Shown here: one piece after another, positions 1 to 64,000 of the stretch
How the letters are laid out: each line of letters opens with the position of its first letter
How positions within the stretch are numbered: position 1 is the first letter of the stretch
Origin: Chloroflexi bacterium OLB13
GTDB taxonomy: Bacteria; Chloroflexota; Anaerolineae; Aggregatilineales; Phototrophicaceae
Direction of reading: 5' to 3'
NCBI GenBank assembly: GCA_001567485.1
Contig: JZRA01000092.1
Location: 62,001-126,000 of the forward strand
Length of the DNA: 64,000 bases
Made by a program: the position numbers and the translations under genes
Notes under the pieces: generated by a model
Database searches by the model: none
What the model saw: the letters and a program-made list of their open reading frames with translations, nothing else
Told to the model about the DNA's origin: nothing

Positions 1-492
1 CCCAGCCCACACGAATTCATGGACGTGTTGGCACAGCGCGCGGCCGGGTTTCAACTCCTGCTTGAGCCGGGCCGGTCGATCAGCGGGGACGCCGGCGTCT
101 TGCTGACGACCGTGCTGTACGTCAAGCATCAAGGCGGGCAGCGCATCGTGATCGCCGATGGCAGCATGACCGAACTGCTGCGGCCGGCGCTGTACGGCGC
201 CAAGCACGCCATCGTGCCGGTTGCTGCTCGTGGAGAATCTATCAGCCCGGCGCAGATCGTGGGGCCGGTGTGCGAAAGCTCGGACGTGTTAGGGCGTGAC
301 GTGCCGCTGCCGGCGCTCGCTCCGGGCGACCTGCTGGCCGTGTTAGATGCCGGCGCGTACGGGATGGTCATGGCCTCGAACTACAACGCACGCGTCCGCC
401 CCGCCGAAATCGTCATCGAGACAGACGGCTCGACCGTGCGCGTGGCTCGGCGGCGGGAAACGTGGGATGATCTCCTGTTGTGCGAGGTATAG
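1..492 (+). CDS. lysA: Diaminopimelate decarboxylase, C-terminal part (5' end outside window)
   Basis: This is the last 163 residues of a PLP-dependent diaminopimelate decarboxylase, which makes L-lysine from meso-diaminopimelate in the cytoplasm. The reading frame is open from base 1, so the gene starts to the left of the window. Visible family motifs are EPGRSI (PLP-phosphate binding), RPALYGAKH, CESSDV (the active-site Cys given across the dimer interface) and the C-terminal block GAYGMVMASNYNARVRP. These separate it from arginine and ornithine decarboxylases, although only the C-terminal half can be judged. It ends before a terminator-like hairpin and the two minus-strand tRNA genes. Confidence 0.9.
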   Translation, partial: PSPHEFMDVLAQRAAGFQLLLEPGRSISGDAGVLLTTVLYVKHQGGQRIVIADGSMTELLRPALYGAKHAIVPVAARGESISPAQIVGPVCESSDVLGRDVPLPALAPGDLLAVLDAGAYGMVMASNYNARVRPAEIVIETDGSTVRVARRRETWDDLLLCEV

Positions 493-497
493 AAAGC

Positions 498-524
498 GAA
501 AAGCCCCGCCGTTTGGGGGCTTTC
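498..524. terminator. Bidirectional hairpin between lysA and tRNA-Met
   Basis: AAAGCCCC and GGGGCTTT pair around an 8-base loop. The hairpin follows the lysA stop by a few bases on the plus strand and the 3' end of tRNA-Met on the minus strand, with a short T run on each side (TTT on plus, TTTT on minus). It probably ends both transcripts. Confidence 0.6.
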
Positions 525-527
525 GGT

Positions 528-601
<74 letters not shown>

Positions 602-613
602 TCGTTCTACAAC

Positions 614-638
614 AAAGCCCACCGGGAGGCGGGCTTTT
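614..638. terminator. Hairpin between the two tRNA genes
   Basis: AAGCCC and GGGCTT pair with a T run on both strands (CTTTT on plus, CTTTG on minus). On the minus strand it directly follows the initiator tRNA. It could be a partial terminator or a processing element within a two-tRNA transcript. Confidence 0.45.
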
Positions 639-641
639 GAG

Positions 642-713
642 TCGCGGGGGCAGGATTCGAACCTACGACCTTCAGGTTATGAGCCTGACGAGCTGCCTCT
701 GCTCTACCCCGCA
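642..713 (-). tRNA. tRNA-fMet (CAU), initiator, atypical
   Basis: This 72-nt cloverleaf has a CAU anticodon and the initiator hallmark A11-U24 in the D stem (GAGC/GCTC). Pair 1-72 is U-G by this folding, where most bacterial initiators have a C-A mismatch; the other acceptor pairs are all G-C. The anticodon stem is TCAGG/CCTGA, so the three pairs next to the loop are A-U, G-C, G-C instead of the usual three G-C pairs. The discriminator is A and CCA is not encoded. A strong promoter lies 16 bases upstream. Confidence 0.9.
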
Positions 714-728
714 CTGTTAACACTTCGC

Positions 729-757
729 ATTCTAGTACCGCCGGCCCCCGGTGTCAA
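729..757 (-). promoter_or_regulatory. Promoter of the tRNA-fMet / tRNA-Met unit
   Basis: On the minus strand TTGACA (752-757) and TAGAAT (729-734) are separated by exactly 17 bp. The -10 ends 15 bases before the mature 5' end of tRNA-fMet, as expected for a stable-RNA promoter. Confidence 0.8.
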
Positions 758-823
758 CCGTGAATACCAGTCCAATCTGCTAGAACAGTGTTAGAAGCGC
801 GGGGCGTACGCGGCGCTCGCCTG

Positions 824-2068
824 TCAGTCCTCGTTAATGAGCTTGACGAATTTGCGCTTGCCGACTTGCAGCACGGCCGGCAGATCCACAACCCGCACCA
901 ACGCCGACAGCTCGGTCACAGGCTGATCAGCCAACCGGATCCCCCCCTGCTCGATCAAGCGCGCGGCTTCCTTGCCGCTGGCGACCATGTTCAGCCGGCG
1001 CAGCACGTCGACTACGCGCTCATCGGCCTCGATCGTCGCGGTCGGGATGTCGGTCGGGATACCCGGCCCGCCTTTACTGCGGAACACCTCGTCCCAACGC
1101 TGTTGAGCCGACACCGCATCGTCAGGGCTGTGGAAAATCGAGACGATCTCACGCGCGAGGCGCATCTTGGCCTCGTTCGGATGCAGTGACCCATCCTTCA
1201 GCGCGTGTTCGAACTCGGAGAGCTGCGCCGGCGTCCAGCCGAGGATCAATTTGTAGTAGATCGGCATCGCCACATCGGGAATACTCATCACCTTGCCGTA
1301 CATATCCCACGGCTCGCCCAGAAGCGGGATATGATTACCCTGCGACTTGCTCATCTTCTCATGGCCGTCAGTGCCGGGGAGCGACTCGCCCATGATGATC
1401 GCGATCTGCGGCTTTTGACCCAACCCCTGCTGCAGTTTGCGTCCTGCGACCACGATGTTGAACAGCTGATCCTGCCCGCCGACCTGCACATCCGCTTCCT
1501 GCGCGACCGCGTCATACGCCTGCATCAGCGCGTAGAAGAACTCGTGCAGGTAAATCGGAAGGCCGTCCCTGATGCGATTGGCGAAGTTCTCACGCACCAA
1601 AAACTGCTGTACAGTGAAGTTGCTCGCAAGCCGGATGATGTCCGCGAAATCGAGCGTGGACAGCCACTCGTCGTTGTAGCGCACCCGTGTCAAGTCGGGA
1701 TCGAGGATTTTGAACGCCTGCTCGGCATAGGTACGGGCGTTCTCGCGCACTTCGTCGACCGTAAGCTGATTGCGCGCCTTGTCCTTGTCCGACGGATCGC
1801 CGATCAGGCTGGTGAACGTGCCGATCAAGAACGTCACGTCATGGCCCAACTCTTGGAATTGGCGCAGCTTGCGCATGGTGATCGTATGGCCGAGGTGCAG
1901 ATCGGGCTTGCGCGGGTCATAACCACAGTACACACGCAGCGGCCGCCCCGCTTCTTCCGCCTCGATGAGCCGTTCGCGCAGTTCACGCGCCATCGTCACT
2001 TTGGTTTCCGGATCGCCATACTCGGCGCCAGACATCAAGATTTCGACTTGTTCGTCAATGCTGACCAT
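824..2068 (-). CDS. tyrS: Tyrosyl-tRNA synthetase
   Basis: This cytoplasmic class I synthetase charges tRNA-Tyr. The protein has 414 residues, as usual for the family. The HIGH-type motif reads HLGH at residues 58-61, after the GYDPRKPD block that is typical of the TyrZ-like subgroup, and the KMSKS loop is at about residues 238-242. The last 65 residues form an S4 RNA-binding domain. The ATG start has a weak GAGA-type ribosome-binding site. The gene is divergent from alaS. No T-box leader fold (no conserved T-box bulge sequence) was recognised in the 173-bp gap. Confidence 0.96.
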   Translation of the reverse strand: MVSIDEQVEILMSGAEYGDPETKVTMARELRERLIEAEEAGRPLRVYCGYDPRKPDLHLGHTITMRKLRQFQELGHDVTFLIGTFTSLIGDPSDKDKARNQLTVDEVRENARTYAEQAFKILDPDLTRVRYNDEWLSTLDFADIIRLASNFTVQQFLVRENFANRIRDGLPIYLHEFFYALMQAYDAVAQEADVQVGGQDQLFNIVVAGRKLQQGLGQKPQIAIIMGESLPGTDGHEKMSKSQGNHIPLLGEPWDMYGKVMSIPDVAMPIYYKLILGWTPAQLSEFEHALKDGSLHPNEAKMRLAREIVSIFHSPDDAVSAQQRWDEVFRSKGGPGIPTDIPTATIEADERVVDVLRRLNMVASGKEAARLIEQGGIRLADQPVTELSALVRVVDLPAVLQVGKRKFVKLINED

Positions 2069-2172
2069 GCGGATTCTCGTTATTGGGAATGGGCTGAATG
2101 CAACTCCCCGCAGTATAACGGAATCCGCCCCGGCGTGGCAGTGTTCACTCCACAGATTGGGGCAGCCTGTCT

Positions 2173-2201
2173 TGTGACCACGGCCTGACGGGCACTATAA
2201 T
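2173..2201 (+). promoter_or_regulatory. Promoter of the alaS operon
   Basis: TTGTGA (2173-2178) and a perfect TATAAT (2196-2201) are separated by 17 bp. They lie 40 bases before the alaS start codon, and no other start signal is seen in between. Confidence 0.65.
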
Positions 2202-2241
2202 GCAGGACATCATCACGCGTGTCGCGCACAGGAAACCCTGA

Positions 2242-4941
2242 ATGAAAACTATGAGCAGTGCCGAAGTCCGGCAGGCTTTCCTCGAATTCTTTGAAGAGCA
2301 CGGGCATAAGCAAGTCGAATCATCGTCGCTTGTGCCGGCCAACGACCCGACCCTGCTGTTCACGAATGCCGGAATGGTGCAGTTCAAGGACGTGTTTCTC
2401 GGCCTTGATAAGCGCAACTACAAGCGCGCCACCACGTCGCAGAAGTGTATGCGCGTCTCCGGTAAGCACAACGACTTAGAGAACGTCGGGCCGTCGCCGC
2501 GGCATCACACGTTCTTTGAAATGTTGGGCAACTTCAGCTTTGGCGATTACTTCAAACGCGACGCCATCAAGTATGCGTATCAGTTCTTGACGCAGGTGTG
2601 CGGCCTGCCGGAAGACCGGCTGGTGTACACGGTGTATCAGAACGACGACGAGGCTTACAACGTCTGGGTGAACGAGGTTGGCATCGATCCGAAACGTGTG
2701 GCGCGGATGGGGCCGAAGACCAACTTCTGGCAGATGGCCGACACCGGTCCGTGCGGCCCAACCAGCGAAATCCACTGGGACAAGACACCGGAACTGGGTG
2801 AAGATCGCATCGTCGAGATGCTGCAAGTCGAGGACGACCGGTTCCTCGAAATTTGGAACCTCGTGTTCATGCAGTTCAACCGCACCGCGCCCGACCCCGA
2901 TCACACCGGCCAGTTCGACGTCCCGCTGCCCGCCCCCGGTGTCGATACGGGGATGGGCCTTGAGCGCATCGTCAGCATCGTACAGGGCAAGCTCGCCAAC
3001 TATGAGACCGACCTGTTCATGCCGATCATCGAGGCGACGCAGCAGCTCACCGGCCACAGCGACACGACCCGTGACGCTAACATCGTGCCGTACCGCGTCA
3101 TCGCCGATCATGTGCGTGCTGCCGTGTTCTTGATCGCCGACGGGGTCGAGCCGGGCGCAAAGAATCGGCAGGCCGTGTGCCGTCTGGTGATCCGCCGTGC
3201 CGCGCGTTTCGGGACGAAGCTCGGATTCGACGCGCCGTTCCTCGGCACGGTCGCACAAGCCGTCATCGATCACATGGGCGAGCATTACACCGAGCTGACG
3301 GCCAAGGCCGATCAGATCAAGGCGGTCATCACCAAAGAGGAAACGATGTTCCGCCGCACGCTTGATCGCGGCGTGAGCGACCTGAACGCGATGCTCGATC
3401 AGCTTCCGGACGGCGGGACACTGCCGGGCAGCCAAGCGTTTTACCTCAAGGCGACGCTCGGCCTCCCGTTCGAGGTCATCAAGGACATCTGCGAGGAACG
3501 CGGCTATACCGTCGATCTCGCCGGGTTCAACGCTGCCGAAGCCGAACACTCGCGGGTGAGCGGCGGCAAGGTCATCGGTCGCATCGAGAGCGCCGAAGCC
3601 TACTCCTCCCTGCTCGCTGATCTCAAAGGCAGCGGCGCGCTCGCCGAGTCCGGTGTGACGTACTCGCCCTACGGCCCGACAACCGTGGCGGGAGTTCGCG
3701 TGCTGGCGATTCTCGGCGAGGGCGGCCCGGTCGAGTCGGCCATCGCGGGAGATCGTGTCGAAGTCGTGTTAAGCGAGACACCATTCTACGTCGAGGCGGG
3801 CGGTCAGGTCAGCGACACCGGCACGATCAGCGGCGACGGGTGGGTGATCGAAGTCGACGACACGCGCCGCCCGGTAGCCGGGTTGATCGTACATTCCGGC
3901 GAAGTCGGCGAAGGACAGCCTAAGGCCGGAGATCAGGCCACCGCCGTGGTCGATAGCTTGCGGCGCGCGGATATCATCAAGAATCACACCGCGACGCACC
4001 TGCTCCATGCGGCGCTTCGCAACCAGCTCGGAACCCATGTCGAACAGCGCGGCTCGCTGGTCGCGCCCGACCGTCTGCGCTTCGACTTCGCCCACGGCGA
4101 CCGCGTCACCGATCAACAACTGCGCACGATCGAGCGCGAAGTCAACGACGCCGTACAGGCCAATTACGTGGTCGTCGCCAAAGTGAAGCCGCTCGCAGAG
4201 GCGCGCGCCGAAGGCGCGATGGCCTTGTTCGGCGAGAAGTACGGCGAGACGGTGCGCACGGTATCCATCGGCGCGGACGGCCAGCGCTACAGCTACGAGC
4301 TGTGCGGCGGTGTCCATGTGCGTGAAACGGGCGAGATCGGCGCGTTCGTGTTCACCAGTGAGGGCAGCGTGAGCAGCGGCATTCGCCGTGTAGAAGCCCT
4401 TACCGGACGCGCAGCCGTAGAATACATTCAAGACAATCTGTCCGCGCTGCACCATATCGCCGGACAGCTCGGCGCAAAACCGGTCGAGGCACAATCCCGC
4501 CTTGCCGCGCTGCAAGACGAACTGGCTCAATCTCGCAAGCAGCACAGCGCGCTTCAGCGCGAACTGGCCCGGCTCAAGTTCGAGTCGCTGATGCACGAAA
4601 CCGAGCCGGTTAACGGCATCCGAACGCTGGTCGCACAGGTTGACGGCGTGCCAGCGGACGTGATGCGCGAGATGGCAGACTGGTTCAAGGGACGCGTAAG
4701 CGACGGCGTCATCGTCATCGGCACGATCTTTGAAGGCCGGCCGCAGCTTCTCGCATCGGTTGCTGGCGGCCTGACCAAGCAGGGTTATCACGCTGGCGAA
4801 CTCATCAAGTCAATCGCGCCGATCATCGGCGGCGGCGGCGGCGGGCGGCCCGACATGGCGCAGGCTGGCGGCAAAGACCCGTCGAAACTGGCGGATGCCC
4901 TGCAAGCCGCGCGTGATGTTCTGGCGGCAAAGGGTCGCTAA
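2242..4941 (+). CDS. alaS: Alanyl-tRNA synthetase
   Basis: This class II synthetase charges tRNA-Ala and clears misacylated Ser/Gly. It is full length (899 residues). The N-terminal catalytic block includes HHTFFEMLGNFSFGDYF. The editing domain has the zinc-site residues H582, H586, C688 and H692 (HTATH and CGGVH). A coiled stretch (about residues 745-785) leads into the C-terminal DHHA1-like domain with a run of six glycines. AGGAAA lies 8 bases before the ATG. It heads a tight five-gene chain ending in a lipoprotein at 8863. Confidence 0.97.
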   Translation: MKTMSSAEVRQAFLEFFEEHGHKQVESSSLVPANDPTLLFTNAGMVQFKDVFLGLDKRNYKRATTSQKCMRVSGKHNDLENVGPSPRHHTFFEMLGNFSFGDYFKRDAIKYAYQFLTQVCGLPEDRLVYTVYQNDDEAYNVWVNEVGIDPKRVARMGPKTNFWQMADTGPCGPTSEIHWDKTPELGEDRIVEMLQVEDDRFLEIWNLVFMQFNRTAPDPDHTGQFDVPLPAPGVDTGMGLERIVSIVQGKLANYETDLFMPIIEATQQLTGHSDTTRDANIVPYRVIADHVRAAVFLIADGVEPGAKNRQAVCRLVIRRAARFGTKLGFDAPFLGTVAQAVIDHMGEHYTELTAKADQIKAVITKEETMFRRTLDRGVSDLNAMLDQLPDGGTLPGSQAFYLKATLGLPFEVIKDICEERGYTVDLAGFNAAEAEHSRVSGGKVIGRIESAEAYSSLLADLKGSGALAESGVTYSPYGPTTVAGVRVLAILGEGGPVESAIAGDRVEVVLSETPFYVEAGGQVSDTGTISGDGWVIEVDDTRRPVAGLIVHSGEVGEGQPKAGDQATAVVDSLRRADIIKNHTATHLLHAALRNQLGTHVEQRGSLVAPDRLRFDFAHGDRVTDQQLRTIEREVNDAVQANYVVVAKVKPLAEARAEGAMALFGEKYGETVRTVSIGADGQRYSYELCGGVHVRETGEIGAFVFTSEGSVSSGIRRVEALTGRAAVEYIQDNLSALHHIAGQLGAKPVEAQSRLAALQDELAQSRKQHSALQRELARLKFESLMHETEPVNGIRTLVAQVDGVPADVMREMADWFKGRVSDGVIVIGTIFEGRPQLLASVAGGLTKQGYHAGELIKSIAPIIGGGGGGRPDMAQAGGKDPSKLADALQAARDVLAAKGR

Positions 4942-4958
4942 GGCGGCCACCGAGCGTA

Positions 4959-6515
4959 ATGCCGAAGGACGCTGCGTTCATTCAACTTGAGGCCGGCGAG
5001 GACGCCAATTCTGTCCGCGACCGGCTTCAGTTCTTGCGCGGGCAGCATGTTTTGATCGTGTGGCCGGAGGTGGGCACGGCGCTGACGCGCAAGCTCGACC
5101 TCGTACTCGTCCAGCGCGAGGCCATGCGCCGGGCGATTCGCGTCGCGTTTGTCACGCACGATCCGCAGATCATCGAATACGCCCGCGAGTTGGACATCAG
5201 CACGTTCGAGACGATCGGCGCGTCGCAGCGCGGGCGTTGGAAACGCGGCCGCAGCAAGGTCTTCGCCAACCGCAGCCAGAAGCCCAAAGACGAACCGACC
5301 CCAGCGGACTTGATGCCGTTGGCGAGCCGCGTGCGCGCCGGTTCACGTATTCCACTCCCGTTCCTCGCGCGGCTGGTCATGCTAGCTATTGTCTCTGGCG
5401 TGTTGGCGCTGGCGGCGTATGTGGTGCTTCCCGGCGCGACGGTGTCGCTGACGTTGGCCCGCCGCGACATCTTCGCTGACGTCGTCATCAGCGCATCACC
5501 GCGCATGCAGGCCATCGACGTCGAGAACTCGCGTATCCCCGCGCGCTTCCAGCTTGTTCAAGTCGTGCAGTCCGGTACCTATCCATCGACGGGCCAGCTA
5601 GCTGGCGAGGACACGCTCGCCACCGGCACGGTGACGATTGTGAACCGGACATCGACCCCGCGCGAAATCCCCGCCGGAACCGTCGTCAGCACCGCCGACG
5701 GCGCCCCCGTGCGATTCCGGCTGCTGACGACCGCGCTGCTCCCCGGAGGCGAGGGGCTTTCGGTGGAAGTGCGGGTCGAGGCGCTGCCGGAGTTCGCCGG
5801 CGAGATCGGGAATGTCGCCGCGGCGCGCATCACCGCGCTGGAAACCGACTTCGCCGATACCGTCACCGTCACCAACTTGCTCCCGCTCAGCGGCGGACAG
5901 AGCCGAACCCTACCGGTCGTCACACAGACCGATATCGACCGGCTGCGTGCGGCGGTGCGGCAGCAGATACAGGCGCAGGCACAGGCTGACATCGGTCAGC
6001 TCTTGGCCGAAGGTGAGTTCTTCATCGACGAGAGCATCGCTATCACGCCCGAAAGCGAACGCGCCGACTGGCAGGTGTACTCCGCTAACGTCGGTGATGT
6101 CGCCAACGAGGTGACGCTCGAAATGCGGGCCGTGGTGCAGGCGCTGGTCATCAATCAACGCGATGCCGAGCGGGTCGGATTTGCCGCGCTTAGCCAGCAG
6201 ATCCCGCGCGGGCGCAGCCTCGACGTCGGCACGCTGCGCTATGAACGCGGCCCAATTATGAGCCTATCCGAAGATGGCGAAGTATCGTTTCAGTTGTACG
6301 CCGAAGGCATGATCTCCGGCAGCATCGATGGCGCCGAACTTCAGCAGTTCCTCGCCGGCCGGTCGCTGCCAGACGCACGGCTGTATCTCGCCAGCACGCT
6401 GGAACTCGCGCCCGGCTCGGAGCCGCAGATCAGCGTTTTTCCACAGTTCGGCGACTCGATGCCGCTGCTGCCCTTCCGCATCACGGTGGACATTCAGGAA
6501 GCGCCCGCCCCATGA
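4959..6515 (+). CDS. Membrane-anchored baseplate-J-like protein
   Basis: This 518-residue protein has three parts. Residues 1-120 form a soluble, probably Rossmann-like region with a basic patch (RGRWKRGRSK). A single membrane segment lies at about residues 134-157. The long extracytoplasmic part carries a stretch typical of Baseplate_J-like proteins (GTVTIVNRTSTPREIPAGT and the following PVRF region, about residues 225-260). Phage baseplate J proteins build tail baseplates, but there are no other phage genes here, and the TM anchor and the neighbouring murein enzyme MltG suggest a cell-envelope role. It starts 17 bases after alaS and overlaps ruvX by four bases (ATGA). Function unknown. Confidence 0.7.
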   Translation: MPKDAAFIQLEAGEDANSVRDRLQFLRGQHVLIVWPEVGTALTRKLDLVLVQREAMRRAIRVAFVTHDPQIIEYARELDISTFETIGASQRGRWKRGRSKVFANRSQKPKDEPTPADLMPLASRVRAGSRIPLPFLARLVMLAIVSGVLALAAYVVLPGATVSLTLARRDIFADVVISASPRMQAIDVENSRIPARFQLVQVVQSGTYPSTGQLAGEDTLATGTVTIVNRTSTPREIPAGTVVSTADGAPVRFRLLTTALLPGGEGLSVEVRVEALPEFAGEIGNVAAARITALETDFADTVTVTNLLPLSGGQSRTLPVVTQTDIDRLRAAVRQQIQAQAQADIGQLLAEGEFFIDESIAITPESERADWQVYSANVGDVANEVTLEMRAVVQALVINQRDAERVGFAALSQQIPRGRSLDVGTLRYERGPIMSLSEDGEVSFQLYAEGMISGSIDGAELQQFLAGRSLPDARLYLASTLELAPGSEPQISVFPQFGDSMPLLPFRITVDIQEAPAP

Positions 6516-6979
6516 TCCGCGCCCCACTGCTCGGCATTGACCACGGGATCAAGCGCATCGGCATCGCCGTCAGCGACCGATTATGGTTGACAGCGCGCGA
6601 GGTCACGGTCATCATGCGCACGACCCGGGCCGCCGACTTCGAGACGATTTCGCGGCTGATCGCCGAACACGGCGCGAGCGCGTTGGTGGTCGGCATGCCG
6701 CATGACGAACTTGCGGCAGAAGGCCAACACACACAGGCCGATACGGTGGCGCTGTGGATCGAACGCCTGCGCGGTGTGACCGACCTGCCGATTGTGACAT
6801 GGGACGAGCAGATGACAAGCGAAGACGCCAAACGCATCGCCCGCCGCCTGCGCCGCGATCCACGCGCGCCCATTGACGACCTCGCGGCCCGCGTCATGCT
6901 GCAAAGCTATCTGGACGCGCTGCGCGATGGCCTCGCCGAAGCCCCCACGCCGCGCACGACAGACTGGAGCGCAAGCTGA
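6512..6979 (+). CDS. ruvX: Holliday junction resolvase-like / pre-16S rRNA nuclease YqgF
   Basis: This 155-residue RNase H-fold protein of the YqgF/RuvX family is thought to trim the 5' end of 16S rRNA, with a proposed Holliday-junction role. The first catalytic Asp lies in GIDHGIKRIGIAVSD (D10). The central VVGMPHDE block and the C-terminal IDDLAARVMLQSYLD block, holding the last acidic pair, are conserved. The start overlaps the previous stop (ATGA) and its own stop overlaps the mltG start (TGATG), so translation is probably coupled. Confidence 0.88.
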   Translation: MIRAPLLGIDHGIKRIGIAVSDRLWLTAREVTVIMRTTRAADFETISRLIAEHGASALVVGMPHDELAAEGQHTQADTVALWIERLRGVTDLPIVTWDEQMTSEDAKRIARRLRRDPRAPIDDLAARVMLQSYLDALRDGLAEAPTPRTTDWSAS

Positions 6980-8070
6980 TGCGCGCGCTGCGTTGGATCA
7001 TCGGCCTCGGACTGCTCGCCGTCCTCGCGGCGGCAGCGGCGTTCGTGCTGGTTGTCATCGTCAGCGGGCGCAGCCCCGGCGACACGGTGCGTTCGCTGAT
7101 CGCGCAAATCACGCTGGCCGGACGCGCCGATGAATTGGAGGCTCCGTACGGCAGTGATGACCGTCCGCGCCGGTTCGAAGTCGCGTTCGGGGATACGCCA
7201 ACAAGCATTGGTCAGGGCCTGCAAGCGTTGGGGGTCATCGGCGACGCCGGCCTGTTTGTCGACTATGCGCGCGCCGAGGGCTTGGACACGCAGTTTCAGG
7301 CCGGGATCTATTTCGTCCGGCAGACACACCCCCTCACGCAGATCGCCCGCCAGCTTACGGACGCACGCGGGAGCCACATCCCGTTTCGTATGCTGGCCGG
7401 ACTGCGGCTTGAAGAGGTCGCTGATCTCATCGACAGCACACCGGCGTTCAACTTCGCTGGCGGCGATCTGATCGCGGCGGCTTTGGCGCCATCCGCCGAG
7501 GTCGCGGCGCGGCTCAGTTTGCCCGCCGGCGCCGGGCTGGAAGGGTTCTTCGGCGAAGGCATGTACCAATTTCCGCCGGATGTCACCGTCACGGAGGTAC
7601 GTGACGCGCTGGTCGAGGGCTTCTTGTCGGCGCAGGACGCGCAGCTTCGTGCTGATCTGAGCGCGCAGGGACTGTCCCTCTTTGACGTCGTCACGCTGGC
7701 GTCCATCGTACAGCGCGAGGCCGTACAGCAGAGCGAAATGCCGTTGATCGCCGGCGTGTATCGCAATCGGCTCGACATTGGCATGAAGCTCGACGCCGAC
7801 CCGACCGTGCAGTATGCCCTCGGTAACTCCCGCGGAAGCTGGTGGCCGCCCATTTCCGCCGTCGATTACAACAGCGTGGTTTCGCCGTACAACACCTATC
7901 TGGTCGCCGGACTGCCGCCGGGGCCGATTAATTCACCGGGCTTACCCGCGCTGCGGGCAGTCGTCTATCCACAGGCTTCCGACTACTACTACTTCCGCGC
8001 CGACTGTCGCGACGATGGCTTCCACGACTTCGCCCGAACCTACGAAGAGCATCTCGCCAATGGGTGCTAG
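6979..8070 (+). CDS. mltG: Endolytic murein transglycosylase MltG
   Basis: MltG cuts nascent glycan strands at the outer face of the membrane and is linked to ending peptidoglycan polymerisation. The 363-residue protein has one N-terminal membrane anchor (about residues 7-30), a LysM-like region and the catalytic YceG block. The LASIVQREAV motif holds the presumed catalytic Glu (E247), followed by NRLDIGMKLDADPTVQYALG and the SPYNTY / GLPPGPINSPG signature. YqgF-MltG neighbours are common in bacteria. Its end overlaps the next gene by 11 bases. Confidence 0.93.
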   Translation: MRALRWIIGLGLLAVLAAAAAFVLVVIVSGRSPGDTVRSLIAQITLAGRADELEAPYGSDDRPRRFEVAFGDTPTSIGQGLQALGVIGDAGLFVDYARAEGLDTQFQAGIYFVRQTHPLTQIARQLTDARGSHIPFRMLAGLRLEEVADLIDSTPAFNFAGGDLIAAALAPSAEVAARLSLPAGAGLEGFFGEGMYQFPPDVTVTEVRDALVEGFLSAQDAQLRADLSAQGLSLFDVVTLASIVQREAVQQSEMPLIAGVYRNRLDIGMKLDADPTVQYALGNSRGSWWPPISAVDYNSVVSPYNTYLVAGLPPGPINSPGLPALRAVVYPQASDYYYFRADCRDDGFHDFARTYEEHLANGC

Positions 8071-8863
8071 GCGGATCGTCTTGGCTGCGCTGGCGGCTGT
8101 ACTTCTGCTCGCTGCGTGCGCCCCGGCTCGTCAGCCACCGCCACGGGTCGCACTGCTAGCGCCGTTCGAGGGGCGTTATCGAGAAATCGGCTACGACGTG
8201 CTGTACGCGCTCCGGCTCGGACTGGCGGACAGCGGCTCGGACGTGATCGTCAACGCCGTCGACATCAGCCGCGAGGCCGATCTGCGCGCGTCTGCGGTCG
8301 CCAGCGACCCGGCGATTCTCGCGGTAATTGCTGCGGGGCCGCAGCTTGCCGATACCGCCGTCCTCGGCGCGTTACACGGCATCCCGACGATCGTGTTGGG
8401 AGACTGGGACGCGCCCCACGACCCGGCGATCTTCTTCATGGCCCCCTCGCAAACATCGACCATCCCCGCGGTTGTCGCGCTAGACACCTACCACTGGGAT
8501 GACGACGACGCGCGCGGCGGCGACGTGTTCGCCTTGCGAGAGTTCGCGCGGCTCAATCCGAACGCCGATCCGGAGGTCATCATCAGCGCGGCGCTGCCGG
8601 ACGAGGCGCTTTCGCAGCGCATCCAAGCAAGCGGGCTGTTCGTGCCTGAACCACGGCTGCATGCTTCGCTCGCCTATGACGCGGGACTGTTCCTCGGCGG
8701 GGCGCTGACCGGCGTTCACACGCGCACGGATGCGCTCGATGCGGTCTCGCGCCATGAGACCACAGGCTATAACGGGACACTCGCGTTCGATCACGGTTGG
8801 TGGCGCGACGCCCCGATCCGCCGTTATCAAATATCCGGCGAAATGCTTACCCCCGTCGACTAG
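8060..8863 (+). CDS. Lipoprotein with a type I periplasmic-binding-protein-like fold
   Basis: The ATG at 8060 lies inside the end of mltG and gives a clear lipoprotein signal: MGARR, a hydrophobic stretch, then the lipobox LAAC (Cys at about residue 22). The mature part (about 245 residues) resembles Leu/Ile/Val-type binding proteins (VALLAPFEGRYREIGYDVLYA at the start, TGYNGTLAFD near the end) but is shorter than the usual 340-380 residues. No transport genes are adjacent, so a sensor or envelope role tied to MltG is as likely as transport. An upstream extension of the frame was rejected because it reads mltG out of frame. Stop codons of this gene and of the convergent phosphorylase overlap. 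Confidence 0.75.
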   Translation: MGARRIVLAALAAVLLLAACAPARQPPPRVALLAPFEGRYREIGYDVLYALRLGLADSGSDVIVNAVDISREADLRASAVASDPAILAVIAAGPQLADTAVLGALHGIPTIVLGDWDAPHDPAIFFMAPSQTSTIPAVVALDTYHWDDDDARGGDVFALREFARLNPNADPEVIISAALPDEALSQRIQASGLFVPEPRLHASLAYDAGLFLGGALTGVHTRTDALDAVSRHETTGYNGTLAFDHGWWRDAPIRRYQISGEMLTPVD

Positions 8864-10191
8864 CCGGCGGCAGCCCGGCGCACGAAGGTCTCGTAGACGT
8901 GCGGAAGTGGCGGAACCTCGTCCCGGCTGTACGTCACCGCGCTGTGCACCAGCGAAAGCGCATGCGCCAGCTTGTCGCGGTCGTTGGCGTGCAGGGTGAC
9001 GAGCGCCTGACCGGGCTGCACGACATCTCCGACGTTGACGTGCACGACGGCGCCTACCGCGTGGTCAATCGCGTCGGACTTCTTTTCACGCCCGCCGCCC
9101 AACTCAAACACCGCGCGCGCAATCATCTCCGCATCGACGCCGGCGATGTATCGTTCCTGCACCGCGCGGATCGTCTCGATGTAAGCAGCTCGCGGCAGCC
9201 GGTCTGGGTCATCAACGACCTCGACATCGCCGCCCTGCGCTTCGACCATCGCGCGGAACGTAGCAAACGCTTTGCCATCGTCGAGAAAGTCGGTCAACTG
9301 CGCGTTGATCCGGTCGTAGTCCGTCCAGCGCTCGCCGCGGCCGGCCAGCCACAGCATGTGCGCCGATACTTCAAGGCAGTGTTCGCGGAAATCCGCCGGG
9401 CCGCCGCCGCGCAGCACATCGATCACCTCGCGGATTTCGAGGGCATGACCGACTGCCTCGCCCAGCGGCTGATTCATGTCCGTCACCATGGCGATCATAT
9501 CGCGGTGCGCCGACACGCCGATGTCGACCATCGCTTGCGCAAGCTCGACGCCGTCTTGAACGGACTTCATAAACGCACCCGATCCGACCTTCACATCCAA
9601 CACGATCCCGCGCGCGCCCGCCGCGATCTTCTTGCTCATGATGCTGCTGACGATCAGTGGAAGGCTCTGCACCGTGCCCGTGACATCGCGGAGCGCGTAC
9701 AGCTTGCCGTCGGCCGGGGCAAGCTCGCCGGATTGGCCGGCCAACACGATCCCGTTGGCCTTTGCCAGCGCACGGAACTCGGTCTCGGACAGGTTCACGT
9801 TGTAGCCGGGGATGCTTTCGAGCTTATCCAGCGTGCCGCCGGTTAAGCCGAGGCCGCGCCCGCTCATCTTCGCTACTTTGACGCCGCACGACGCGACCAA
9901 CGGCAGCACCACCAACGAGGTCTTATCCCCCACGCCGCCGGATGAGTGCTTATCCACCGCGTACGGCGTGATGTCGGTCAGATCGAGCATGTGCCCGGAA
10001 TGCGCCATCGCCATTGTCAATGCCACGGTCTCGTCGTGATCCATCCCGTTGATGACGATCGCCATCAGGAGCGCGGCCGTCTGATAATCCGGCGCATCTC
10101 CGTTGGTGACCGCCTCGACAAACCATGCGATCTCCTCGCGAGTCAGCGTCCGTTTGTCGCGCTTCTTGGCTATAATGTCGAGCATGTTCAT
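8860..10191 (-). CDS. pdp: Pyrimidine-nucleoside (thymidine) phosphorylase
   Basis: The enzyme cleaves thymidine/uridine with phosphate to base and (deoxy)ribose 1-phosphate in nucleoside salvage. Key motifs are the phosphate/pyrimidine site KHSSGGVGDKTS (from K81) and the family signature SGRGLGLTGGTLDKLESIPG, with a C-terminal PYNP domain. The ATG at 10191 was preferred to an upstream in-frame codon because GGGGAG lies 7 bases before it and the resulting 443 residues match the family. The data do not separate the broad-specificity Pdp from DeoA. Confidence 0.92.
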   Translation of the reverse strand: MNMLDIIAKKRDKRTLTREEIAWFVEAVTNGDAPDYQTAALLMAIVINGMDHDETVALTMAMAHSGHMLDLTDITPYAVDKHSSGGVGDKTSLVVLPLVASCGVKVAKMSGRGLGLTGGTLDKLESIPGYNVNLSETEFRALAKANGIVLAGQSGELAPADGKLYALRDVTGTVQSLPLIVSSIMSKKIAAGARGIVLDVKVGSGAFMKSVQDGVELAQAMVDIGVSAHRDMIAMVTDMNQPLGEAVGHALEIREVIDVLRGGGPADFREHCLEVSAHMLWLAGRGERWTDYDRINAQLTDFLDDGKAFATFRAMVEAQGGDVEVVDDPDRLPRAAYIETIRAVQERYIAGVDAEMIARAVFELGGGREKKSDAIDHAVGAVVHVNVGDVVQPGQALVTLHANDRDKLAHALSLVHSAVTYSRDEVPPLPHVYETFVRRAAAG

Positions 10192-10226
10192 GGGAAGGCT
10201 CCCCAGAAAGTGCAGAAGGTACAGTA

Positions 10227-10847
10227 ATGCAGGTAATTCTACTGGCAATGCTCGGCTACGGCGTAATTCATACGTGGCTTGCAGGGGCGTTTAAGCCGGT
10301 ATTTCGCTCCCGTTTCGGAGACCGTGCATTCGAGGGATTATATCGTATTCTTTTCAACGTCATCGCTGTGGTCGGCCTCGGCATGATCGGGCTGCTTCTC
10401 GTCGCGATGGACTCGCGCGAGCCGGTGATCTGGACTCTTCCCGCGTCCCTTAAGCCGGCCCTCCTCACGATACAGGCCGTCGGCATCATCGGCGCGGCTG
10501 TATCGCTGCTGCAAGTCGATCTCGGTCGTTTCGCGGGCCTCTCCCAACTTCGCGCTTATTTGTCGGGCGATCCGCTTCCACTTCCACCAGAGCCGCTGCG
10601 GATCACGGGCGTCTACCGCTGGGTGCGGCATCCCCTCTATCTGTTCTCGCTCATGGCGCTGTGGCCGGTGACCGTCATGCGCGGGGCGTACCTCGGCTTC
10701 TGCATCGGCGCGACTCTCTACTTCATGGTCGGCTCACTGTACGAGGAACGCCGCATGATCGCCGAGTTCGATGATGCGTACCGCGAATACCAGCGCAAGA
10801 CCGCATGGCTGATCCCGTTCGTGCGACAACCTCAGCGGGGAGCATAG
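10227..10847 (+). CDS. Isoprenylcysteine carboxyl methyltransferase (ICMT)/PEMT-like membrane protein
   Basis: This 206-residue polytopic protein has four to five hydrophobic segments. Its C-terminal half carries the SAM-binding block of the ICMT/phospholipid methyltransferase superfamily: GVYRWVRHPLY followed by YEERRMIAEFDDAYREYQRK, where the RHP and E-R residues contact SAM. The N-terminal GYGVIHTWLA resembles NnrU-type proteins. The substrate cannot be read from sequence. AGAAGGT precedes the ATG at good distance. The next gene starts one base after its stop, so the two are probably cotranscribed. Confidence 0.75.
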   Translation: MQVILLAMLGYGVIHTWLAGAFKPVFRSRFGDRAFEGLYRILFNVIAVVGLGMIGLLLVAMDSREPVIWTLPASLKPALLTIQAVGIIGAAVSLLQVDLGRFAGLSQLRAYLSGDPLPLPPEPLRITGVYRWVRHPLYLFSLMALWPVTVMRGAYLGFCIGATLYFMVGSLYEERRMIAEFDDAYREYQRKTAWLIPFVRQPQRGA

Positions 10848-10848
10848 T

Positions 10849-11673
10849 ATGAACGACTGGACGCTCGATGAGCTGATCTGCGTGTGCATCTCGCGGCAGG
10901 TCGAAGATGGCGAAGTCCTCGCGCAAGGGCTGAATACGCCGCTGGTGATGGCCGGATTCATCCTTGCTCAGCAGACGCACGCGCCCAACGTGCGCTTTGC
11001 GTCGGCCATCGGCCAATCGATTTGTCAGCAGTGGGCGCCGCTGGGGGTTGCAGCGCAGGAATCGGCGTGGATGGAACACGGGTTGATCCATCCGGGCTTC
11101 GTCACTGCCGCGCTCGACCTGCTGCCCAAGTTCCACCCAAAGGAGTTCTTTCGCCCGGCGCAAATCGACCGGTTCGGCAACACGAACAACATCGCCTTCG
11201 GCCACGATGTCGCGCGTCCACGGATGCGTTTGCCGGGTTCCGGGGGGATTCCGGACGTTACCGTATACTCGTCGCGGGCGTATCTCTACGTGCCGCGCCA
11301 TTCCCCAGCCACGTTCGTCGAGAGGCTGGACATCCGAAGTGGTTTAGGCTCGGATGCAGCCCGGCGGCGCGGAGAGGGGCCGCGCTATCTCGTCAGCGAC
11401 CTCGGTGAGTTCGACTGGGCCAACGGCGTCATGCGCCTGACCTCGATCCATCCCGGCGGCACCATCGAGTCGGTGCAGCGCAAGACACGTTTCACGCTCG
11501 ACGTCGCGCCTGACCTGCGCGAGACCATCCCGCCAAGCAGCGAAGAACTCCGTCTCTTGCGAGAGGTTGTCGATCCATTAGGGGTGCGCAAGCTCGAACT
11601 GCTCAGCGGCGCGGCGCGGAAGGCTCATCTACGCGACATTCTCGCCCAAGAAGCCCGCTATGCGAGTAGTTGA
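10849..11673 (+). CDS. CoA-transferase family I subunit B (GctB/IpdB-like)
   Basis: This 274-residue protein resembles the B subunit of heterodimeric CoA-transferases or IpdB-like hydrolases. Supporting blocks are NTPLVMAGFILAQQTHAPN near the N-terminus, DRFGNTNN in the middle and the closing pattern of ISxHPG type (LTSIHPGG). Such proteins normally work with an A subunit encoded next door; here no A subunit is present, and the upstream partner is a membrane methyltransferase-like gene. The substrate is unknown. Confidence 0.8.
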   Translation: MNDWTLDELICVCISRQVEDGEVLAQGLNTPLVMAGFILAQQTHAPNVRFASAIGQSICQQWAPLGVAAQESAWMEHGLIHPGFVTAALDLLPKFHPKEFFRPAQIDRFGNTNNIAFGHDVARPRMRLPGSGGIPDVTVYSSRAYLYVPRHSPATFVERLDIRSGLGSDAARRRGEGPRYLVSDLGEFDWANGVMRLTSIHPGGTIESVQRKTRFTLDVAPDLRETIPPSSEELRLLREVVDPLGVRKLELLSGAARKAHLRDILAQEARYASS

Positions 11674-11774
11674 AAGTGCCGAGTGCTGAGTGATGAGGTA
11701 ATGAGATACAGTATCGCTCAATGACCACTGCGTCACAGAACACGAAATCTCTCGACTTTCGCACAATGGCCTAG

Positions 11775-13565
11775 CTAATCGGCGAGCGTCCAGTCGGCGA
11801 TGCTGACGAAACGGTCGGAGGCCTTGCCCAGATACCCAAGCTGTACGTTCTCGACCCGCGCAGTTGTCGCGTAGCTGTACAGCGGGTAGTACAGCGGCAC
11901 AGCCACCGCACGTTCAAGGAACTCGCGCTGGAAGTCGAAGTACAGGTTCTTCCGGTTGAGCGCGTTCGGCTCGCGGCGCGCGCGTTCCAGCAGTTCACTG
12001 ATGATGCGGTCGTTGACCCCGCCGTAATTCTTGCCGTCCGGATACTCGGCGTCGTGCCAGAAGTCGTACACGTCCGGGTCGGCCGTCCCAAGCTGTGTCA
12101 GCTCGACCAGCGCGGCATCGAACAGGCCAGCATCCAGCCGTTCTTGCAGGTCTGTGATAGGCAGCGCTTGTACCGCAACAGCGAACCCCAACGCCGTCCA
12201 CTGCGCGGCGATCTGTTCGGCTACAGGCTCCAGCACCGGATCTTCCGCGACCAGCAGGGTGAACCCCAACGGGCCACCCGGCGTCGGCGTCTCGCCCTCG
12301 GCTGTCTGCGGCGTGAACTGATCGAGCCGGGCTTCGCTGAGCAAGAACTGCGCCTGCGACACATCGTACGGCGTCGACAGCGAAGGGTCATACGCCCATC
12401 CGCCGGGGATCAGCGGACTCTCGGCAAAGACAGCCTGCTCGAACAGCGCCGTGCGTTCGACGAGCCGCCGCCGGTCGAGGCCGAGCAGCAGCGCCCGCCG
12501 CACCCGTTCCTCGGTGAAGAAACGCGTCGTCTCGCGCTGCCAGTTGAAGATCACCGCGCCCAGCGTCGGCTCAATCGCGTTGCGCAGCACCACCGCCCCG
12601 CCGACCGCACGATCTTGCAGCGGCATGCGCTCTTGCCGCGAACGCGTCGCCAGCCCGTCGATCTCGCCCGCGTCGAGGCCGGCTAATGCCCCGTTGAAGG
12701 TGGCGTACAGCCGGAACGAGACACGGTCGATGGTCGGGATATCCGCGTCGCGTCGCAGCGCATAGTTGGGCGCAAGCCGCAGGTCAACCTGCGTAATCTG
12801 GCCGTCCGCGCCGCGCAGGGCTTCAAGCTGATACGGGCCGGTGCCGATGGGCGTGAAATTGAACGGATGCGACGCCAGCGCCTCGATGGGCATGCCGGTG
12901 AATACGTGCTCCGGCAGGATTCCGATCCGAAGCGCATACGGGAAGGCGCCCAGCGGCTGAGTCAGCCGGAATCGGATCTGTCGGTCGTTCAACTGCTGCG
13001 TCTCGACCGTGCGCCAGAAATCGCGCAGAGCGCGGTCGCCGGGGAAGTCACGGTCGCGCAGCAGAGACATCGTGAAGATCACGTCCGCCGCGTCAAACGG
13101 CGTGCCATCATGCCACACGATATCGTCGCGCAGCGTAAAGACGTATTCGAGACCGCTGGACGAGACGATCCAGCTCTCGGCAAGGTCAGGCGCCGGCTCG
13201 CCATACGCGTTGATGGTCGTCAACCCCTCGAAGATCAGGGATGTGATGTCGGCGTCAACCGGGTTCAATGTTGCGAATAACGGGTTCAGGCGCTGAACCT
13301 GCCCGACCAAGCCTTCGCGATAGGTCGGCACGCCATCGGACGCGGCGAGCGCCAAAATCGCGGGGGTCGGGGCGCTGGTTGGATCGGGAATGGGCAGCGA
13401 TGTGCTTTCGCCGGTCGGCACGACAGCGGCCGGGGGGGTGTCACTCGCGCGAGGAGGTGGAACTGGCGCCGGAATGGGCCGGTTGACCCGGCTGATGACC
13501 GCGGCAGCAAAAACGGCCGCCGCGGCGAGCAGGAGGATCAGCTGCCAGCGACGGCCGCTAAGCAT
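11775..13565 (-). CDS. Family 5 extracellular solute-binding protein (peptide/nickel type)
   Basis: This 596-residue protein has an N-terminal hydrophobic anchor (residues 8-25) and a Pro/Ala/Thr-rich linker (to about 75), then a complete SBP_bac_5 domain. It includes the start block LNPLFATLNPVDADITSLIFEGL, the DIVWHDGTPFDAADVIFTM motif and the late YFDFQREFLERAVAVPLYY region. Such proteins deliver oligopeptides or other ligands to Opp/Dpp ABC permeases, but no permease or ATPase is nearby. It follows secG by 25 bases, probably in one transcript, with no clear Shine-Dalgarno. It is convergent with the CoA-transferase gene. Confidence 0.9.
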   Translation of the reverse strand: MLSGRRWQLILLLAAAAVFAAAVISRVNRPIPAPVPPPRASDTPPAAVVPTGESTSLPIPDPTSAPTPAILALAASDGVPTYREGLVGQVQRLNPLFATLNPVDADITSLIFEGLTTINAYGEPAPDLAESWIVSSSGLEYVFTLRDDIVWHDGTPFDAADVIFTMSLLRDRDFPGDRALRDFWRTVETQQLNDRQIRFRLTQPLGAFPYALRIGILPEHVFTGMPIEALASHPFNFTPIGTGPYQLEALRGADGQITQVDLRLAPNYALRRDADIPTIDRVSFRLYATFNGALAGLDAGEIDGLATRSRQERMPLQDRAVGGAVVLRNAIEPTLGAVIFNWQRETTRFFTEERVRRALLLGLDRRRLVERTALFEQAVFAESPLIPGGWAYDPSLSTPYDVSQAQFLLSEARLDQFTPQTAEGETPTPGGPLGFTLLVAEDPVLEPVAEQIAAQWTALGFAVAVQALPITDLQERLDAGLFDAALVELTQLGTADPDVYDFWHDAEYPDGKNYGGVNDRIISELLERARREPNALNRKNLYFDFQREFLERAVAVPLYYPLYSYATTARVENVQLGYLGKASDRFVSIADWTLAD

Positions 13566-13590
13566 AATCGTTTGGAGCGCGGCAGCCCGA

Positions 13591-13824
13591 CTAGAGCTGC
13601 CGGGTCACGACCGCCGAGAAGATGCAGATGACAAGGAACGCAGCAGCCAACCCGATAGTCAGGTGGAAGACGGATTTTTCGATGCCGCGGCGCGTGCGTC
13701 CCATGCCGCCCATTTCGATACCGCCGAGCAGGCTGCCAAGCCCCTCACCGCGCACCTGCAGCAGGATCAACACAACCAGCAGGATGCTGAGAATAATCGT
13801 TGCGATTTGCAGTGCTACCGCCAT
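13591..13824 (-). CDS. secG: Preprotein translocase subunit SecG
   Basis: This small (77-residue) SecG subunit of the SecYEG channel supports protein export. It has two membrane segments (about residues 3-24 and 50-70) around the conserved Gly-rich cytoplasmic loop (RGEGLGSLLGG) and a second basic loop (GRTRRGIEK). The ATG at 13824 was chosen because GAGGG lies 8 bases upstream; an in-frame TTG five codons earlier has no such site. Confidence 0.92.
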   Translation of the reverse strand: MAVALQIATIILSILLVVLILLQVRGEGLGSLLGGIEMGGMGRTRRGIEKSVFHLTIGLAAAFLVICIFSAVVTRQL

Positions 13825-13868
13825 GCGGAATACCCTCAATACGGGAAAAGTACGTGTTTAAGCGCAGA

Positions 13869-13877
13869 AGTATAGCA
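13869..13877 (-). promoter_or_regulatory. Extended -10 promoter of secG
   Basis: On the minus strand TGC-TATACT forms an extended -10 element about 45 bases before the secG start. The matching -35 (TACTCA, 17 bp upstream) is weak, as is usual for extended -10 promoters. Confidence 0.5.
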
Positions 13878-13903
13878 TGGGCCGTGCGCGCTGAGTAGGA
13901 ACA

Positions 13904-13938
13904 ATAACCGGAGGCGATCCAGTTGACCGCCCCCGGTT
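13904..13938 (-). terminator. Terminator-like hairpin after ctpA
   Basis: AACCGG-AGGCG pairs with CGCCC-CCGGTT with one A-C mismatch. On the minus strand it lies 26 bases after the protease stop codon and is followed by ATTGTT, a short U-rich tail. It also separates ctpA from the secG promoter. Confidence 0.45.
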
Positions 13939-13963
13939 GTCCGACGGTTTACCGCCGCGCGTC

Positions 13964-15163
13964 CTACTCGAATTGTTCGAGCGCCGCTGCCAACTGCGGA
14001 TCGTCGTCCGGGTGCTCCCGGCGGGCTTCTTCATCCCACTCGACCACGACATCCGGCATCAGCCCTTCGCCGTGGATCGACTCACGGTTGGGTGACAGCC
14101 AGCGCGCGACCGTCAGCCGCAAGCCGCCGCCGTTGACGAGGTCACGCTGGCTTTGCACGACCCCCTTGCCGAATGTCTGCGTCCCGACGACTGTCACAAG
14201 GCCGTAATCCACCCACGCCCGTACCACCAGCTCGGATGCGGAGGCGCTGCGTTCGTCCACGAGCACCACAATCGGCACGTTAATACCGAGCGACGTGCCG
14301 TCAGCCTCGAAGATCTGCTCGGTGCCATCGCCAAACTGCTCGTAAAGGATCACCCCCTCGTCTACCAGCGCGCTCGCCATGCTTACCGCGCTGCTCAACA
14401 GACCGCCGGGGTTGCCACGCAGGTCGATAATCAGGCCGCGGCGCGTGTCCAGATCAAGTTCCGAGATCGCTTGATCGAACTGGCGCCGCGCTTCGCTGGT
14501 GAACTGGAACAGCTTGACGTAGGCGATATCGTCGTTCAGTATCTGGGTCTCAATGTTGGGGATGGTGATACGCGCGCGCTGGATGGCGAACTCGATCTCT
14601 TCGCCGTTGCGCTCCATGACGATGTTCACGGTCGATCCCTCGGGGCCGCGCACACGCGCCGCCAGCCGATCGGCGTTAAAGCTGCGGACATCGACCCCAT
14701 CGACTTCGAGGAAAATGTCACCCTCCAGCACACCGGCGCGCTCGGCCGGCGTGCCGGGATACACGTTGACGATGCGGACGCGCCCCAACTCCTCGTCGCG
14801 TTCGATCACCGCGCCGATGCCGCTGATCGAGCCGCTCAAGTCAGAGTCGAACGCGTTCAGTTCAGGCTCGACGTATCCGCTGAACTCATCCCCTAACGCC
14901 TCGACCATGCCGTTGATCGCGCCATCGACGAGCAGCTGCCGTTCGACCGGCTCAAGGTAGATCTTATTGATGAGGTTGTAGGTCTCCCAGAACGCCGCGA
15001 AGTCCTCTTCCGCTTCGACAGGCGGGCGCGTGTTCGGCGTGACCTGTGCGCCGACCAACCCACCGTTACCAAACGCGACGCCTGCGGCGAAAATCGCCAC
15101 GGCGACCGCGACCGCACCGGCGCGGCGCGCCCACGGATGACTCAAAATGCCGTGTGCCGACAT
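13964..15163 (-). CDS. ctpA: C-terminal processing protease, S41 family
   Basis: This 399-residue exported serine protease has a signal anchor (residues 13-33), a PDZ domain (about residues 105-190) that reads the substrate C-terminus, and the S41 catalytic domain. The dyad is S308 (in DERSASASE) and K333 (FGKGVVQ), 25 residues apart as in the family; LRGNPGGLL is also present. It acts outside the membrane on protein quality control or processing. GGAGAAAG precedes the ATG. A likely promoter (TGAACA, 17 bp, TACAAT) lies in the gap shared with the divergent hydrolase gene. Confidence 0.94.
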   Translation of the reverse strand: MSAHGILSHPWARRAGAVAVAVAIFAAGVAFGNGGLVGAQVTPNTRPPVEAEEDFAAFWETYNLINKIYLEPVERQLLVDGAINGMVEALGDEFSGYVEPELNAFDSDLSGSISGIGAVIERDEELGRVRIVNVYPGTPAERAGVLEGDIFLEVDGVDVRSFNADRLAARVRGPEGSTVNIVMERNGEEIEFAIQRARITIPNIETQILNDDIAYVKLFQFTSEARRQFDQAISELDLDTRRGLIIDLRGNPGGLLSSAVSMASALVDEGVILYEQFGDGTEQIFEADGTSLGINVPIVVLVDERSASASELVVRAWVDYGLVTVVGTQTFGKGVVQSQRDLVNGGGLRLTVARWLSPNRESIHGEGLMPDVVVEWDEEARREHPDDDPQLAAALEQFE

Positions 15164-15262
15164 GCTCTTTCTCCGGTCTATTCGACAGACTTCGTGATAC
15201 GATCAAGGACGATTGTACAGCGTTCATGGACGCATGTTCACCTCAAGTGTACGGTGGTGTTG

Positions 15263-16210
15263 ATGAGTAGACAACATGCAGAAGCAATCCTCTTTGGGCT
15301 GGCAATCGGTGACGCGCTCGGCTATCCCGTCGAATTTCTAGATCTGCCTGCCATAAAATCGACGTATGGGCCGCGTGGAATCACCGAACTGCCTGAGCCG
15401 GCCCTGTTCTCCGACGATACGCAGATGGCGCTGGCGCTCGCCGAGGGAATCCTCGATGCGGGGCTGGATGCCAACCTTGACGCAATCATGGAAGCGGTCG
15501 GTGAACGCTTCATTTCATGGAGCCACCGGCAGAGCGATCCAAGCTACAGCCGTGCGCCGGGAAACACGTGTATGGCCGGTATCGCCAACTATGAGAAGAC
15601 CCGGAATTGGCGGACGAGCGGCCTCGTTCAATCGAAGGGCTGCGGATCGGTGATGCGGGTCGCGCCTGTCGGATACCTCTACCAATTCGACCTAGAGCGC
15701 ATGATCGCGGTCGCAGAGGCCAGCGGCATCATCACCCACGCGCATCCAGCGGCTATCGCGGCCACTAACGTCGGCGCGTACGCGATCAAACTCGCGCTTG
15801 AAGGGACACCGCCCGACGGCATTATCGCGCAGGTACAGCATCTCCCTCCCGCCCAGAACGACGAATTCCTCCGCGTGCTGCACCGCATCGGTCATGCGCT
15901 GGGATGGACGAACACAGCCGACGCGCTGTATCACATCGGTACGGGTTGGACAGGAGACGAGGCGATCACGATGGCGTTGTACTGCGCCGCACAGCGGCCA
16001 GAGTCGTACGCGGACACCATCCGGCTCGGCGCGAATCTCAAGGCAGGCGACAGCGACAGCGTTGCGTGTATCGCGGGCGGCATTCAGGCGGCAAGGCTCG
16101 GCCTCGACGCAATCCCTTCCGAGTGGCGTGCCCGCATCGAGGATGCCGATTATCTACGCGATCTTGCCGCGCGGATGGCCGATGAGCGGCGGCGCGTGTA
16201 TGAAAACTGA
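15263..16210 (+). CDS. ADP-ribosylglycohydrolase family protein
   Basis: This 315-residue all-helical ARH/DraG-like hydrolase would remove ADP-ribose from proteins or cleave related glycosides. The dinuclear metal site is visible: GLAIGDALGYPVEF at the start, SDDTQM (about residues 51-56) and a late GDSDSVACIAGG block in place of the common GDTDT. The ATG at 15263 is preferred; a longer frame start at 15137 runs through the promoter region of ctpA and adds an unlikely N-terminus. The next gene follows after six bases. Confidence 0.88.
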   Translation: MSRQHAEAILFGLAIGDALGYPVEFLDLPAIKSTYGPRGITELPEPALFSDDTQMALALAEGILDAGLDANLDAIMEAVGERFISWSHRQSDPSYSRAPGNTCMAGIANYEKTRNWRTSGLVQSKGCGSVMRVAPVGYLYQFDLERMIAVAEASGIITHAHPAAIAATNVGAYAIKLALEGTPPDGIIAQVQHLPPAQNDEFLRVLHRIGHALGWTNTADALYHIGTGWTGDEAITMALYCAAQRPESYADTIRLGANLKAGDSDSVACIAGGIQAARLGLDAIPSEWRARIEDADYLRDLAARMADERRRVYEN

Positions 16211-16216
16211 GGGTAG

Positions 16217-16579
16217 ATGATGAGCGCGCTTTCGATTGACGATCTGCGTGAGATGTGCAGCGCGCTGCCGCGGGTCACGTCGGACTTTCCGTTCGATGCC
16301 GACACACTGGTGTTCCGCATCCACGGCAAGATCTTCGCGTTAATGTCGGTCAATCCACGCGGCGCTCCGCCGAGCATCACGCTGAAGTGCGAGCCGACGT
16401 TCGCCGAAATGCTGCGTTCGACGTATGACGCGGTGACTCCCGGCTACCACATGAACAAACGCCACTGGAACACGGTGGTTGTCGACGGGACGATGCCCCC
16501 GCCCGAAATCGAAGACATGATCGATCACGCATATCGACAGGTCTTGAAGTCGCTGCCGAGGTCCATTCGTGAGTCGTAG
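16217..16579 (+). CDS. MmcQ/YjbR family protein
   Basis: This 120-residue protein of the MmcQ/YjbR (CyaY-like fold) family has the usual pattern: a start block on reading substrate (LREMCSALPRVTSDFPF), FRIHGKIFALMS, SITLKCEP and GYHMNKRHWNTV, followed by DMIDHAYRQVLKSLP at the end. The biochemical role is unknown; a double-wing DNA-binding fold has been proposed for the family. GAGGG precedes the tandem ATG start. It is probably cotranscribed with the ADP-ribosylglycohydrolase. Confidence 0.88.
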   Translation: MMSALSIDDLREMCSALPRVTSDFPFDADTLVFRIHGKIFALMSVNPRGAPPSITLKCEPTFAEMLRSTYDAVTPGYHMNKRHWNTVVVDGTMPPPEIEDMIDHAYRQVLKSLPRSIRES

Positions 16580-16632
16580 ATCAGAAACTCCCGACGACAC
16601 ACCCACAAATGTCATCAGAGTGTAAACTCAAC

Positions 16633-16660
16633 TTGACGCGCGTCCGTTTTGTATTACGAT
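16633..16660 (+). promoter_or_regulatory. Candidate promoter of the DsbA-like gene
   Basis: TTGACG (16633-16638) and TACGAT (16655-16660) are 16 bp apart. They lie 46 bases before the start codon, in the 127-bp gap after the MmcQ-like gene. Confidence 0.45.
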
Positions 16661-16706
16661 TTCGGCTTACCACCTGACATGACGAGTGATCACTGAGGAG
16701 TCCCCC

Positions 16707-17426
16707 ATGGCTGACGCAGCCAAGAACAAGTCCACCACAGCGCCGAAAGCCGCCTCATCACGCAGCAACCAGCAAACCTTCCTGATCGCCGTCATCGGCG
16801 CGGTGGCGCTGGTCGCTATCGTGCTGGTGCTGGTCTCTGCGCGTGGAGGTCAGTCATCCTTCGGTGAAGCGTTCTTTGCGGAAATCCCTTACGAGCGTCT
16901 CGAAGACGGCGGCTATGTCATCGGCGATCCAGAGGCGCGCATCACAATCGTAGAATTCTTTGACTGGTACTGCCCTTCCTGCCAGCAGTTCAAGCCGACG
17001 ATCGACCAGGTCATCACCGAATACGTCAAGACCGGCCGGGCGCGTTATGAGATGCGCTCGCTGCCGACAGCCGGCGCCAACGCAAACCCGAACACCACGC
17101 AGGTCGCAAATCTGCTTGAGTGCGTCGAGGAACAAAAGCCCGGCTCGTATGCCTTTGCCAGCGAGGTCGCGTACGAATTGGTGCGCACCGGCACCACCGG
17201 CGCCAACTTCTCTCAGGGGATCGCTGACCGCACCGGCACGGACTTTGCGCAGCTTCTACGCTGTTCGCAGGAGGCCACGCAGTCAGAAGCCGACGTGCGG
17301 CTCGCGCGGTCGCTCGGCGTCAGCAGCACCCCCACCGTGCTTTACCGCATCGACGGAGGCGCTCCGCAGCCGATCAGCGATCGGAGCTTCGCTGGGATTT
17401 CAACGCTTATCGAGACGTTCGAATAG
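16707..17426 (+). CDS. DsbA-like thioredoxin-fold protein, membrane anchored
   Basis: This 239-residue protein has a basic N-terminus, one membrane segment (about residues 27-47) and an extracytoplasmic thioredoxin fold with the redox motif CPSC in FFDWYCPSCQQFKP. The typical cis-Pro loop (VSSTPTVLY) is near the end. This is the layout of Bdb/DsbA-type disulfide oxidoreductases of Gram-positive-like envelopes. Two more Cys (in LLECVEE and LLRCSQE) resemble the extra pair of the DsbA/BdbD group. The ATG at 16707 has a perfect TGAGGAG site 6 bases upstream; an earlier in-frame GTG does not. Confidence 0.88.
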   Translation: MADAAKNKSTTAPKAASSRSNQQTFLIAVIGAVALVAIVLVLVSARGGQSSFGEAFFAEIPYERLEDGGYVIGDPEARITIVEFFDWYCPSCQQFKPTIDQVITEYVKTGRARYEMRSLPTAGANANPNTTQVANLLECVEEQKPGSYAFASEVAYELVRTGTTGANFSQGIADRTGTDFAQLLRCSQEATQSEADVRLARSLGVSSTPTVLYRIDGGAPQPISDRSFAGISTLIETFE

Positions 17427-17482
17427 CCGTTTCACAGCCCCGAGTAACGTAAGGTCTGCTCGCCACGATGAAGGACGAACCG

Positions 17483-18205
17483 ATGCATGTCGACACCTTA
17501 ATCAGCCGCAGCAGACCTTTTCTTTCATGGGTCGTGGACTGGCAGAATTCCCTCAAGCCGGTTTCACTGCGTGATCTCGTGGCGGATGCTGGCCCCGACG
17601 CGGTTGGCCTTGTCAGCGTCGATGTCATCAAGGGATTCTGCTCGGTCGGCCCGTTGGCGTCTCCACGAATTGAGGGCATCATCGTACCGATCACCACGCT
17701 GTTCACGGACGCGTGGGCGCTCGGGGTGCGCAATATCGCGGTCACGCAGGACGCACACCCTGAGCACGCCATCGAGTTCGCCAGCTATGCGCCGCACTGC
17801 ATCCGCGGTACGGCAGAGGCCGAGACCGTCGATGCGTTTCGCTCGCTGCCCTTCTTCGACTCGATTCCGGTGTTCGAGAAGAACAGCATCAACAGCGCGT
17901 TCGCGACCGGCTTTCAGGCGTGGCTCGACACGCGCACGCACGTCAAGACGTGGATTGCCGTCGGCGACTGTACCGATCTATGCACCTACCAACTTGCGAT
18001 GCACCTGCGCTTATCGGCCAATCAGCATCAGCGTGCCGGCGTTCGGGTGATCGTGCCAGTCAACGCTGTGGATACGTATGACTTACCGGTCGCCGCGGCG
18101 CAGCAGATCGGCGCGACGCCACATGATGGCGATCTGCTTCACACTGTGTTCCTATATTCAATGATGCTGAATGGTATCGAAGTCGTGAGCGAGGTAACAG
18201 TCTGA
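17483..18205 (+). CDS. Isochorismatase-family hydrolase, nicotinamidase-like
   Basis: This 240-residue cysteine hydrolase has the features of nicotinamidase (nicotinamide to nicotinate): a catalytic Asp in SVDVIKGF, a metal site in TQDAHPEH, the YAPHCIRGTAEAE block, a Lys in FEKNSINSAF and the nucleophile Cys in GDCTDLCTYQ. The ATG at 17483 has AAGGA 7 bases upstream and is preferred to the ATG 15 bases earlier. A remnant of nicotinate phosphoribosyltransferase, the next enzyme of NAD salvage, lies 2.3 kb downstream on the other strand, which supports this reading. The stop overlaps the mtnA start by one base. Confidence 0.8.
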   Translation: MHVDTLISRSRPFLSWVVDWQNSLKPVSLRDLVADAGPDAVGLVSVDVIKGFCSVGPLASPRIEGIIVPITTLFTDAWALGVRNIAVTQDAHPEHAIEFASYAPHCIRGTAEAETVDAFRSLPFFDSIPVFEKNSINSAFATGFQAWLDTRTHVKTWIAVGDCTDLCTYQLAMHLRLSANQHQRAGVRVIVPVNAVDTYDLPVAAAQQIGATPHDGDLLHTVFLYSMMLNGIEVVSEVTV

Positions 18206-19248
18206 TGCGCACAGTCGATTGGGTAGGCGGAGTCGTACGCATGATTGACCAACGCGCGCTGCCGTGGTCATTCGAAACCGTGGACTTGGGCACGGTCGAG
18301 GAAGTCGCTGAGGCTATCACCAACATGACGGTGCGCGGCGCGCCGGCGATTGGCGTGTCGGCGGCGTTCGGGATGGCGTTGGCCGGGTTCACGAGCGCCG
18401 CGCGTTCACCCGAAGGCATCCGTGCCGACCTCGCGATGGCGGCCAATATGCTCAAGAACGCGCGTCCGACGGCGGTCAATCTGGCGTGGGCCGTCGATAC
18501 GATGCTCACGCTGGCCGATCAGCACGATTACCGAACCGCTGACGAATTCCGCCATGCGCTGATTGATGCGGCAAGGTCGATGGCAGACGCCGACGTTGAA
18601 ATCTGCAAGGCGATGGGCCGTCACGGCCGCGAACTGATCTCCGACGGCATGACCGTGCTGCATCACTGCAATACCGGGGCGCTGGCAGCGGTCGACTACG
18701 GCACCGCGCTGGGGGTGATCCGGGCCGCGCATGAGGCTGGCACGCGCTTTCACGTCTTCCTCGATGAGACCCGCCCACGGCTTCAGGGCGCGCGGCTGTC
18801 GGCATGGGAGCTGGAGCAGCAGGGGATCTCGTACGACATCCTGCCCGACACCGCCGCTGGTTTCTTCATGCAGCGCGGCGAGGTGCAGCTGGTGCTCGTC
18901 GGCGCGGATCGCGTCGCCGCGAACGGTGATTTCGCTAACAAGATCGGGACGTATCAGCTCGCCGTATTGGCGAAGGAGAACCGCATCCCGTTCTACACGG
19001 TCGCGCCAACATCGACCGTCGATCTATCGCTCGCAAGCGGCAGCGAAATTCCAATTGAGGAACGCAGCCCCGACGAGGTCACTCACCCGTATGGCAACAA
19101 GCTGGTGCCGGATCATTTCCGGGCGCGCAATCCGGCCTTCGATGTGACGCCCGCGCGCTACGTCTCCGGGATCGTCACCGAGCACGGGATCGCGCGGCCG
19201 CCGTTTACCGAGTCGCTGCAGAAGGCCGTCGCCGGGCAGCTACTCTGA
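18205..19248 (+). CDS. mtnA: S-methyl-5-thioribose-1-phosphate isomerase
   Basis: The enzyme converts methylthioribose 1-phosphate to methylthioribulose 1-phosphate in methionine salvage. The 347-residue protein has TVRGAPAIGV, the HHCNTGALAAVDYGTALG block with the catalytic Cys (C155), DETRPRLQGARL, and GADRVAANGDFANKIGT with the catalytic Asp (D235). The related aIF2B-like ribose-1,5-bisphosphate isomerases share the fold, but the motifs fit MtnA. It is translationally coupled to the nicotinamidase-like gene (TGATG). The last nine bases overlap the convergent ATPase gene. Confidence 0.93.
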   Translation: MRTVDWVGGVVRMIDQRALPWSFETVDLGTVEEVAEAITNMTVRGAPAIGVSAAFGMALAGFTSAARSPEGIRADLAMAANMLKNARPTAVNLAWAVDTMLTLADQHDYRTADEFRHALIDAARSMADADVEICKAMGRHGRELISDGMTVLHHCNTGALAAVDYGTALGVIRAAHEAGTRFHVFLDETRPRLQGARLSAWELEQQGISYDILPDTAAGFFMQRGEVQLVLVGADRVAANGDFANKIGTYQLAVLAKENRIPFYTVAPTSTVDLSLASGSEIPIEERSPDEVTHPYGNKLVPDHFRARNPAFDVTPARYVSGIVTEHGIARPPFTESLQKAVAGQLL

Positions 19249-20523
19249 CGGCTTCGTCCATGCCTCAGGGGGGAGGTCGAGCGCGTGCTGCGGCGTTCTG
19301 CCCGTTGGCTCCAGCCCGTTCCACCCCTGCCCTATCAGCTCGATCAGGCTGGAACTCCCCGCGTTATCGGTCTGCCACTCGCTGATCGCGACGATGGCAA
19401 GCCTGTCCTTACGCCGCCGCAGCGTGATGACGAACGGCAGCGCATCGAAGACGGCATGAGCCGGGTCGTCAGGGATCCCGGCGGCCTGCTTGGCGCGCAG
19501 CGTCAGCATAGACAGCGCCGGCGCGAGCCGTTTCGCCTCTGCTGTGCCGCGAAATGACCAAATCTGCCGGATCACGCTGGATGCGTTCAGCAGTGGAAGC
19601 ACAGCGGCCGGTTCATCCGCGCGGATTTCATCGACAACCAGCAGATCGCACGGGGTTTCCACCGCTGCTGCGGCTGTTTCTGCGAATGAGATCATCGGCC
19701 GGTCACCCTTCGGCCACTGCACGACGAACCGTTCCACGCCGTCCACCAGCGCGAGTTCACCGGCACGTTCCACCGACCGCACAGTGCGAGCGCCGGTCTC
19801 ACGCGCGAGCGCGCCGGCGAGCGTCGTTTTTCCACTGTCCGCCTCGCCGACCACCAACACTCCATGCGATGATCGGGCGATGGCTCGCAGCACCACCAAG
19901 ATCATCTCGCTATCTGCGAACGCGTCAAGCGCAATCGGCTTGGCGGGATGCAGCCGGATATACCCCTCTGGCCGGGATGCGGCCGGCGGCAGCACCAGAT
20001 TGAGGCACATGCGCCGCCCGAATGCCTCCAAGCCGACTTCATAGTACGGGCCGTGACCCAGCTCCGTATCGGCGTCGGTCAGCATCCGTTCCAACACCCG
20101 CTGCAAGCCCGCATGGTCTTCAAAGGCGCGGTCAGCAGGTTCCAAGTCGCCCAGCCCGGATCGCACCGCCGTCTTCTCGATCCCCTCGAACGTGACCGTC
20201 GAAACGGCCGGATCGGCAAGGAATGGGTCGAGGCCGCCGTATCCGAAGATTTCCGAATACACCTCGTCCATCAGCGCCGCCAGTTCCGCCTGCCCCAAAT
20301 CCGCCGACTCGACAGCAGTCACATACAGCACGGTGTCGCGCAGCAGTTTGAGGCGATCCGCACGGGTTCTCGCGGCGGCGACGTCGGGATGATCGCTGCC
20401 GAATTCGCGCATGAACTGATCGACTGCCCGTTCGACCAACGCGCGAATCGACATCATACGCGCGCCGTGCCGTGACGGCACCAGCCGAACCCCCTTGCTC
20501 CAACCCCGTTTTTCGTCGCTCAT
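19240..20523 (-). CDS. CpaF/VirB11-like secretion ATPase, orphan
   Basis: This 427-residue protein resembles the CpaF group of type II/IV secretion ATPases. An N-terminal all-alpha region includes YGGLDPFLADPAVSTVTFEG, the usual CpaF pattern of a final-domain start. A Walker A (GEADSGKTT, near residue 225) and a Walker B-like LLVVDEIRADE follow. It is more diverged than normal CpaF (the usual GGTGSGKTT is changed) and there are no tad/pil genes nearby. It begins 4 bases after the pseudogene remnant of pncB, so it may have been its operon partner. Its real role is unclear. Confidence 0.7.
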   Translation of the reverse strand: MSDEKRGWSKGVRLVPSRHGARMMSIRALVERAVDQFMREFGSDHPDVAAARTRADRLKLLRDTVLYVTAVESADLGQAELAALMDEVYSEIFGYGGLDPFLADPAVSTVTFEGIEKTAVRSGLGDLEPADRAFEDHAGLQRVLERMLTDADTELGHGPYYEVGLEAFGRRMCLNLVLPPAASRPEGYIRLHPAKPIALDAFADSEMILVVLRAIARSSHGVLVVGEADSGKTTLAGALARETGARTVRSVERAGELALVDGVERFVVQWPKGDRPMISFAETAAAAVETPCDLLVVDEIRADEPAAVLPLLNASSVIRQIWSFRGTAEAKRLAPALSMLTLRAKQAAGIPDDPAHAVFDALPFVITLRRRKDRLAIVAISEWQTDNAGSSSLIELIGQGWNGLEPTGRTPQHALDLPPEAWTKPSE

Positions 20524-20527
20524 GGGC

Positions 20528-20853
20528 CTACAACTCGCTCAAATCCACAGGACGCAGTTCTGCGTGCGCGCCCGCGCGGCGGCCCGCCTTCGCCACGTCG
20601 ACCCAACGCCCGTTCAACTTGGCGCGTGCGATATCCAGTGTGAAGTCCGTATTGGTCATCCGGTCATTGGTCATTATCGACGATCCGACTCCGTACATGT
20701 CGTACCCTGATCGGTCAAGCCCGCCAAAATCGCGATGGTGTTCTCGAAGTACTTGTCGCTGTACAGGCCGCGGCGAATCGCATCCATCGGAAGCGCCATG
20801 ACGTCCTGTGTGAGCCGATTCCCGTCGAAAAGTGTCATCCGCCGCCGTTCCAT
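20528..20853 (-). pseudogene. pncB: Nicotinate phosphoribosyltransferase remnant (large internal deletion and frame break)
   Basis: The minus strand keeps both ends of a nicotinate phosphoribosyltransferase but almost nothing between. From the ATG at 20853 one frame reads MERRRMTLFDGNRL and RRGLYSDKYFENT, the typical N-terminus, and stops at 20674. In another frame, from about 20735 to the stop at 20528, the typical C-terminus is read: GYDMYGVGSSIM, TNTDFTLDIARAKLNG and VDVAKAGRR. The join lies near 20715-20735. The family is normally 430-480 residues, so about 1 kb is missing and the two ends are out of frame. It cannot encode an active enzyme. A chimeric assembly join would give the same picture. 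Confidence 0.75.
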
Positions 20854-20868
20854 AACCAGTATTGCTCA

Positions 20869-20896
20869 TAGACGTATGCCGTCGTTAGATTATAAT
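20869..20896 (+). promoter_or_regulatory. Promoter of the adenosine kinase-like gene
   Basis: TAGACG (20869-20874), 16 bp, then a perfect TATAAT (20891-20896). It lies just upstream of the divergent pncB remnant and 45 bases before the start codon at 20942. The same TAGAC-16-TATAAT layout is seen before rmd. Confidence 0.6.
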
Positions 20897-20941
20897 CCCC
20901 GTGTTTCGCGCGGCATTACCGGAAACCACGGACACCCCCAA

Positions 20942-23211
<2,270 letters not shown>

Positions 23212-23233
23212 TCTGCATCGTGAAGGAGGGACC

Positions 23234-25711
23234 ATGCGAGCATTTCGGTTTTTAGTGTTGGCCGTCGCAGCGCTGTTGTTGGCGCTGCCAATCGGCGTTT
23301 CCGCTCAGGACGCAGGCGCGAAAGTTCGGCTCGTCCACGTCATTCCGGCCGTCGCCGGTCTTGACGTCTATATCAACGGCAACTTGACCGCCTCGAACTT
23401 GGGTTACGGTCAGTCAACCGATTATGTCGATACGCCTGCTGCCGATCTCACCGTGCGCGTCACGCTGGCAGGTGTCAGCAGCACGTTGTGGGAACAGGTC
23501 GTGCCGGCATCGGCCAACAGCGCGCTCACGCTGATCGCGTCGTCGACCGATCCGCTCACGTTTGATGTCTTCGAGGACTCGCTGGCTGAGGTCAGCCTCG
23601 CGACCACACGCTTCATGGTGATCCACGCCGTGAACGGCGCGCCGAACGTCGACGTCATCGCCGAAGGCCAGACCATCGCGACCGGCCTACCCTATCGCGG
23701 CTTCCTGAATACGATCGACGTGCCGGTGAACACTTACACCTTCACGGTCGTTCCAGAGGGCGGCAGCAGCGACGCACCGTTCATCCCACCGACTTCGGCC
23801 GCGTTGGCCGGTCGCACGTCGCACATGCTCGTGCTGTATGGGCCGGCGACAGCGCCCTCGACGCTCTTGCTCAAGGCGCCTGTCGAAGTGGCTGGAGATG
23901 TCGGATTTGTCCGTGTGAGCCACGGCGCAGACGGCGCTCCGAACGTCGATGTGCTGTTTAACGGTGATCTTGTGGTGCCGGGGCTGGCGTTCGGCGAGTC
24001 CAGCGTTCACGTTCCGGTCGAAGCCGGCAGCTACACCGCAACACTGCGCGTTGCTGGGGGCGGCTCTGAGATCACGACCGCGGACGTAGAGGTCGTGGCA
24101 GGGGGCGCGCAAACGGTCGCCGCTGTCGGATCGCTCGACGACCTGCGCGTTGCGGCGTTTACCGACACGATCGACGCCGTGGCGCCTCGCAGCACGGTGG
24201 TCAGCCTCATCAATGGCATCGCCGGATCGATGGTATCCCTGACGCTGGAAGACGGCACGTCGATCGCGTCCGGTCTGGCGTTTGGCGAGGCGAGCGCAGC
24301 GGTGACTCTGTCTCCGTCACGCCAAGCCCTAACGATGTCGGTCGCCGTCGGTGAAGTCGCGGCGGATATCAACATCCCCGCGATCGCGTTCTACGGCGGC
24401 ACGTATGTCAACTTGGTCGCGGTGCGCGAAGGCAGTTCGTTCGGTCTGGACGTCAGCTCGACCGGCCTCGCAGTGGCGATGAACAGCGCGCCGGGCGCGG
24501 CCGACACGCTCGCGTCGGTGGAGCCGACCGCGCTCCCGACCACGGTTGCGGTCGCTCAACCAACTGCCGCCCCGCAGTCCGCCGCGCCGACCGCCCAATC
24601 TATCGTGACAGCGCCGACCGTGCCGTCGCTTCCGACCGCGCGTGTCGTGCTCGATCCCGGCGCGAACTTGCAGCTTCGCGAGTATCCGCGCGCGGACGCC
24701 CGTTCGCTGGGCTTGGCCCCATCTGGCACGGTCTTCACCGTCAACGGCCGCGTTGGCGCGCCCATCGACATCCTGACCGGCAACGTGATCCCGCTTCCGG
24801 ACGGCACCGACTGGGTCGACCCGGTAGCGCTGCTGACCGAACAGAATCAGGACTTGGAAGCATCCGACACATGGATCAACGTGTCGCTGGCGACAGCCGA
24901 TGGCGAGGTCAATGCGTGGGTCAATGCGCTGTATGTCGATCTGCGTAACCCGCGCGGTGAACGCCAGCAGCTGCGCGACCTGCCGACCATCCCGCAAAAT
25001 CAACCCGGCAGCAGCACCGGCACTATCGTCGCTACGCCGGCCCCGCCGGAAAACTTCGCTCGCGCGGTCGTGTTCAACCTCGATCCGGGCGTTGGGCTGA
25101 ACATCCGCCGTACAGCGGAATCGAGCGGTGAAGTGCTCGGCCGCATGGAATCAGGACAGAACGCGCGTCTGGTCGGCATCGGCCAGTCGGGCGAGTGGGC
25201 ATTTGTTGAGTTCGAACCGGCCGAAGGCGGCACGATCTCCGGGTGGGCAGGAATGCTCTACCTCCGGTACGAGTATCGCGGCCGTTCTGTGACGCTGGAC
25301 GAGGTTCGCGCGCTGAATCTCCTCACGGAAGTTGACGAGGCGACACGCCGCGGCTCTGTCACTGCAGGCGCGCCGCCGCTCGTGCAGCCCACGCAAGACC
25401 CGCTGCGCGGCGTTAACGTCGCGACGGTAGTCGGGTTGGATGCCGGTGTCAGCCTCAACCTGCGCCGCACGCCATCGGTCGATGCCGAGGTGCTGACTCA
25501 AGTACCGCTGGGCGCGCAGGTTCGCGTGCTGAGCCGCAGCGGTTCCGACGCGTGGCTCGAGGTCGAGTTCGACGGGCTTGTCGGCTGGGTGGCTTCGCTG
25601 TATACGACATTGTCGTTCAACGGCCGGCCGATCAGCATCACCGATATCCCGGTCAACACGACGTTCAACGCGACCGCAACGCCGACGCCAACCGCGACGC
25701 CTGCGCCTTAG
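23234..25711 (+). CDS. Secreted multidomain protein: four DUF4397-like repeats and three SH3b-like domains
   Basis: This 825-residue secreted protein has a Sec signal peptide (cut near SAQDAG, residue 26). Four DUF4397-like units (starting near residues 30, 128, 222 and 318) share the pattern VRxxHxxxGAPxVDVxxNG and a GLxFG turn. A Pro/Thr/Ala linker follows (about 420-470), then three bacterial SH3-like domains with the LNxRxxP core (around 475, 615 and 735). The tail is Thr/Pro rich. SH3b domains often bind cell wall. No enzyme motif is seen, so an extracellular structural or binding role is likely. GAAGGAGG precedes the ATG. A strong terminator follows. Confidence 0.8.
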   Translation: MRAFRFLVLAVAALLLALPIGVSAQDAGAKVRLVHVIPAVAGLDVYINGNLTASNLGYGQSTDYVDTPAADLTVRVTLAGVSSTLWEQVVPASANSALTLIASSTDPLTFDVFEDSLAEVSLATTRFMVIHAVNGAPNVDVIAEGQTIATGLPYRGFLNTIDVPVNTYTFTVVPEGGSSDAPFIPPTSAALAGRTSHMLVLYGPATAPSTLLLKAPVEVAGDVGFVRVSHGADGAPNVDVLFNGDLVVPGLAFGESSVHVPVEAGSYTATLRVAGGGSEITTADVEVVAGGAQTVAAVGSLDDLRVAAFTDTIDAVAPRSTVVSLINGIAGSMVSLTLEDGTSIASGLAFGEASAAVTLSPSRQALTMSVAVGEVAADINIPAIAFYGGTYVNLVAVREGSSFGLDVSSTGLAVAMNSAPGAADTLASVEPTALPTTVAVAQPTAAPQSAAPTAQSIVTAPTVPSLPTARVVLDPGANLQLREYPRADARSLGLAPSGTVFTVNGRVGAPIDILTGNVIPLPDGTDWVDPVALLTEQNQDLEASDTWINVSLATADGEVNAWVNALYVDLRNPRGERQQLRDLPTIPQNQPGSSTGTIVATPAPPENFARAVVFNLDPGVGLNIRRTAESSGEVLGRMESGQNARLVGIGQSGEWAFVEFEPAEGGTISGWAGMLYLRYEYRGRSVTLDEVRALNLLTEVDEATRRGSVTAGAPPLVQPTQDPLRGVNVATVVGLDAGVSLNLRRTPSVDAEVLTQVPLGAQVRVLSRSGSDAWLEVEFDGLVGWVASLYTTLSFNGRPISITDIPVNTTFNATATPTPTATPAP

Positions 25712-25733
25712 TGCGGCTGCGTCATCGCAATGC

Positions 25734-25768
25734 ACACGCCCCTGCTGAAATCGGCCGGGGCGTGTTTT
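25734..25768 (+). terminator. Intrinsic terminator after the DUF4397/SH3b gene
   Basis: A perfect 9-bp stem ACACGCCCC/GGGGCGTGT with a 14-base loop is followed by TTTT. It lies 22 bases after the stop codon at 25711. Confidence 0.85.
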
Positions 25769-25784
25769 GTTGTATTGACATTGC

Positions 25785-25814
25785 GTGACAGGTTCCGGCG
25801 CACTCTGGTATATT
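25785..25814 (+). promoter_or_regulatory. Promoter of the DUF4397 lipoprotein gene
   Basis: GTGACA (25785-25790) and TATATT (25809-25814) are 18 bp apart, directly after the preceding terminator and 33 bases before the start codon. Confidence 0.55.
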
Positions 25815-25846
25815 GAGCGTGGATTGCGCATCAAGGGGGCTGCTGC

Positions 25847-27955
25847 ATGAGGAACTTGCCGGGCATCGTGGCCGTGCTCTGTATCATGATCTTAGCCGCG
25901 TGCCAGCCCGCCGCACCGCAGGCGCTGCCGACGGCTGAACCCTCCGCGCCGCCGACCGCGATACCGGCAGCGGCGACACCTACCCCGACGCCCTATGTAC
26001 GACCCACGCCCCGTCCGACTTCCGTGTTTGGCTCGAACATCTCCGCCATGACACGCACCGGCTCGCTGCGCCTGATTCACGCAGCGCCCGATGCCGGGAC
26101 ACTGGATGCGCGTCTCGCGGGCGATTCGCTGCTGAACGGCCTCGGATTTGGCCGGGCCAGCAGTATCACGCCGGTGATCCCCGGCACGTACACATTGGAA
26201 ATCCGGACGCGCGCGCAAGAGGGCGACGAGCCGCTGGCATTGGTTGATATCGAGTTCTTGCCGGGACAGATTATTGATGCCGTGGTGGTTCCAGATGACG
26301 CCGGTGCGCTGCATATCGAGCATTTCGACGTCACACAGCCGCGCCTCTCGGAAGAACAAGCGTCTGTACGCTTCGTCCACGCGATGCCCGGCATCGGCGA
26401 TATTCAGGTTCGCGCAGGGGCCAGTAGCAGCGTTCTCAAGCTGGGCGAGGTCAGCGATGGCCTTGTGATCCCCGGCCAAGAGCTGATCTTTACCGTCATC
26501 AACGACGCGGAAGAAATCTTCAACGATACGCTGCGCGTCCGGCCGCTGACCAGCACGATCGCGGTCGTCACCGGCCCGCGTGAGCGTCCCCTACTATATA
26601 CCTTCGAGGCGCCGGTGCCCGGTCAGTTCGGGCTTCGTGTGATCAACTTGAGCACCGAGGCGCGCGAAGTCGATGTTTACTTGACCGGCGAACTTCTAAC
26701 GGGCGGCCTCGCGCCGAATGTCGCCACCGACCGCGTCAGCTATCCTTCCGGCCAGTACCGGCTCAGTGTGTATTCGGCAGGGGCAGACCTCGGCGCGTCC
26801 AGCCCGTATATCGCTTCACAGCCCGTAACCGCTCGGCCCGGCTCGATTGTGACCCTCGCACTCTTTGGCCCGGTCGCAGACATGCGCTGGGTGTGGATCG
26901 AAGAGGATCTCTCGGCTGTGCCACAGGGCAAGTCGCGGGTGGTGTTCGTCAACGCGGCCGCCGGTTCACGGGCGATTCGCCCCGGTGTCGGGACATCGGA
27001 ATTGGCGGATGTCGGCGCCGTCCCTCTCGGTGGCGTGAGCGGCCCTGCCTTACTTGATGCTGGTTCAACCCGCTTCTTCTTCCGTGGCGACAGCATGGAG
27101 AGCGATATTGTCCAGCTTGCCGAGGATGTCACAGTCCCAAGCGGGCAGAGCATTATCTTCTTCGTGACCGGCGCTGACGATCAACCGGTCTTAGTTGATG
27201 AGCAGGTCTCCGTCGATGAAACGCTGTCGACCGAGACAGGCCAGCCCATCGAGAGCGATTATCTCGTCCGGTTCGTCAATATCATGGTGTCACAGCAAGG
27301 CATCGACCTCTATGTCGAGGGCAAGCTCGCACTCACCGACCTCGACTACGCGATCAGCAGCGAGCCTGTGGAAGTGTTCGGCAATTCGCTCGGACTGTCG
27401 GCGAGGCTGCCAGCCGGCGGCGCGACACTCGTCGATACACGTTTCGCGCTCGGCGATCCCGGTGAGTACACGGTGGTGATCTTCGGCACGGTCGAGAACG
27501 GCATCAACGCGCGCATCATCGAAGACGGCGACCTTTCGTTCACGTCTGACGATCCACGCGTGCGTTTGATCAACCTCACGCAAAGCTCTACCGAACTATA
27601 CGGATTGGGATTCGCCGTCAAACCGCCCCAGATCGTCGGCGGGCCGACCGCAACACCGACGCCTGAGCCATCGCCGACACCAGAAGTCCCGAACGAGTTT
27701 GAGGGCGGGCGCGCGCGTCTCCCAATTGGCGTGTTCGTGTCGGTCGTCGGCATCGCCGAAGGGAAGGCATCGATCCAAACGCCAACCACGACCGAATCGA
27801 TCATCTACGTCATCGATCAGGAGAACGGCGTGCTGGGCATCCTTGATGGCGCGGTGCTCGAACCGGGCAGGCACACCGACATCTTCGTCTTCGAATATCG
27901 CACAGCCGCCACCACAGAAGTTCAGATCGTGCCGGTCGTGCGCTCTGCCCCTTAG
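25847..27955 (+). CDS. DUF4397-repeat lipoprotein
   Basis: This 702-residue lipoprotein has the lipobox LAAC (Cys near residue 19), then a Pro/Thr linker rich in TPTPTP up to about residue 60. The rest is mostly DUF4397-like beta units, starting near SLRLIHAAPDAG, ASVRFVHAMPGIG, FGLRVINLSTEA, SRVVFVNAAAG and LVRFVNIMVSQQG. A second Thr/Pro linker near residue 605 leads to a separate C-terminal beta domain. It has no recognisable catalytic motif. It follows the related gene at 23234 but has its own promoter and an AAGGGGG site before ATG. Likely a surface-displayed binding or structural protein. Confidence 0.8.
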   Translation: MRNLPGIVAVLCIMILAACQPAAPQALPTAEPSAPPTAIPAAATPTPTPYVRPTPRPTSVFGSNISAMTRTGSLRLIHAAPDAGTLDARLAGDSLLNGLGFGRASSITPVIPGTYTLEIRTRAQEGDEPLALVDIEFLPGQIIDAVVVPDDAGALHIEHFDVTQPRLSEEQASVRFVHAMPGIGDIQVRAGASSSVLKLGEVSDGLVIPGQELIFTVINDAEEIFNDTLRVRPLTSTIAVVTGPRERPLLYTFEAPVPGQFGLRVINLSTEAREVDVYLTGELLTGGLAPNVATDRVSYPSGQYRLSVYSAGADLGASSPYIASQPVTARPGSIVTLALFGPVADMRWVWIEEDLSAVPQGKSRVVFVNAAAGSRAIRPGVGTSELADVGAVPLGGVSGPALLDAGSTRFFFRGDSMESDIVQLAEDVTVPSGQSIIFFVTGADDQPVLVDEQVSVDETLSTETGQPIESDYLVRFVNIMVSQQGIDLYVEGKLALTDLDYAISSEPVEVFGNSLGLSARLPAGGATLVDTRFALGDPGEYTVVIFGTVENGINARIIEDGDLSFTSDDPRVRLINLTQSSTELYGLGFAVKPPQIVGGPTATPTPEPSPTPEVPNEFEGGRARLPIGVFVSVVGIAEGKASIQTPTTTESIIYVIDQENGVLGILDGAVLEPGRHTDIFVFEYRTAATTEVQIVPVVRSAP

Positions 27956-27958
27956 GAC

Positions 27959-27986
27959 TAGACCGCGCGTGGTCAGCCGCTATAAT
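27959..27986 (+). promoter_or_regulatory. Promoter of rmd-gmd
   Basis: TAGACC (27959-27964), 16 bp, then TATAAT (27981-27986). Transcription would begin near 27993, which bears on the choice of the rmd start codon. Confidence 0.6.
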
Positions 27987-28021
27987 CGCCGCGTGTGATT
28001 TCTCCGGGGACAGGACAGACT

Positions 28022-29943
<1,922 letters not shown>

Positions 29944-29949
29944 GCCCGG

Positions 29950-30774
29950 ATGAACGCCCAAGACAGCACATCGCGCGCGCTGCCGCCGATGATCGACACG
30001 CATATTCATCTCAACTTCGACGCCTACGACGAGGATCGTGACGCCGTGATCGCGCGCGCGGCCGCGGCCGGTGTGGCGCGCTGCATCAATCCCGGCGTCG
30101 ATCTCGAAACCAGCCGCGCGGGTATCGATCTGGCGGCAGCATACCCCGGCGTGATCTATGCCGCGGTCGGCTATCACCCGAACAGCACGGCGGGTTTTGC
30201 GCGTGCGTGGCTGGAGCCGATCCGCGCGCTGGCGTCGTCTCCGGGCGTCGTGAGCATCGGCGAGATCGGGCTGGACTACTACTGGGACAAAAGCCCCAAG
30301 CCCGACCAGTTCGCGGCGTTTGAAGCCCAGCTTGAGCTTGCGGCCGAGCTGAACCTGCCGGTCATTATCCATAACCGCGAGGCGAGCGAGGACGTCATCC
30401 GGATCCTCGAGTCGTGGGCCGGCGAGCTGAGCGGAACGCTGCGGGAGGCCCCCGGCGTGCTGCACTCAGTCTCTGCGCCAGCGGAACTCGTAGAGCGCGC
30501 GCTGGCGGCCGGGTTCTACATCGGCTTTACCGGCCCAATCACCTACAAGAACGCTGATCAGACCCGCCGTATCGCGGCCGCCGCCCCGCTGGAACGGATC
30601 CTTGTCGAGACCGACGGCCCGTTTCTGACGCCGGTTCCGCACCGTGGCAAGCGCAACGAGCCAGCATACATCCCCCTGATCGTCGAACGGCTCGCGTCGG
30701 TGCGACAGCTGCCCCTCGCGCAGATCGCCGAAGCCACGACAGTCAACGCCGAGCGCTTGTTCCGGTTCACGTAG
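29950..30774 (+). CDS. tatD: TatD-family metal-dependent hydrolase/DNase
   Basis: This 274-residue TIM-barrel hydrolase shows the TatD metal ligands in order: MIDTHIHL, GEIGLDYYWDK, VIIHNREA and VETDGPFL. The usual GVLHCFSG motif reads GVLHSVSAP here, keeping the His ligand. Family members show 3'-5' exonuclease or deoxyribonuclease activity and have roles in DNA repair. It follows gmd by six bases. It is convergent with the metal transporter; the stop codons lie next to each other. Confidence 0.9.
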   Translation: MNAQDSTSRALPPMIDTHIHLNFDAYDEDRDAVIARAAAAGVARCINPGVDLETSRAGIDLAAAYPGVIYAAVGYHPNSTAGFARAWLEPIRALASSPGVVSIGEIGLDYYWDKSPKPDQFAAFEAQLELAAELNLPVIIHNREASEDVIRILESWAGELSGTLREAPGVLHSVSAPAELVERALAAGFYIGFTGPITYKNADQTRRIAAAAPLERILVETDGPFLTPVPHRGKRNEPAYIPLIVERLASVRQLPLAQIAEATTVNAERLFRFT

Positions 30775-31626
30775 CTAGCGGGGTGCTGGCCGCAATCGCA
30801 AGTACGCGCGCCGCGTGCTAAAGATCGCCGCGAAGATCACTGTCATCGCAAGGACGATCGACGGGCCGGCCGCGATGTCCAGATGATACGACAGCAGCAG
30901 GCCAATCACGCCGCCGATGACACCGAGCGCCGCTGAGATCCGCATCATGTGATGCAGCCGTTTGGCGATCATCTGCGCCGACGCCGCCGGCACAATCAGC
31001 ATCGCGAGCATCAGCGCGATCCCGACGACGCGCAGGCTGGCGATGATCGTTACCGCGATGAACGCGAGCAGTGTCAGCCGAAGCGCCTCGGCAGGCAGAC
31101 GGAGCGTCCGCGCGAGGTTCGTGTCGAAGCTGATGATCTGAAACTCTTTGTACAGCAGCAGCGTCCCCAGCAGCACGATCACGCCACACGCGGCCATGAT
31201 AAGGAGATCGTCGCCTTGAATGCCCAGCACGTTACCGAATAGAATATGGACAAGGTCGCGTCCATACGCGCGGCTGTCATGGCTGATGATGGCGATTCCG
31301 AGCGCGTACATCGCCACGAACACGATGCCGATGGCCGTGTCCTCTTTGAGGCGTTCGCGGCGTGTCAGCCAGCCGATGCCGACCGCCGCGATCACGCCGG
31401 CGATCAGCCCCCCGAAGAACAGGTTGACGCCGACTGCGCCGCCCGTCGTGATGTAGCTGATCGCCACGCCCGGCAGTACGCTGTGACTGAGCGCGTCGCC
31501 GAAGAACGACATGCCGCGAACCACCACATAGCATCCGATCACGCCGCTGATGACGCCGACCATGACGACGGCGATCAGCGCGCGCTGCATGAACTCATAT
31601 TGCAGCGGCTCTAAGAACTGCCCCAT
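30775..31626 (-). CDS. znuB: Metal (zinc/manganese) ABC transporter permease, ABC-3 family
   Basis: This 283-residue membrane protein of the ABC-3 family (ZnuB/MntB/TroC) has eight or nine hydrophobic segments. Family marks include VVRGMSFFGDALSHSVLPGVA near the N-terminus, HxLFGNxLGI-like HILFGNVLGIQGDDL, and the late LLVVGIAL-like region. It forms the channel of the importer encoded with the ATPase and binding protein just upstream. Zinc is favoured by the His-rich binding protein; manganese or iron cannot be excluded. Confidence 0.9.
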   Translation of the reverse strand: MGQFLEPLQYEFMQRALIAVVMVGVISGVIGCYVVVRGMSFFGDALSHSVLPGVAISYITTGGAVGVNLFFGGLIAGVIAAVGIGWLTRRERLKEDTAIGIVFVAMYALGIAIISHDSRAYGRDLVHILFGNVLGIQGDDLLIMAACGVIVLLGTLLLYKEFQIISFDTNLARTLRLPAEALRLTLLAFIAVTIIASLRVVGIALMLAMLIVPAASAQMIAKRLHHMMRISAALGVIGGVIGLLLSYHLDIAAGPSIVLAMTVIFAAIFSTRRAYLRLRPAPR

Positions 31627-31649
31627 CGGTTATCCTGTCCCTTTGGCGC

Positions 31650-32444
31650 TTAACAGCACCCGTGGTCGTCAACGGTGATCAGCATATGATCGTCGGCGTG
31701 CATGATGCTCACCCGCGAACCATACGCTGCCTTCAGGTGTTCAGGCGTATACACCTCCACCGGCGTGCCGTATGCGATGACCGTGCGCTTGAGCAGCAGC
31801 AGTTTGTCGAACTCGGACAGCGCCAGCTCGATATCGTGAGTCGCGACCAGCACCGTCACGCCATCCTCGCGAAGCCGATCCAGCGTCGCAAGGATTTCCT
31901 CGATTGTCGTGACATCCACGCCGTTGAATGGCTCATCCAACAGCAGCACGTCGGCGGCTTGAGCCAGCGCGCGCGCAATGAACACACGCTGCTTCTGCCC
32001 GCCGCTCAGCGCGCCGATGCGCCGGTCGATATGCTTAAGCATCCCGACTTGATCAAGCGCGTGCCGCACGGCGTCGCGATCATCACGGCCGGGCCAGCGC
32101 AGCCAACCGATGCGGCGCGCACGTCCCATCATCACGACATCCCCGACGGTCGCCGGAAAACTCCAATCCACGAGGTTGACCTGCGGCACATAGCCGATCA
32201 AATCGTGGCTCGACCGGCAGTCGCGGCCCATCAGCGAAACTTGACCGCTGGTGAACGGGATCACGCCTGCAATCGCCTTGAACAGCGTGCTCTTGCCCGC
32301 CCCATTTGGCCCAAGCACGGCGACTCGCTCGCCACGCTGTACTTCGAATTGGATTCCGCTGATCGCGCGGCGGTCGTCTGGATAGCCGGCCGACACGTCT
32401 TCAACATAGAGCGCGGGCGCAGGTGCGGCTGCATGGGTTTGCAT
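31650..32444 (-). CDS. znuC: Metal ABC transporter ATP-binding protein
   Basis: This 264-residue ABC ATPase has Walker A GPNGAGKSTL, Q-loop YVPQVNLVDWSFPATV, signature LSGGQKQR, Walker B VLLLDEPFNGVD and H-loop ATHD. The sequence after the Q-loop (NLVDWSFP) is typical of metal-type ATPases of the Mnt/Znu group. The C-terminus carries extra His/Cys (MHADDHM, DDHGCC) that could bind metal, although this is inference. The ATG at 32444 was preferred to a TTG six codons upstream. It lies between the permease and binding-protein genes with short gaps. Confidence 0.92.
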   Translation of the reverse strand: MQTHAAAPAPALYVEDVSAGYPDDRRAISGIQFEVQRGERVAVLGPNGAGKSTLFKAIAGVIPFTSGQVSLMGRDCRSSHDLIGYVPQVNLVDWSFPATVGDVVMMGRARRIGWLRWPGRDDRDAVRHALDQVGMLKHIDRRIGALSGGQKQRVFIARALAQAADVLLLDEPFNGVDVTTIEEILATLDRLREDGVTVLVATHDIELALSEFDKLLLLKRTVIAYGTPVEVYTPEHLKAAYGSRVSIMHADDHMLITVDDHGCC

Positions 32445-32469
32445 ATCGAGATCGAACCTCAAGTCGTGG

Positions 32470-33627
32470 CTAGGGAGTGAGCGCGTCGGTGATCGCCGCG
32501 AAATTATAGGCCGTATAGTCGAGATACGTAGGGGCCGGCCCTTGCACGTCGCTTAATGAGTCGGTGTACAGCGACACCAGCGGCGTCCCAGCTTCGGCGG
32601 CGACCAACTCTGCGACGCGCGACACCACGGTTGTTTCTACGAAGATCGCCTTCACACCGCTTGAGCGAACAAGCTCGACCAACGCGGCGACATCCCGCGC
32701 TGATGGCTCCGCCAGTGTCGATCCTCCCGGCAGTACGAATCCGAGCACGTCAAATCCATACGCGCTGGCGAAGTATCCCAACGTCTCGTGGTTCGTCAGC
32801 AGAAGGCGGTTCTCAGGCGGAATCACTGCTAGTTCAGGCTCAAGCTGCAAGCGCAGCAAATCATCAATCGCGTAGGCGTATTCGTGTGCATTAGCCGTGT
32901 ATTGATCGGCGTGCGCGGGATCCAGCGCGCCTACGACGTCACCGATAAACAGCGACCAGTAGACCACGCTGCGCGGATCAGACCAGACGTGGGGGTCGCA
33001 GGTTCCGTGCGCGTGAACCGCGCTGTGTTCGTGGTCGTCACTGTGCTCGTCATGCGTACACTCAACCTCGAACAAACGATGTCCGCGCTGGGCATCCGGC
33101 ATGCGTCCGCTGGGAAACCCCATGGACTCCTTGAGCGCATCAATCTCGTGCAGCTGCGTGTCATACGAGTCGCACAGTTCGCGCACGTCCAAACCGAAGA
33201 TCGTGTGATGCTCGCTTCCGCCGGCGTCCGGGTCGCGGCCGCTGGTCTCGCCTTCACCATCCTCATGATCGTGGCCGTCACCATACATCCGAACCCGGAC
33301 GCAGGTCGAGGCCTCTACCACGGGAATGTTCGGCGCGACGCCTGCAATCGTATCGAGCAGCTGTTCCTCGAACCCGCCACCGGCGACAAAGATCACGTCC
33401 GCCTCGCTGAGCGCCACGAGGTCACGCGCTGACGGTTCATAGCTGTGTGGATCGGCGCCAACCGGAATCAACGATGTGACATCGGCTTGCCCCAGCGTGA
33501 CGTTCTGAATCACATCGGCGAGGATGCTGAAGCTGGCGACCACAGCCAGCCTATCTGGCTGGCCGACGGCGGCAGTGACAGTCAAGCCCATCGCCAGCAG
33601 AACAGCCAACCGGGCGACTCGCTTCAT
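32470..33627 (-). CDS. znuA: Metal ABC transporter substrate-binding protein, His-rich
   Basis: This 385-residue cluster A-I binding protein has a Sec signal peptide (MKRVARLAVLLAMG, cut near AVGQ). Metal ligands are visible in GADPHSYEP, DPHVW and the late EAGTPLVSLYTDSLS region. Two His/Asp/Glu-rich stretches (GDGHDHEDGEGE and HDEHSDDHEHSAVHAHG) are typical of zinc-binding ZnuA-like proteins. The ATG at 33627 has AAGGATG upstream and gives a clean signal peptide; a longer in-frame start at 33693 would include the -35 element. Confidence 0.92.
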   Translation of the reverse strand: MKRVARLAVLLAMGLTVTAAVGQPDRLAVVASFSILADVIQNVTLGQADVTSLIPVGADPHSYEPSARDLVALSEADVIFVAGGGFEEQLLDTIAGVAPNIPVVEASTCVRVRMYGDGHDHEDGEGETSGRDPDAGGSEHHTIFGLDVRELCDSYDTQLHEIDALKESMGFPSGRMPDAQRGHRLFEVECTHDEHSDDHEHSAVHAHGTCDPHVWSDPRSVVYWSLFIGDVVGALDPAHADQYTANAHEYAYAIDDLLRLQLEPELAVIPPENRLLLTNHETLGYFASAYGFDVLGFVLPGGSTLAEPSARDVAALVELVRSSGVKAIFVETTVVSRVAELVAAEAGTPLVSLYTDSLSDVQGPAPTYLDYTAYNFAAITDALTP

Positions 33628-33664
33628 CGTATCATCCTTATTGAGACTGAGTATCGTTTGGTTC

Positions 33665-33693
33665 AGTATAGGGTGACTTTTTGACGCCGTCAA
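33665..33693 (-). promoter_or_regulatory. Promoter of the metal transporter operon, with palindromic -35
   Basis: On the minus strand TTGACG (33688-33693) and TATACT (33665-33670) are exactly 17 bp apart. The -35 forms half of a 13-base palindrome, TTGACGCCGTCAA (33681-33693), a possible operator for a metal regulator. Confidence 0.65.
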
Positions 33694-33710
33694 GACAGGG
33701 CGCGCTTATC

Positions 33711-33739
33711 TTGACGAAACACTGGCGTTCCTCTACAAT
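33711..33739 (+). promoter_or_regulatory. Promoter of ffh operon
   Basis: TTGACG (33711-33716) and TACAAT (33734-33739) are 17 bp apart, 38 bases before the ffh start codon. It is divergent from the metal transporter promoter, with 17 bp between the two -35 elements. Confidence 0.7.
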
Positions 33740-33777
33740 GGCCGCCACTTGTCCCGTGGGAACCAAGTCGATTCGTC

Positions 33778-35112
33778 ATGTTTGAAGGCCTGAGCAAGCG
33801 TCTGCAAGAGACGTTTGACCGTCTCGGAAAAGGCGGCCGCATCACCGAGAACGACCTCAACACGGTCATGCGCGACGTGCGTATGGCTTTGCTGGAGGCC
33901 GATGTCGCGCTGCCGGTCGTCAAGGACTTCGTCGGCCGCGTGCGCGAAGCCGCCGCCGGCGCTGAGGTTCACAAGGCGCTGCGGCCTGCCCAACAGGTCG
34001 TTAAGATCGTTCATGACGAGCTGACGACCACGCTTGGCGAACCGGGACGGCTGAACTTCTTCAGCGGCGCCAAACCTCACGTCATTATGCTGGTGGGTTT
34101 GCAGGGGTCGGGCAAGACGACCACCGCCGCGAAGCTCTCCGTGCACTTGCGCCGCGAAGGCCGTCAACCCTTCCTCGTCGCGTGCGATACGTACCGTCCG
34201 GCCGCTGTGGACCAGTTGGTGACGCTGGGCAAGCAAATCGGAGTGCCCGTTTATGAAGAAGGCACGAGCGCCAAGCCGATCGACATCGCGGTGCGCGGTC
34301 TTGCCGCCGCCAAAGCCGCCAACGCAGCGGTGTGCATCATCGACACCGCCGGCCGCTTGCAGATCGACGATACGCTGATGGCGGAGCTTGAGGAGATCAA
34401 GCGCCGGACGCATCCGGTCGAAGTGCTGCTCGTGGCCGACGCGATGACCGGTCAAGAAGCGGTCAACATCGCACAGGGCTTCAACCAGCGCGTCGGTCTC
34501 ACCGGCCTGATCTTAACCAAGATCGACGGTGATGCCCGTGGTGGCGCGGCGATCTCGATGCGTGCCGTGACGAGCGTGCCGATCAAGTTCCTCGGCACAG
34601 GCGAGAAGATCGACGGGTTCGAGGTCTTCCACCCCGACCGTTTGGTCGATCGCATCCTCGGCATGGGTGATGTGATGACCCTCATCGAGAAGGCCGAGGC
34701 CGAGTTCGATGAGGACGAAGCCGAGAAGCTCGCCAAGAAGATGCTGCAGAATCAGTTCACGCTGCAAGACTTCCTCGAACAGCTTCAGCGCATCAAGCGA
34801 ATGGGGCCGATCGCGCAGGTTCTCGGCATGATCCCCGGCCTGAGTAAGCTGCAAATCGCCGGTCAGCTCGACCAGCAAGACCTCGACAAGCGGCTCAAGC
34901 GCGTCGAGGCCATCATCAACTCGATGACCGCGAAGGAGCGCGCCAACCCGAAGGTGCTCAACGCGAGCCGCCGCAAGCGAATCGCCGCGGGCAGCGGGAC
35001 GCAGGTGCGCGACGTCAACGAAGTACTCAATCAGTTCCAGCAGATGCAGACCATGATGGGGCAGCTGCGGAAAGGCCGCATGCCGAAGGGCATGCCCAAT
35101 TTACTCGGTTAG
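33778..35112 (+). CDS. ffh: Signal recognition particle protein Ffh
   Basis: Ffh is the GTPase of the signal recognition particle, binding 4.5S RNA and signal sequences of nascent membrane proteins. The 444-residue protein has the N domain, a GTPase G domain with GLQGSGKTTTAAKL, DTYRPAA, DTAGRL and TKIDGDARGGAA, and a Met-rich M domain (about residues 325-444) with the RNA-binding SRRKRIAAGSG block. It leads the ffh-rpsP-khpA-rimM group. The ATG lacks a clear Shine-Dalgarno site. Confidence 0.97.
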   Translation: MFEGLSKRLQETFDRLGKGGRITENDLNTVMRDVRMALLEADVALPVVKDFVGRVREAAAGAEVHKALRPAQQVVKIVHDELTTTLGEPGRLNFFSGAKPHVIMLVGLQGSGKTTTAAKLSVHLRREGRQPFLVACDTYRPAAVDQLVTLGKQIGVPVYEEGTSAKPIDIAVRGLAAAKAANAAVCIIDTAGRLQIDDTLMAELEEIKRRTHPVEVLLVADAMTGQEAVNIAQGFNQRVGLTGLILTKIDGDARGGAAISMRAVTSVPIKFLGTGEKIDGFEVFHPDRLVDRILGMGDVMTLIEKAEAEFDEDEAEKLAKKMLQNQFTLQDFLEQLQRIKRMGPIAQVLGMIPGLSKLQIAGQLDQQDLDKRLKRVEAIINSMTAKERANPKVLNASRRKRIAAGSGTQVRDVNEVLNQFQQMQTMMGQLRKGRMPKGMPNLLG

Positions 35113-35164
35113 GACAATCTGCAGCCCCACGCTGCGATCGTGTTCAGAAGGAGCAAGTACAAGC

Positions 35165-35572
35165 ATGTTGCGAATCCGTTTCCAGCGTGTCGGGGCCAAG
35201 CGTCAGCCGGCTTACCGCATCGTCGTCACCGATCAGCGCCAGAAGCGCTCCGGCGGCATCGTCGAGAATATCGGCTTCCACAACCCGCGCACCCGTCCCA
35301 GCACCGACGTGGTCGACAGCGCCCGCGCGCTGCACTGGCTGAGCGTCGGCGCCCAACCGACCGAGGCCGCGATCAGCGTGATGAAGCGCGCCGGCACATG
35401 GGCGCTGTTCGAACGCCTGCAGAAGGGTGAGTCGAAGGACGCGTTGATGGCCGAAGCTGCTGCGCTTCAGCCGACTGCGGTCGCCCCAAAGACCAGCTAC
35501 CCCGCCCCGGTTGGCTCACCTTCAGCCAAGGCAGCGGCCAGTGATGATGCTGGCGAGGCCGGAGAAGCGTAA
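35165..35572 (+). CDS. rpsP: 30S ribosomal protein S16
   Basis: S16 has its usual core: LRIRFQRVGAKRQPAYRIVV and an IENIGFHNP-like block (VENIGFHNPRT), followed by RALHWLSVGAQPT. The protein is longer than usual (135 against 80-90 residues) because of an Ala/Ser/Pro-rich acidic tail from about residue 92. AAGGAG lies 11 bases before the ATG. It sits between ffh and khpA, the common order. Confidence 0.96.
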   Translation: MLRIRFQRVGAKRQPAYRIVVTDQRQKRSGGIVENIGFHNPRTRPSTDVVDSARALHWLSVGAQPTEAAISVMKRAGTWALFERLQKGESKDALMAEAAALQPTAVAPKTSYPAPVGSPSAKAAASDDAGEAGEA

Positions 35573-35599
35573 CGCTTCCTGTTCCGTGTGTAACCCGAT

Positions 35600-35643
35600 C
35601 TGCGCGGCGCCGAAGCACGCTGTTGTCGCGGCCCGCGCAGTTT
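35600..35643 (+). terminator. Hairpin between rpsP and khpA
   Basis: CTGCGCGG and CCGCGCAG form a perfect 8-bp stem with a 25-base loop, followed by only TTT. It may be a partial terminator or an RNA-processing site that lowers expression of the downstream genes relative to S16. Confidence 0.35.
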
Positions 35644-35662
35644 CGTACCTAAAGGATATCTG

Positions 35663-35890
35663 ATGGAAGACGATTTGATCCGCCTCATCGCGCAATCGCT
35701 GGTCGATTCGCCGGACGATGTCAACGTGCGCCGCAAGGAGACCAGCGGCTCGGTGATCGTCCATCTCAAGGTCGCATCGGGCGACATGGGCCGCGTCATT
35801 GGCAAGCAGGGCCGGATCGCTAACGCCATGCGTACGCTCTTGCGCGTGGTGGCCCCAACCGACAAACGGGTGATCCTCGAGATCGATTAA
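35663..35890 (+). CDS. khpA: KH-domain RNA-binding protein KhpA
   Basis: This 75-residue single KH-domain protein has the GxxG-type loop in VIGKQGRIANAMRTLL and usually binds RNA with a partner KhpB. The flanking VIVHLKVASGDMGR and C-terminal VVAPTDKRVILEID are typical. AAAGGA is 6 bases before the ATG. Its position between rpsP and rimM is the standard one. Confidence 0.94.
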   Translation: MEDDLIRLIAQSLVDSPDDVNVRRKETSGSVIVHLKVASGDMGRVIGKQGRIANAMRTLLRVVAPTDKRVILEID

Positions 35891-35902
35891 GGCGCTGTAG
35901 TC

Positions 35903-36439
35903 ATGGCGCCTTCGCGCCCGCTCAAATACCTCCAGATCGGTGAAATCACGCGCCCGCACGGCGTCCGTGGCGAGCTGCGGATGCGGGTCATCACCGACTA
36001 TCCCGAACGCATCCCGAAACTCAAGCGTGTCTACCTTGGCGAAGGTCCGTTCGACCCTAACCCTCGCCCCTATTCAATCCGTTCCGTGCGCCCACATCAC
36101 GATCTGGCGCTGCTCACGCTCGACGGTGTCGACGACCGCGACGACGCCGAACGACTGCGCAACCTCGCTGTGCTGGTGTCCATTGAGGACGCGATCCCAC
36201 TCGGCGAGAACGAGGTGTATCTCTTCGAGCTGATCGGTATGCGCGTGGTCACCGAAGATGGCAACGACATCGGAGAGATCTCCGACATAATCGAGGCCGG
36301 GCCGAACGATATTTATGTCGTGAGCAGCCAACAGTACGGCGAGTACACCATCCCCGATGTCCCGCAGTTCATCCTCGGCATCGACAAGGCCGCCCGCTGT
36401 CTTCGCGTGCGGTTGATCGAGGGGCTGCTGCCGAAGTGA
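35903..36439 (+). CDS. rimM: 16S rRNA processing protein RimM
   Basis: RimM binds S19 and helps mature the 30S head. The 178-residue protein has the N-terminal IGEITRPHGVRGELRM motif, a linker, and the C-terminal PRC-barrel domain (YLFELIGMRVVTEDGNDIGE and the VPQFI region). AAGGCG lies 8 bases upstream. The end overlaps dprA (GTGA), where trmD would normally follow. Confidence 0.94.
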   Translation: MAPSRPLKYLQIGEITRPHGVRGELRMRVITDYPERIPKLKRVYLGEGPFDPNPRPYSIRSVRPHHDLALLTLDGVDDRDDAERLRNLAVLVSIEDAIPLGENEVYLFELIGMRVVTEDGNDIGEISDIIEAGPNDIYVVSSQQYGEYTIPDVPQFILGIDKAARCLRVRLIEGLLPK

Positions 36440-37533
36440 TCCCGTTGGACGAGCGCGCGTGTTGGCTCGCGTTCAGCCGGGTTCGCGGCGTTGGCGCAGC
36501 GCGCGCGCAATCGCTCGTCCAGCAGTTCGGGTCGCTGCTGGCCGCATGGCAGGCCCACGAGCGTGACCTGCGCGAGTGCGGGCTGCCACAGTTCGTCGTC
36601 CGCAGCATCTTGCAAGCCCGCCGCGATATCGACGTCGCCGGTGAGGTCGCCCGCGTGCAGCGGCTCGACGCACACTTTGTGACATTGGCCGACAGTGAGT
36701 ATCCATATCTTCTCCGCCAGATTCCGAACCCGCCGATGGTGATCTACGTGCGGGGCGCGCTCAGCGAGGACGATCAGCGCGCGCTGGCGGTGGTCGGCAC
36801 ACGCAAAGCAACCCGCCTCGGCACAGAGACTGCCCGCACGCTTTCCACCGACGTTGCCCGCAGCGGCTTTACAATCGTCAGCGGATTAGCGCAAGGCATT
36901 GACGTCGAGGCGCACACCGGCGCGTTGGAGGCCGCTGGCCGCACGATCGCGGTGCTTGGCACCGGTATCGACACGATCTATCCGCGCCAGCATACCCGCC
37001 TTGCTGATGACATCGCACGCAGCGGCGCGCTCGTGACCGAGTTCGCGCCCGGCACACCACCGGATAGGCAAAACTTCCCGCGCCGTAACCGCATCATCAG
37101 CGGCCTCTCGCTCGGCGTCCTCGTCGTCGAGGCCCCGGAACGCAGCGGCGCGCTCGTCACCGCCACCGCCGCCGCCGAGCAGGGACGTGACGTGTTCGCC
37201 GTACCCGCCAGCCTCAACAATGTGCAGGGCCGGGGCTGCAATCGGTTGATTCAGGACGGCGCCAAACTGGTGATGAATGCAGCCGACATCTTGTCTGAAC
37301 TCGCGCCTTCGATACAAGTCGTCAAATCACGCCGGGCGATGGGCGCGGTCGCGCCGGAAGATCCGTTTGAACAGCAGGTGTATACGTTACTGCGTGGTGA
37401 TCCGCTGCACGTTGACGACCTCGTGCGCACGTTGGGATGCGACGTCGGCGTGGTACTGGCGGCGCTCACCGTGCTAGAGCTAAAAGGTCTTGCACAATCG
37501 GTAGGACCCATGCAATATTGCGCTCTGACCTAA
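36436..37533 (+). CDS. dprA: DNA-processing protein DprA
   Basis: DprA loads RecA on incoming single-stranded DNA during natural transformation. The 365-residue protein has an N-terminal helix-hairpin-helix/SAM-like part, the Rossmann core with VVGTRKATRLG, SGLAQGIDVEAHTGAL, GTGIDTIYP and FPRRNRIISGLS, and a C-terminal winged-helix domain (about residues 300-365). The GTG start overlaps the rimM stop by four bases. The DprA core does not prove competence, but the gene is intact. Confidence 0.94.
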   Translation: MIPLDERACWLAFSRVRGVGAARAQSLVQQFGSLLAAWQAHERDLRECGLPQFVVRSILQARRDIDVAGEVARVQRLDAHFVTLADSEYPYLLRQIPNPPMVIYVRGALSEDDQRALAVVGTRKATRLGTETARTLSTDVARSGFTIVSGLAQGIDVEAHTGALEAAGRTIAVLGTGIDTIYPRQHTRLADDIARSGALVTEFAPGTPPDRQNFPRRNRIISGLSLGVLVVEAPERSGALVTATAAAEQGRDVFAVPASLNNVQGRGCNRLIQDGAKLVMNAADILSELAPSIQVVKSRRAMGAVAPEDPFEQQVYTLLRGDPLHVDDLVRTLGCDVGVVLAALTVLELKGLAQSVGPMQYCALT

Positions 37534-37556
37534 TTCCGATCTCATAAGTCAGCTCA

Positions 37557-38639
37557 ATGGAAAACGTCTACGCCATGATTCTGGCGGGTGGCGGTGGAAC
37601 CCGTCTCTGGCCGCTCAGCCGCAAGAGTATGCCCAAGCAAATGCTCGCGTTGACCGACGAGCGCAGCTTGTTTCAGGCCAGCATCGACCGCCTTCGTCAC
37701 ATGTTCGATCCGTCGCGCATCATCGTCGTGACGGGCCGCACAATGGTCGACGGACTGCGTTCGGACGCGCCGCACATCCCGACGGAGAACTTCATCGTTG
37801 AGCCGAACGGGCGTGACAGCGCCGCTGCGGTGGGGTTGGGCCTCGTGCATATCGCCGCGCGTGACCCTAACGCGACAGTTGCGATCCTGACCAGCGATCA
37901 TCACATTGGCCGGCCCGACCAGTTCCTCTCCGTGTTGAAGGCCGCCGCGAGCATCGCTCAACACGGGCATATCGTGACGCTGGGGATCACGCCGACCTAT
38001 CCTGCTACCGGCTTCGGATACATTCATCAAGGGCACGCGCTGGGCGATTTTGACGGCTGGGCTGCCTATCATTCGCTTGGATTCAAAGAGAAGCCCGATT
38101 ACGAGACCGCCCTGTCGTTCATTGCTGACGGCGGTTACAGTTGGAATTCAGGCATGTTTATCTGGACTGTCCGTAAGGCGATGCAGGAGTTCGAGCGTCA
38201 ACAGCATGGGATGTATGCGGAACTACAGCGTATCGGTCAGGCCATCCGCACCGACCGCTACGATTCCGTCTTGAGTACCGTCTGGGACAACCTGCCCCGC
38301 AAGTCGATCGACTTCGCGGTGATGGAGGGCGCGCAGGACATCGTTGTTATCCCAATCGACATTGGTTGGAGCGACGTCGGCAGTTGGTCTTCGCTGTTCG
38401 AGGTGCTTCCGCACGACGAGAATGGCAACTGCATTCGCGGCGACCGCGGCGAAATCATCTTGATGGAATCGCACAACACCCTGATCGTCAGCAACAAACT
38501 GACGGTCGCTTACGGCGTCGAAGACCTAATCATTGTAGACACGCCCGATGCTCTACTGGTATGCTCGCGTGAACGAGCACAAGAAATCCGCAAGGTAGTC
38601 GACCGGCTCAAGACCGACGGTCAGGATCGCTACCTTTAG
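37557..38639 (+). CDS. manC: Mannose-1-phosphate guanylyltransferase
   Basis: The enzyme makes GDP-mannose from mannose 1-phosphate and GTP. The 360-residue protein has the nucleotidyltransferase signature LAGGGGTRLWPLSRKSMPKQ, the FIVEPNGRDSAAAVGL block, LTSDHHI, GFGYI and FKEKPD, then WDNLPRKSIDFAVME. It is the short form without a fused phosphomannose isomerase domain. It would feed gmd-rmd. Its position between dprA and topA is unusual, because those two are often direct neighbours. Confidence 0.94.
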   Translation: MENVYAMILAGGGGTRLWPLSRKSMPKQMLALTDERSLFQASIDRLRHMFDPSRIIVVTGRTMVDGLRSDAPHIPTENFIVEPNGRDSAAAVGLGLVHIAARDPNATVAILTSDHHIGRPDQFLSVLKAAASIAQHGHIVTLGITPTYPATGFGYIHQGHALGDFDGWAAYHSLGFKEKPDYETALSFIADGGYSWNSGMFIWTVRKAMQEFERQQHGMYAELQRIGQAIRTDRYDSVLSTVWDNLPRKSIDFAVMEGAQDIVVIPIDIGWSDVGSWSSLFEVLPHDENGNCIRGDRGEIILMESHNTLIVSNKLTVAYGVEDLIIVDTPDALLVCSRERAQEIRKVVDRLKTDGQDRYL

Positions 38640-38701
38640 CCATGCGGCTCGTCCGGCGCGGACATCACCACCCGTCAATTCAGTGAGGATCACTTCCATA
38701 C

Positions 38702-41203
38702 ATGGAAGCCTATTGCTTCAAGTGTAAGACTAAGCGCGAGTTACAAGCGCCGCAGGCCATCTTCACGGACAACGGCTCGCCGGCGACAACCGGGACGTGC
38801 CCGGTGTGCAGAGGCAAGCTGTTCCGCATGGGCCGCACCGATGCGCATGAGGGCCTAGCCGAGCCATCGAAGCGCACGGCCGCGAAGCCCAAACGCACAG
38901 CGTCAAAGAAGCCCGCGGCCAAGCGCAAAACGGCGAAGACCGCGTCATCGCGCGAGGGCAGCAGCAAGGCCGCAGCGCCGAAAGCGAGCCGCAAGGGCAC
39001 GACCGCGACACGCAAGAGCGCGGCGTCCACCCCGAAGGCCAAGTCGAAGCCAGCGTCAACCCGCAGCAAGAACACCGCCGCCGCAGTAAAGACATCCGGC
39101 CGCCGCAGCGGTAAGCTCGTGATCGTCGAATCGCCGGCGAAGGCCAAGAGCGTCGGCCGTTATCTTGGGCCGGGGTACGTCGTCAAGGCGTCGAAGGGCC
39201 ACGTGCGCGATCTGTTGAGCAGCCGGTTGTCGGTCGACCTCAACAACGATTTCGAGCCGACCTACCGCGTGCCGAACGACAAGCGCGACACCGTCGCCGA
39301 ACTCAAGCGCGCTGCCGACTCGGCCGCGGAAATCTACCTTGCGACTGACCCGGATCGCGAAGGTGAAGCGATTGCGTGGCACCTCATCAACGCGGCCAAC
39401 ATGGACGAGGAGCGCGTGCGGCGCGTCGTCTTCAATGAGATCACCGAGTCCGCCGTGAAGGACGCTTTTGGGCATCCGCGCGCGGTCGATATGGCGCTCG
39501 TCAACGCGCAGCAAGCCCGGCGCATCCTCGACCGGATCGTCGGTTATCAGGTATCGGAACTGCTGTGGGAAAAGGTGCGCGGCCGTCTGTCGGCGGGTCG
39601 CGTCCAAAGCATCGCCCTGCGGCTGGTGGTCGATCGCGAGCGTGAAATCGAGGCGTTCGTCAGCGAGGAATACTGGACGATTGACGCCGAACTGCGCAAG
39701 CAGCGCCCCAACGGTGTCAAGAGCGAGCGTCCGTTCCTCGCCCGTCTGATCAAGATAAACGGTGAAGATCCGAAACTGACGTCGGAGGCCGAAGTCAAGC
39801 CGCACGTCGACGTCCTGAAGCGCAGCGCGTACACGGTCAAAGAGATCGTCATCGGGTCTATGCAGCGCCGTCCATCGGCGCCGTTCACGACCAGCACGCT
39901 CCAGCAGGAGGCGTCGCGCCGCTTAGGGTTCAACGCGCGCCGCACAATGTCGGTCGCCCAACAGCTTTACGAAGGCGTCGATCTCGGCAAGACCGGCGTC
40001 GTCGGTCTGATTACGTATATGCGTACCGACAGCACAACGGTCAGCACCCAAGCACAACACGAAGCGCGGACGTTCATTTCAAACCGCTATGGCAAGGAAT
40101 ACATGCCGGCGCGTGCGCCCGTATACAAGACCAAGGCGAAAGGCGCGCAGGAAGCCCATGAAGCGGTGCGTCCTACCAGCATCGTGCGCGAGCCGTCGGC
40201 GCTCAAAGGCATGCTGTCCAGCGATCAGTTCAAGCTCTACAAGCTGATTTGGGAGCGCTTTCTCGCCAGCCAGATGTCCCCGGCGGTTTATGACACGCTT
40301 CGCGTCGACATCACAGCCGGCCTCACAACGGCAGATCGGCCGTATCTCTTCCGCGTGAACGGCCGGACGATGAAATTCGCTGGCTTCATGGTCGTGTATC
40401 AAGATACGCGCGACGAGGATGCCGCCAAAGACGACGACGAAGGCCGCGTCATCCCGACGATGACCGTGGGCGAAGTCCTCGATCTGCTCCGCGTGGCGCC
40501 TGAGCAGCACTTCACGGAGCCGCCGCCACGTTATACGGAAGCGACGCTGGTCAAAACGCTCGAAGAATTCGGGATTGGCCGGCCGAGCACCTATGCCCCG
40601 ATTGTCGGCGTCATCCAAGACCGCAACTACGTCGAGAATCACCAAAAGAGGCTTGTCCCAACCGAGATTGGGCGCGTCGTCAACGATCTGCTGGTGAAGT
40701 ACTTCCCGGACTTCATGGACTTTCAGTTCACCGCCCGCATGGAAGGCGAACTCGACAGCGTGGCGGAAGGCAGCATGGAGTGGGTTCCCGTGCTGCACAG
40801 CTTCTACGACCGATTCGCGCGCCAGCTTCAAGAGGCACGCGAACTCGCGCCCCGAACTCAGCCGGTCGAGAAGGTGGGCCGGATTTGCCCGACATGCAAC
40901 AGCGGCGATCTCGTCATCAAACACGGCCGCTACGGCAAGTTCATCGGGTGCTCACGCTACCCGGACTGCAAACACACCGAGCCTTACCTCGAACGCACCG
41001 GCGTGTCGTGTCCTCAGTGTGGGCTTGAGCACGGCGGCGAGCTGATTCAGCGCAAGACGAAAGCCGGCCGTACGTTCTATGGCTGCTCGCGCTATCCCGA
41101 CTGCAGCTACACCGCATGGCGGCTTCCTTCGCGTAAGGGACGGCATACCGAGCCAGAACCCGCCCGTGAAATTCCACATCGTAAGCACAAGACCGCAGGT
41201 TAG
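38702..41203 (+). CDS. topA: DNA topoisomerase I with N-terminal DUF5679-like zinc domain and lysine-rich linker
   Basis: This type IA topoisomerase relaxes negative supercoils. Three parts are visible in 833 residues. Residues 1-47 are a small zinc-binding domain of DUF5679 type (YCFKCKTKRELQ and CPVCRGKLFRMG). Residues 55-135 are a Lys/Ala/Ser/Thr-rich linker like histone H1 tails. A full TopA follows, with TOPRIM (IVESPAKAKSVGRYLG, TDPDREGEAIAWH), the catalytic Tyr Y439 in GLITYMRTDST, and two C-terminal C4 zinc fingers with SRYPDC. A terminator stem overlaps its last codons. Confidence 0.95.
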   Translation: MEAYCFKCKTKRELQAPQAIFTDNGSPATTGTCPVCRGKLFRMGRTDAHEGLAEPSKRTAAKPKRTASKKPAAKRKTAKTASSREGSSKAAAPKASRKGTTATRKSAASTPKAKSKPASTRSKNTAAAVKTSGRRSGKLVIVESPAKAKSVGRYLGPGYVVKASKGHVRDLLSSRLSVDLNNDFEPTYRVPNDKRDTVAELKRAADSAAEIYLATDPDREGEAIAWHLINAANMDEERVRRVVFNEITESAVKDAFGHPRAVDMALVNAQQARRILDRIVGYQVSELLWEKVRGRLSAGRVQSIALRLVVDREREIEAFVSEEYWTIDAELRKQRPNGVKSERPFLARLIKINGEDPKLTSEAEVKPHVDVLKRSAYTVKEIVIGSMQRRPSAPFTTSTLQQEASRRLGFNARRTMSVAQQLYEGVDLGKTGVVGLITYMRTDSTTVSTQAQHEARTFISNRYGKEYMPARAPVYKTKAKGAQEAHEAVRPTSIVREPSALKGMLSSDQFKLYKLIWERFLASQMSPAVYDTLRVDITAGLTTADRPYLFRVNGRTMKFAGFMVVYQDTRDEDAAKDDDEGRVIPTMTVGEVLDLLRVAPEQHFTEPPPRYTEATLVKTLEEFGIGRPSTYAPIVGVIQDRNYVENHQKRLVPTEIGRVVNDLLVKYFPDFMDFQFTARMEGELDSVAEGSMEWVPVLHSFYDRFARQLQEARELAPRTQPVEKVGRICPTCNSGDLVIKHGRYGKFIGCSRYPDCKHTEPYLERTGVSCPQCGLEHGGELIQRKTKAGRTFYGCSRYPDCSYTAWRLPSRKGRHTEPEPAREIPHRKHKTAG

Positions 41204-41219
41204 TCCTGCGGTCTTTTTT
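41189..41219 (+). terminator. Intrinsic terminator overlapping the topA stop codon
   Basis: An 11-bp perfect stem AAGACCGCAGG/CCTGCGGTCTT with a 5-base loop is followed by six T. The left arm encodes the last residues of TopA and the stop codon TAG lies in the loop. Confidence 0.92.
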
Positions 41220-41246
41220 GTAGCACGCCTGAGATAGCAGTATACT
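41218..41246 (+). promoter_or_regulatory. Candidate promoter of the 41312 gene
   Basis: TTGTAG (41218-41223), 17 bp, then TATACT (41241-41246). The -35 overlaps the end of the T run of the topA terminator. Confidence 0.5.
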
Positions 41247-41311
41247 AGCCTCTGTTCGCTTGCGCTTCACGCGCTGTAGATCCGCAACGCGATTTTGGAG
41301 AGACACCGCTT

Positions 41312-42703
41312 ATGAAGGGTTTACGTCAGTGGCTGATCGACTCGTACAATGGCGTGTACGTCATCGTACTGAAGCCGCACATGCCGACGATTGTCACGGT
41401 CGTGGCCCTCGTCTTCGCCATGTTGTTCGGGTTGTTTTGGGGCTATGTGCTAAACCCGGTTCGGTATTATGACGGGGCGCCGCACCAACTACGAGGGGAA
41501 TGGCGCGACGAGTGGGTGAAGCTCGTTGCCGCAGCCAAGGCCGCCGAGATCTACAACGACGCGGATATTCAGCGTTATCTGGCGCTGGTTGAAGACCCGG
41601 CCAACGTCGTCGAGCGGCTCATCACAGATACGACCGAGAGCGTCCAAGCCGCGCTGATCGAGCTGCGACCGCTGGTGTATAACAGTGACGGATCGCCACT
41701 GCAGGGGCGTGAAGCTCCGAAACCGGGTTCTGCGATCAGTGACATCGTGATGCTGCTGCTCGCCATCATCATCACCGTTGTGCTGGCTGTGGTCGTATCG
41801 CTCGCGTGGCGTATCCTCATCAAACCAAACGTGGTACTCCCGATCCGCGAGGCGCTGCGTCCAAAGACCGAAGAAGACATCCAGCGCAAGGCCAATATCG
41901 ACGCGATTCGCGCGCGGCGTATCCAAGAAGAAGAGATGCGCCGCGAGGCAGCCAAGGCAGCGCCGACCAATCCGTATGGCCCGGCGCTGACACAGCGGTT
42001 GTCGGTTTACACCAAAGGCCGCCAGTTCGACGACTCGTTCGCCATCGAAAACGCCGATAAGGTGTTCTTCGGCGAATGCGGCGCGGCAATCGCAAAAAAG
42101 CTCGGCAACGACGTCGCCGCGGTCGAAATCTGGTTGTTCGACAAGGAAGATTTCGTCAATCAGATCGCCAAGGTGTTCGCGTCAGAGAAAGCCTACAGCA
42201 CGCCAGAAGTTCGGGCCGAGCTTGAGGAGAAGGTCAAAGATCCCGCCACCGACATCGTACTGGCCCAGCCCGGCACAATATTGACGCTTGAGACCGACCG
42301 GATCCTCGTACAGGCAACCCTGCTGGACACGACGCCAACCGCGACCGCGCCAAACTCCACCTTCGACAAGTTGACGATCAAGATGGAGGCATGGCACAAG
42401 GGAACCGCCGCTGCTCCAGCGCCGGCCACCGCCCCAAGCCCCGTCTACGCGCCGCCAGCCCCTGCACCTGCGCCCGAACCGGTGAACTATGCGCCGATCA
42501 GCGCGCCGGCGCCAAGCCCGTATGCTCCGCCGCCGGTGCCTCCGTATACCCCGCCGAGCCAGACAGCCGCCGGCACGGTATATACCCCGCCGATCGTTGC
42601 CCCGCCTCCGCGTCAGGCGCCCCCGCCCCGGCGGCCGGATCCAACGCCGTTCGATGACGATCCGTTCGGCGGGACGGCTGATTTCGACCCGCTTGACGAC
42701 TAA
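41312..42703 (+). CDS. Conserved-looking membrane protein of unknown function
   Basis: I do not recognise this 463-residue protein. It has an N-terminal membrane segment (about residues 24-47), an external loop of about 95 residues, a second membrane segment (about 143-168), a cytoplasmic charged helical stretch (KTEEDIQRKANIDAIRARR onward), a compact mixed domain (about 228-355: FAIENADKVFFGECGAAIAKKLGND, VAAVEIWLFDKEDF) and a long Pro/Ala-rich C-terminal tail ending in an acidic patch. The layout suggests a scaffold or regulator on the inner face of the membrane. GGAGAG precedes the ATG by 9 bases. It is flanked by terminators on both sides, so it is probably a single-gene unit. Confidence 0.8.
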   Translation: MKGLRQWLIDSYNGVYVIVLKPHMPTIVTVVALVFAMLFGLFWGYVLNPVRYYDGAPHQLRGEWRDEWVKLVAAAKAAEIYNDADIQRYLALVEDPANVVERLITDTTESVQAALIELRPLVYNSDGSPLQGREAPKPGSAISDIVMLLLAIIITVVLAVVVSLAWRILIKPNVVLPIREALRPKTEEDIQRKANIDAIRARRIQEEEMRREAAKAAPTNPYGPALTQRLSVYTKGRQFDDSFAIENADKVFFGECGAAIAKKLGNDVAAVEIWLFDKEDFVNQIAKVFASEKAYSTPEVRAELEEKVKDPATDIVLAQPGTILTLETDRILVQATLLDTTPTATAPNSTFDKLTIKMEAWHKGTAAAPAPATAPSPVYAPPAPAPAPEPVNYAPISAPAPSPYAPPPVPPYTPPSQTAAGTVYTPPIVAPPPRQAPPPRRPDPTPFDDDPFGGTADFDPLDD

Positions 42704-42709
42704 ATGAAA

Positions 42710-42742
42710 ACGCCCCGCACTGAACGCGGGGCGTCATGTTTT
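42710..42742. terminator. Terminator-like hairpin between convergent genes
   Basis: ACGCCCCGC and GCGGGGCGT form a 9-bp perfect stem with a 7-base loop. CATGTTTTA follows on the plus strand and TTTTCATTTA on the minus strand. It lies between the end of the membrane-protein gene and the end of greA and could serve both. Confidence 0.7.
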
Positions 42743-42759
42743 ATGCGCATCGGCGGCGG

Positions 42760-43225
42760 CTAGTTAATGGCCTTGACCTTGAATACGATCGTTCCGCCCG
42801 GCGTCTCTACCGTGATTTTCGATCCTCGCTTATGGCCGAGCAACGCGGCCCGATCGGACTCTTGGCCGACAGCTTGCCGTCACTTGGGTTGGCCTCGGCG
42901 GCGCCGACAATCGTGTACGTTTCGTCGTCGTCGGCCCCCGCCTCTTGAATGGTCACGGTGCTGCCAACGCGCACCACATCCGACGGCCCGTCGTTCGAGA
43001 TAATCTGCGCGCGGCGCAAAACGTCTTGCAGGTACTGGATACGCCCTTCCATGAACGACTGCTGTTCCTTAGCGTCGTGGTAGTTGGCGTTTTCCTTGAG
43101 ATCGCCATCTGCGACCGCCTCTTTCAACCGCTGCGCAAGCTCAGGCCGGCGGAGGGTAATCAAATCCTCCAACTCTCGGCGTAAGCCTCGGCGCCTTCGG
43201 CAGTTAGGAATACTTCATCGCTCAT
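42760..43225 (-). pseudogene. greA: Transcription elongation factor GreA with two apparent 1-base deletions
   Basis: Read across frames, the minus strand encodes a complete GreA-like protein of about 155 residues, the usual size. The start (MSDEVFLTAEGAEAYA, ATG at 43225, GAGGT upstream) is in one frame; the central coiled coil (LEDLITLRRPELAQ, GDLKENANYHDAKEQQSFME) is in a second; and the end (AALLGHKRGSKITVETPGG to the TAG at 42760) is in a third. One base appears to be missing near 43177 (GCC where GCCC is expected) and another near 42866 (GGG where GGGG is expected). Both are in short homopolymers, so sequencing or assembly error is as likely as decay. Unbroken, GreA would rescue backtracked RNA polymerase. 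Confidence 0.8.
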
Positions 43226-43310
43226 GGACGTACCTCGTGCAGCTCTGCTACTCAATCATGGGGTGATATTGGATACGGCTATTGTAAACGTGTTGACTGG
43301 AAACAACAAC

Positions 43311-43332
43311 GTCAGCCCTCCGCATGGCTGAC
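43311..43332. repeat. Inverted repeat upstream of greA and the 43391 gene
   Basis: GTCAGCC and GGCTGAC form a 7-bp inverted repeat with an 8-base spacer in the 165-bp divergent gap. No T run follows in a useful place, so an operator or a leader hairpin is more likely than a terminator. A candidate -10 for the plus-strand gene is TATACT at 43360-43365. Confidence 0.3.
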
Positions 43333-43390
43333 GAAGTGCGCAGCAAGGCGCAGTTCGGCTATACTCCAAGAAATCAGGAGGTAGTTGCAC

Positions 43391-45574
43391 ATGAACGCAC
43401 GAACCGCAGTCAGGTTATTGGCGCTCCTGTCAATGGCGCTGCTCGTCATGGGCACGGTAGGCGCGCAGGGAGAACCCGCATTCCGTATCGGCATCCTCGA
43501 CGCTCTCGACGGGCCGCTGTCCGCTGGCGCGCAGCTCGCGATCAATCAGATCAACGCAGCGGGTGGGATACGCGGCGCCGACGGCCAGCAGTATCACCTC
43601 GAAGCCGTGATTCAAGGCCCTGACGTTCAGGGGTCGCTGTCGACCGCAATCGGGAATCTCTCCAACGCGGGCGTCGTCGCGGTAGTGGGGCCGACGACCG
43701 GCGATCAGGTGCGAAACAATCTACAGGCGCTTCAGAACATGAATGTGCCGGTGCTCACTGCCGCGATCGACGATACGCTGCTCGCGAACGAAAGCACCGA
43801 CCGATTGTTCCGCGCGCGGTCGGCGGAGCAGCTCCACGGGCAGGCGCTCGCCAACATCATCGTCCGTGACTTCGCGATCACCGATATGCAGACCGTTCTG
43901 CTTGACCCCAGCGGCACCGCAGGACAGGTCGGCTTTGCGCTAGCCGTGCGTCAGCTCGGCGGACAGCTCGGCACGGCGATCATCTTCGACCCGGCCAACG
44001 AGACCATAGACAATCTTGTACGGCGTGTCACCCAGCGGACGCCTCAGGCGCTCGTGTTGTACGGCGCGGCCGATGTCGCCAACCAGTTCTACATTGGCTT
44101 ACGCGCCGCGCAGTACAGCGGAATCGTGGCCTACGGCGGCGCAGATGATCCGGCGTTTCGCGCCGGCCTGTCGCCAGCGCTTCTGGACGGGCTGATCGCG
44201 CCCCTGAGCTGGTCGTATGCGCTCACCGATGAGTCCAGCGAGCAGTTCGTCCTCGATTTTGCACGGGCCACCGGCCGCGTGCCGGGTGCGCTTGAAGCGG
44301 CCGGATATGACGCCGTGCTGTTGATTGCCGCTGGCTTGCAGCGCCCTCAGTCGCTTCAAGAAAGCCTCCTCGCGCTCTCCAATATCGCTGGCGCGCAGGG
44401 GCCGTTGTCTCCGTCGCGGCTGCCACTGGGCGAAACGAGTGACAGTGTCGCGGTCGTACAATTCACCGCCAGCGGGGGCGCTCAAGTACTGGCCCGGTTT
44501 GAAAATGGGATCCGTGTAACAGAAGCGGGCGACGGCCGGCCGCCGGTCGTCATCGCGACCCCGACTCCCCGGCCAACCAACACGCCCACGTTCACCCCAA
44601 CACTCGACGGCGTATACGCTACGGTGCTCAGCCAAGCGCTGAACGTCCGTACCGGGCCGAGCACGGTTTATGACATCCTCGGTCAGCTTCGTAACGGCGA
44701 ACAGGTGCGCTTGATCGGGGCGAATCTCGACCTGACGTGGGGCGTGCTGAACTTCCGCGGCTTGCAGGGCTGGATCTCGCTTGCGCCGAACCTCGCCTCC
44801 GTCGCTGGCGATTTGCGGACGCTTCCGGTCGTCGCCGCGCCGCCGACACCCACCCCCGGCCCGACCAGTACGCCAGCGCCGACGGCGACACCCAGCCAGC
44901 CCGATGTCGTCGTGCTGAGCGCAGTGCCGGCCGTCATCACGTGGGGCACGTTGACCAATGTATCGGTCACCGTACAGAATGCCGGCGCCGGCCAGACCGG
45001 ACAGGTTGCGTTCGCGGCCAGCTTCGATCCGGGCGCGGTGTTCAGCGGCATCACGATCCCGGCCCCGGGGTTAGGTTCCGGCCAGTCACAAGTCATCAAT
45101 CTCCCGGTAACCTTGTCAGGGACAACGGGGTTCTACTCGACAGTGATCGTCGCGGATCTCAACAACGAAGTGAATGAGGGGCCGGGCGAAGGGAACAACG
45201 GCAGCTTCATCTTCAACTACAAACTCGACCGGGCGACATCGAGCGCGGGGACAATCACGCTCAACAGCGGCGTCGGAATCAACCTCGACGGCCTTGGCGG
45301 TGACGATCTGTTCTTCAGCGGCGGCACGATGTCGGCGCCGGGTGTATGCTCGCCCAATACAGCAAGCTGCATCGGCGCCCTGACGGTGGGACTCGATTTC
45401 AACTCGGCACACCATGACGCCATCTCGTCGGCCAATGGCGTCAGCCTGAATGCGCTGGGTTTGGCGTTCGGCCAGACCGTCGGGTTCATCACGGACGGTG
45501 GCAAGCGCGGTGTGCTGCGGGTCGACGCAGTCAGCGCAAGCAGTGTCACGTTCTCGTACAGGGTGTATCTGTAA
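43391..45574 (+). CDS. Secreted fusion: Leu/Ile/Val-type binding protein, SH3b domain, CARDB-like domain
   Basis: This 727-residue secreted protein starts with a signal peptide (cut near VGAQG). Residues about 28-375 form a type I periplasmic-binding-protein domain like branched-chain amino acid receptors (FRIGILDALDGPLSAGAQLAI). After a Pro/Thr linker comes an SH3b domain (about 405-470, LNVRTGPSTVYDILG). A second TPTP linker leads to a CARDB-like beta sandwich (about 508-610) and a last beta-rich part with one Cys pair. No ABC permease genes are near, so ligand binding at the surface or adhesion is more likely than transport. AGGAGGT precedes the ATG at 43391. Confidence 0.8.
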   Translation: MNARTAVRLLALLSMALLVMGTVGAQGEPAFRIGILDALDGPLSAGAQLAINQINAAGGIRGADGQQYHLEAVIQGPDVQGSLSTAIGNLSNAGVVAVVGPTTGDQVRNNLQALQNMNVPVLTAAIDDTLLANESTDRLFRARSAEQLHGQALANIIVRDFAITDMQTVLLDPSGTAGQVGFALAVRQLGGQLGTAIIFDPANETIDNLVRRVTQRTPQALVLYGAADVANQFYIGLRAAQYSGIVAYGGADDPAFRAGLSPALLDGLIAPLSWSYALTDESSEQFVLDFARATGRVPGALEAAGYDAVLLIAAGLQRPQSLQESLLALSNIAGAQGPLSPSRLPLGETSDSVAVVQFTASGGAQVLARFENGIRVTEAGDGRPPVVIATPTPRPTNTPTFTPTLDGVYATVLSQALNVRTGPSTVYDILGQLRNGEQVRLIGANLDLTWGVLNFRGLQGWISLAPNLASVAGDLRTLPVVAAPPTPTPGPTSTPAPTATPSQPDVVVLSAVPAVITWGTLTNVSVTVQNAGAGQTGQVAFAASFDPGAVFSGITIPAPGLGSGQSQVINLPVTLSGTTGFYSTVIVADLNNEVNEGPGEGNNGSFIFNYKLDRATSSAGTITLNSGVGINLDGLGGDDLFFSGGTMSAPGVCSPNTASCIGALTVGLDFNSAHHDAISSANGVSLNALGLAFGQTVGFITDGGKRGVLRVDAVSASSVTFSYRVYL

Positions 45575-45582
45575 AGCATGCT

Positions 45583-45603
45583 AGGGCAGCATTGCTCTGC
45601 CCT
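45583..45603 (+). terminator. First of two tandem hairpins after the 43391 gene
   Basis: AGGGCAG and CTGCCCT pair with a 7-base loop, nine bases after the stop codon. No T run follows, so the stronger hairpin downstream may complete termination. Confidence 0.4.
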
Positions 45604-45617
45604 CGCTCGAATATCGG

Positions 45618-45655
45618 ATGCGTGCCGGAGGTCGACCTCTGGCACGCATTCTTTA
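45618..45655 (+). terminator. Near-perfect 32-base palindrome with T-rich tail
   Basis: Positions 45618-45649 are self-complementary over 16 bp with a single G-T pair and essentially no loop, centred on GTCGAC. TCTTTAT follows. Most likely a terminator for the upstream gene. Confidence 0.55.
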
Positions 45656-45669
45656 TATGCCTGTTGCGC

Positions 45670-45700
45670 TTGCACGGTGATTTGAAATTGCTCCTATACT
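45670..45700 (+). promoter_or_regulatory. Candidate promoter of the 45733 gene
   Basis: TTGCAC (45670-45675) and TATACT (45695-45700), with a somewhat long 19-bp spacer, lie 33 bases before the start codon. Confidence 0.35.
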
Positions 45701-45732
45701 GTTGGTGTCGGCCGCCAGCAGAGGTAACACCT

Positions 45733-46752
45733 ATGCACCGCAGACATATCAGCTTGCTTATCGTCGCAACACTCCTGCTTATCGGCAGCGTCCACGCGCA
45801 AGAACCACGGGTCGCCCCGGCTAACGATTACTTCTCCAACCGTCGTGTGCTGTCAGCCCGTGAAGTGATGAATGCGTCACTCACAATCGGCAGCGCGCAA
45901 GACGCTACCACGCAATCAGGCGAACCGATGCCGTCGTGCGGGGCAGCATCCGACACGGTGTGGTTCGAGATCAATGCGCCGTACCAAATCGACCTCGTTG
46001 TCGACACGTTCGAGAGCAGCCTGAACAGCGGCGCGTCGAACAACACTGTGATCGCTGTTTACCGGTCAGTTTTCCCTACACCGGCACTCGGAAGCCTGCT
46101 GGAATACTACTGTTCGAGCGGCGGAAGCGGCGCAGGATCCTTCACATGGGTTCCGCTTGCGGCCGGCAAGTCCTACTTACAGGTCGGGTCACAGATCAGC
46201 CTTAGTTCGGCAAGTACCTACAAAGTCAACTTCGGGTCGCGCTATCAACTGCTGGCAAACACGGACTTTGGCGACACTGTGAAAGTTCTCACCCCGTGGA
46301 CGGTCGGCGGGACGGGAACAACCGGCGACAAGATCGTCTGCAACGGCACGCCGGTCGACTGCAAGTTCCGCTTCAAGACCGGCCCCGGCGAGTCCAGTCG
46401 TCTCAAGTACAAGTTGACCGGGCTTGAAACACTTCCACACGACAGCGGCCCGACACGCTACTCCGAATTTCACCTATCCGTCGATCACGACACCGACCGG
46501 CTGCAAACGAACGCAACCGCATCGGTCAAGGTGACATTCCTCGATGGCAGCAAGGACAAGGGATCGCGCAGCCTCGATCAGGCTGGCGCCATCTATGTCG
46601 ATCCGCCCACCGGCGCGACCCCGATCAAGGTCGTCGTCAAGATCAAGCACACCGGCACATCGGGCGACCCGCTGTATATCAACGAGGTGCTTTTACGATA
46701 TGCGCCGGGCGCATCCGGGCGCGATCTGCTGCCCGTTCCCGCCGGGCCATAG
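45733..46752 (+). CDS. Secreted protein with a PPC-like beta domain
   Basis: This 339-residue protein has a signal peptide (MHRRHISLLIVATLLLIGS, cut near VHAQE). Residues about 28-170 match a repeat common in secreted bacterial proteins, related to pre-peptidase C-terminal domains: a start like NDYFSNRRVL, then GEPMPSCG, DTVWFEI, and DTFESSLNSG...VIAVY. A second beta region (about 175-330) has a Cys pair (KIVCNGTPVDCKF) and is unassigned. No catalytic motif was seen. GAGGT precedes the ATG at 45733; the frame upstream of it runs through hairpins and was excluded. Confidence 0.75.
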   Translation: MHRRHISLLIVATLLLIGSVHAQEPRVAPANDYFSNRRVLSAREVMNASLTIGSAQDATTQSGEPMPSCGAASDTVWFEINAPYQIDLVVDTFESSLNSGASNNTVIAVYRSVFPTPALGSLLEYYCSSGGSGAGSFTWVPLAAGKSYLQVGSQISLSSASTYKVNFGSRYQLLANTDFGDTVKVLTPWTVGGTGTTGDKIVCNGTPVDCKFRFKTGPGESSRLKYKLTGLETLPHDSGPTRYSEFHLSVDHDTDRLQTNATASVKVTFLDGSKDKGSRSLDQAGAIYVDPPTGATPIKVVVKIKHTGTSGDPLYINEVLLRYAPGASGRDLLPVPAGP

Positions 46753-46768
46753 CGTGCGTCACAGGCTC

Positions 46769-47875
46769 ATGAAGCGCTTCACCGTTATCTTGCTGGGGCT
46801 GTGTTCAGGCTGGGCGCTGGCCGTCCCGCCGCCGGACACACGGCCCTTCTACCTCGGTTTCACCCCGTTTCCCCATGAGATCAGCGTGGAGGCGGTGCAG
46901 TACACGTACGACCGGATCGCGGAGGACGCCGATCTCATCGTCCAGCACTTCGACAACGGTGTTCCGTGGCCCGAAGCGCTGGATGGCGCACCGTTCGCGC
47001 AGGCGATCCAAGACGACTGGGCATTTCGGCGCGGTCTAACGCCAACGGCCCACCGTGTGCTGCTGACCTTCACGCCGATCAACTTTTTGCGCGACGGTCT
47101 GGCGGCATACCGGGGTGACCAAGAGGAGATGCCGCTGCCGCCGCCATTTGACAGCTATGGGTTTGATCACCCCGATGTGATCGCGGCATTTACGGCGTAT
47201 GCCGACCGCATCATCACCTACTTTGAGCCTGATTTCGTGCTGTTCGGCATCGAAGTGAATCTGCTGATGAAACACCGGCCCGACCTGTGGGACGCTTATA
47301 TGGTGCTGCACCGCGCAACCTATGAGCACCTGAAACGGGCCTATCCCGACCTTCCCGTTATGGTGTCGGTCACCGGCATCGATCTGCTTGATGGCTACAC
47401 GGATGCCGATCACGCCGATCAGATGCGCGCATTGAGCGACATCCTCGACTACACAGACATCGTCGCGCTTTCGATCTATCCGTATATGACGCGGTACATG
47501 ACCCGTGAAATCCCGCGCTCGATCTACGAAATGCTTGCCGAATTGATCGACAAGCCGCTGGCGGTGTCGGAGACTGGCTATCCGGCGCAGTCCTTCACCA
47601 TAGACGCCGGCGCTCCGATTCAGTTCGACGGGACGCCGGAGCTGCAAGACGCTTGGATCACGCTCACGCTTGACGCCGCCGCACGATACAAGTTCGCATT
47701 CGTGGTCAACTTTGTGCTGCGCGACTATGACACGCTGTGGCAGCAGATCGGCGGGCAGAACGACTTGACGATCATCTGGCGAGATACGGGACTCTATGAC
47801 GAACACGGCCAGCCCCGCCCTGCGTTAGCAACGTGGCGCGACTGGCTCGAACGCCCCGTAACGCCGGTTCCCTAA
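46769..47875 (+). CDS. Secreted glycoside hydrolase, GH53-like (endo-galactanase-like) TIM barrel
   Basis: This 368-residue exported enzyme has a signal peptide (MKRFTVILLGLCSGWALA). The fold pattern is a clan-A barrel: FVLFGIEVNLL holds a candidate acid/base Glu (E162) after strand 4, and LAVSETGYPAQ holds a candidate nucleophile (E268) after strand 7, with IVALSIYPYM on strand 6. The pattern resembles arabinogalactan endo-beta-1,4-galactanases (GH53), though the family is uncertain. It starts 16 bases after the secreted PPC-like gene and lies just before the arabinose regulator, so it may act on pectic side chains. An in-frame GTG five codons upstream is an alternative start. Confidence 0.65.
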   Translation: MKRFTVILLGLCSGWALAVPPPDTRPFYLGFTPFPHEISVEAVQYTYDRIAEDADLIVQHFDNGVPWPEALDGAPFAQAIQDDWAFRRGLTPTAHRVLLTFTPINFLRDGLAAYRGDQEEMPLPPPFDSYGFDHPDVIAAFTAYADRIITYFEPDFVLFGIEVNLLMKHRPDLWDAYMVLHRATYEHLKRAYPDLPVMVSVTGIDLLDGYTDADHADQMRALSDILDYTDIVALSIYPYMTRYMTREIPRSIYEMLAELIDKPLAVSETGYPAQSFTIDAGAPIQFDGTPELQDAWITLTLDAAARYKFAFVVNFVLRDYDTLWQQIGGQNDLTIIWRDTGLYDEHGQPRPALATWRDWLERPVTPVP

Positions 47876-47999
47876 CAGGCCGATATGACGACTTCTCCGG
47901 TGAGATCGCACCGGATTCCGACGGCTGATGCTAGCGCAATGTTCACACTGTGCCTTATGATATGGGTAAGGGAGTATCGTAACGCGGAAGTCACAATTG

Positions 48000-49034
48000 A
48001 TGAGAAAAAAGTCCTTGCGGCCGCAGCGGTCTGCGACCATGCGCGACGTCGCTGAGTTGGCCGGTGTGTCCCAGCCCACCGTGTCGCGCGTTCTTAATCA
48101 GTCAAACTCCACCATTTCTATCAGTGACGAGACACGCACCCGCGTCATGGCCGCGGTCGCTGAATTGAACTATCATCCAAACGTGCTGGCGCGCAGTCTG
48201 CGCACACAAAAGACGCAGATGATCGCGGTGATGGTCGCGCATATCTCCAACAGCTTCTATCACCCGATCGTAGCGGCGATTCAAGATGTGGCGACCTCGT
48301 ATGACTATGACGTGATGATCGCGAACACCGATCACATCCATCGTAACGAGGTGCACTTCTGCGAGGCTGTCACACGTCGGCCGGTTGACGGCGTCATCAT
48401 GGTGCCGATCCATCTACGGACACCCGACCTTGCGGAGTTCATCACCCGGACACAGACCCCCGTCGCGGTGCTCGGAGACCAGATTGACCACCCGCAAATC
48501 GACGTTGTTCACTATGACGACCAGACCTCACTGGCGAATGCGACTGTATGGCTGGCGAATGTGCGCGGACATCGCCGTTTCGGGTTGATCAGCGTCGCAG
48601 ACGATATCGACGCGGGCAGACGGCGTGTAACCGCGATCAAACGCACGCTCGCACAGCTTGGGCTGGCGATTCGCCCTGAGCATGTCGCGATCGGAGACTT
48701 CACCATCGACAGCGGGAAACGGGCCGCCCGCGCGCTTCTCCAGACCGGTGATGTCCCGTCGGTCGTGATCGCGTTGAACGACCTGATGGCGATCGGCGCG
48801 ATCCTCGCCTTTCAAGAGGCCGGCCTGCGCGTTCCGGACGATGTCGCCGTGATGGGGTTCGATGACATCCCCGAAGCCAGTATCGTTCGCCCCGCGCTGA
48901 CCACCATCGCGCAGGACTCGGTCGAGATCGGCCGTAAGCTCGCCGTGAGTCTGTTTCGCCGTATCGAGAACCCCGATCTGCCTCGATCGTGGATGTCCGG
49001 CAAGACCGAACTGATCGTCCGCGACTCGGCCTAA
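48000..49034 (+). CDS. LacI-family transcriptional regulator of the arabinan/arabinose locus
   Basis: This 344-residue regulator has an N-terminal LacI helix-turn-helix (TMRDVAELAGVSQPTVSRVLNQ, residues about 14-35), a hinge, and a type I sugar-binding core ending with the DDIPEASIVRPALTTIAQD block of LacI/GalR proteins. It probably binds the TGnAnnCGnnTnCA operators found at the start of the GH43 gene and of the transporter operon and is released by arabinose or an arabino-oligosaccharide; this is inference from position and motif. The ATG at 48000 has GGAAG upstream. A weak hairpin (49057-49079) lies after the stop. Confidence 0.9.
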   Translation: MRKKSLRPQRSATMRDVAELAGVSQPTVSRVLNQSNSTISISDETRTRVMAAVAELNYHPNVLARSLRTQKTQMIAVMVAHISNSFYHPIVAAIQDVATSYDYDVMIANTDHIHRNEVHFCEAVTRRPVDGVIMVPIHLRTPDLAEFITRTQTPVAVLGDQIDHPQIDVVHYDDQTSLANATVWLANVRGHRRFGLISVADDIDAGRRRVTAIKRTLAQLGLAIRPEHVAIGDFTIDSGKRAARALLQTGDVPSVVIALNDLMAIGAILAFQEAGLRVPDDVAVMGFDDIPEASIVRPALTTIAQDSVEIGRKLAVSLFRRIENPDLPRSWMSGKTELIVRDSA

Positions 49035-49085
49035 CCCCGCTTCACACAATCGGAATCCCGTCGAATCCTCTCGAACGGGGGCCGT

Positions 49086-49114
49086 TTGACAGGGCTGGAC
49101 GCGTACCGTAGAAT
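49086..49114 (+). promoter_or_regulatory. Promoter of the endo-arabinanase gene
   Basis: TTGACA (49086-49091) and TAGAAT (49109-49114) are exactly 17 bp apart. Transcription would start near 49121, inside the operator at 49119-49132. Confidence 0.8.
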
Positions 49115-49118
49115 CTCA

Positions 49119-49132
49119 TGCATACGATTTCA
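49119..49132 (+). promoter_or_regulatory. LacI-type operator, copy 1
   Basis: TGCATACGATTTCA fits the LacI/GalR pattern TGnAnnCGnnTnCA with central CG. It overlaps the predicted transcription start of the GH43 gene, a repressing position, and is identical to the copy at 63502-63515. Confidence 0.7.
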
Positions 49133-49182
49133 CGGCGCCTGAGGACATCGTGCAGCGCCGTGCGTGCGAGGAGATTCGTTCG

Positions 49183-50220
49183 ATGAAACGCAGATCATTT
49201 CTCAAAAGCGGCTTGATCGGGCTGGGTGCGTTGATCGGTGGCCGCGCCGCGGAACTCCTGCCCACTGCGATGGCACAAGACACGGGAGAGTCCGGCGTGC
49301 TCGACATCAGCGGGGCCATCATGAACGTGCATGATCCGGTGATGATCAAGCACGCCGATTACTACTACCTGTATCACACCGGCGCCGGCATCCCGATGAA
49401 GCGTTCACCCGACATGCGCACATGGCGCGTCGCGCGCGGCGGAACGGCGTTCTTCGGGAATCCTGAGGAGGTGTTCGCTTGGGTGCCGGGCGCTGCGGAC
49501 ATCTGGGCGCCGGACATTTCGTACTGGAACGGCCGCTATCACCTGTATTATTCGGTATCCACGTTCGGGTCAAGCCGGTCGGCGATTGGGCTTGCGACCA
49601 ACCTTTCGCTCGACTTCGCGGATCCTAACTACGAATGGGTGCATCACGGTATTGTGGTCAAATCAGACCATGACACGAACTGGAACGCCATCGACGCGAA
49701 CCTTGCCCTCGACGCCGACGGCATGCCGTGGCTCGTGTTCGGGAGCCATTGGAGCGGGATCAAGATGATCCGGCTTGATTATGAGACCGGCCTACAGTCA
49801 ACCGAGGACGATACGCTGTACGACATCGCTGCGCGCGCCGAATCCCCGCGCGCCATTGAAGCGCCGTTCATTATCCGCAAGGGTGACTACTACTATTTGT
49901 TCGTGTCGTTCGACCAGTGCTGCAACGGGATCCACAGCACCTATAACGTGCGGGTCGGGCGCTCGGAGTCGATCACCGGGCCGTATGTCGACCGTGACAA
50001 TGTGTCCATGATGGAAGACGGTGGCACGCAGATTCTATGGTCGCAAGGCCGCTGGCGCGGGCCGGGCCATAACGCGATCTTCAGTGAAGACGGCAGCGAC
50101 TACATCGTCTATCACGCCTACGATCAGGTGCAGGGCGGCACGCCAACCCTGCGCATCGCTACCCTACTGTGGGACGACGAGGGCTGGCCGTATGTGCCGG
50201 GTATGGGGCCGGAGGCATAA
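49183..50220 (+). CDS. Arabinan endo-1,5-alpha-L-arabinanase, GH43, Tat-exported
   Basis: This 345-residue GH43 five-bladed propeller enzyme would cut the alpha-1,5 arabinan backbone outside the cell. The N-terminus has a twin-arginine signal (KRRSFLKSG followed by a hydrophobic stretch), so it is probably exported folded. Catalytic residues fit the family: base D51 in NVHDPVMI, pKa-modulating D171 in NAIDANLAL, and acid E226 in IEAPFI. GPGHNAIF near the end is typical of endo-arabinanases. GAGGAG is 9 bases before the ATG at 49183; an upstream GTG would bury the Tat motif. Confidence 0.88.
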   Translation: MKRRSFLKSGLIGLGALIGGRAAELLPTAMAQDTGESGVLDISGAIMNVHDPVMIKHADYYYLYHTGAGIPMKRSPDMRTWRVARGGTAFFGNPEEVFAWVPGAADIWAPDISYWNGRYHLYYSVSTFGSSRSAIGLATNLSLDFADPNYEWVHHGIVVKSDHDTNWNAIDANLALDADGMPWLVFGSHWSGIKMIRLDYETGLQSTEDDTLYDIAARAESPRAIEAPFIIRKGDYYYLFVSFDQCCNGIHSTYNVRVGRSESITGPYVDRDNVSMMEDGGTQILWSQGRWRGPGHNAIFSEDGSDYIVYHAYDQVQGGTPTLRIATLLWDDEGWPYVPGMGPEA

Positions 50221-50235
50221 CCCACGAGTTCAAGT

Positions 50236-51291
50236 TCACGCCGGAGCAATGTCGACGATGATCTTGAGCACGTTGTCCTCATAGCGCGAGTTCATCTCAA
50301 ACGCACGCGGCACGTCATCCAGCGTGACATGATGCGATACCAGATCATCAAGTTCGATCGCGCTGCTGGTCGCCAGTTTGATCGCCCGTGGATAGGTATG
50401 CTTCATGCGGCGCGCCATGATGATTGACAACCCCTTGCGGCGCGCCGTTCCATGCCGCATGTGCAGTTGGTCGTCGCCGGGGATACCGACCAGCACGAGC
50501 CGTCCGCCGACGCGCGCCATGTCCGCGGCCATCTGCACCGAGTGATCCGCCCACGCCGCCTCAAACACGACATCGACACCCCGCCCGCCCGTCGCTTCGT
50601 GGAGGACGGCGACCGGATCGACCTCATCGACGTTCCACGCCGTCGCGCCAGACTCGCGCGCTTTCTCGATACGCCACGGGAGCTTATCGAACGCGTACAC
50701 CGGCGTCGATCCAGCCAGTTTCGCCAATCGCAGGATCAAAAGGCCAACCGGGCCGCATCCGATAACCGCGACGCTGTCCGCGACGCGCAGGTGGCCGAGA
50801 TCAACCGCGTGGATCGCTACGCCGAGCGTCTCCAACAGCGTCCCCGCCCCATCACTGATCGAGTCGGGGATCGGGAAGCAGTTGTGTCCATGCACGATCA
50901 TGCACTCGCACAGCGCGCCATGGGTCGGATAAACCCCGTAAAACGTGTGATTCGGGCACAAATTCGGGTGGCCCATCTCACAGACTTCACAGCGCATACA
51001 CGGCGTCGCAGGATCGACAGCGACCCGCTGGCCGACCGACAGCGGTTGATGATGTCCGCCAACCGCGCCGTCGCCCACCGCGAGGATTTCGCCCATGAAC
51101 TCATGGCCGAGGATCAACGGGCTGTCGAACGTCGTGTCGCCGATGCGGCCGTCTACGTACATGTGTAAATCGGAGCCGCAAATCCCAACGGCCCCGACAC
51201 GGATCAACACATCACCCGGCCCAACCACGCCGGGATCGCTCACGGTGTCGACGCGTATGTCATGCGCTCCATGAAGCCGTGCTGCTTTCAT
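50236..51291 (-). CDS. Zinc-dependent medium-chain alcohol/polyol dehydrogenase
   Basis: This 351-residue MDR-family dehydrogenase has the catalytic zinc ligands in GICGSDLHM and LGHEFMGE, four structural-zinc Cys in PCMRCEVCEMGHPNLC, and the NAD Rossmann motif GCGPVGL. It resembles L-threonine or sorbitol/arabitol dehydrogenases. As the last gene of the arabinose operon it may oxidise arabitol or another pentitol, or shunt L-arabinose through a redox route; the substrate is not readable from sequence. AAGGAG lies 8 bases before the ATG. Confidence 0.88.
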   Translation of the reverse strand: MKAARLHGAHDIRVDTVSDPGVVGPGDVLIRVGAVGICGSDLHMYVDGRIGDTTFDSPLILGHEFMGEILAVGDGAVGGHHQPLSVGQRVAVDPATPCMRCEVCEMGHPNLCPNHTFYGVYPTHGALCECMIVHGHNCFPIPDSISDGAGTLLETLGVAIHAVDLGHLRVADSVAVIGCGPVGLLILRLAKLAGSTPVYAFDKLPWRIEKARESGATAWNVDEVDPVAVLHEATGGRGVDVVFEAAWADHSVQMAADMARVGGRLVLVGIPGDDQLHMRHGTARRKGLSIIMARRMKHTYPRAIKLATSSAIELDDLVSHHVTLDDVPRAFEMNSRYEDNVLKIIVDIAPA

Positions 51292-51310
51292 CGTGACTTC
51301 TCCTTGCCAT

Positions 51311-52804
51311 CTAGACCAGCGTCAGCGCCACGACTGACGCAGCGGGAAGCTGTACACGGACGTGACTACCGTCTTGAATCACCACGCCGTCGAACCGTTT
51401 TGGCGTCACGCGTGTAGGCTCATCGAACGTGTTGTGCGCAGTGAAATGGTCGGCGGACAGCTCAACGCCGGTGATTTCGGTGACAGCCCTATCGGTGAAC
51501 TCTATTTCGAGCGCCGTCGATTCGCTGGCGTGCAAGTTGGCTAACGTAACCAGCACCTCTCCGTTCTCCGCGCGCGACGCGCCGGCGCTGATCTGGGCCA
51601 ACGGTACGCTGTTAACATCAATCACGGGCGCGATCAGGTCATAGCGGAGGGCTGTGGCGTCCTGATGCCCTTTCAGCATGTCGAACACGTGGAACGTCGG
51701 GGTGTAGACAAGCGCCTCACCTTTCGTGAGGAACAACGCCTGAATTACGTTGACCGTCTGCGCGAGGTTCGCCATCTGCACGCGGTCGCAGTGATCTTGG
51801 AAGATATGCAGCGTCAGGGCGGCGACAACCGCATCACGCATCGAGTTTTGCTGATACAGAAACGCCGGGTTCGTGCCCGGCTCAACCGGATACCACGCGC
51901 CCCATTCGTCGACAATCAGCCAAATACGTTTGCCGGGATCGTACGTATCGAGGACTGCGGCATTCTTGGCGATCACGCCGTCGATGTCACTCGCCAGCTT
52001 GAGCACTTCGTACCATTCCGCCTCGCCGAACTCCGTCGCTGAGTGGCGCGGCTGATCTGGCAGATACACGTAGTAGTGAATGCTCAGGCCGTCAGTATGC
52101 ACCGGATGTCGCCGGTTCATGATGCGATCCATGAAGATCGCGGTATCTTCGGCGTTGGTATCGCTTCCACCCAACCCGCTGGCGATCCGCATCATCGGCG
52201 TATCGCCATAATTCCTCATAAAGTTGTGATACTGACAGTACAGGTCGGCCATGTATTCGGGCCGCATCAAGCCACCGCAGCCCCAGTTCTCGTTGCCGAT
52301 CCCCCAGAACGGGATCCGCCACGCCTGCGCTCTGCCGTTAGCGCGCCGTTCGTTCGAGAGCGTGCTGTCGTAATTCGACGTCAAGTATTCGATCCAGTCG
52401 CGCATCTCCTGCACGGTGCCGCTGCCGACGTTGCCGCCGATGTACGGCTCACAGCCGATCTGCTCGCACAGATCCATAAACTCGTGCGTGCCGAATGCGT
52501 TGGTCTCCGGCGCGTTGCCCCAGAAGTTGAGCCGTGTCGGGCGCTGCTCGCGCGGGCCGATGCCATCGCGCCAGTGATACACGTCAGCGAAGCACCCGCC
52601 CGGCCAGCGCAGATTGGGCGCTCTGATCTGTTTCATCGCCTCGACGATGTCAGAACGCATACCACGCACATTGGGGATTCGCGAGTCTTCTCCGACGTAG
52701 ATCCCGTCATAGATACACGCGCCGAGGTGTTCGGCGAAGTGGCCGTAGAGGTGCCGGTTGATCTTGCTCAACGGCTGATCGGCGTAGACGGTGAGTTTGT
52801 TCAT
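51311..52804 (-). CDS. abfA: Alpha-L-arabinofuranosidase, GH51 (first copy)
   Basis: This 497-residue GH51 enzyme releases terminal alpha-L-arabinofuranose from oligosaccharides. The acid/base is E172 in GIGNENWGCGG and the nucleophile E300 in VDEWGAWY. The N-terminal HLYGHFAEHLG and the WPGGCFADVYHW block are diagnostic. There is no signal peptide, so it works in the cytoplasm on imported oligosaccharides. The ATG at 52804 (AAGG upstream) was preferred to a GTG that overlaps the end of araA. It lies 19 bases before the dehydrogenase gene. Confidence 0.94.
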   Translation of the reverse strand: MNKLTVYADQPLSKINRHLYGHFAEHLGACIYDGIYVGEDSRIPNVRGMRSDIVEAMKQIRAPNLRWPGGCFADVYHWRDGIGPREQRPTRLNFWGNAPETNAFGTHEFMDLCEQIGCEPYIGGNVGSGTVQEMRDWIEYLTSNYDSTLSNERRANGRAQAWRIPFWGIGNENWGCGGLMRPEYMADLYCQYHNFMRNYGDTPMMRIASGLGGSDTNAEDTAIFMDRIMNRRHPVHTDGLSIHYYVYLPDQPRHSATEFGEAEWYEVLKLASDIDGVIAKNAAVLDTYDPGKRIWLIVDEWGAWYPVEPGTNPAFLYQQNSMRDAVVAALTLHIFQDHCDRVQMANLAQTVNVIQALFLTKGEALVYTPTFHVFDMLKGHQDATALRYDLIAPVIDVNSVPLAQISAGASRAENGEVLVTLANLHASESTALEIEFTDRAVTEITGVELSADHFTAHNTFDEPTRVTPKRFDGVVIQDGSHVRVQLPAASVVALTLV

Positions 52805-52839
52805 TACCTTACTGCCTTCGTCACCTTCACGGGCGGATG

Positions 52840-54345
52840 TCACAGACCCTTTGCCAGCGCGAAGTACATCTCGTTCCAGCGCAGCTCGTTCTTGAAGGCG
52901 TGGAGCGTGGTGCTGCTGTCGATACGCACGAACTCGATCCCCGCGATCTCCGCGAAATCGGCCATGTATTCCGCGGTCAGTGATTGGCTAAAGACGGTAT
53001 GATGCGCACCGCCCGCGTAAATCCACGCCGCCGCGCCCGCCTTGAGGTCAGGCTGCGGGATCCACAGCGCACGGGCGACCGGCAGCTTCGGCATCGGCTG
53101 ATCGGGCGCGATCACGTCAACGTCGTTTACGATCAAGCGGAAGCGGTTGCCCATATCCACCAGCGAGGCGTTGATCGCCGGGCCGGGCGGTGTATCGAAC
53201 ACTAACCGCGCCGGGTCGGCCTTGCCGCCAATGCCCAATGGGTGGACTTGTAGACTTGGCTTATCGCTTGCAATCGACGGGCAAATTTCGAGCATGTGCG
53301 CCCCCAGCACACGCATCCCGGCCGGATCGAGGTGATACGTGTAGTCTTCCATGAACGACGTGCCGCCCAGCAGACCAGCGGCCATCACCTTCGACGCGCG
53401 CAGCAAGGCTGCCGTCTTCCAGTCGCCTTCCGCGCCAAAGCCGAACCCATCACGCATCAGCCGCTGCACGGACAAGCCGGGAAGCTGGGTCAGTCCGTGC
53501 AAATCCTCGAACGTCGTCGTGAACGCCTTGAATTCCCCCGCTTTGAGGAACCGTCGCAGCCCGACCTCGATCCGAGCAGCTTCACGCACGGAGTCGTGGC
53601 GCGCGCCGCCGCGGCGCAGGTCTGGCGCGATATCGTACTCGGCCTCGTATGCGTCGATCATCGCGCTGATGTCGCGGTCGGTAGCGGCGTTGACCTGCGC
53701 CACCAGATCGCCGATGCCGTAGCCATACACCTGATAGCCCAGCCGCATCTGCGCTTCGACCTTATCGCCCTCGGTGACAGCGACCGAGCGCATGTTGTCG
53801 CCGAAGCGCGCAACCCGCATCCCCTGCATGTCCGCCCACGCGCACGCCACTCGCGACCAGACGCCGAGCCGTTCTTGAACCTCAGTGTCGCTCCAATGAC
53901 CGACGACGACCTTGCGGTTCAGCCGCAGGCGGCTTGCCATGAACCCGAACTCGCGGTCGCCGTGCGCGGCCTGATTCAGGTTCATGAAGTCCATGTCGAT
54001 GTCCGCCCACGGGATATCACGGTTGTACTGCGTGTGCAGATGCGCCAGCGGCTTCTTGAGCGCGGTCAGCCCGGCGATCCAGTTCTTCGCGGGCGAAAAT
54101 GTGTGCATCCATGCGACAACGCCGACACACGACGGCGTGGCGTTGGCCTCAAGGCACAGCCCATGAATCTGTTCCGGCGTCGTCAGCACAGGCTTGAAGA
54201 CCACGCGGGTTGGGATAGCCGGTGCTGCATCGAGCGCCGCCGCAATCTCGCGCGAGTGCGCCGCAACCTGTTCCAGCGTCTCCGGCCCATAGAGATGCTG
54301 ACTGCCGGTCAGAAACCAGACTTCATAGGCGCTGAGGTCGATCAT
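52840..54345 (-). CDS. araA: L-arabinose isomerase
   Basis: AraA converts L-arabinose to L-ribulose, the first intracellular step. The 501-residue protein has the N-terminal [15 protein letters not shown], the [18 protein letters not shown] block, [13 protein letters not shown], and [11 protein letters not shown] with the metal-binding Glu, and the late GGAHHTVFS with the His ligand. The ATG is unambiguous. araD lies 22 bases upstream. The next gene downstream is GH51. Confidence 0.97.
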
Positions 54346-54367
54346 GGATACACACCCCTTTCAGGCG

Positions 54368-55018
54368 TTACTGTCCGTAGACGTTCTGATACCGGTCGTA
54401 CAGCTTGTCGATGTCCGCCTGTGCGATCGTCAGCGGCGTGCCGATCTGAAGCGCCGTCCACACAATCGCCGCGTTATCCTCAGTCATCACCGCGGCTTTC
54501 ACGGCCGCCTCTGCGCTCGGCCCGGTGGCAAACACGCCGTGGCTTTGCAGCAGGCACGACGGACTGCGACTCCCCTTGAGCGTATCCACGACGACCTGCC
54601 CGATCTCCTCGCCGCCGATCAGCGCAAAGCCGCCGCACGGGATCGGGCCGCCGAACTCATCACCCATCGCCGTCGTCACGCACGGAATTTCACGCGCCAG
54701 CGCTGCGAAGGCGGTCGCATAGCGCGAGTGCGTATGGACGATGCCGTTCACCGCAGGCATGTGCCGGTAGATATAGCAGTGCGAGGCCGTGTCAGACGAC
54801 GCCTTATAAGCGGATTCGACGATCTTGCCGTCCACATCGACAACGACCATGCTCTCCGGCGTGAGGTCGGGGAACTTGACGCCGCTGGGCTTGATGACGA
54901 CGAGGCCGGTCTCCGGGTCGCGCGCGCTGATGTTGCCGCTTGTCCACGCGACGAGGTTGTTCCTCGGAAGCTCGGCGTGCAGATCGCAGACGATTCGCCG
55001 GAGTTCGGGCAGCAGCAC
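54368..55018 (-). CDS. araD: L-ribulose-5-phosphate 4-epimerase
   Basis: AraD converts L-ribulose 5-phosphate to D-xylulose 5-phosphate for the pentose phosphate pathway. This 216-residue class II aldolase-fold protein has the zinc His pair in GIVHTHSRYA, a further His in LLQSHGVFA, and the phosphate-binding TSGNISARD and SSDTASH motifs. It starts with GTG, with GAGGAG 8 bases upstream. It follows araB with a three-base gap. Confidence 0.94.
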   Translation of the reverse strand: MLLPELRRIVCDLHAELPRNNLVAWTSGNISARDPETGLVVIKPSGVKFPDLTPESMVVVDVDGKIVESAYKASSDTASHCYIYRHMPAVNGIVHTHSRYATAFAALAREIPCVTTAMGDEFGGPIPCGGFALIGGEEIGQVVVDTLKGSRSPSCLLQSHGVFATGPSAEAAVKAAVMTEDNAAIVWTALQIGTPLTIAQADIDKLYDRYQNVYGQ

Positions 55019-55021
55019 AGG

Positions 55022-56671
55022 TCACTCTCCTCGCGCTTCGTTGCGCAGCTTCTTCAGGCGCTTCATCACGTCATTGGCGCCGCGCCCGAATGTGTTGTAC
55101 AGCGTCTTGTATTCCGCGTACAGCTGATCGTACACCGCCTGATTTGCGGCGATCGGGCGCACGACCTCAGCCTTCAACTTGCCCATCTTCTCCGCCGCCG
55201 CGTGGATGTCTGGATACACACCAGCGGCGACCGCCGCGTGCATCGCGGCGCCGAGCGCCGGTGATTGCGACGATCCGGCCAGCCGCAGTTCACGCCCGGT
55301 CACGTCGGCGTAGATTTGACGCAGCAGCGCGTTTTTGTCCGGCAGGCCGCCGGCGGCGACCAGTTCCTTGACCTCGACCCCGCGTGCCTCAAACGCCTCG
55401 ATGATCTCACGGGTGCCGTAAGCCGTCGCTTCGATCAAGGCGCGGTAGATGTCCGGCGCGCGGGTCGCTAGCGTCGCACCGATCAGCAGGCCGCTGAGTT
55501 CGGTATCGACCAGTGTCGACCGGTTGCCGTTCCACCAATCGAGCGCGAGCAGGCCGTGTTCGCCGGGTTTTTGCTTGGCGCTTTCGCGTTCGAGATATTC
55601 ATGCAGACTAAGTCCCGCGGCCCGCGCGGCGTCATGATATTCTGGGGGCACGGCGTTCTCGACAAACCACGCGAAGATGTCGCCCACGGCCGACTGCCCC
55701 GCCTCGTATCCGTACAGGCCGTCAACGATACCGCCGTCGACCACACCGCACATGCCATCAACCACCTGCATCGAGTCGCTGGACATGATGTGGCAGGTCG
55801 ATGTGCCCATAATCATCACCATGACACCGGGCTGTGTCGCCTTGACCGCCGGCGCGGTCACATGCGCATCGACATTGGCGACCGCCACCGCGATCCCGGC
55901 AGGCAGCCCAAGCTTCTCAGCCATTTGCGGCGTGAGTGATCCTGCTCGCCCGCCTAATGGCGCGAACTCACCGGTGACTTTCGTGGCGATCACATCGCCG
56001 AAGTCGGGGTGCAGCGCCGCAAAGTACGCCGGTGATGGGTACTGTCCGTCTTGCACCAGCATCTTGTACCCTGCGGTGCAGGTGTTCCGGGTCATCACGC
56101 CGGTGAGCTGCCAGATCACCCAGTCCGCCGCTTCGATGAAGGTGTCGATCGCGTCATAGGTCGCAGGCGACTCATCGAGAATTTGCAGCAGCTTACTGAA
56201 GAACCACTCCGACGAGTACTTGCCGCCGTAACGCTGGAGCCACGTCTCGCCCCGTTCACGTGCAACCGCATTGATCCGGTCGGCCTGCGGCTGTGACGCA
56301 TGGTGCTTCCACAGCTTAACGTACGCGTGCGGCTCGTCGCGGTACGCGTCAAGGAAGCACAGCGGCGTTCCATCCGCCTTAACCGGCATCGGCGAGCTGG
56401 CGGTGAAGTCCACGGCAAGCCCGACGACCTGCGCCGGATCTACGCCGCTGTCCTTCAGCACCGCCGGTATGGTGTGGGTGAAGACGTCGAGGTAGTCCTG
56501 CGGATGCTGGAGCGCCCACTCCGGGCCGAGCCGTTTGCCGGACGGCAAGCGTTCGTCCATGACGCCGTGCGGATAGTCGAAGACCGCCGTAGCGATCTCG
56601 CGGCCATCCCTGACGTCGACCAACAGAGCGCGGCCTGAGAGGGTACCGAAATCAATGCCTAGCGTGTACAT
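55022..56671 (-). CDS. araB: L-ribulokinase
   Basis: AraB phosphorylates L-ribulose with ATP. The 549-residue FGGY kinase has the N-terminal GIDFGTLSGRALLVD phosphate loop, AVDFTASSPMPV, EAADWVIWQLTG, MIMGTSTCHIM, and the C-terminal ATP-site block VAAGGLPDKNALLRQIYADV. It is preceded by AGGACAGGATC. It is the first gene of the araBDA set and follows the secreted GH43-CBM42 gene by 43 bases. Confidence 0.96.
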   Translation of the reverse strand: MYTLGIDFGTLSGRALLVDVRDGREIATAVFDYPHGVMDERLPSGKRLGPEWALQHPQDYLDVFTHTIPAVLKDSGVDPAQVVGLAVDFTASSPMPVKADGTPLCFLDAYRDEPHAYVKLWKHHASQPQADRINAVARERGETWLQRYGGKYSSEWFFSKLLQILDESPATYDAIDTFIEAADWVIWQLTGVMTRNTCTAGYKMLVQDGQYPSPAYFAALHPDFGDVIATKVTGEFAPLGGRAGSLTPQMAEKLGLPAGIAVAVANVDAHVTAPAVKATQPGVMVMIMGTSTCHIMSSDSMQVVDGMCGVVDGGIVDGLYGYEAGQSAVGDIFAWFVENAVPPEYHDAARAAGLSLHEYLERESAKQKPGEHGLLALDWWNGNRSTLVDTELSGLLIGATLATRAPDIYRALIEATAYGTREIIEAFEARGVEVKELVAAGGLPDKNALLRQIYADVTGRELRLAGSSQSPALGAAMHAAVAAGVYPDIHAAAEKMGKLKAEVVRPIAANQAVYDQLYAEYKTLYNTFGRGANDVMKRLKKLRNEARGE

Positions 56672-56714
56672 GATCCTGTCCTATTCCCGATGCGCGCTAT
56701 GTCGCCGGGTGAGA

Positions 56715-58205
56715 TCATCGCTCTTCGAGGAACGTAGCGTCCTCTTTCATGCGATCGCTCATCGTATCGTTCACCGGCACCAGCGCGACAACGCCAAACT
56801 GCTGCCCGATCACCAAACCGGGCCGATTGTATGACTCTAACGATATCCAGTCCGGGTCGGCTAGTCCGGGCACGATCCGCCACGTCGCATCTTCGGCGAA
56901 TGTCCCGCTGCGGTCGTCAGCGGCGAATACGATCATGCTGCCTTCATGGCGCAGGAAGAAACCGGGCAGGTTGACCGACCGGATCGAGATGGCATCCGGA
57001 TCGGCCAGCCCCGGCACGACATAGAACTGCGAGTTGGCAATCGGGTTCGGCGAAATCTGGATCTGCGCGACCACATCGGAATGGCCGAGATACGCCTCGG
57101 CATACCCGTTCGCGCGGAAGCGGGTAACCGGTAGGTCGCCAAAGTCCGGCACCGGATCGACGCCATTGTCTCCCGATGGTGCGGCGATGACATCGGTGGT
57201 CGCCACCGGCGTGCCGAACACGGGCAGGCCATCGTCATCCCACGTGAACTTCTGAACACGGGTCGTCCGGCGGTCGTCGCACGCGCCGGTCACATCGTCG
57301 TTGGCATGATAAACGATCCAGTATTCCGTGCCGTCCGGGGACATGAAGAAGCCGTTGTGTCCGGGGCCAAAGACGCTGTTCGCGTCAGAGCGCTCGAATA
57401 CTGGCTCTGGATGCTTGACCCACGACTCGGTCTTGAGTGGATCGCCGCCCGTGTACTTCAGGATTCCGAGCTTGTAGTCAGGCGTTACGCAGTAGCTGGC
57501 CGAATACACGATAAACACGTCGGCCCCGTGATACAACGCGACCGGCCCCTCGGTGACGTTCGCGCCGGATTTTTCCCAATCGTACTCAGGCGCGGCAAGC
57601 AGCACACGCGGGCCGGAGATCGTCCACGGGTCGCTCATGGGCGCGATGAACAGCGATTGGTTCGGCCCGACCCACGAGGAGAACAGGAAGTACAGGTTCC
57701 CGTCCAGCTTGAGGACGCTGCCGTCAATCGCCCACACGTCGTTAGCCGCGTCGAATACGCGTGCCTTATACGTGTACGGCCCCATCGGGTCAGCGCCTTC
57801 GCTCTCCAACACGTACGTGCGCTGGTTATCGAGCGTGCCGGACGTACCCGCGCTGTAGTAGTAATACCAGCGCGGGCCGTTCGGGCCGTCGAGCAGGTGG
57901 AACTCAGGCGCCCACATATTGCAGCAGCGCGACGGATCGGTCTCGAAATAGATGCGCTGTGGCACGGCAGTCTTGAGGCCGGCGAGCGTCTCTGACTTAC
58001 TCATGGTGAGTTCCGAACGGCCGGTCGTCGTCGCGAGATAATAGTAGCCCTCGTAGTATTGAATCCACGGATCCGGCCCACCGTACGGATTGAGCGGATT
58101 GCGCAGCACGCCGGGTTCACCCTCTTGCTGTGCGTGAGTCATGGCCGTAAGGCTGATACACAGCACGCCACACAGAGCCAATAGAGCGATCAACGTCCTT
58201 CTCAC
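56715..58205 (-). CDS. Secreted GH43 arabinosidase with C-terminal CBM42 (AbfB)-like module
   Basis: This protein of about 496 residues has a Sec signal peptide (RRTLIALLALCGVLCISLT, cut near MTHAQQ). A GH43 propeller follows, with catalytic base in GGPDPWIQY, Asp in VWAIDGSVLKLDG and acid Glu in VTEGPVALYHG. Residues from about 365 form an AbfB/CBM42-type beta-trefoil with repeated FYVVPGLADPDAIS / WRIVPGLADPDWIS units that bind arabinofuranose branches. Start choice: the GTG at 58205 has GGAGG 5 bases upstream; an ATG at 58217 and a GTG at 58265 are alternatives. It would debranch arabinan or arabinoxylan outside the cell. Confidence 0.85.
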   Translation of the reverse strand: MRRTLIALLALCGVLCISLTAMTHAQQEGEPGVLRNPLNPYGGPDPWIQYYEGYYYLATTTGRSELTMSKSETLAGLKTAVPQRIYFETDPSRCCNMWAPEFHLLDGPNGPRWYYYYSAGTSGTLDNQRTYVLESEGADPMGPYTYKARVFDAANDVWAIDGSVLKLDGNLYFLFSSWVGPNQSLFIAPMSDPWTISGPRVLLAAPEYDWEKSGANVTEGPVALYHGADVFIVYSASYCVTPDYKLGILKYTGGDPLKTESWVKHPEPVFERSDANSVFGPGHNGFFMSPDGTEYWIVYHANDDVTGACDDRRTTRVQKFTWDDDGLPVFGTPVATTDVIAAPSGDNGVDPVPDFGDLPVTRFRANGYAEAYLGHSDVVAQIQISPNPIANSQFYVVPGLADPDAISIRSVNLPGFFLRHEGSMIVFAADDRSGTFAEDATWRIVPGLADPDWISLESYNRPGLVIGQQFGVVALVPVNDTMSDRMKEDATFLEER

Positions 58206-58283
58206 GCGTTCCTCCATTCCGGCAGCGGTGATCGCACCTGCCCGTCGCAGAGTTCCAACCACCATGCATGATCGACGCTCAAC

Positions 58284-59783
58284 CTACAGCGTACACTCCA
58301 ACACCGTGAACGACAGCGGCGGCAAGACCAGCTGCGATTGCCCATCCCGCACCGCCGGCGCGGCGATCGTCTTGGTGACGACAGCGTTTGGGTTCTCGAA
58401 CGAATTGGCCGCCTTCGGGTCAGTTCCGGCCAGCTGATATACCGCTTTCACGCTCGTGGGCTTGCGATTCTGCCAGTGAATGGTCAGCGGTGCGTCCTCG
58501 GTCAAGCTGCGGTTGACGATGTAGACGACGTTGCTGCCGGCCGCGGCATCATACGATGACGACACATCGAGCAGCGGCATCGCGCCGAACTTCTTCGTTT
58601 CATAGATCGGCGCCTTGACGGCGACATCGAGCGCGTCGCCGGACGCAAGGCGATTAAACAGCGCAATCGGGTAGTACGTCGTGTGTTTGAGCAGGGAATC
58701 ACGGGTCGTCGTCAGCGGTGAAATCACGTTGACGATCTGTGCAAGACACGCCACTTTCAGTACGTCGGAACGGCGCAGGAACACGTTCATCCACTGCGCG
58801 ACGACCAGCGCGTCTTCGAGGTTATAAACCTCCTCGCTGAGGTGCGGTGCTTCAGTCCAGCCCCCATCGCCGCTGCGATCCTTGTACCACACGTTCCACT
58901 CATCCCACGACAGGTACACGTCCCGCTTGGAACGGCGGATCGCCTTGACATACCGCAGCACGCCCGTGAGCGTATCGACGAAACTCTCGAATTCCGCGCT
59001 GAGCGCCAGATAGCTGGGCGTGTCATCCTCGAAATTGGTGGCGTAGTAGTGCATCGAGTGGTAATCGACATGATCGTAGCAGAACTCAAGCGCCACGCGA
59101 TCCCACTCCGGATAGGTTGGCATGGCCGAGTGGGACGATCCGCACAGCACCAGTTCAATGGATGAATCCTGCATGCGCATCATCTTGGCGGCCTCGCGCG
59201 CCTTCTGCCCGTATTCCACCGCATCAAGATGACCGATCTGCCACGGGCCGTCCATCTCGTTGCCGACGCACCAGTACTTCACGCCGTATGGGTCACGATG
59301 GCCGTTGGCGGCGCGCATATCGGCATACTTCGTACCGGTAGGGGCATTACAGTACTCGACCAGATTGGCCGCGTCCTGTATCGTGCCGGTGCCCATATTC
59401 ACGCCCATCATCGGCGCCGTGCCGATCTGCTTGCAGAACGCCATGAACTCGTCCGTGCCGAATTGATTGGTCTCAATCGAACGCCACGCCAGATCACGCC
59501 GCACCGGTCGTTTGTCACGCGGGCCGACGCCGTCCTCCCACCGGTAGCCGCTGAGGAAGTTGCCGCCCGGATAACGGATCGACCGGTAATTCATCTCGCG
59601 CAGCACAGCGAGCACATCCTTACGCAGGCCATTCTCGTCGGCATGAGGCGACGCGGGATCGTAGATCCCTTCATAAACACAGCGCCCCATGTGCTCGGCG
59701 AAGCCGCTGAACAGCAGTGGTGAGATGGCGCTGATGACCCGGTTGGTGTCGATGTAGACGTGCGACTCGCTTGAACTAGACAT
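58284..59783 (-). CDS. Alpha-L-arabinofuranosidase, GH51 (second copy)
   Basis: This 499-residue GH51 enzyme has acid/base E176 in [11 protein letters not shown] and nucleophile E295 in [10 protein letters not shown]. It is clearly diverged from the copy at 51311 (for example NEMDGPW against NENWGCGG), so it is a separate subfamily and not a recent duplicate. It has no signal peptide and is presumed cytoplasmic. A LacI-type operator lies 79 bases upstream, which suggests its own regulated promoter in the 167-bp gap after the permease gene, or secondary control within the operon. Confidence 0.92.
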
Positions 59784-59861
59784 CACTCTCTATCCTTCAA
59801 CGGTGGCGAAACTGGGATCGCGGCCTTGTCTTGAGGCAGCAGCAATCAAATACCGAAGTCC

Positions 59862-59875
59862 TGAACTCGATTTCA
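59862..59875 (-). promoter_or_regulatory. LacI-type operator, variant before the second GH51 gene
   Basis: TGAACTCGATTTCA on the plus strand fits TGnAnnCGnnTnCA and matches the two perfect copies at 11 of 14 positions, including the half-site CGATTTCA. No good -10 element was found next to it. Confidence 0.5.
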
Positions 59876-59953
59876 CGGCAGCGCCGGAGTCCCCCGCGCA
59901 CTATGTCGAGATGGCGATGCGCTCGCCGCCTCGTTCGTTGACCCTTCGGCCGA

Positions 59954-60787
59954 TTAACGTCCGGCCATACCGGTCAGCATCACACCACGGATAATGCGGC
60001 GCTGGAACAACACATAGACGATCAGAATCGGAATGGTGGACAGGACTGCGCCGGACAGCACCATCGGCCGGTACTGACCTGCATACGATGAGTTCAAGAT
60101 CGTTAAGCCGACCGGCAGTGTCCGCGTCTCTAAGCTGTTGGTGACGATAAACGGCCAGAACAGATCGTTGTAGTGACCCAAGAAGATGAAGATCGACAGC
60201 GCGACGAGCGCGTTAGTAGACAGCGGCAGCACGACATACCAGAAACGTCCGAAGTAGCCGGCCCCGTCAAGCACCGCCGCCTCTTCAAGCTCGGAGGGAA
60301 TCGACATGAAGAACTGGCGCAGTAGGAACACCCCAAACACGTTGGCCGCACCCGGAAAGATCAGGGCGTTGAACGTATCCAGCCATTTCAGATCGCGCAT
60401 CAGTAGATAGTTCGGGATCAGCGTCACCTGCGATGGGATCATGATCGTCACCAGCAGCAGGCCAAAGAGGATGTTATTCCCCGGAAAGCGCAAGCGGGCG
60501 AAGGCGTAGGCGGCGGGGGCGCACAGCACCAGCACCGCAATGGTATAGCCTGACGCGGCGAGCAAGCTGTTTCGCAGCCATAGGTCAATTCGCAGGTCTT
60601 GTTGTGTGAGCACCTGATGCATGTTCTCGAAGGTCGGATTGGCCGGGATGATCTGCGGCGGCCAGCGGTTGACCTCTGCATTCGTCATCAGCGACTGCGA
60701 AATTGCGATCAGCAGCGGCATCACCACGAAAATCGACATGACGATCAAGAACGCATAGGCAGGGAGGTGTCTCAGTCGGTAGCTCAT
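59954..60787 (-). CDS. Carbohydrate ABC transporter permease, MalG type
   Basis: This 277-residue inner-membrane protein of the MalG/AraQ family has six hydrophobic segments and the EAA-type loop in PSELEEAAVLDGAGYFGRFWYVVLPLS that contacts the ATPase. A strong AGGAGG site lies before the ATG. It follows the partner permease by nine bases. With the binding protein it would import arabino-oligosaccharides. No ATPase gene is in the cluster. Confidence 0.93.
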   Translation of the reverse strand: MSYRLRHLPAYAFLIVMSIFVVMPLLIAISQSLMTNAEVNRWPPQIIPANPTFENMHQVLTQQDLRIDLWLRNSLLAASGYTIAVLVLCAPAAYAFARLRFPGNNILFGLLLVTIMIPSQVTLIPNYLLMRDLKWLDTFNALIFPGAANVFGVFLLRQFFMSIPSELEEAAVLDGAGYFGRFWYVVLPLSTNALVALSIFIFLGHYNDLFWPFIVTNSLETRTLPVGLTILNSSYAGQYRPMVLSGAVLSTIPILIVYVLFQRRIIRGVMLTGMAGR

Positions 60788-60796
60788 GATCTCCTC

Positions 60797-61729
60797 CTAG
60801 TACTCCACGCGCCGGCCGATAAAGAAGAACTGCACCGCCGTGGCCGTGGCGATGATGAGCGCAAGCACGACGGCAATCGCCGCCCCGTAACCCATCCGGA
60901 ACGCCGTCCACGCGATCTGATACAGATAGAAGATGACGCTGTAAGACGATCGTCCCGGGCCGCCGTTGGTCATAATCAGCGGTTGGCCGTACACCTGAAA
61001 GTGAGCGATGACGCCGGTAACGGTCACGAACAGGATCGTCGGGCGCAGCAGGGGCAGCGTTATCCGGAAGAAGATTTGCCGCCCGCTGGCCCCGTCGATG
61101 CGCGCCGCCTCGTATAACTGCTCTGGAATCCCCTGTAACCCTGCGATAAAGATCAGCATGGGGAAGCCGAACGTCCACCATATCGTCGTCAAGCTCAGCG
61201 AAGGGATCACCAAATTCGGATCACTAAGCCAACTGATCGGCCGGATTCCGATGAAACTGAGGAAGTAGTTGATAACGCCGTACTGCGTGTTGAGCAACCA
61301 GACCCAGATCAGGCCGACGGCGCCCACCGAAAACAGGCTGGGCATGTAAAGCAAAACGCGGAAGAACCCCTGCCCCCTGATCGGCTGGGTGACGGCGACC
61401 GCGCACAGCAGCGCGACGATCGAGGTGCCGATCACCGTCAATACGGTGAAGATCACCGTGTTCCCAAGCGCCTGCCACCAAATATCGTCGTTGAACAACT
61501 CAAGGTAGTTATCGAAGCCAATGAATGGGCGGGTGGGCCGCAGGATTTGATACTCGTAGAAACTGATTTGAACGGCGTTGATCACCGCGCGAATTGTGAA
61601 GACCGCAAAGAACGCCAAGAAGGGAAGCAGAAAGAGATACGCGGCGATGGCCTCTCGCCTCTTCAGGTTGAGCGTAAAAGGTGATCTGGGCCTGTTTACA
61701 TCTGGTAGCCCCGCTGTCATCGAAGTCAT
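60797..61729 (-). CDS. Carbohydrate ABC transporter permease, MalF type
   Basis: This 310-residue membrane protein of the MalF/AraP family has a cytoplasmic N-terminus (to about residue 27), six hydrophobic segments and the EAA loop EQLYEAARIDGASGRQIFFRITLPLL. GAGGAT precedes the ATG. It forms the channel with the MalG-type partner. A hairpin in the 189-bp gap before it probably lowers its expression below that of the binding protein. Confidence 0.93.
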   Translation of the reverse strand: MTSMTAGLPDVNRPRSPFTLNLKRREAIAAYLFLLPFLAFFAVFTIRAVINAVQISFYEYQILRPTRPFIGFDNYLELFNDDIWWQALGNTVIFTVLTVIGTSIVALLCAVAVTQPIRGQGFFRVLLYMPSLFSVGAVGLIWVWLLNTQYGVINYFLSFIGIRPISWLSDPNLVIPSLSLTTIWWTFGFPMLIFIAGLQGIPEQLYEAARIDGASGRQIFFRITLPLLRPTILFVTVTGVIAHFQVYGQPLIMTNGGPGRSSYSVIFYLYQIAWTAFRMGYGAAIAVVLALIIATATAVQFFFIGRRVEY

Positions 61730-61825
61730 ATCATACTGATCCTCTATAGTTGGGTGGACTTTCGGCCTGCCGGGATGAACGTGCGCAGCGGGTTGAGCTT
61801 GTCGCCGTATCCACTTTGAGAATGG

Positions 61826-61858
61826 GTGGGTGGTAGATTATCTAGATCCACCACCCAC
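61826..61858 (-). terminator. Intercistronic hairpin between binding protein and permease genes
   Basis: A perfect 9-bp stem GTGGGTGGT/ACCACCCAC with a 15-base loop has no long T run after it on the minus strand. It lies about 60 bases after the binding protein stop codon. Such hairpins commonly stabilise the upstream message and reduce read-through to the permeases. Confidence 0.55.
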
Positions 61859-61918
61859 TGTCCTAGTGATTGCTAGGCGAACTTGGCAGTCGATGCTGTT
61901 ATGCCCAGCTCGCCGCTG

Positions 61919-63265
61919 CTAGAAGGCGCGATCGACCGCCTGCTGCATCCGTTCGGCAGCATCGTTCAACGCCTGTTCCGGGGTCTTCAAGTTGTTGAGC
62001 GCGGCATCAAGCTCAGGCTCGAGGATCGCGTACATTTCCTGAACCACGGGGCTTTTCGGATCCTGAACGCCGTACTCAGAGAAGGTCTGGCCCAGCAGGA
62101 TGTTCGACGGGTAGTTCACGGGGTCGAGCGCGGCCTGTGCCGACAAGCGGGCAGGCACCTGACCGGAAGCTGCCCAGTCGACCTGATGATCGCTGATCCA
62201 GCGGAGGATCGTCTCGACGGCCTCACGCTTCTCGCCGGCGCTGCCGACCGGAAGCATGAACACATGCTGACCAAACCACGTACCCTTTTCAGGGCCCCAC
62301 TGAACCTGCGGCCACGCCATCGTATCGAATTCGACAGACGTATTGGCATGGTTGACGAACCACGTGCCGGTCGGGATAACCGCCAGCGTCTGGCCGGGGA
62401 ACATCTGCCACGTGTCAAAGCCGGCAGGTGGGGTGGCAACGTGATACTTGTAGATCAGGTCGTAGGTCTGCTGCAAGGCGAGGATGCCTTCAGGCGAGTT
62501 CACCGTAACCGTCTTGCCATCTTCGCTGAGGATGCTGCCGCCGTGCTGAGCAAGCACCCCTTGGAAGTTGACGCGCGGCCATTCACCCGTGCCGTAGCCG
62601 TAGACCACGATGTTCTCGGGGTCGAAGTCCGGTGACAGGGCGTTGTTGCCGTTGGCGTCGATCGTCAGCTTCTGGAACAGCTCGACCCACCCTTCGTAGG
62701 TCGTCGGGGCAGTGGCAGGATCGGTGTCGATACCGGCGGCTTCGAACATTTCCTTGTTGATCCACAGGCCGCGGCCGTGGTTATCCAGCGGAATGCCATA
62801 AATCGCGCCGTTGTAGGTCAAGCCGTCAAGCGTCGGGCCTGAGATGTCGTCAATCGGGAACCAGCCGCCATTATTGCTGTACCAGCTGCTCAAGTCCTCA
62901 AGGACGCCGTAGCCGGCGAACTGCGGGATTTCCGAGGCGTGCATCAGCATCAAGTCAGGCGGGTTGCCAGCAACGAACGCGGCTTGCGTCTTGGTGTACA
63001 TCGTGCCCCACGGGATGATCTCGTGGGTGATGGCGTATTCGGGGTGCTCTGCGCTGAACTGCGCGAGCATTTCGTTCAGGGTCGTTCCGTCGGAGCCGGT
63101 CAGACCGCTCCAGAATGAAACTTTGATTGAGCCGCTACCCATCTCGGCGACGATAGGGGTCGGTTCGGGCGCTGGGTCTTGTGCACCAACCATGGGAACC
63201 GACACGACGAGTGCGGCCAGCAGCAGCACAGTTATGGAAACGATCAACGACATACGTTTGTTCAT
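61919..63265 (-). CDS. Family 1 extracellular sugar-binding protein
   Basis: This 448-residue binding protein has a Sec signal (MSLIVSITVLLLAALVVS, cut near VGAQ) and no lipobox, so it may be held by its N-terminal hydrophobic segment. The SBP_bac_1 core is typical: KVSFWSGLTGSDGTTLNEML at the start, AAFVAGNPPDLMLMHASE, and GLTYNGAIYGIPLDNHGRGL. Many aromatic residues are consistent with sugar stacking. By context the ligand is an arabino-oligosaccharide. GAGGAG lies 8 bases before the ATG at 63265; an upstream in-frame start lacks such a site. Confidence 0.93.
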   Translation of the reverse strand: MNKRMSLIVSITVLLLAALVVSVPMVGAQDPAPEPTPIVAEMGSGSIKVSFWSGLTGSDGTTLNEMLAQFSAEHPEYAITHEIIPWGTMYTKTQAAFVAGNPPDLMLMHASEIPQFAGYGVLEDLSSWYSNNGGWFPIDDISGPTLDGLTYNGAIYGIPLDNHGRGLWINKEMFEAAGIDTDPATAPTTYEGWVELFQKLTIDANGNNALSPDFDPENIVVYGYGTGEWPRVNFQGVLAQHGGSILSEDGKTVTVNSPEGILALQQTYDLIYKYHVATPPAGFDTWQMFPGQTLAVIPTGTWFVNHANTSVEFDTMAWPQVQWGPEKGTWFGQHVFMLPVGSAGEKREAVETILRWISDHQVDWAASGQVPARLSAQAALDPVNYPSNILLGQTFSEYGVQDPKSPVVQEMYAILEPELDAALNNLKTPEQALNDAAERMQQAVDRAF

Positions 63266-63428
63266 CTTGCAGCTCCTCAAATCTTCGAACCTCAAGGCCC
63301 ATGGGTTGGATCATTCGACAGTCGAAACCTTGTCTCGGACGATCCCGTGCCACGGCGAAGCGTGCTGCGTTTTGCGGGCCGCAGCCGGCTCCCGTCCGAC
63401 CGCACCTCCTCTCAAAACCGAGATGGAT

Positions 63429-63480
63429 GAAGGTTTGCCCCTGCCCCGATAAACATCGAAATGGCCGGGCAAAGTCCTTC
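63429..63480 (-). other. Stable hairpin in the 5' leader of the binding protein mRNA
   Basis: GAAGGTTTGCCC pairs with GGGCAAA-GT-CCTTC, a 12-bp stem with a two-base bulge and a 26-base loop. It begins about 35 bases after the predicted transcription start. It could be an attenuator or an mRNA stabiliser. Confidence 0.4.
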
Positions 63481-63501
63481 CAAAATGTGAAAAATTGCGC
63501 A

Positions 63502-63515
63502 TGAAATCGTATGCA
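63502..63515 (-). promoter_or_regulatory. LacI-type operator, copy 2
   Basis: On the minus strand this reads TGCATACGATTTCA, identical in all 14 bases to the site at 49119-49132. It starts seven bases after the -10 of the transporter promoter and covers the predicted transcription start. Confidence 0.7.
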
Positions 63516-63522
63516 CACATCA

Positions 63523-63551
63523 ATTAGAACGCGCACATCAAGGTCTGTCAA
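63523..63551 (-). promoter_or_regulatory. Promoter of the arabinose transporter operon
   Basis: On the minus strand TTGACA (63546-63551), 17 bp, then TCTAAT (63523-63528). Confidence 0.75.
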
Positions 63552-63560
63552 GACACTTCA

Positions 63561-63574
63561 TGCGAACGTTCACA
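63561..63574. promoter_or_regulatory. Second LacI-like palindrome upstream of the -35
   Basis: TGCGAACGTTCACA is symmetric at 12 of 14 positions around a central CG. It lies 10 bp upstream of the -35 and differs from the regulon consensus at two fixed positions, so it may be an auxiliary site or belong to another LacI-family protein. Confidence 0.4.
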
Positions 63575-63760
63575 AATCTCGCTAGGGTTCGGTAGAAATC
63601 ATGCTGCCGGCGCTGGGCATACCATGCGAGTCCAATTCAGGTGACACACCAGTACTCACGTAGAGTTCTATCCCCAACGCCGGTGGCTGAAATCAGCTGC
63701 TCATGGACCACTTTTTGATCAGCGATTGCTGCCCTGCTCTGCTGGAGATCATCAACGCGC

Positions 63761-64000
63761 TTAGGGCTGTGACAGCTCGCGCAGCCACACACGCATTTCG
63801 CCCGGCGCGCGGTTGGCCCATAGGAAGTACGGCACGGCCCGAAGCTCAAACGGAGTCGATACGAGATTTGCCGCCTGACGCGGGCGGTATAAGTCGGCGG
63901 GCCACGCCTGCGGTTCGATCCGATGCGCGACGCCCCGAACGATGACGGCACCGCCCAGCAGTGATTCGTCAAACTCCGTGACGAGCGCCGCATCCGGCGC
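63761..64000 (-). CDS. GH127-like beta-L-arabinofuranosidase, C-terminal end (5' part outside window)
   Basis: The minus strand is open from the right edge to a TAA at 63761-63763, giving 79 residues. The sequence matches the C-terminal domain of GH127 / DUF1680 proteins: FDESLLGGAVIVRG followed by FELRAVPYFLWANRAPGEMRVWL, close to the family pattern of tyrosine-rich strand then WANRGPGEM. GH127 enzymes remove beta-L-arabinofuranose. It lies upstream of, and in the same direction as, the transporter operon, so the arabinose locus continues beyond the window. The active-site region is not visible. Confidence 0.75.
   Translation of the reverse strand, partial: APDAALVTEFDESLLGGAVIVRGVAHRIEPQAWPADLYRPRQAANLVSTPFELRAVPYFLWANRAPGEMRVWLRELSQP

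Follow-up and report, generated by a model that had tools for sequence, protein, structure and literature searches.

The gene for a nicotinate phosphoribosyltransferase (NAPRTase)-like protein is reduced to its two ends in the assembly of the uncultured Chloroflexi bacterium OLB13. Both pieces of this pncB-like remnant, which derive from one gene, lie in order on the minus strand (20838-20528) of the window, the stretch of 64,000 nucleotides of contig JZRA01000092.1 that was analysed, in two different frames and where the congeners have their intact gene (Table 1). Given two recognisable ends, an absent centre and an intact gene at this position in close relatives, the remnant is interpreted as a genuine pseudogene formed by internal deletion, with a probability of about 0.83.

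Table 1. The remnant and its neighbouring genes in the window. Profile E-values refer to the 135 short translations searched.
Feature	Position	Strand	Characteristics
Nicotinamidase-like gene, intact	17468..18205	+	PF00857, 54.1 bits; NF008623, 15.1 of 174 bits
P-loop ATPase, weak TadA likeness	19240..20523	-	TIGR03819, 61.9 of 373 bits; also the neighbour in relatives
C-terminal remnant	20528..20704	-	last 58 codons (20704-20531) and stop codon (20530-20528), other frame; 63% identity to two congeners across 57 aa; profile E=6.3e-23
Junction zone, 11 nt	20705..20715	-	stands where congeners have about 341 codons
N-terminal remnant	20716..20838	-	codons 1-41 of the NAPRTase-like gene; 67.5-68% identity to two congeners across 40-41 aa; profile E=9e-15
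PfkB-family kinase gene, divergent	20942..21907	+	PF00294, 126 bits; also the neighbour in relatives

The intact gene comprises 440 codons (1,323 bp) in both congeners compared (L008 and L029), while the window copy holds 41 codons in one frame and 58 in another. The net loss amounts to 1,012 bp and is out of frame, with 341 residues in the congeners, and 341-355 across 49 intact proteins, replaced by the junction. These 49 proteins, all of at least 440 aa, were retained from 54 distinct sequences after exclusion of five shorter ones, and include genome G066 twice (L055 and L084) and six rows that belong to further families within the order; the profile built from them matches both pieces. The coordinates of the remnant were not taken from global DNA alignment, in which the N-terminal piece was misplaced. 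The initial annotation had described a collapsed pncB gene with both ends kept, its centre gone and the ends joined out of frame, all of which is borne out by the profile of the relatives, the congener alignments and the change of frame over the junction. The extent it gave was less accurate: it expected a length of about 1.4 kb where the congeners have 1,323 bp, and its coordinate reflects an ATG at 20853, which precedes by 15 nt the start aligned among the relatives (20838). When searched alone, the two fragments have no matches in Pfam or the PDB, and among the NCBIfam NAPRTase models the C-terminal piece has weak matches (E=5e-4 and 5e-3) and the N-terminal piece none. The remnant is therefore identified as NAPRTase-like through the proteins of its relatives, which both pieces do match, rather than through library matches of its own.

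The intact proteins are homologous to NAPRTases of solved structure, with 2i14 (E=5.1e-14), 1ytd (2.3e-5) and 4yub (2.9e-4) being the sole three PDB matches of the L008 protein. The congener proteins also match the NAPRTase models NF005529 (PRK07188) and NF006415 (PRK08662) over most of their length, at 174-175 and 119-120 bits, but fall short of the curated cut-offs of 378 and 243 bits (best scores of 174 and 175.1 bits for L008 and L029), and the window copy is gutted besides. The intact gene codes for a divergent NAPRTase-like protein; as it scores below the NCBIfam curated cut-offs, nicotinic acid is a presumed substrate, which the enzyme would turn into nicotinate mononucleotide, on the way to the cofactor NAD. 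The canonical long NAPRTase (NF006695, TIGR01513), of about 520 aa, is only remotely related to this short form (25% over 312 aa, E=5e-4). In two order-mates it is the long enzyme, not the divergent short one, that stands between the kinase and ATPase genes (L016 1108-2733 and L022 910-2697), an exchange of enzyme types at one slot; in a scan of L016 its long NAPRTase passes the cut-off (596.6 of 469 bits). Three family genomes that do not have the short form at the slot encode a long one elsewhere (G016, G024 and G028). Such exchanges are a hint that both forms may do the same job.

In the relatives, the intact gene is divergent beside the PfkB-family kinase gene and directly before the gene for the TadA-like ATPase. 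The kinase was searched for in 98 family genomes and found at E<=1e-70 in 92, of which 20 were left unscored. The 72 rows that were scored comprise the stretches from 60 genomes minus one that was too short (L127), 11 other loci, one locus from the kinase search and the window itself. The slot holds an intact gene in 46 of the 72, no gene in 22 and a stub in four, the window included; the row for G002 was scored from a kinase and gene on separate contigs of the same genome, and in that for G035 the gene runs off its contig with 337 of 440 residues visible. Where the gene is absent, the kinase and ATPase genes adjoin one another in ten cases, the kinase gene stands beside mtnA with the ATPase not found in nine, and neither neighbour occurs within the stretch in three (G020, G036 and G089, the last showing only about 2 kb). 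On the kinase tree, the slot must have switched at least 12 times between the intact and the non-intact state (8 times on starred branches alone). This tree was built quickly and leaves 20 of its 69 inner branches open, and such a count does not tell gain from loss; we read it as several losses of the gene from this slot.

Each stub has been shortened in its own way. In G033 (L117) a start of 17 residues runs in frame straight into the final four and the stop, giving a 21-codon product, while G076 (L121) has a start in one frame and, in a second one, NPDLIQVDLSEL with the stop, immediately ahead of the ATPase start. Only the stretch LSIFDRKRL is kept in G099 (L102), whose near tree neighbours G101 and G120 have the gene intact. 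These three stubs, which have differing breakpoints, were called by place, strand and reading by eye, the profile search giving E=0.37 for G033 and E=0.58 for G076 and missing G099. A first deletion may be common to G033 and G076, which are sisters. Since the stubs occupy three separate places on the kinase tree, they arose at least three times. A literature search, going by titles, found no paper on loss of this gene in Chloroflexi. Gutted metabolic genes are common and the lesion by itself is ordinary; the OLB13 remnant is one case, with both ends readable, of a loss that recurs in the family at one chromosomal place.

As proposed here, the gene would have lost codons 42 to about 382 in an internal deletion of approximately 1 kb which, by shifting the frame, left a pseudogene. 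Both ends would have survived simply from lying outside the breakpoints, and selection may perhaps have favoured retention of the start region and of read-through into the downstream ATPase gene, which begins 4 nt past the stop of the remnant. A proline directly precedes the C-terminal piece in all 49 intact relatives and is lacking in the window, and native sequence therefore stops at this point. The changes special to the window are distributed over codon positions 1, 2 and 3 as 16/15/34, a codon structure showing that constraint acted on the gene through most of its past. There is no more than a hint of decay since the deletion: three of the 19 columns conserved at 90% are broken in the C-terminal piece, where intact relatives break at most two, none of the nine conserved columns is broken in the N-terminal piece, and in codon-position make-up the remnant is no different from the intact kinase gene (p=0.64). 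A 17-nt direct repeat (82%) lies close to both window breakpoints in L029 (1401-1417 and 2433-2449). The deletion may possibly have arisen through this repeat, but its spacing of 1,032 would keep the frame and the window lost 1,012, and L008 does not have the repeat.

The initial annotation had also raised a mis-join during assembly, in which case the gene would be intact in the cell, with about 1 kb skipped by the assembler or in a chimeric molecule. The fragmented state of the assembly (148 contigs) is in keeping with such an error, and the single assembly, the intact gene in both congeners and the failure to find a known substitute enzyme in the genome all count against a real deletion, the last because it makes the loss look costly. 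Assemblers commonly join on longer words than the mere 11 nt which separate the recognisable ends here. The missing centre is, furthermore, found on no other contig (the full congener protein retrieves only the two pieces at E<=10), though it could be unbinned, and other genomes carry different stubs of the same gene. The short junction and the repeated stubs in relatives make a real internal deletion the likelier of the two explanations, and the mis-join is kept as an unlikely one; the lesion is probably present in the living organism, beyond the single assembly. Somewhat less probable again is a real deletion carried by only part of the population, with the assembly showing that allele. The pieces display little decay, as a recent event would, and the congener records are titled as metagenome assemblies, but a second version is not found in the OLB13 assembly, where contamination is 1.21%, an argument of little weight given that assemblies usually keep one allele. 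It is hardly credible that the remnant is functional, as a short peptide or as a leader keeping the ATPase gene expressed, for although G033, with its in-frame product, and G076 also retain both ends and the remnant ends so close to the ATPase start, each stub has its own breakpoints and frames, the ten scored sites with adjoining kinase and ATPase genes have no recognisable remnant and so do not need one, and the stretch that matches the solved NAPRTases falls within the deleted codons. Promoter and terminator scans yielded nothing that bears on the remnant.

Genuine deletion of this gene would cut the salvage of nicotinamide, via the neighbouring nicotinamidase-like enzyme, at the NAPRTase step. 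That an intact nicotinamidase-like gene stands nearby, as had been annotated, is confirmed by its isochorismatase-superfamily domain (PF00857, cut-off 27 bits) and by a profile of seven relatives, though its score falls far short of the equivalog cut-off for nicotinamidase (NF008623; Table 1). Nicotinamidases are characterised by a catalytic D, K and C and a metal-binding D, H and H. Residues D52, D95, H97, H110, K138, C168 and C172 are invariant in all seven aligned sequences and are candidates for these roles. The profile of the seven relatives has three matches in the PDB, all named nicotinamidase (best E=6.9e-6), while the single sequence has no match there. Of the earlier suggestion that NAD salvage from nicotinamide is broken if the lesion is real, the gutted gene is observed and the break in the pathway is predicted from it, with both the neighbour and the intact relatives below curated cut-offs.

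It had further been suggested that the step might be served by another copy, but searches across the OLB13 genome for a second pncB or for nadV found none. In this assembly, which is 95.5% complete, there is no NAPRTase match to NF006415 at E<=1, a model that has matches in 13 of 14 control genomes. Matches are likewise lacking in the assembly for NAMPT (nadV), for PnuC and for NadC (QRPTase), the last detected in 14 of 14 controls, and NadA has no credible match, the one at E=0.2 having internal stops. NadE is present (C48:57126-57836). Six of the 13 ORFs near nadE were scanned and comprise transport permeases, an alpha/beta hydrolase, a WD40 protein and one without a match; in this ORF set an overlapping frame stood in place of nadE itself. 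The NAD source of OLB13, and of the similar genomes listed below, may possibly lie in genes on missing contigs, in an unrecognised enzyme or in riboside uptake. Lactic acid bacteria of carpenter bees, which belong to another phylum than OLB13, provide a comparison. These NAD auxotrophs are reported to have neither a nicotinate phosphoribosyltransferase gene nor nadE (PMC10433979), sharing the first absence with OLB13 but differing in the second.

Across the family, NF006415 has a match in 50 of 61 genomes, those in G020 and G036 overlapping their NadC gene, while QRPTase is matched in 14 of 61 and NAMPT in none of the 61. PF04095, with 6 matches in 61 genomes, proved too narrow to detect even the short form when intact, and its zeros were not used. 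Among the genomes without the gene at the slot, G016, G024 and G028 encode the long NAPRTase elsewhere, and G017, G020, G036 and G028 have NadC. Six genomes which are at least 90% complete, namely OLB13, G011, G013, G018, G033 and G034, have no match to NAPRTase or to NadC. In all six the slot gene is lost or a stub and NadE is present, and none has PnuC above the cut-off, G013 showing a weak match below it; the search for NadA covered the OLB13 genome. As each assembly may miss a few percent of genes, single absences are weak, and the joint lack of a recognised NAD entry enzyme in six genomes is suggestive rather than proof. A doubtful proposal is that these related Anaerolineae have dropped every recognised NAD-feeding phosphoribosyltransferase, kept NadE and use an undescribed entry, either an unrecognised phosphoribosyltransferase or a carrier other than PnuC that takes up the riboside or mononucleotide of nicotinic acid. 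If this were true, OLB13, with its freshly gutted gene, would just have crossed the line to such an entry. With no recognised replacement in six sampled genomes that are without a working gene, the supply of NAD from the community or through an unknown enzyme becomes a testable question; this missing entry point is what most merits further study, the snapshot of a recurrent loss being moderately interesting. A carbon-nitrogen hydrolase gene (PF00795) is located a few kb from nadE in G033 (L145 5788-6756) and G011 (L148 2063-2950).
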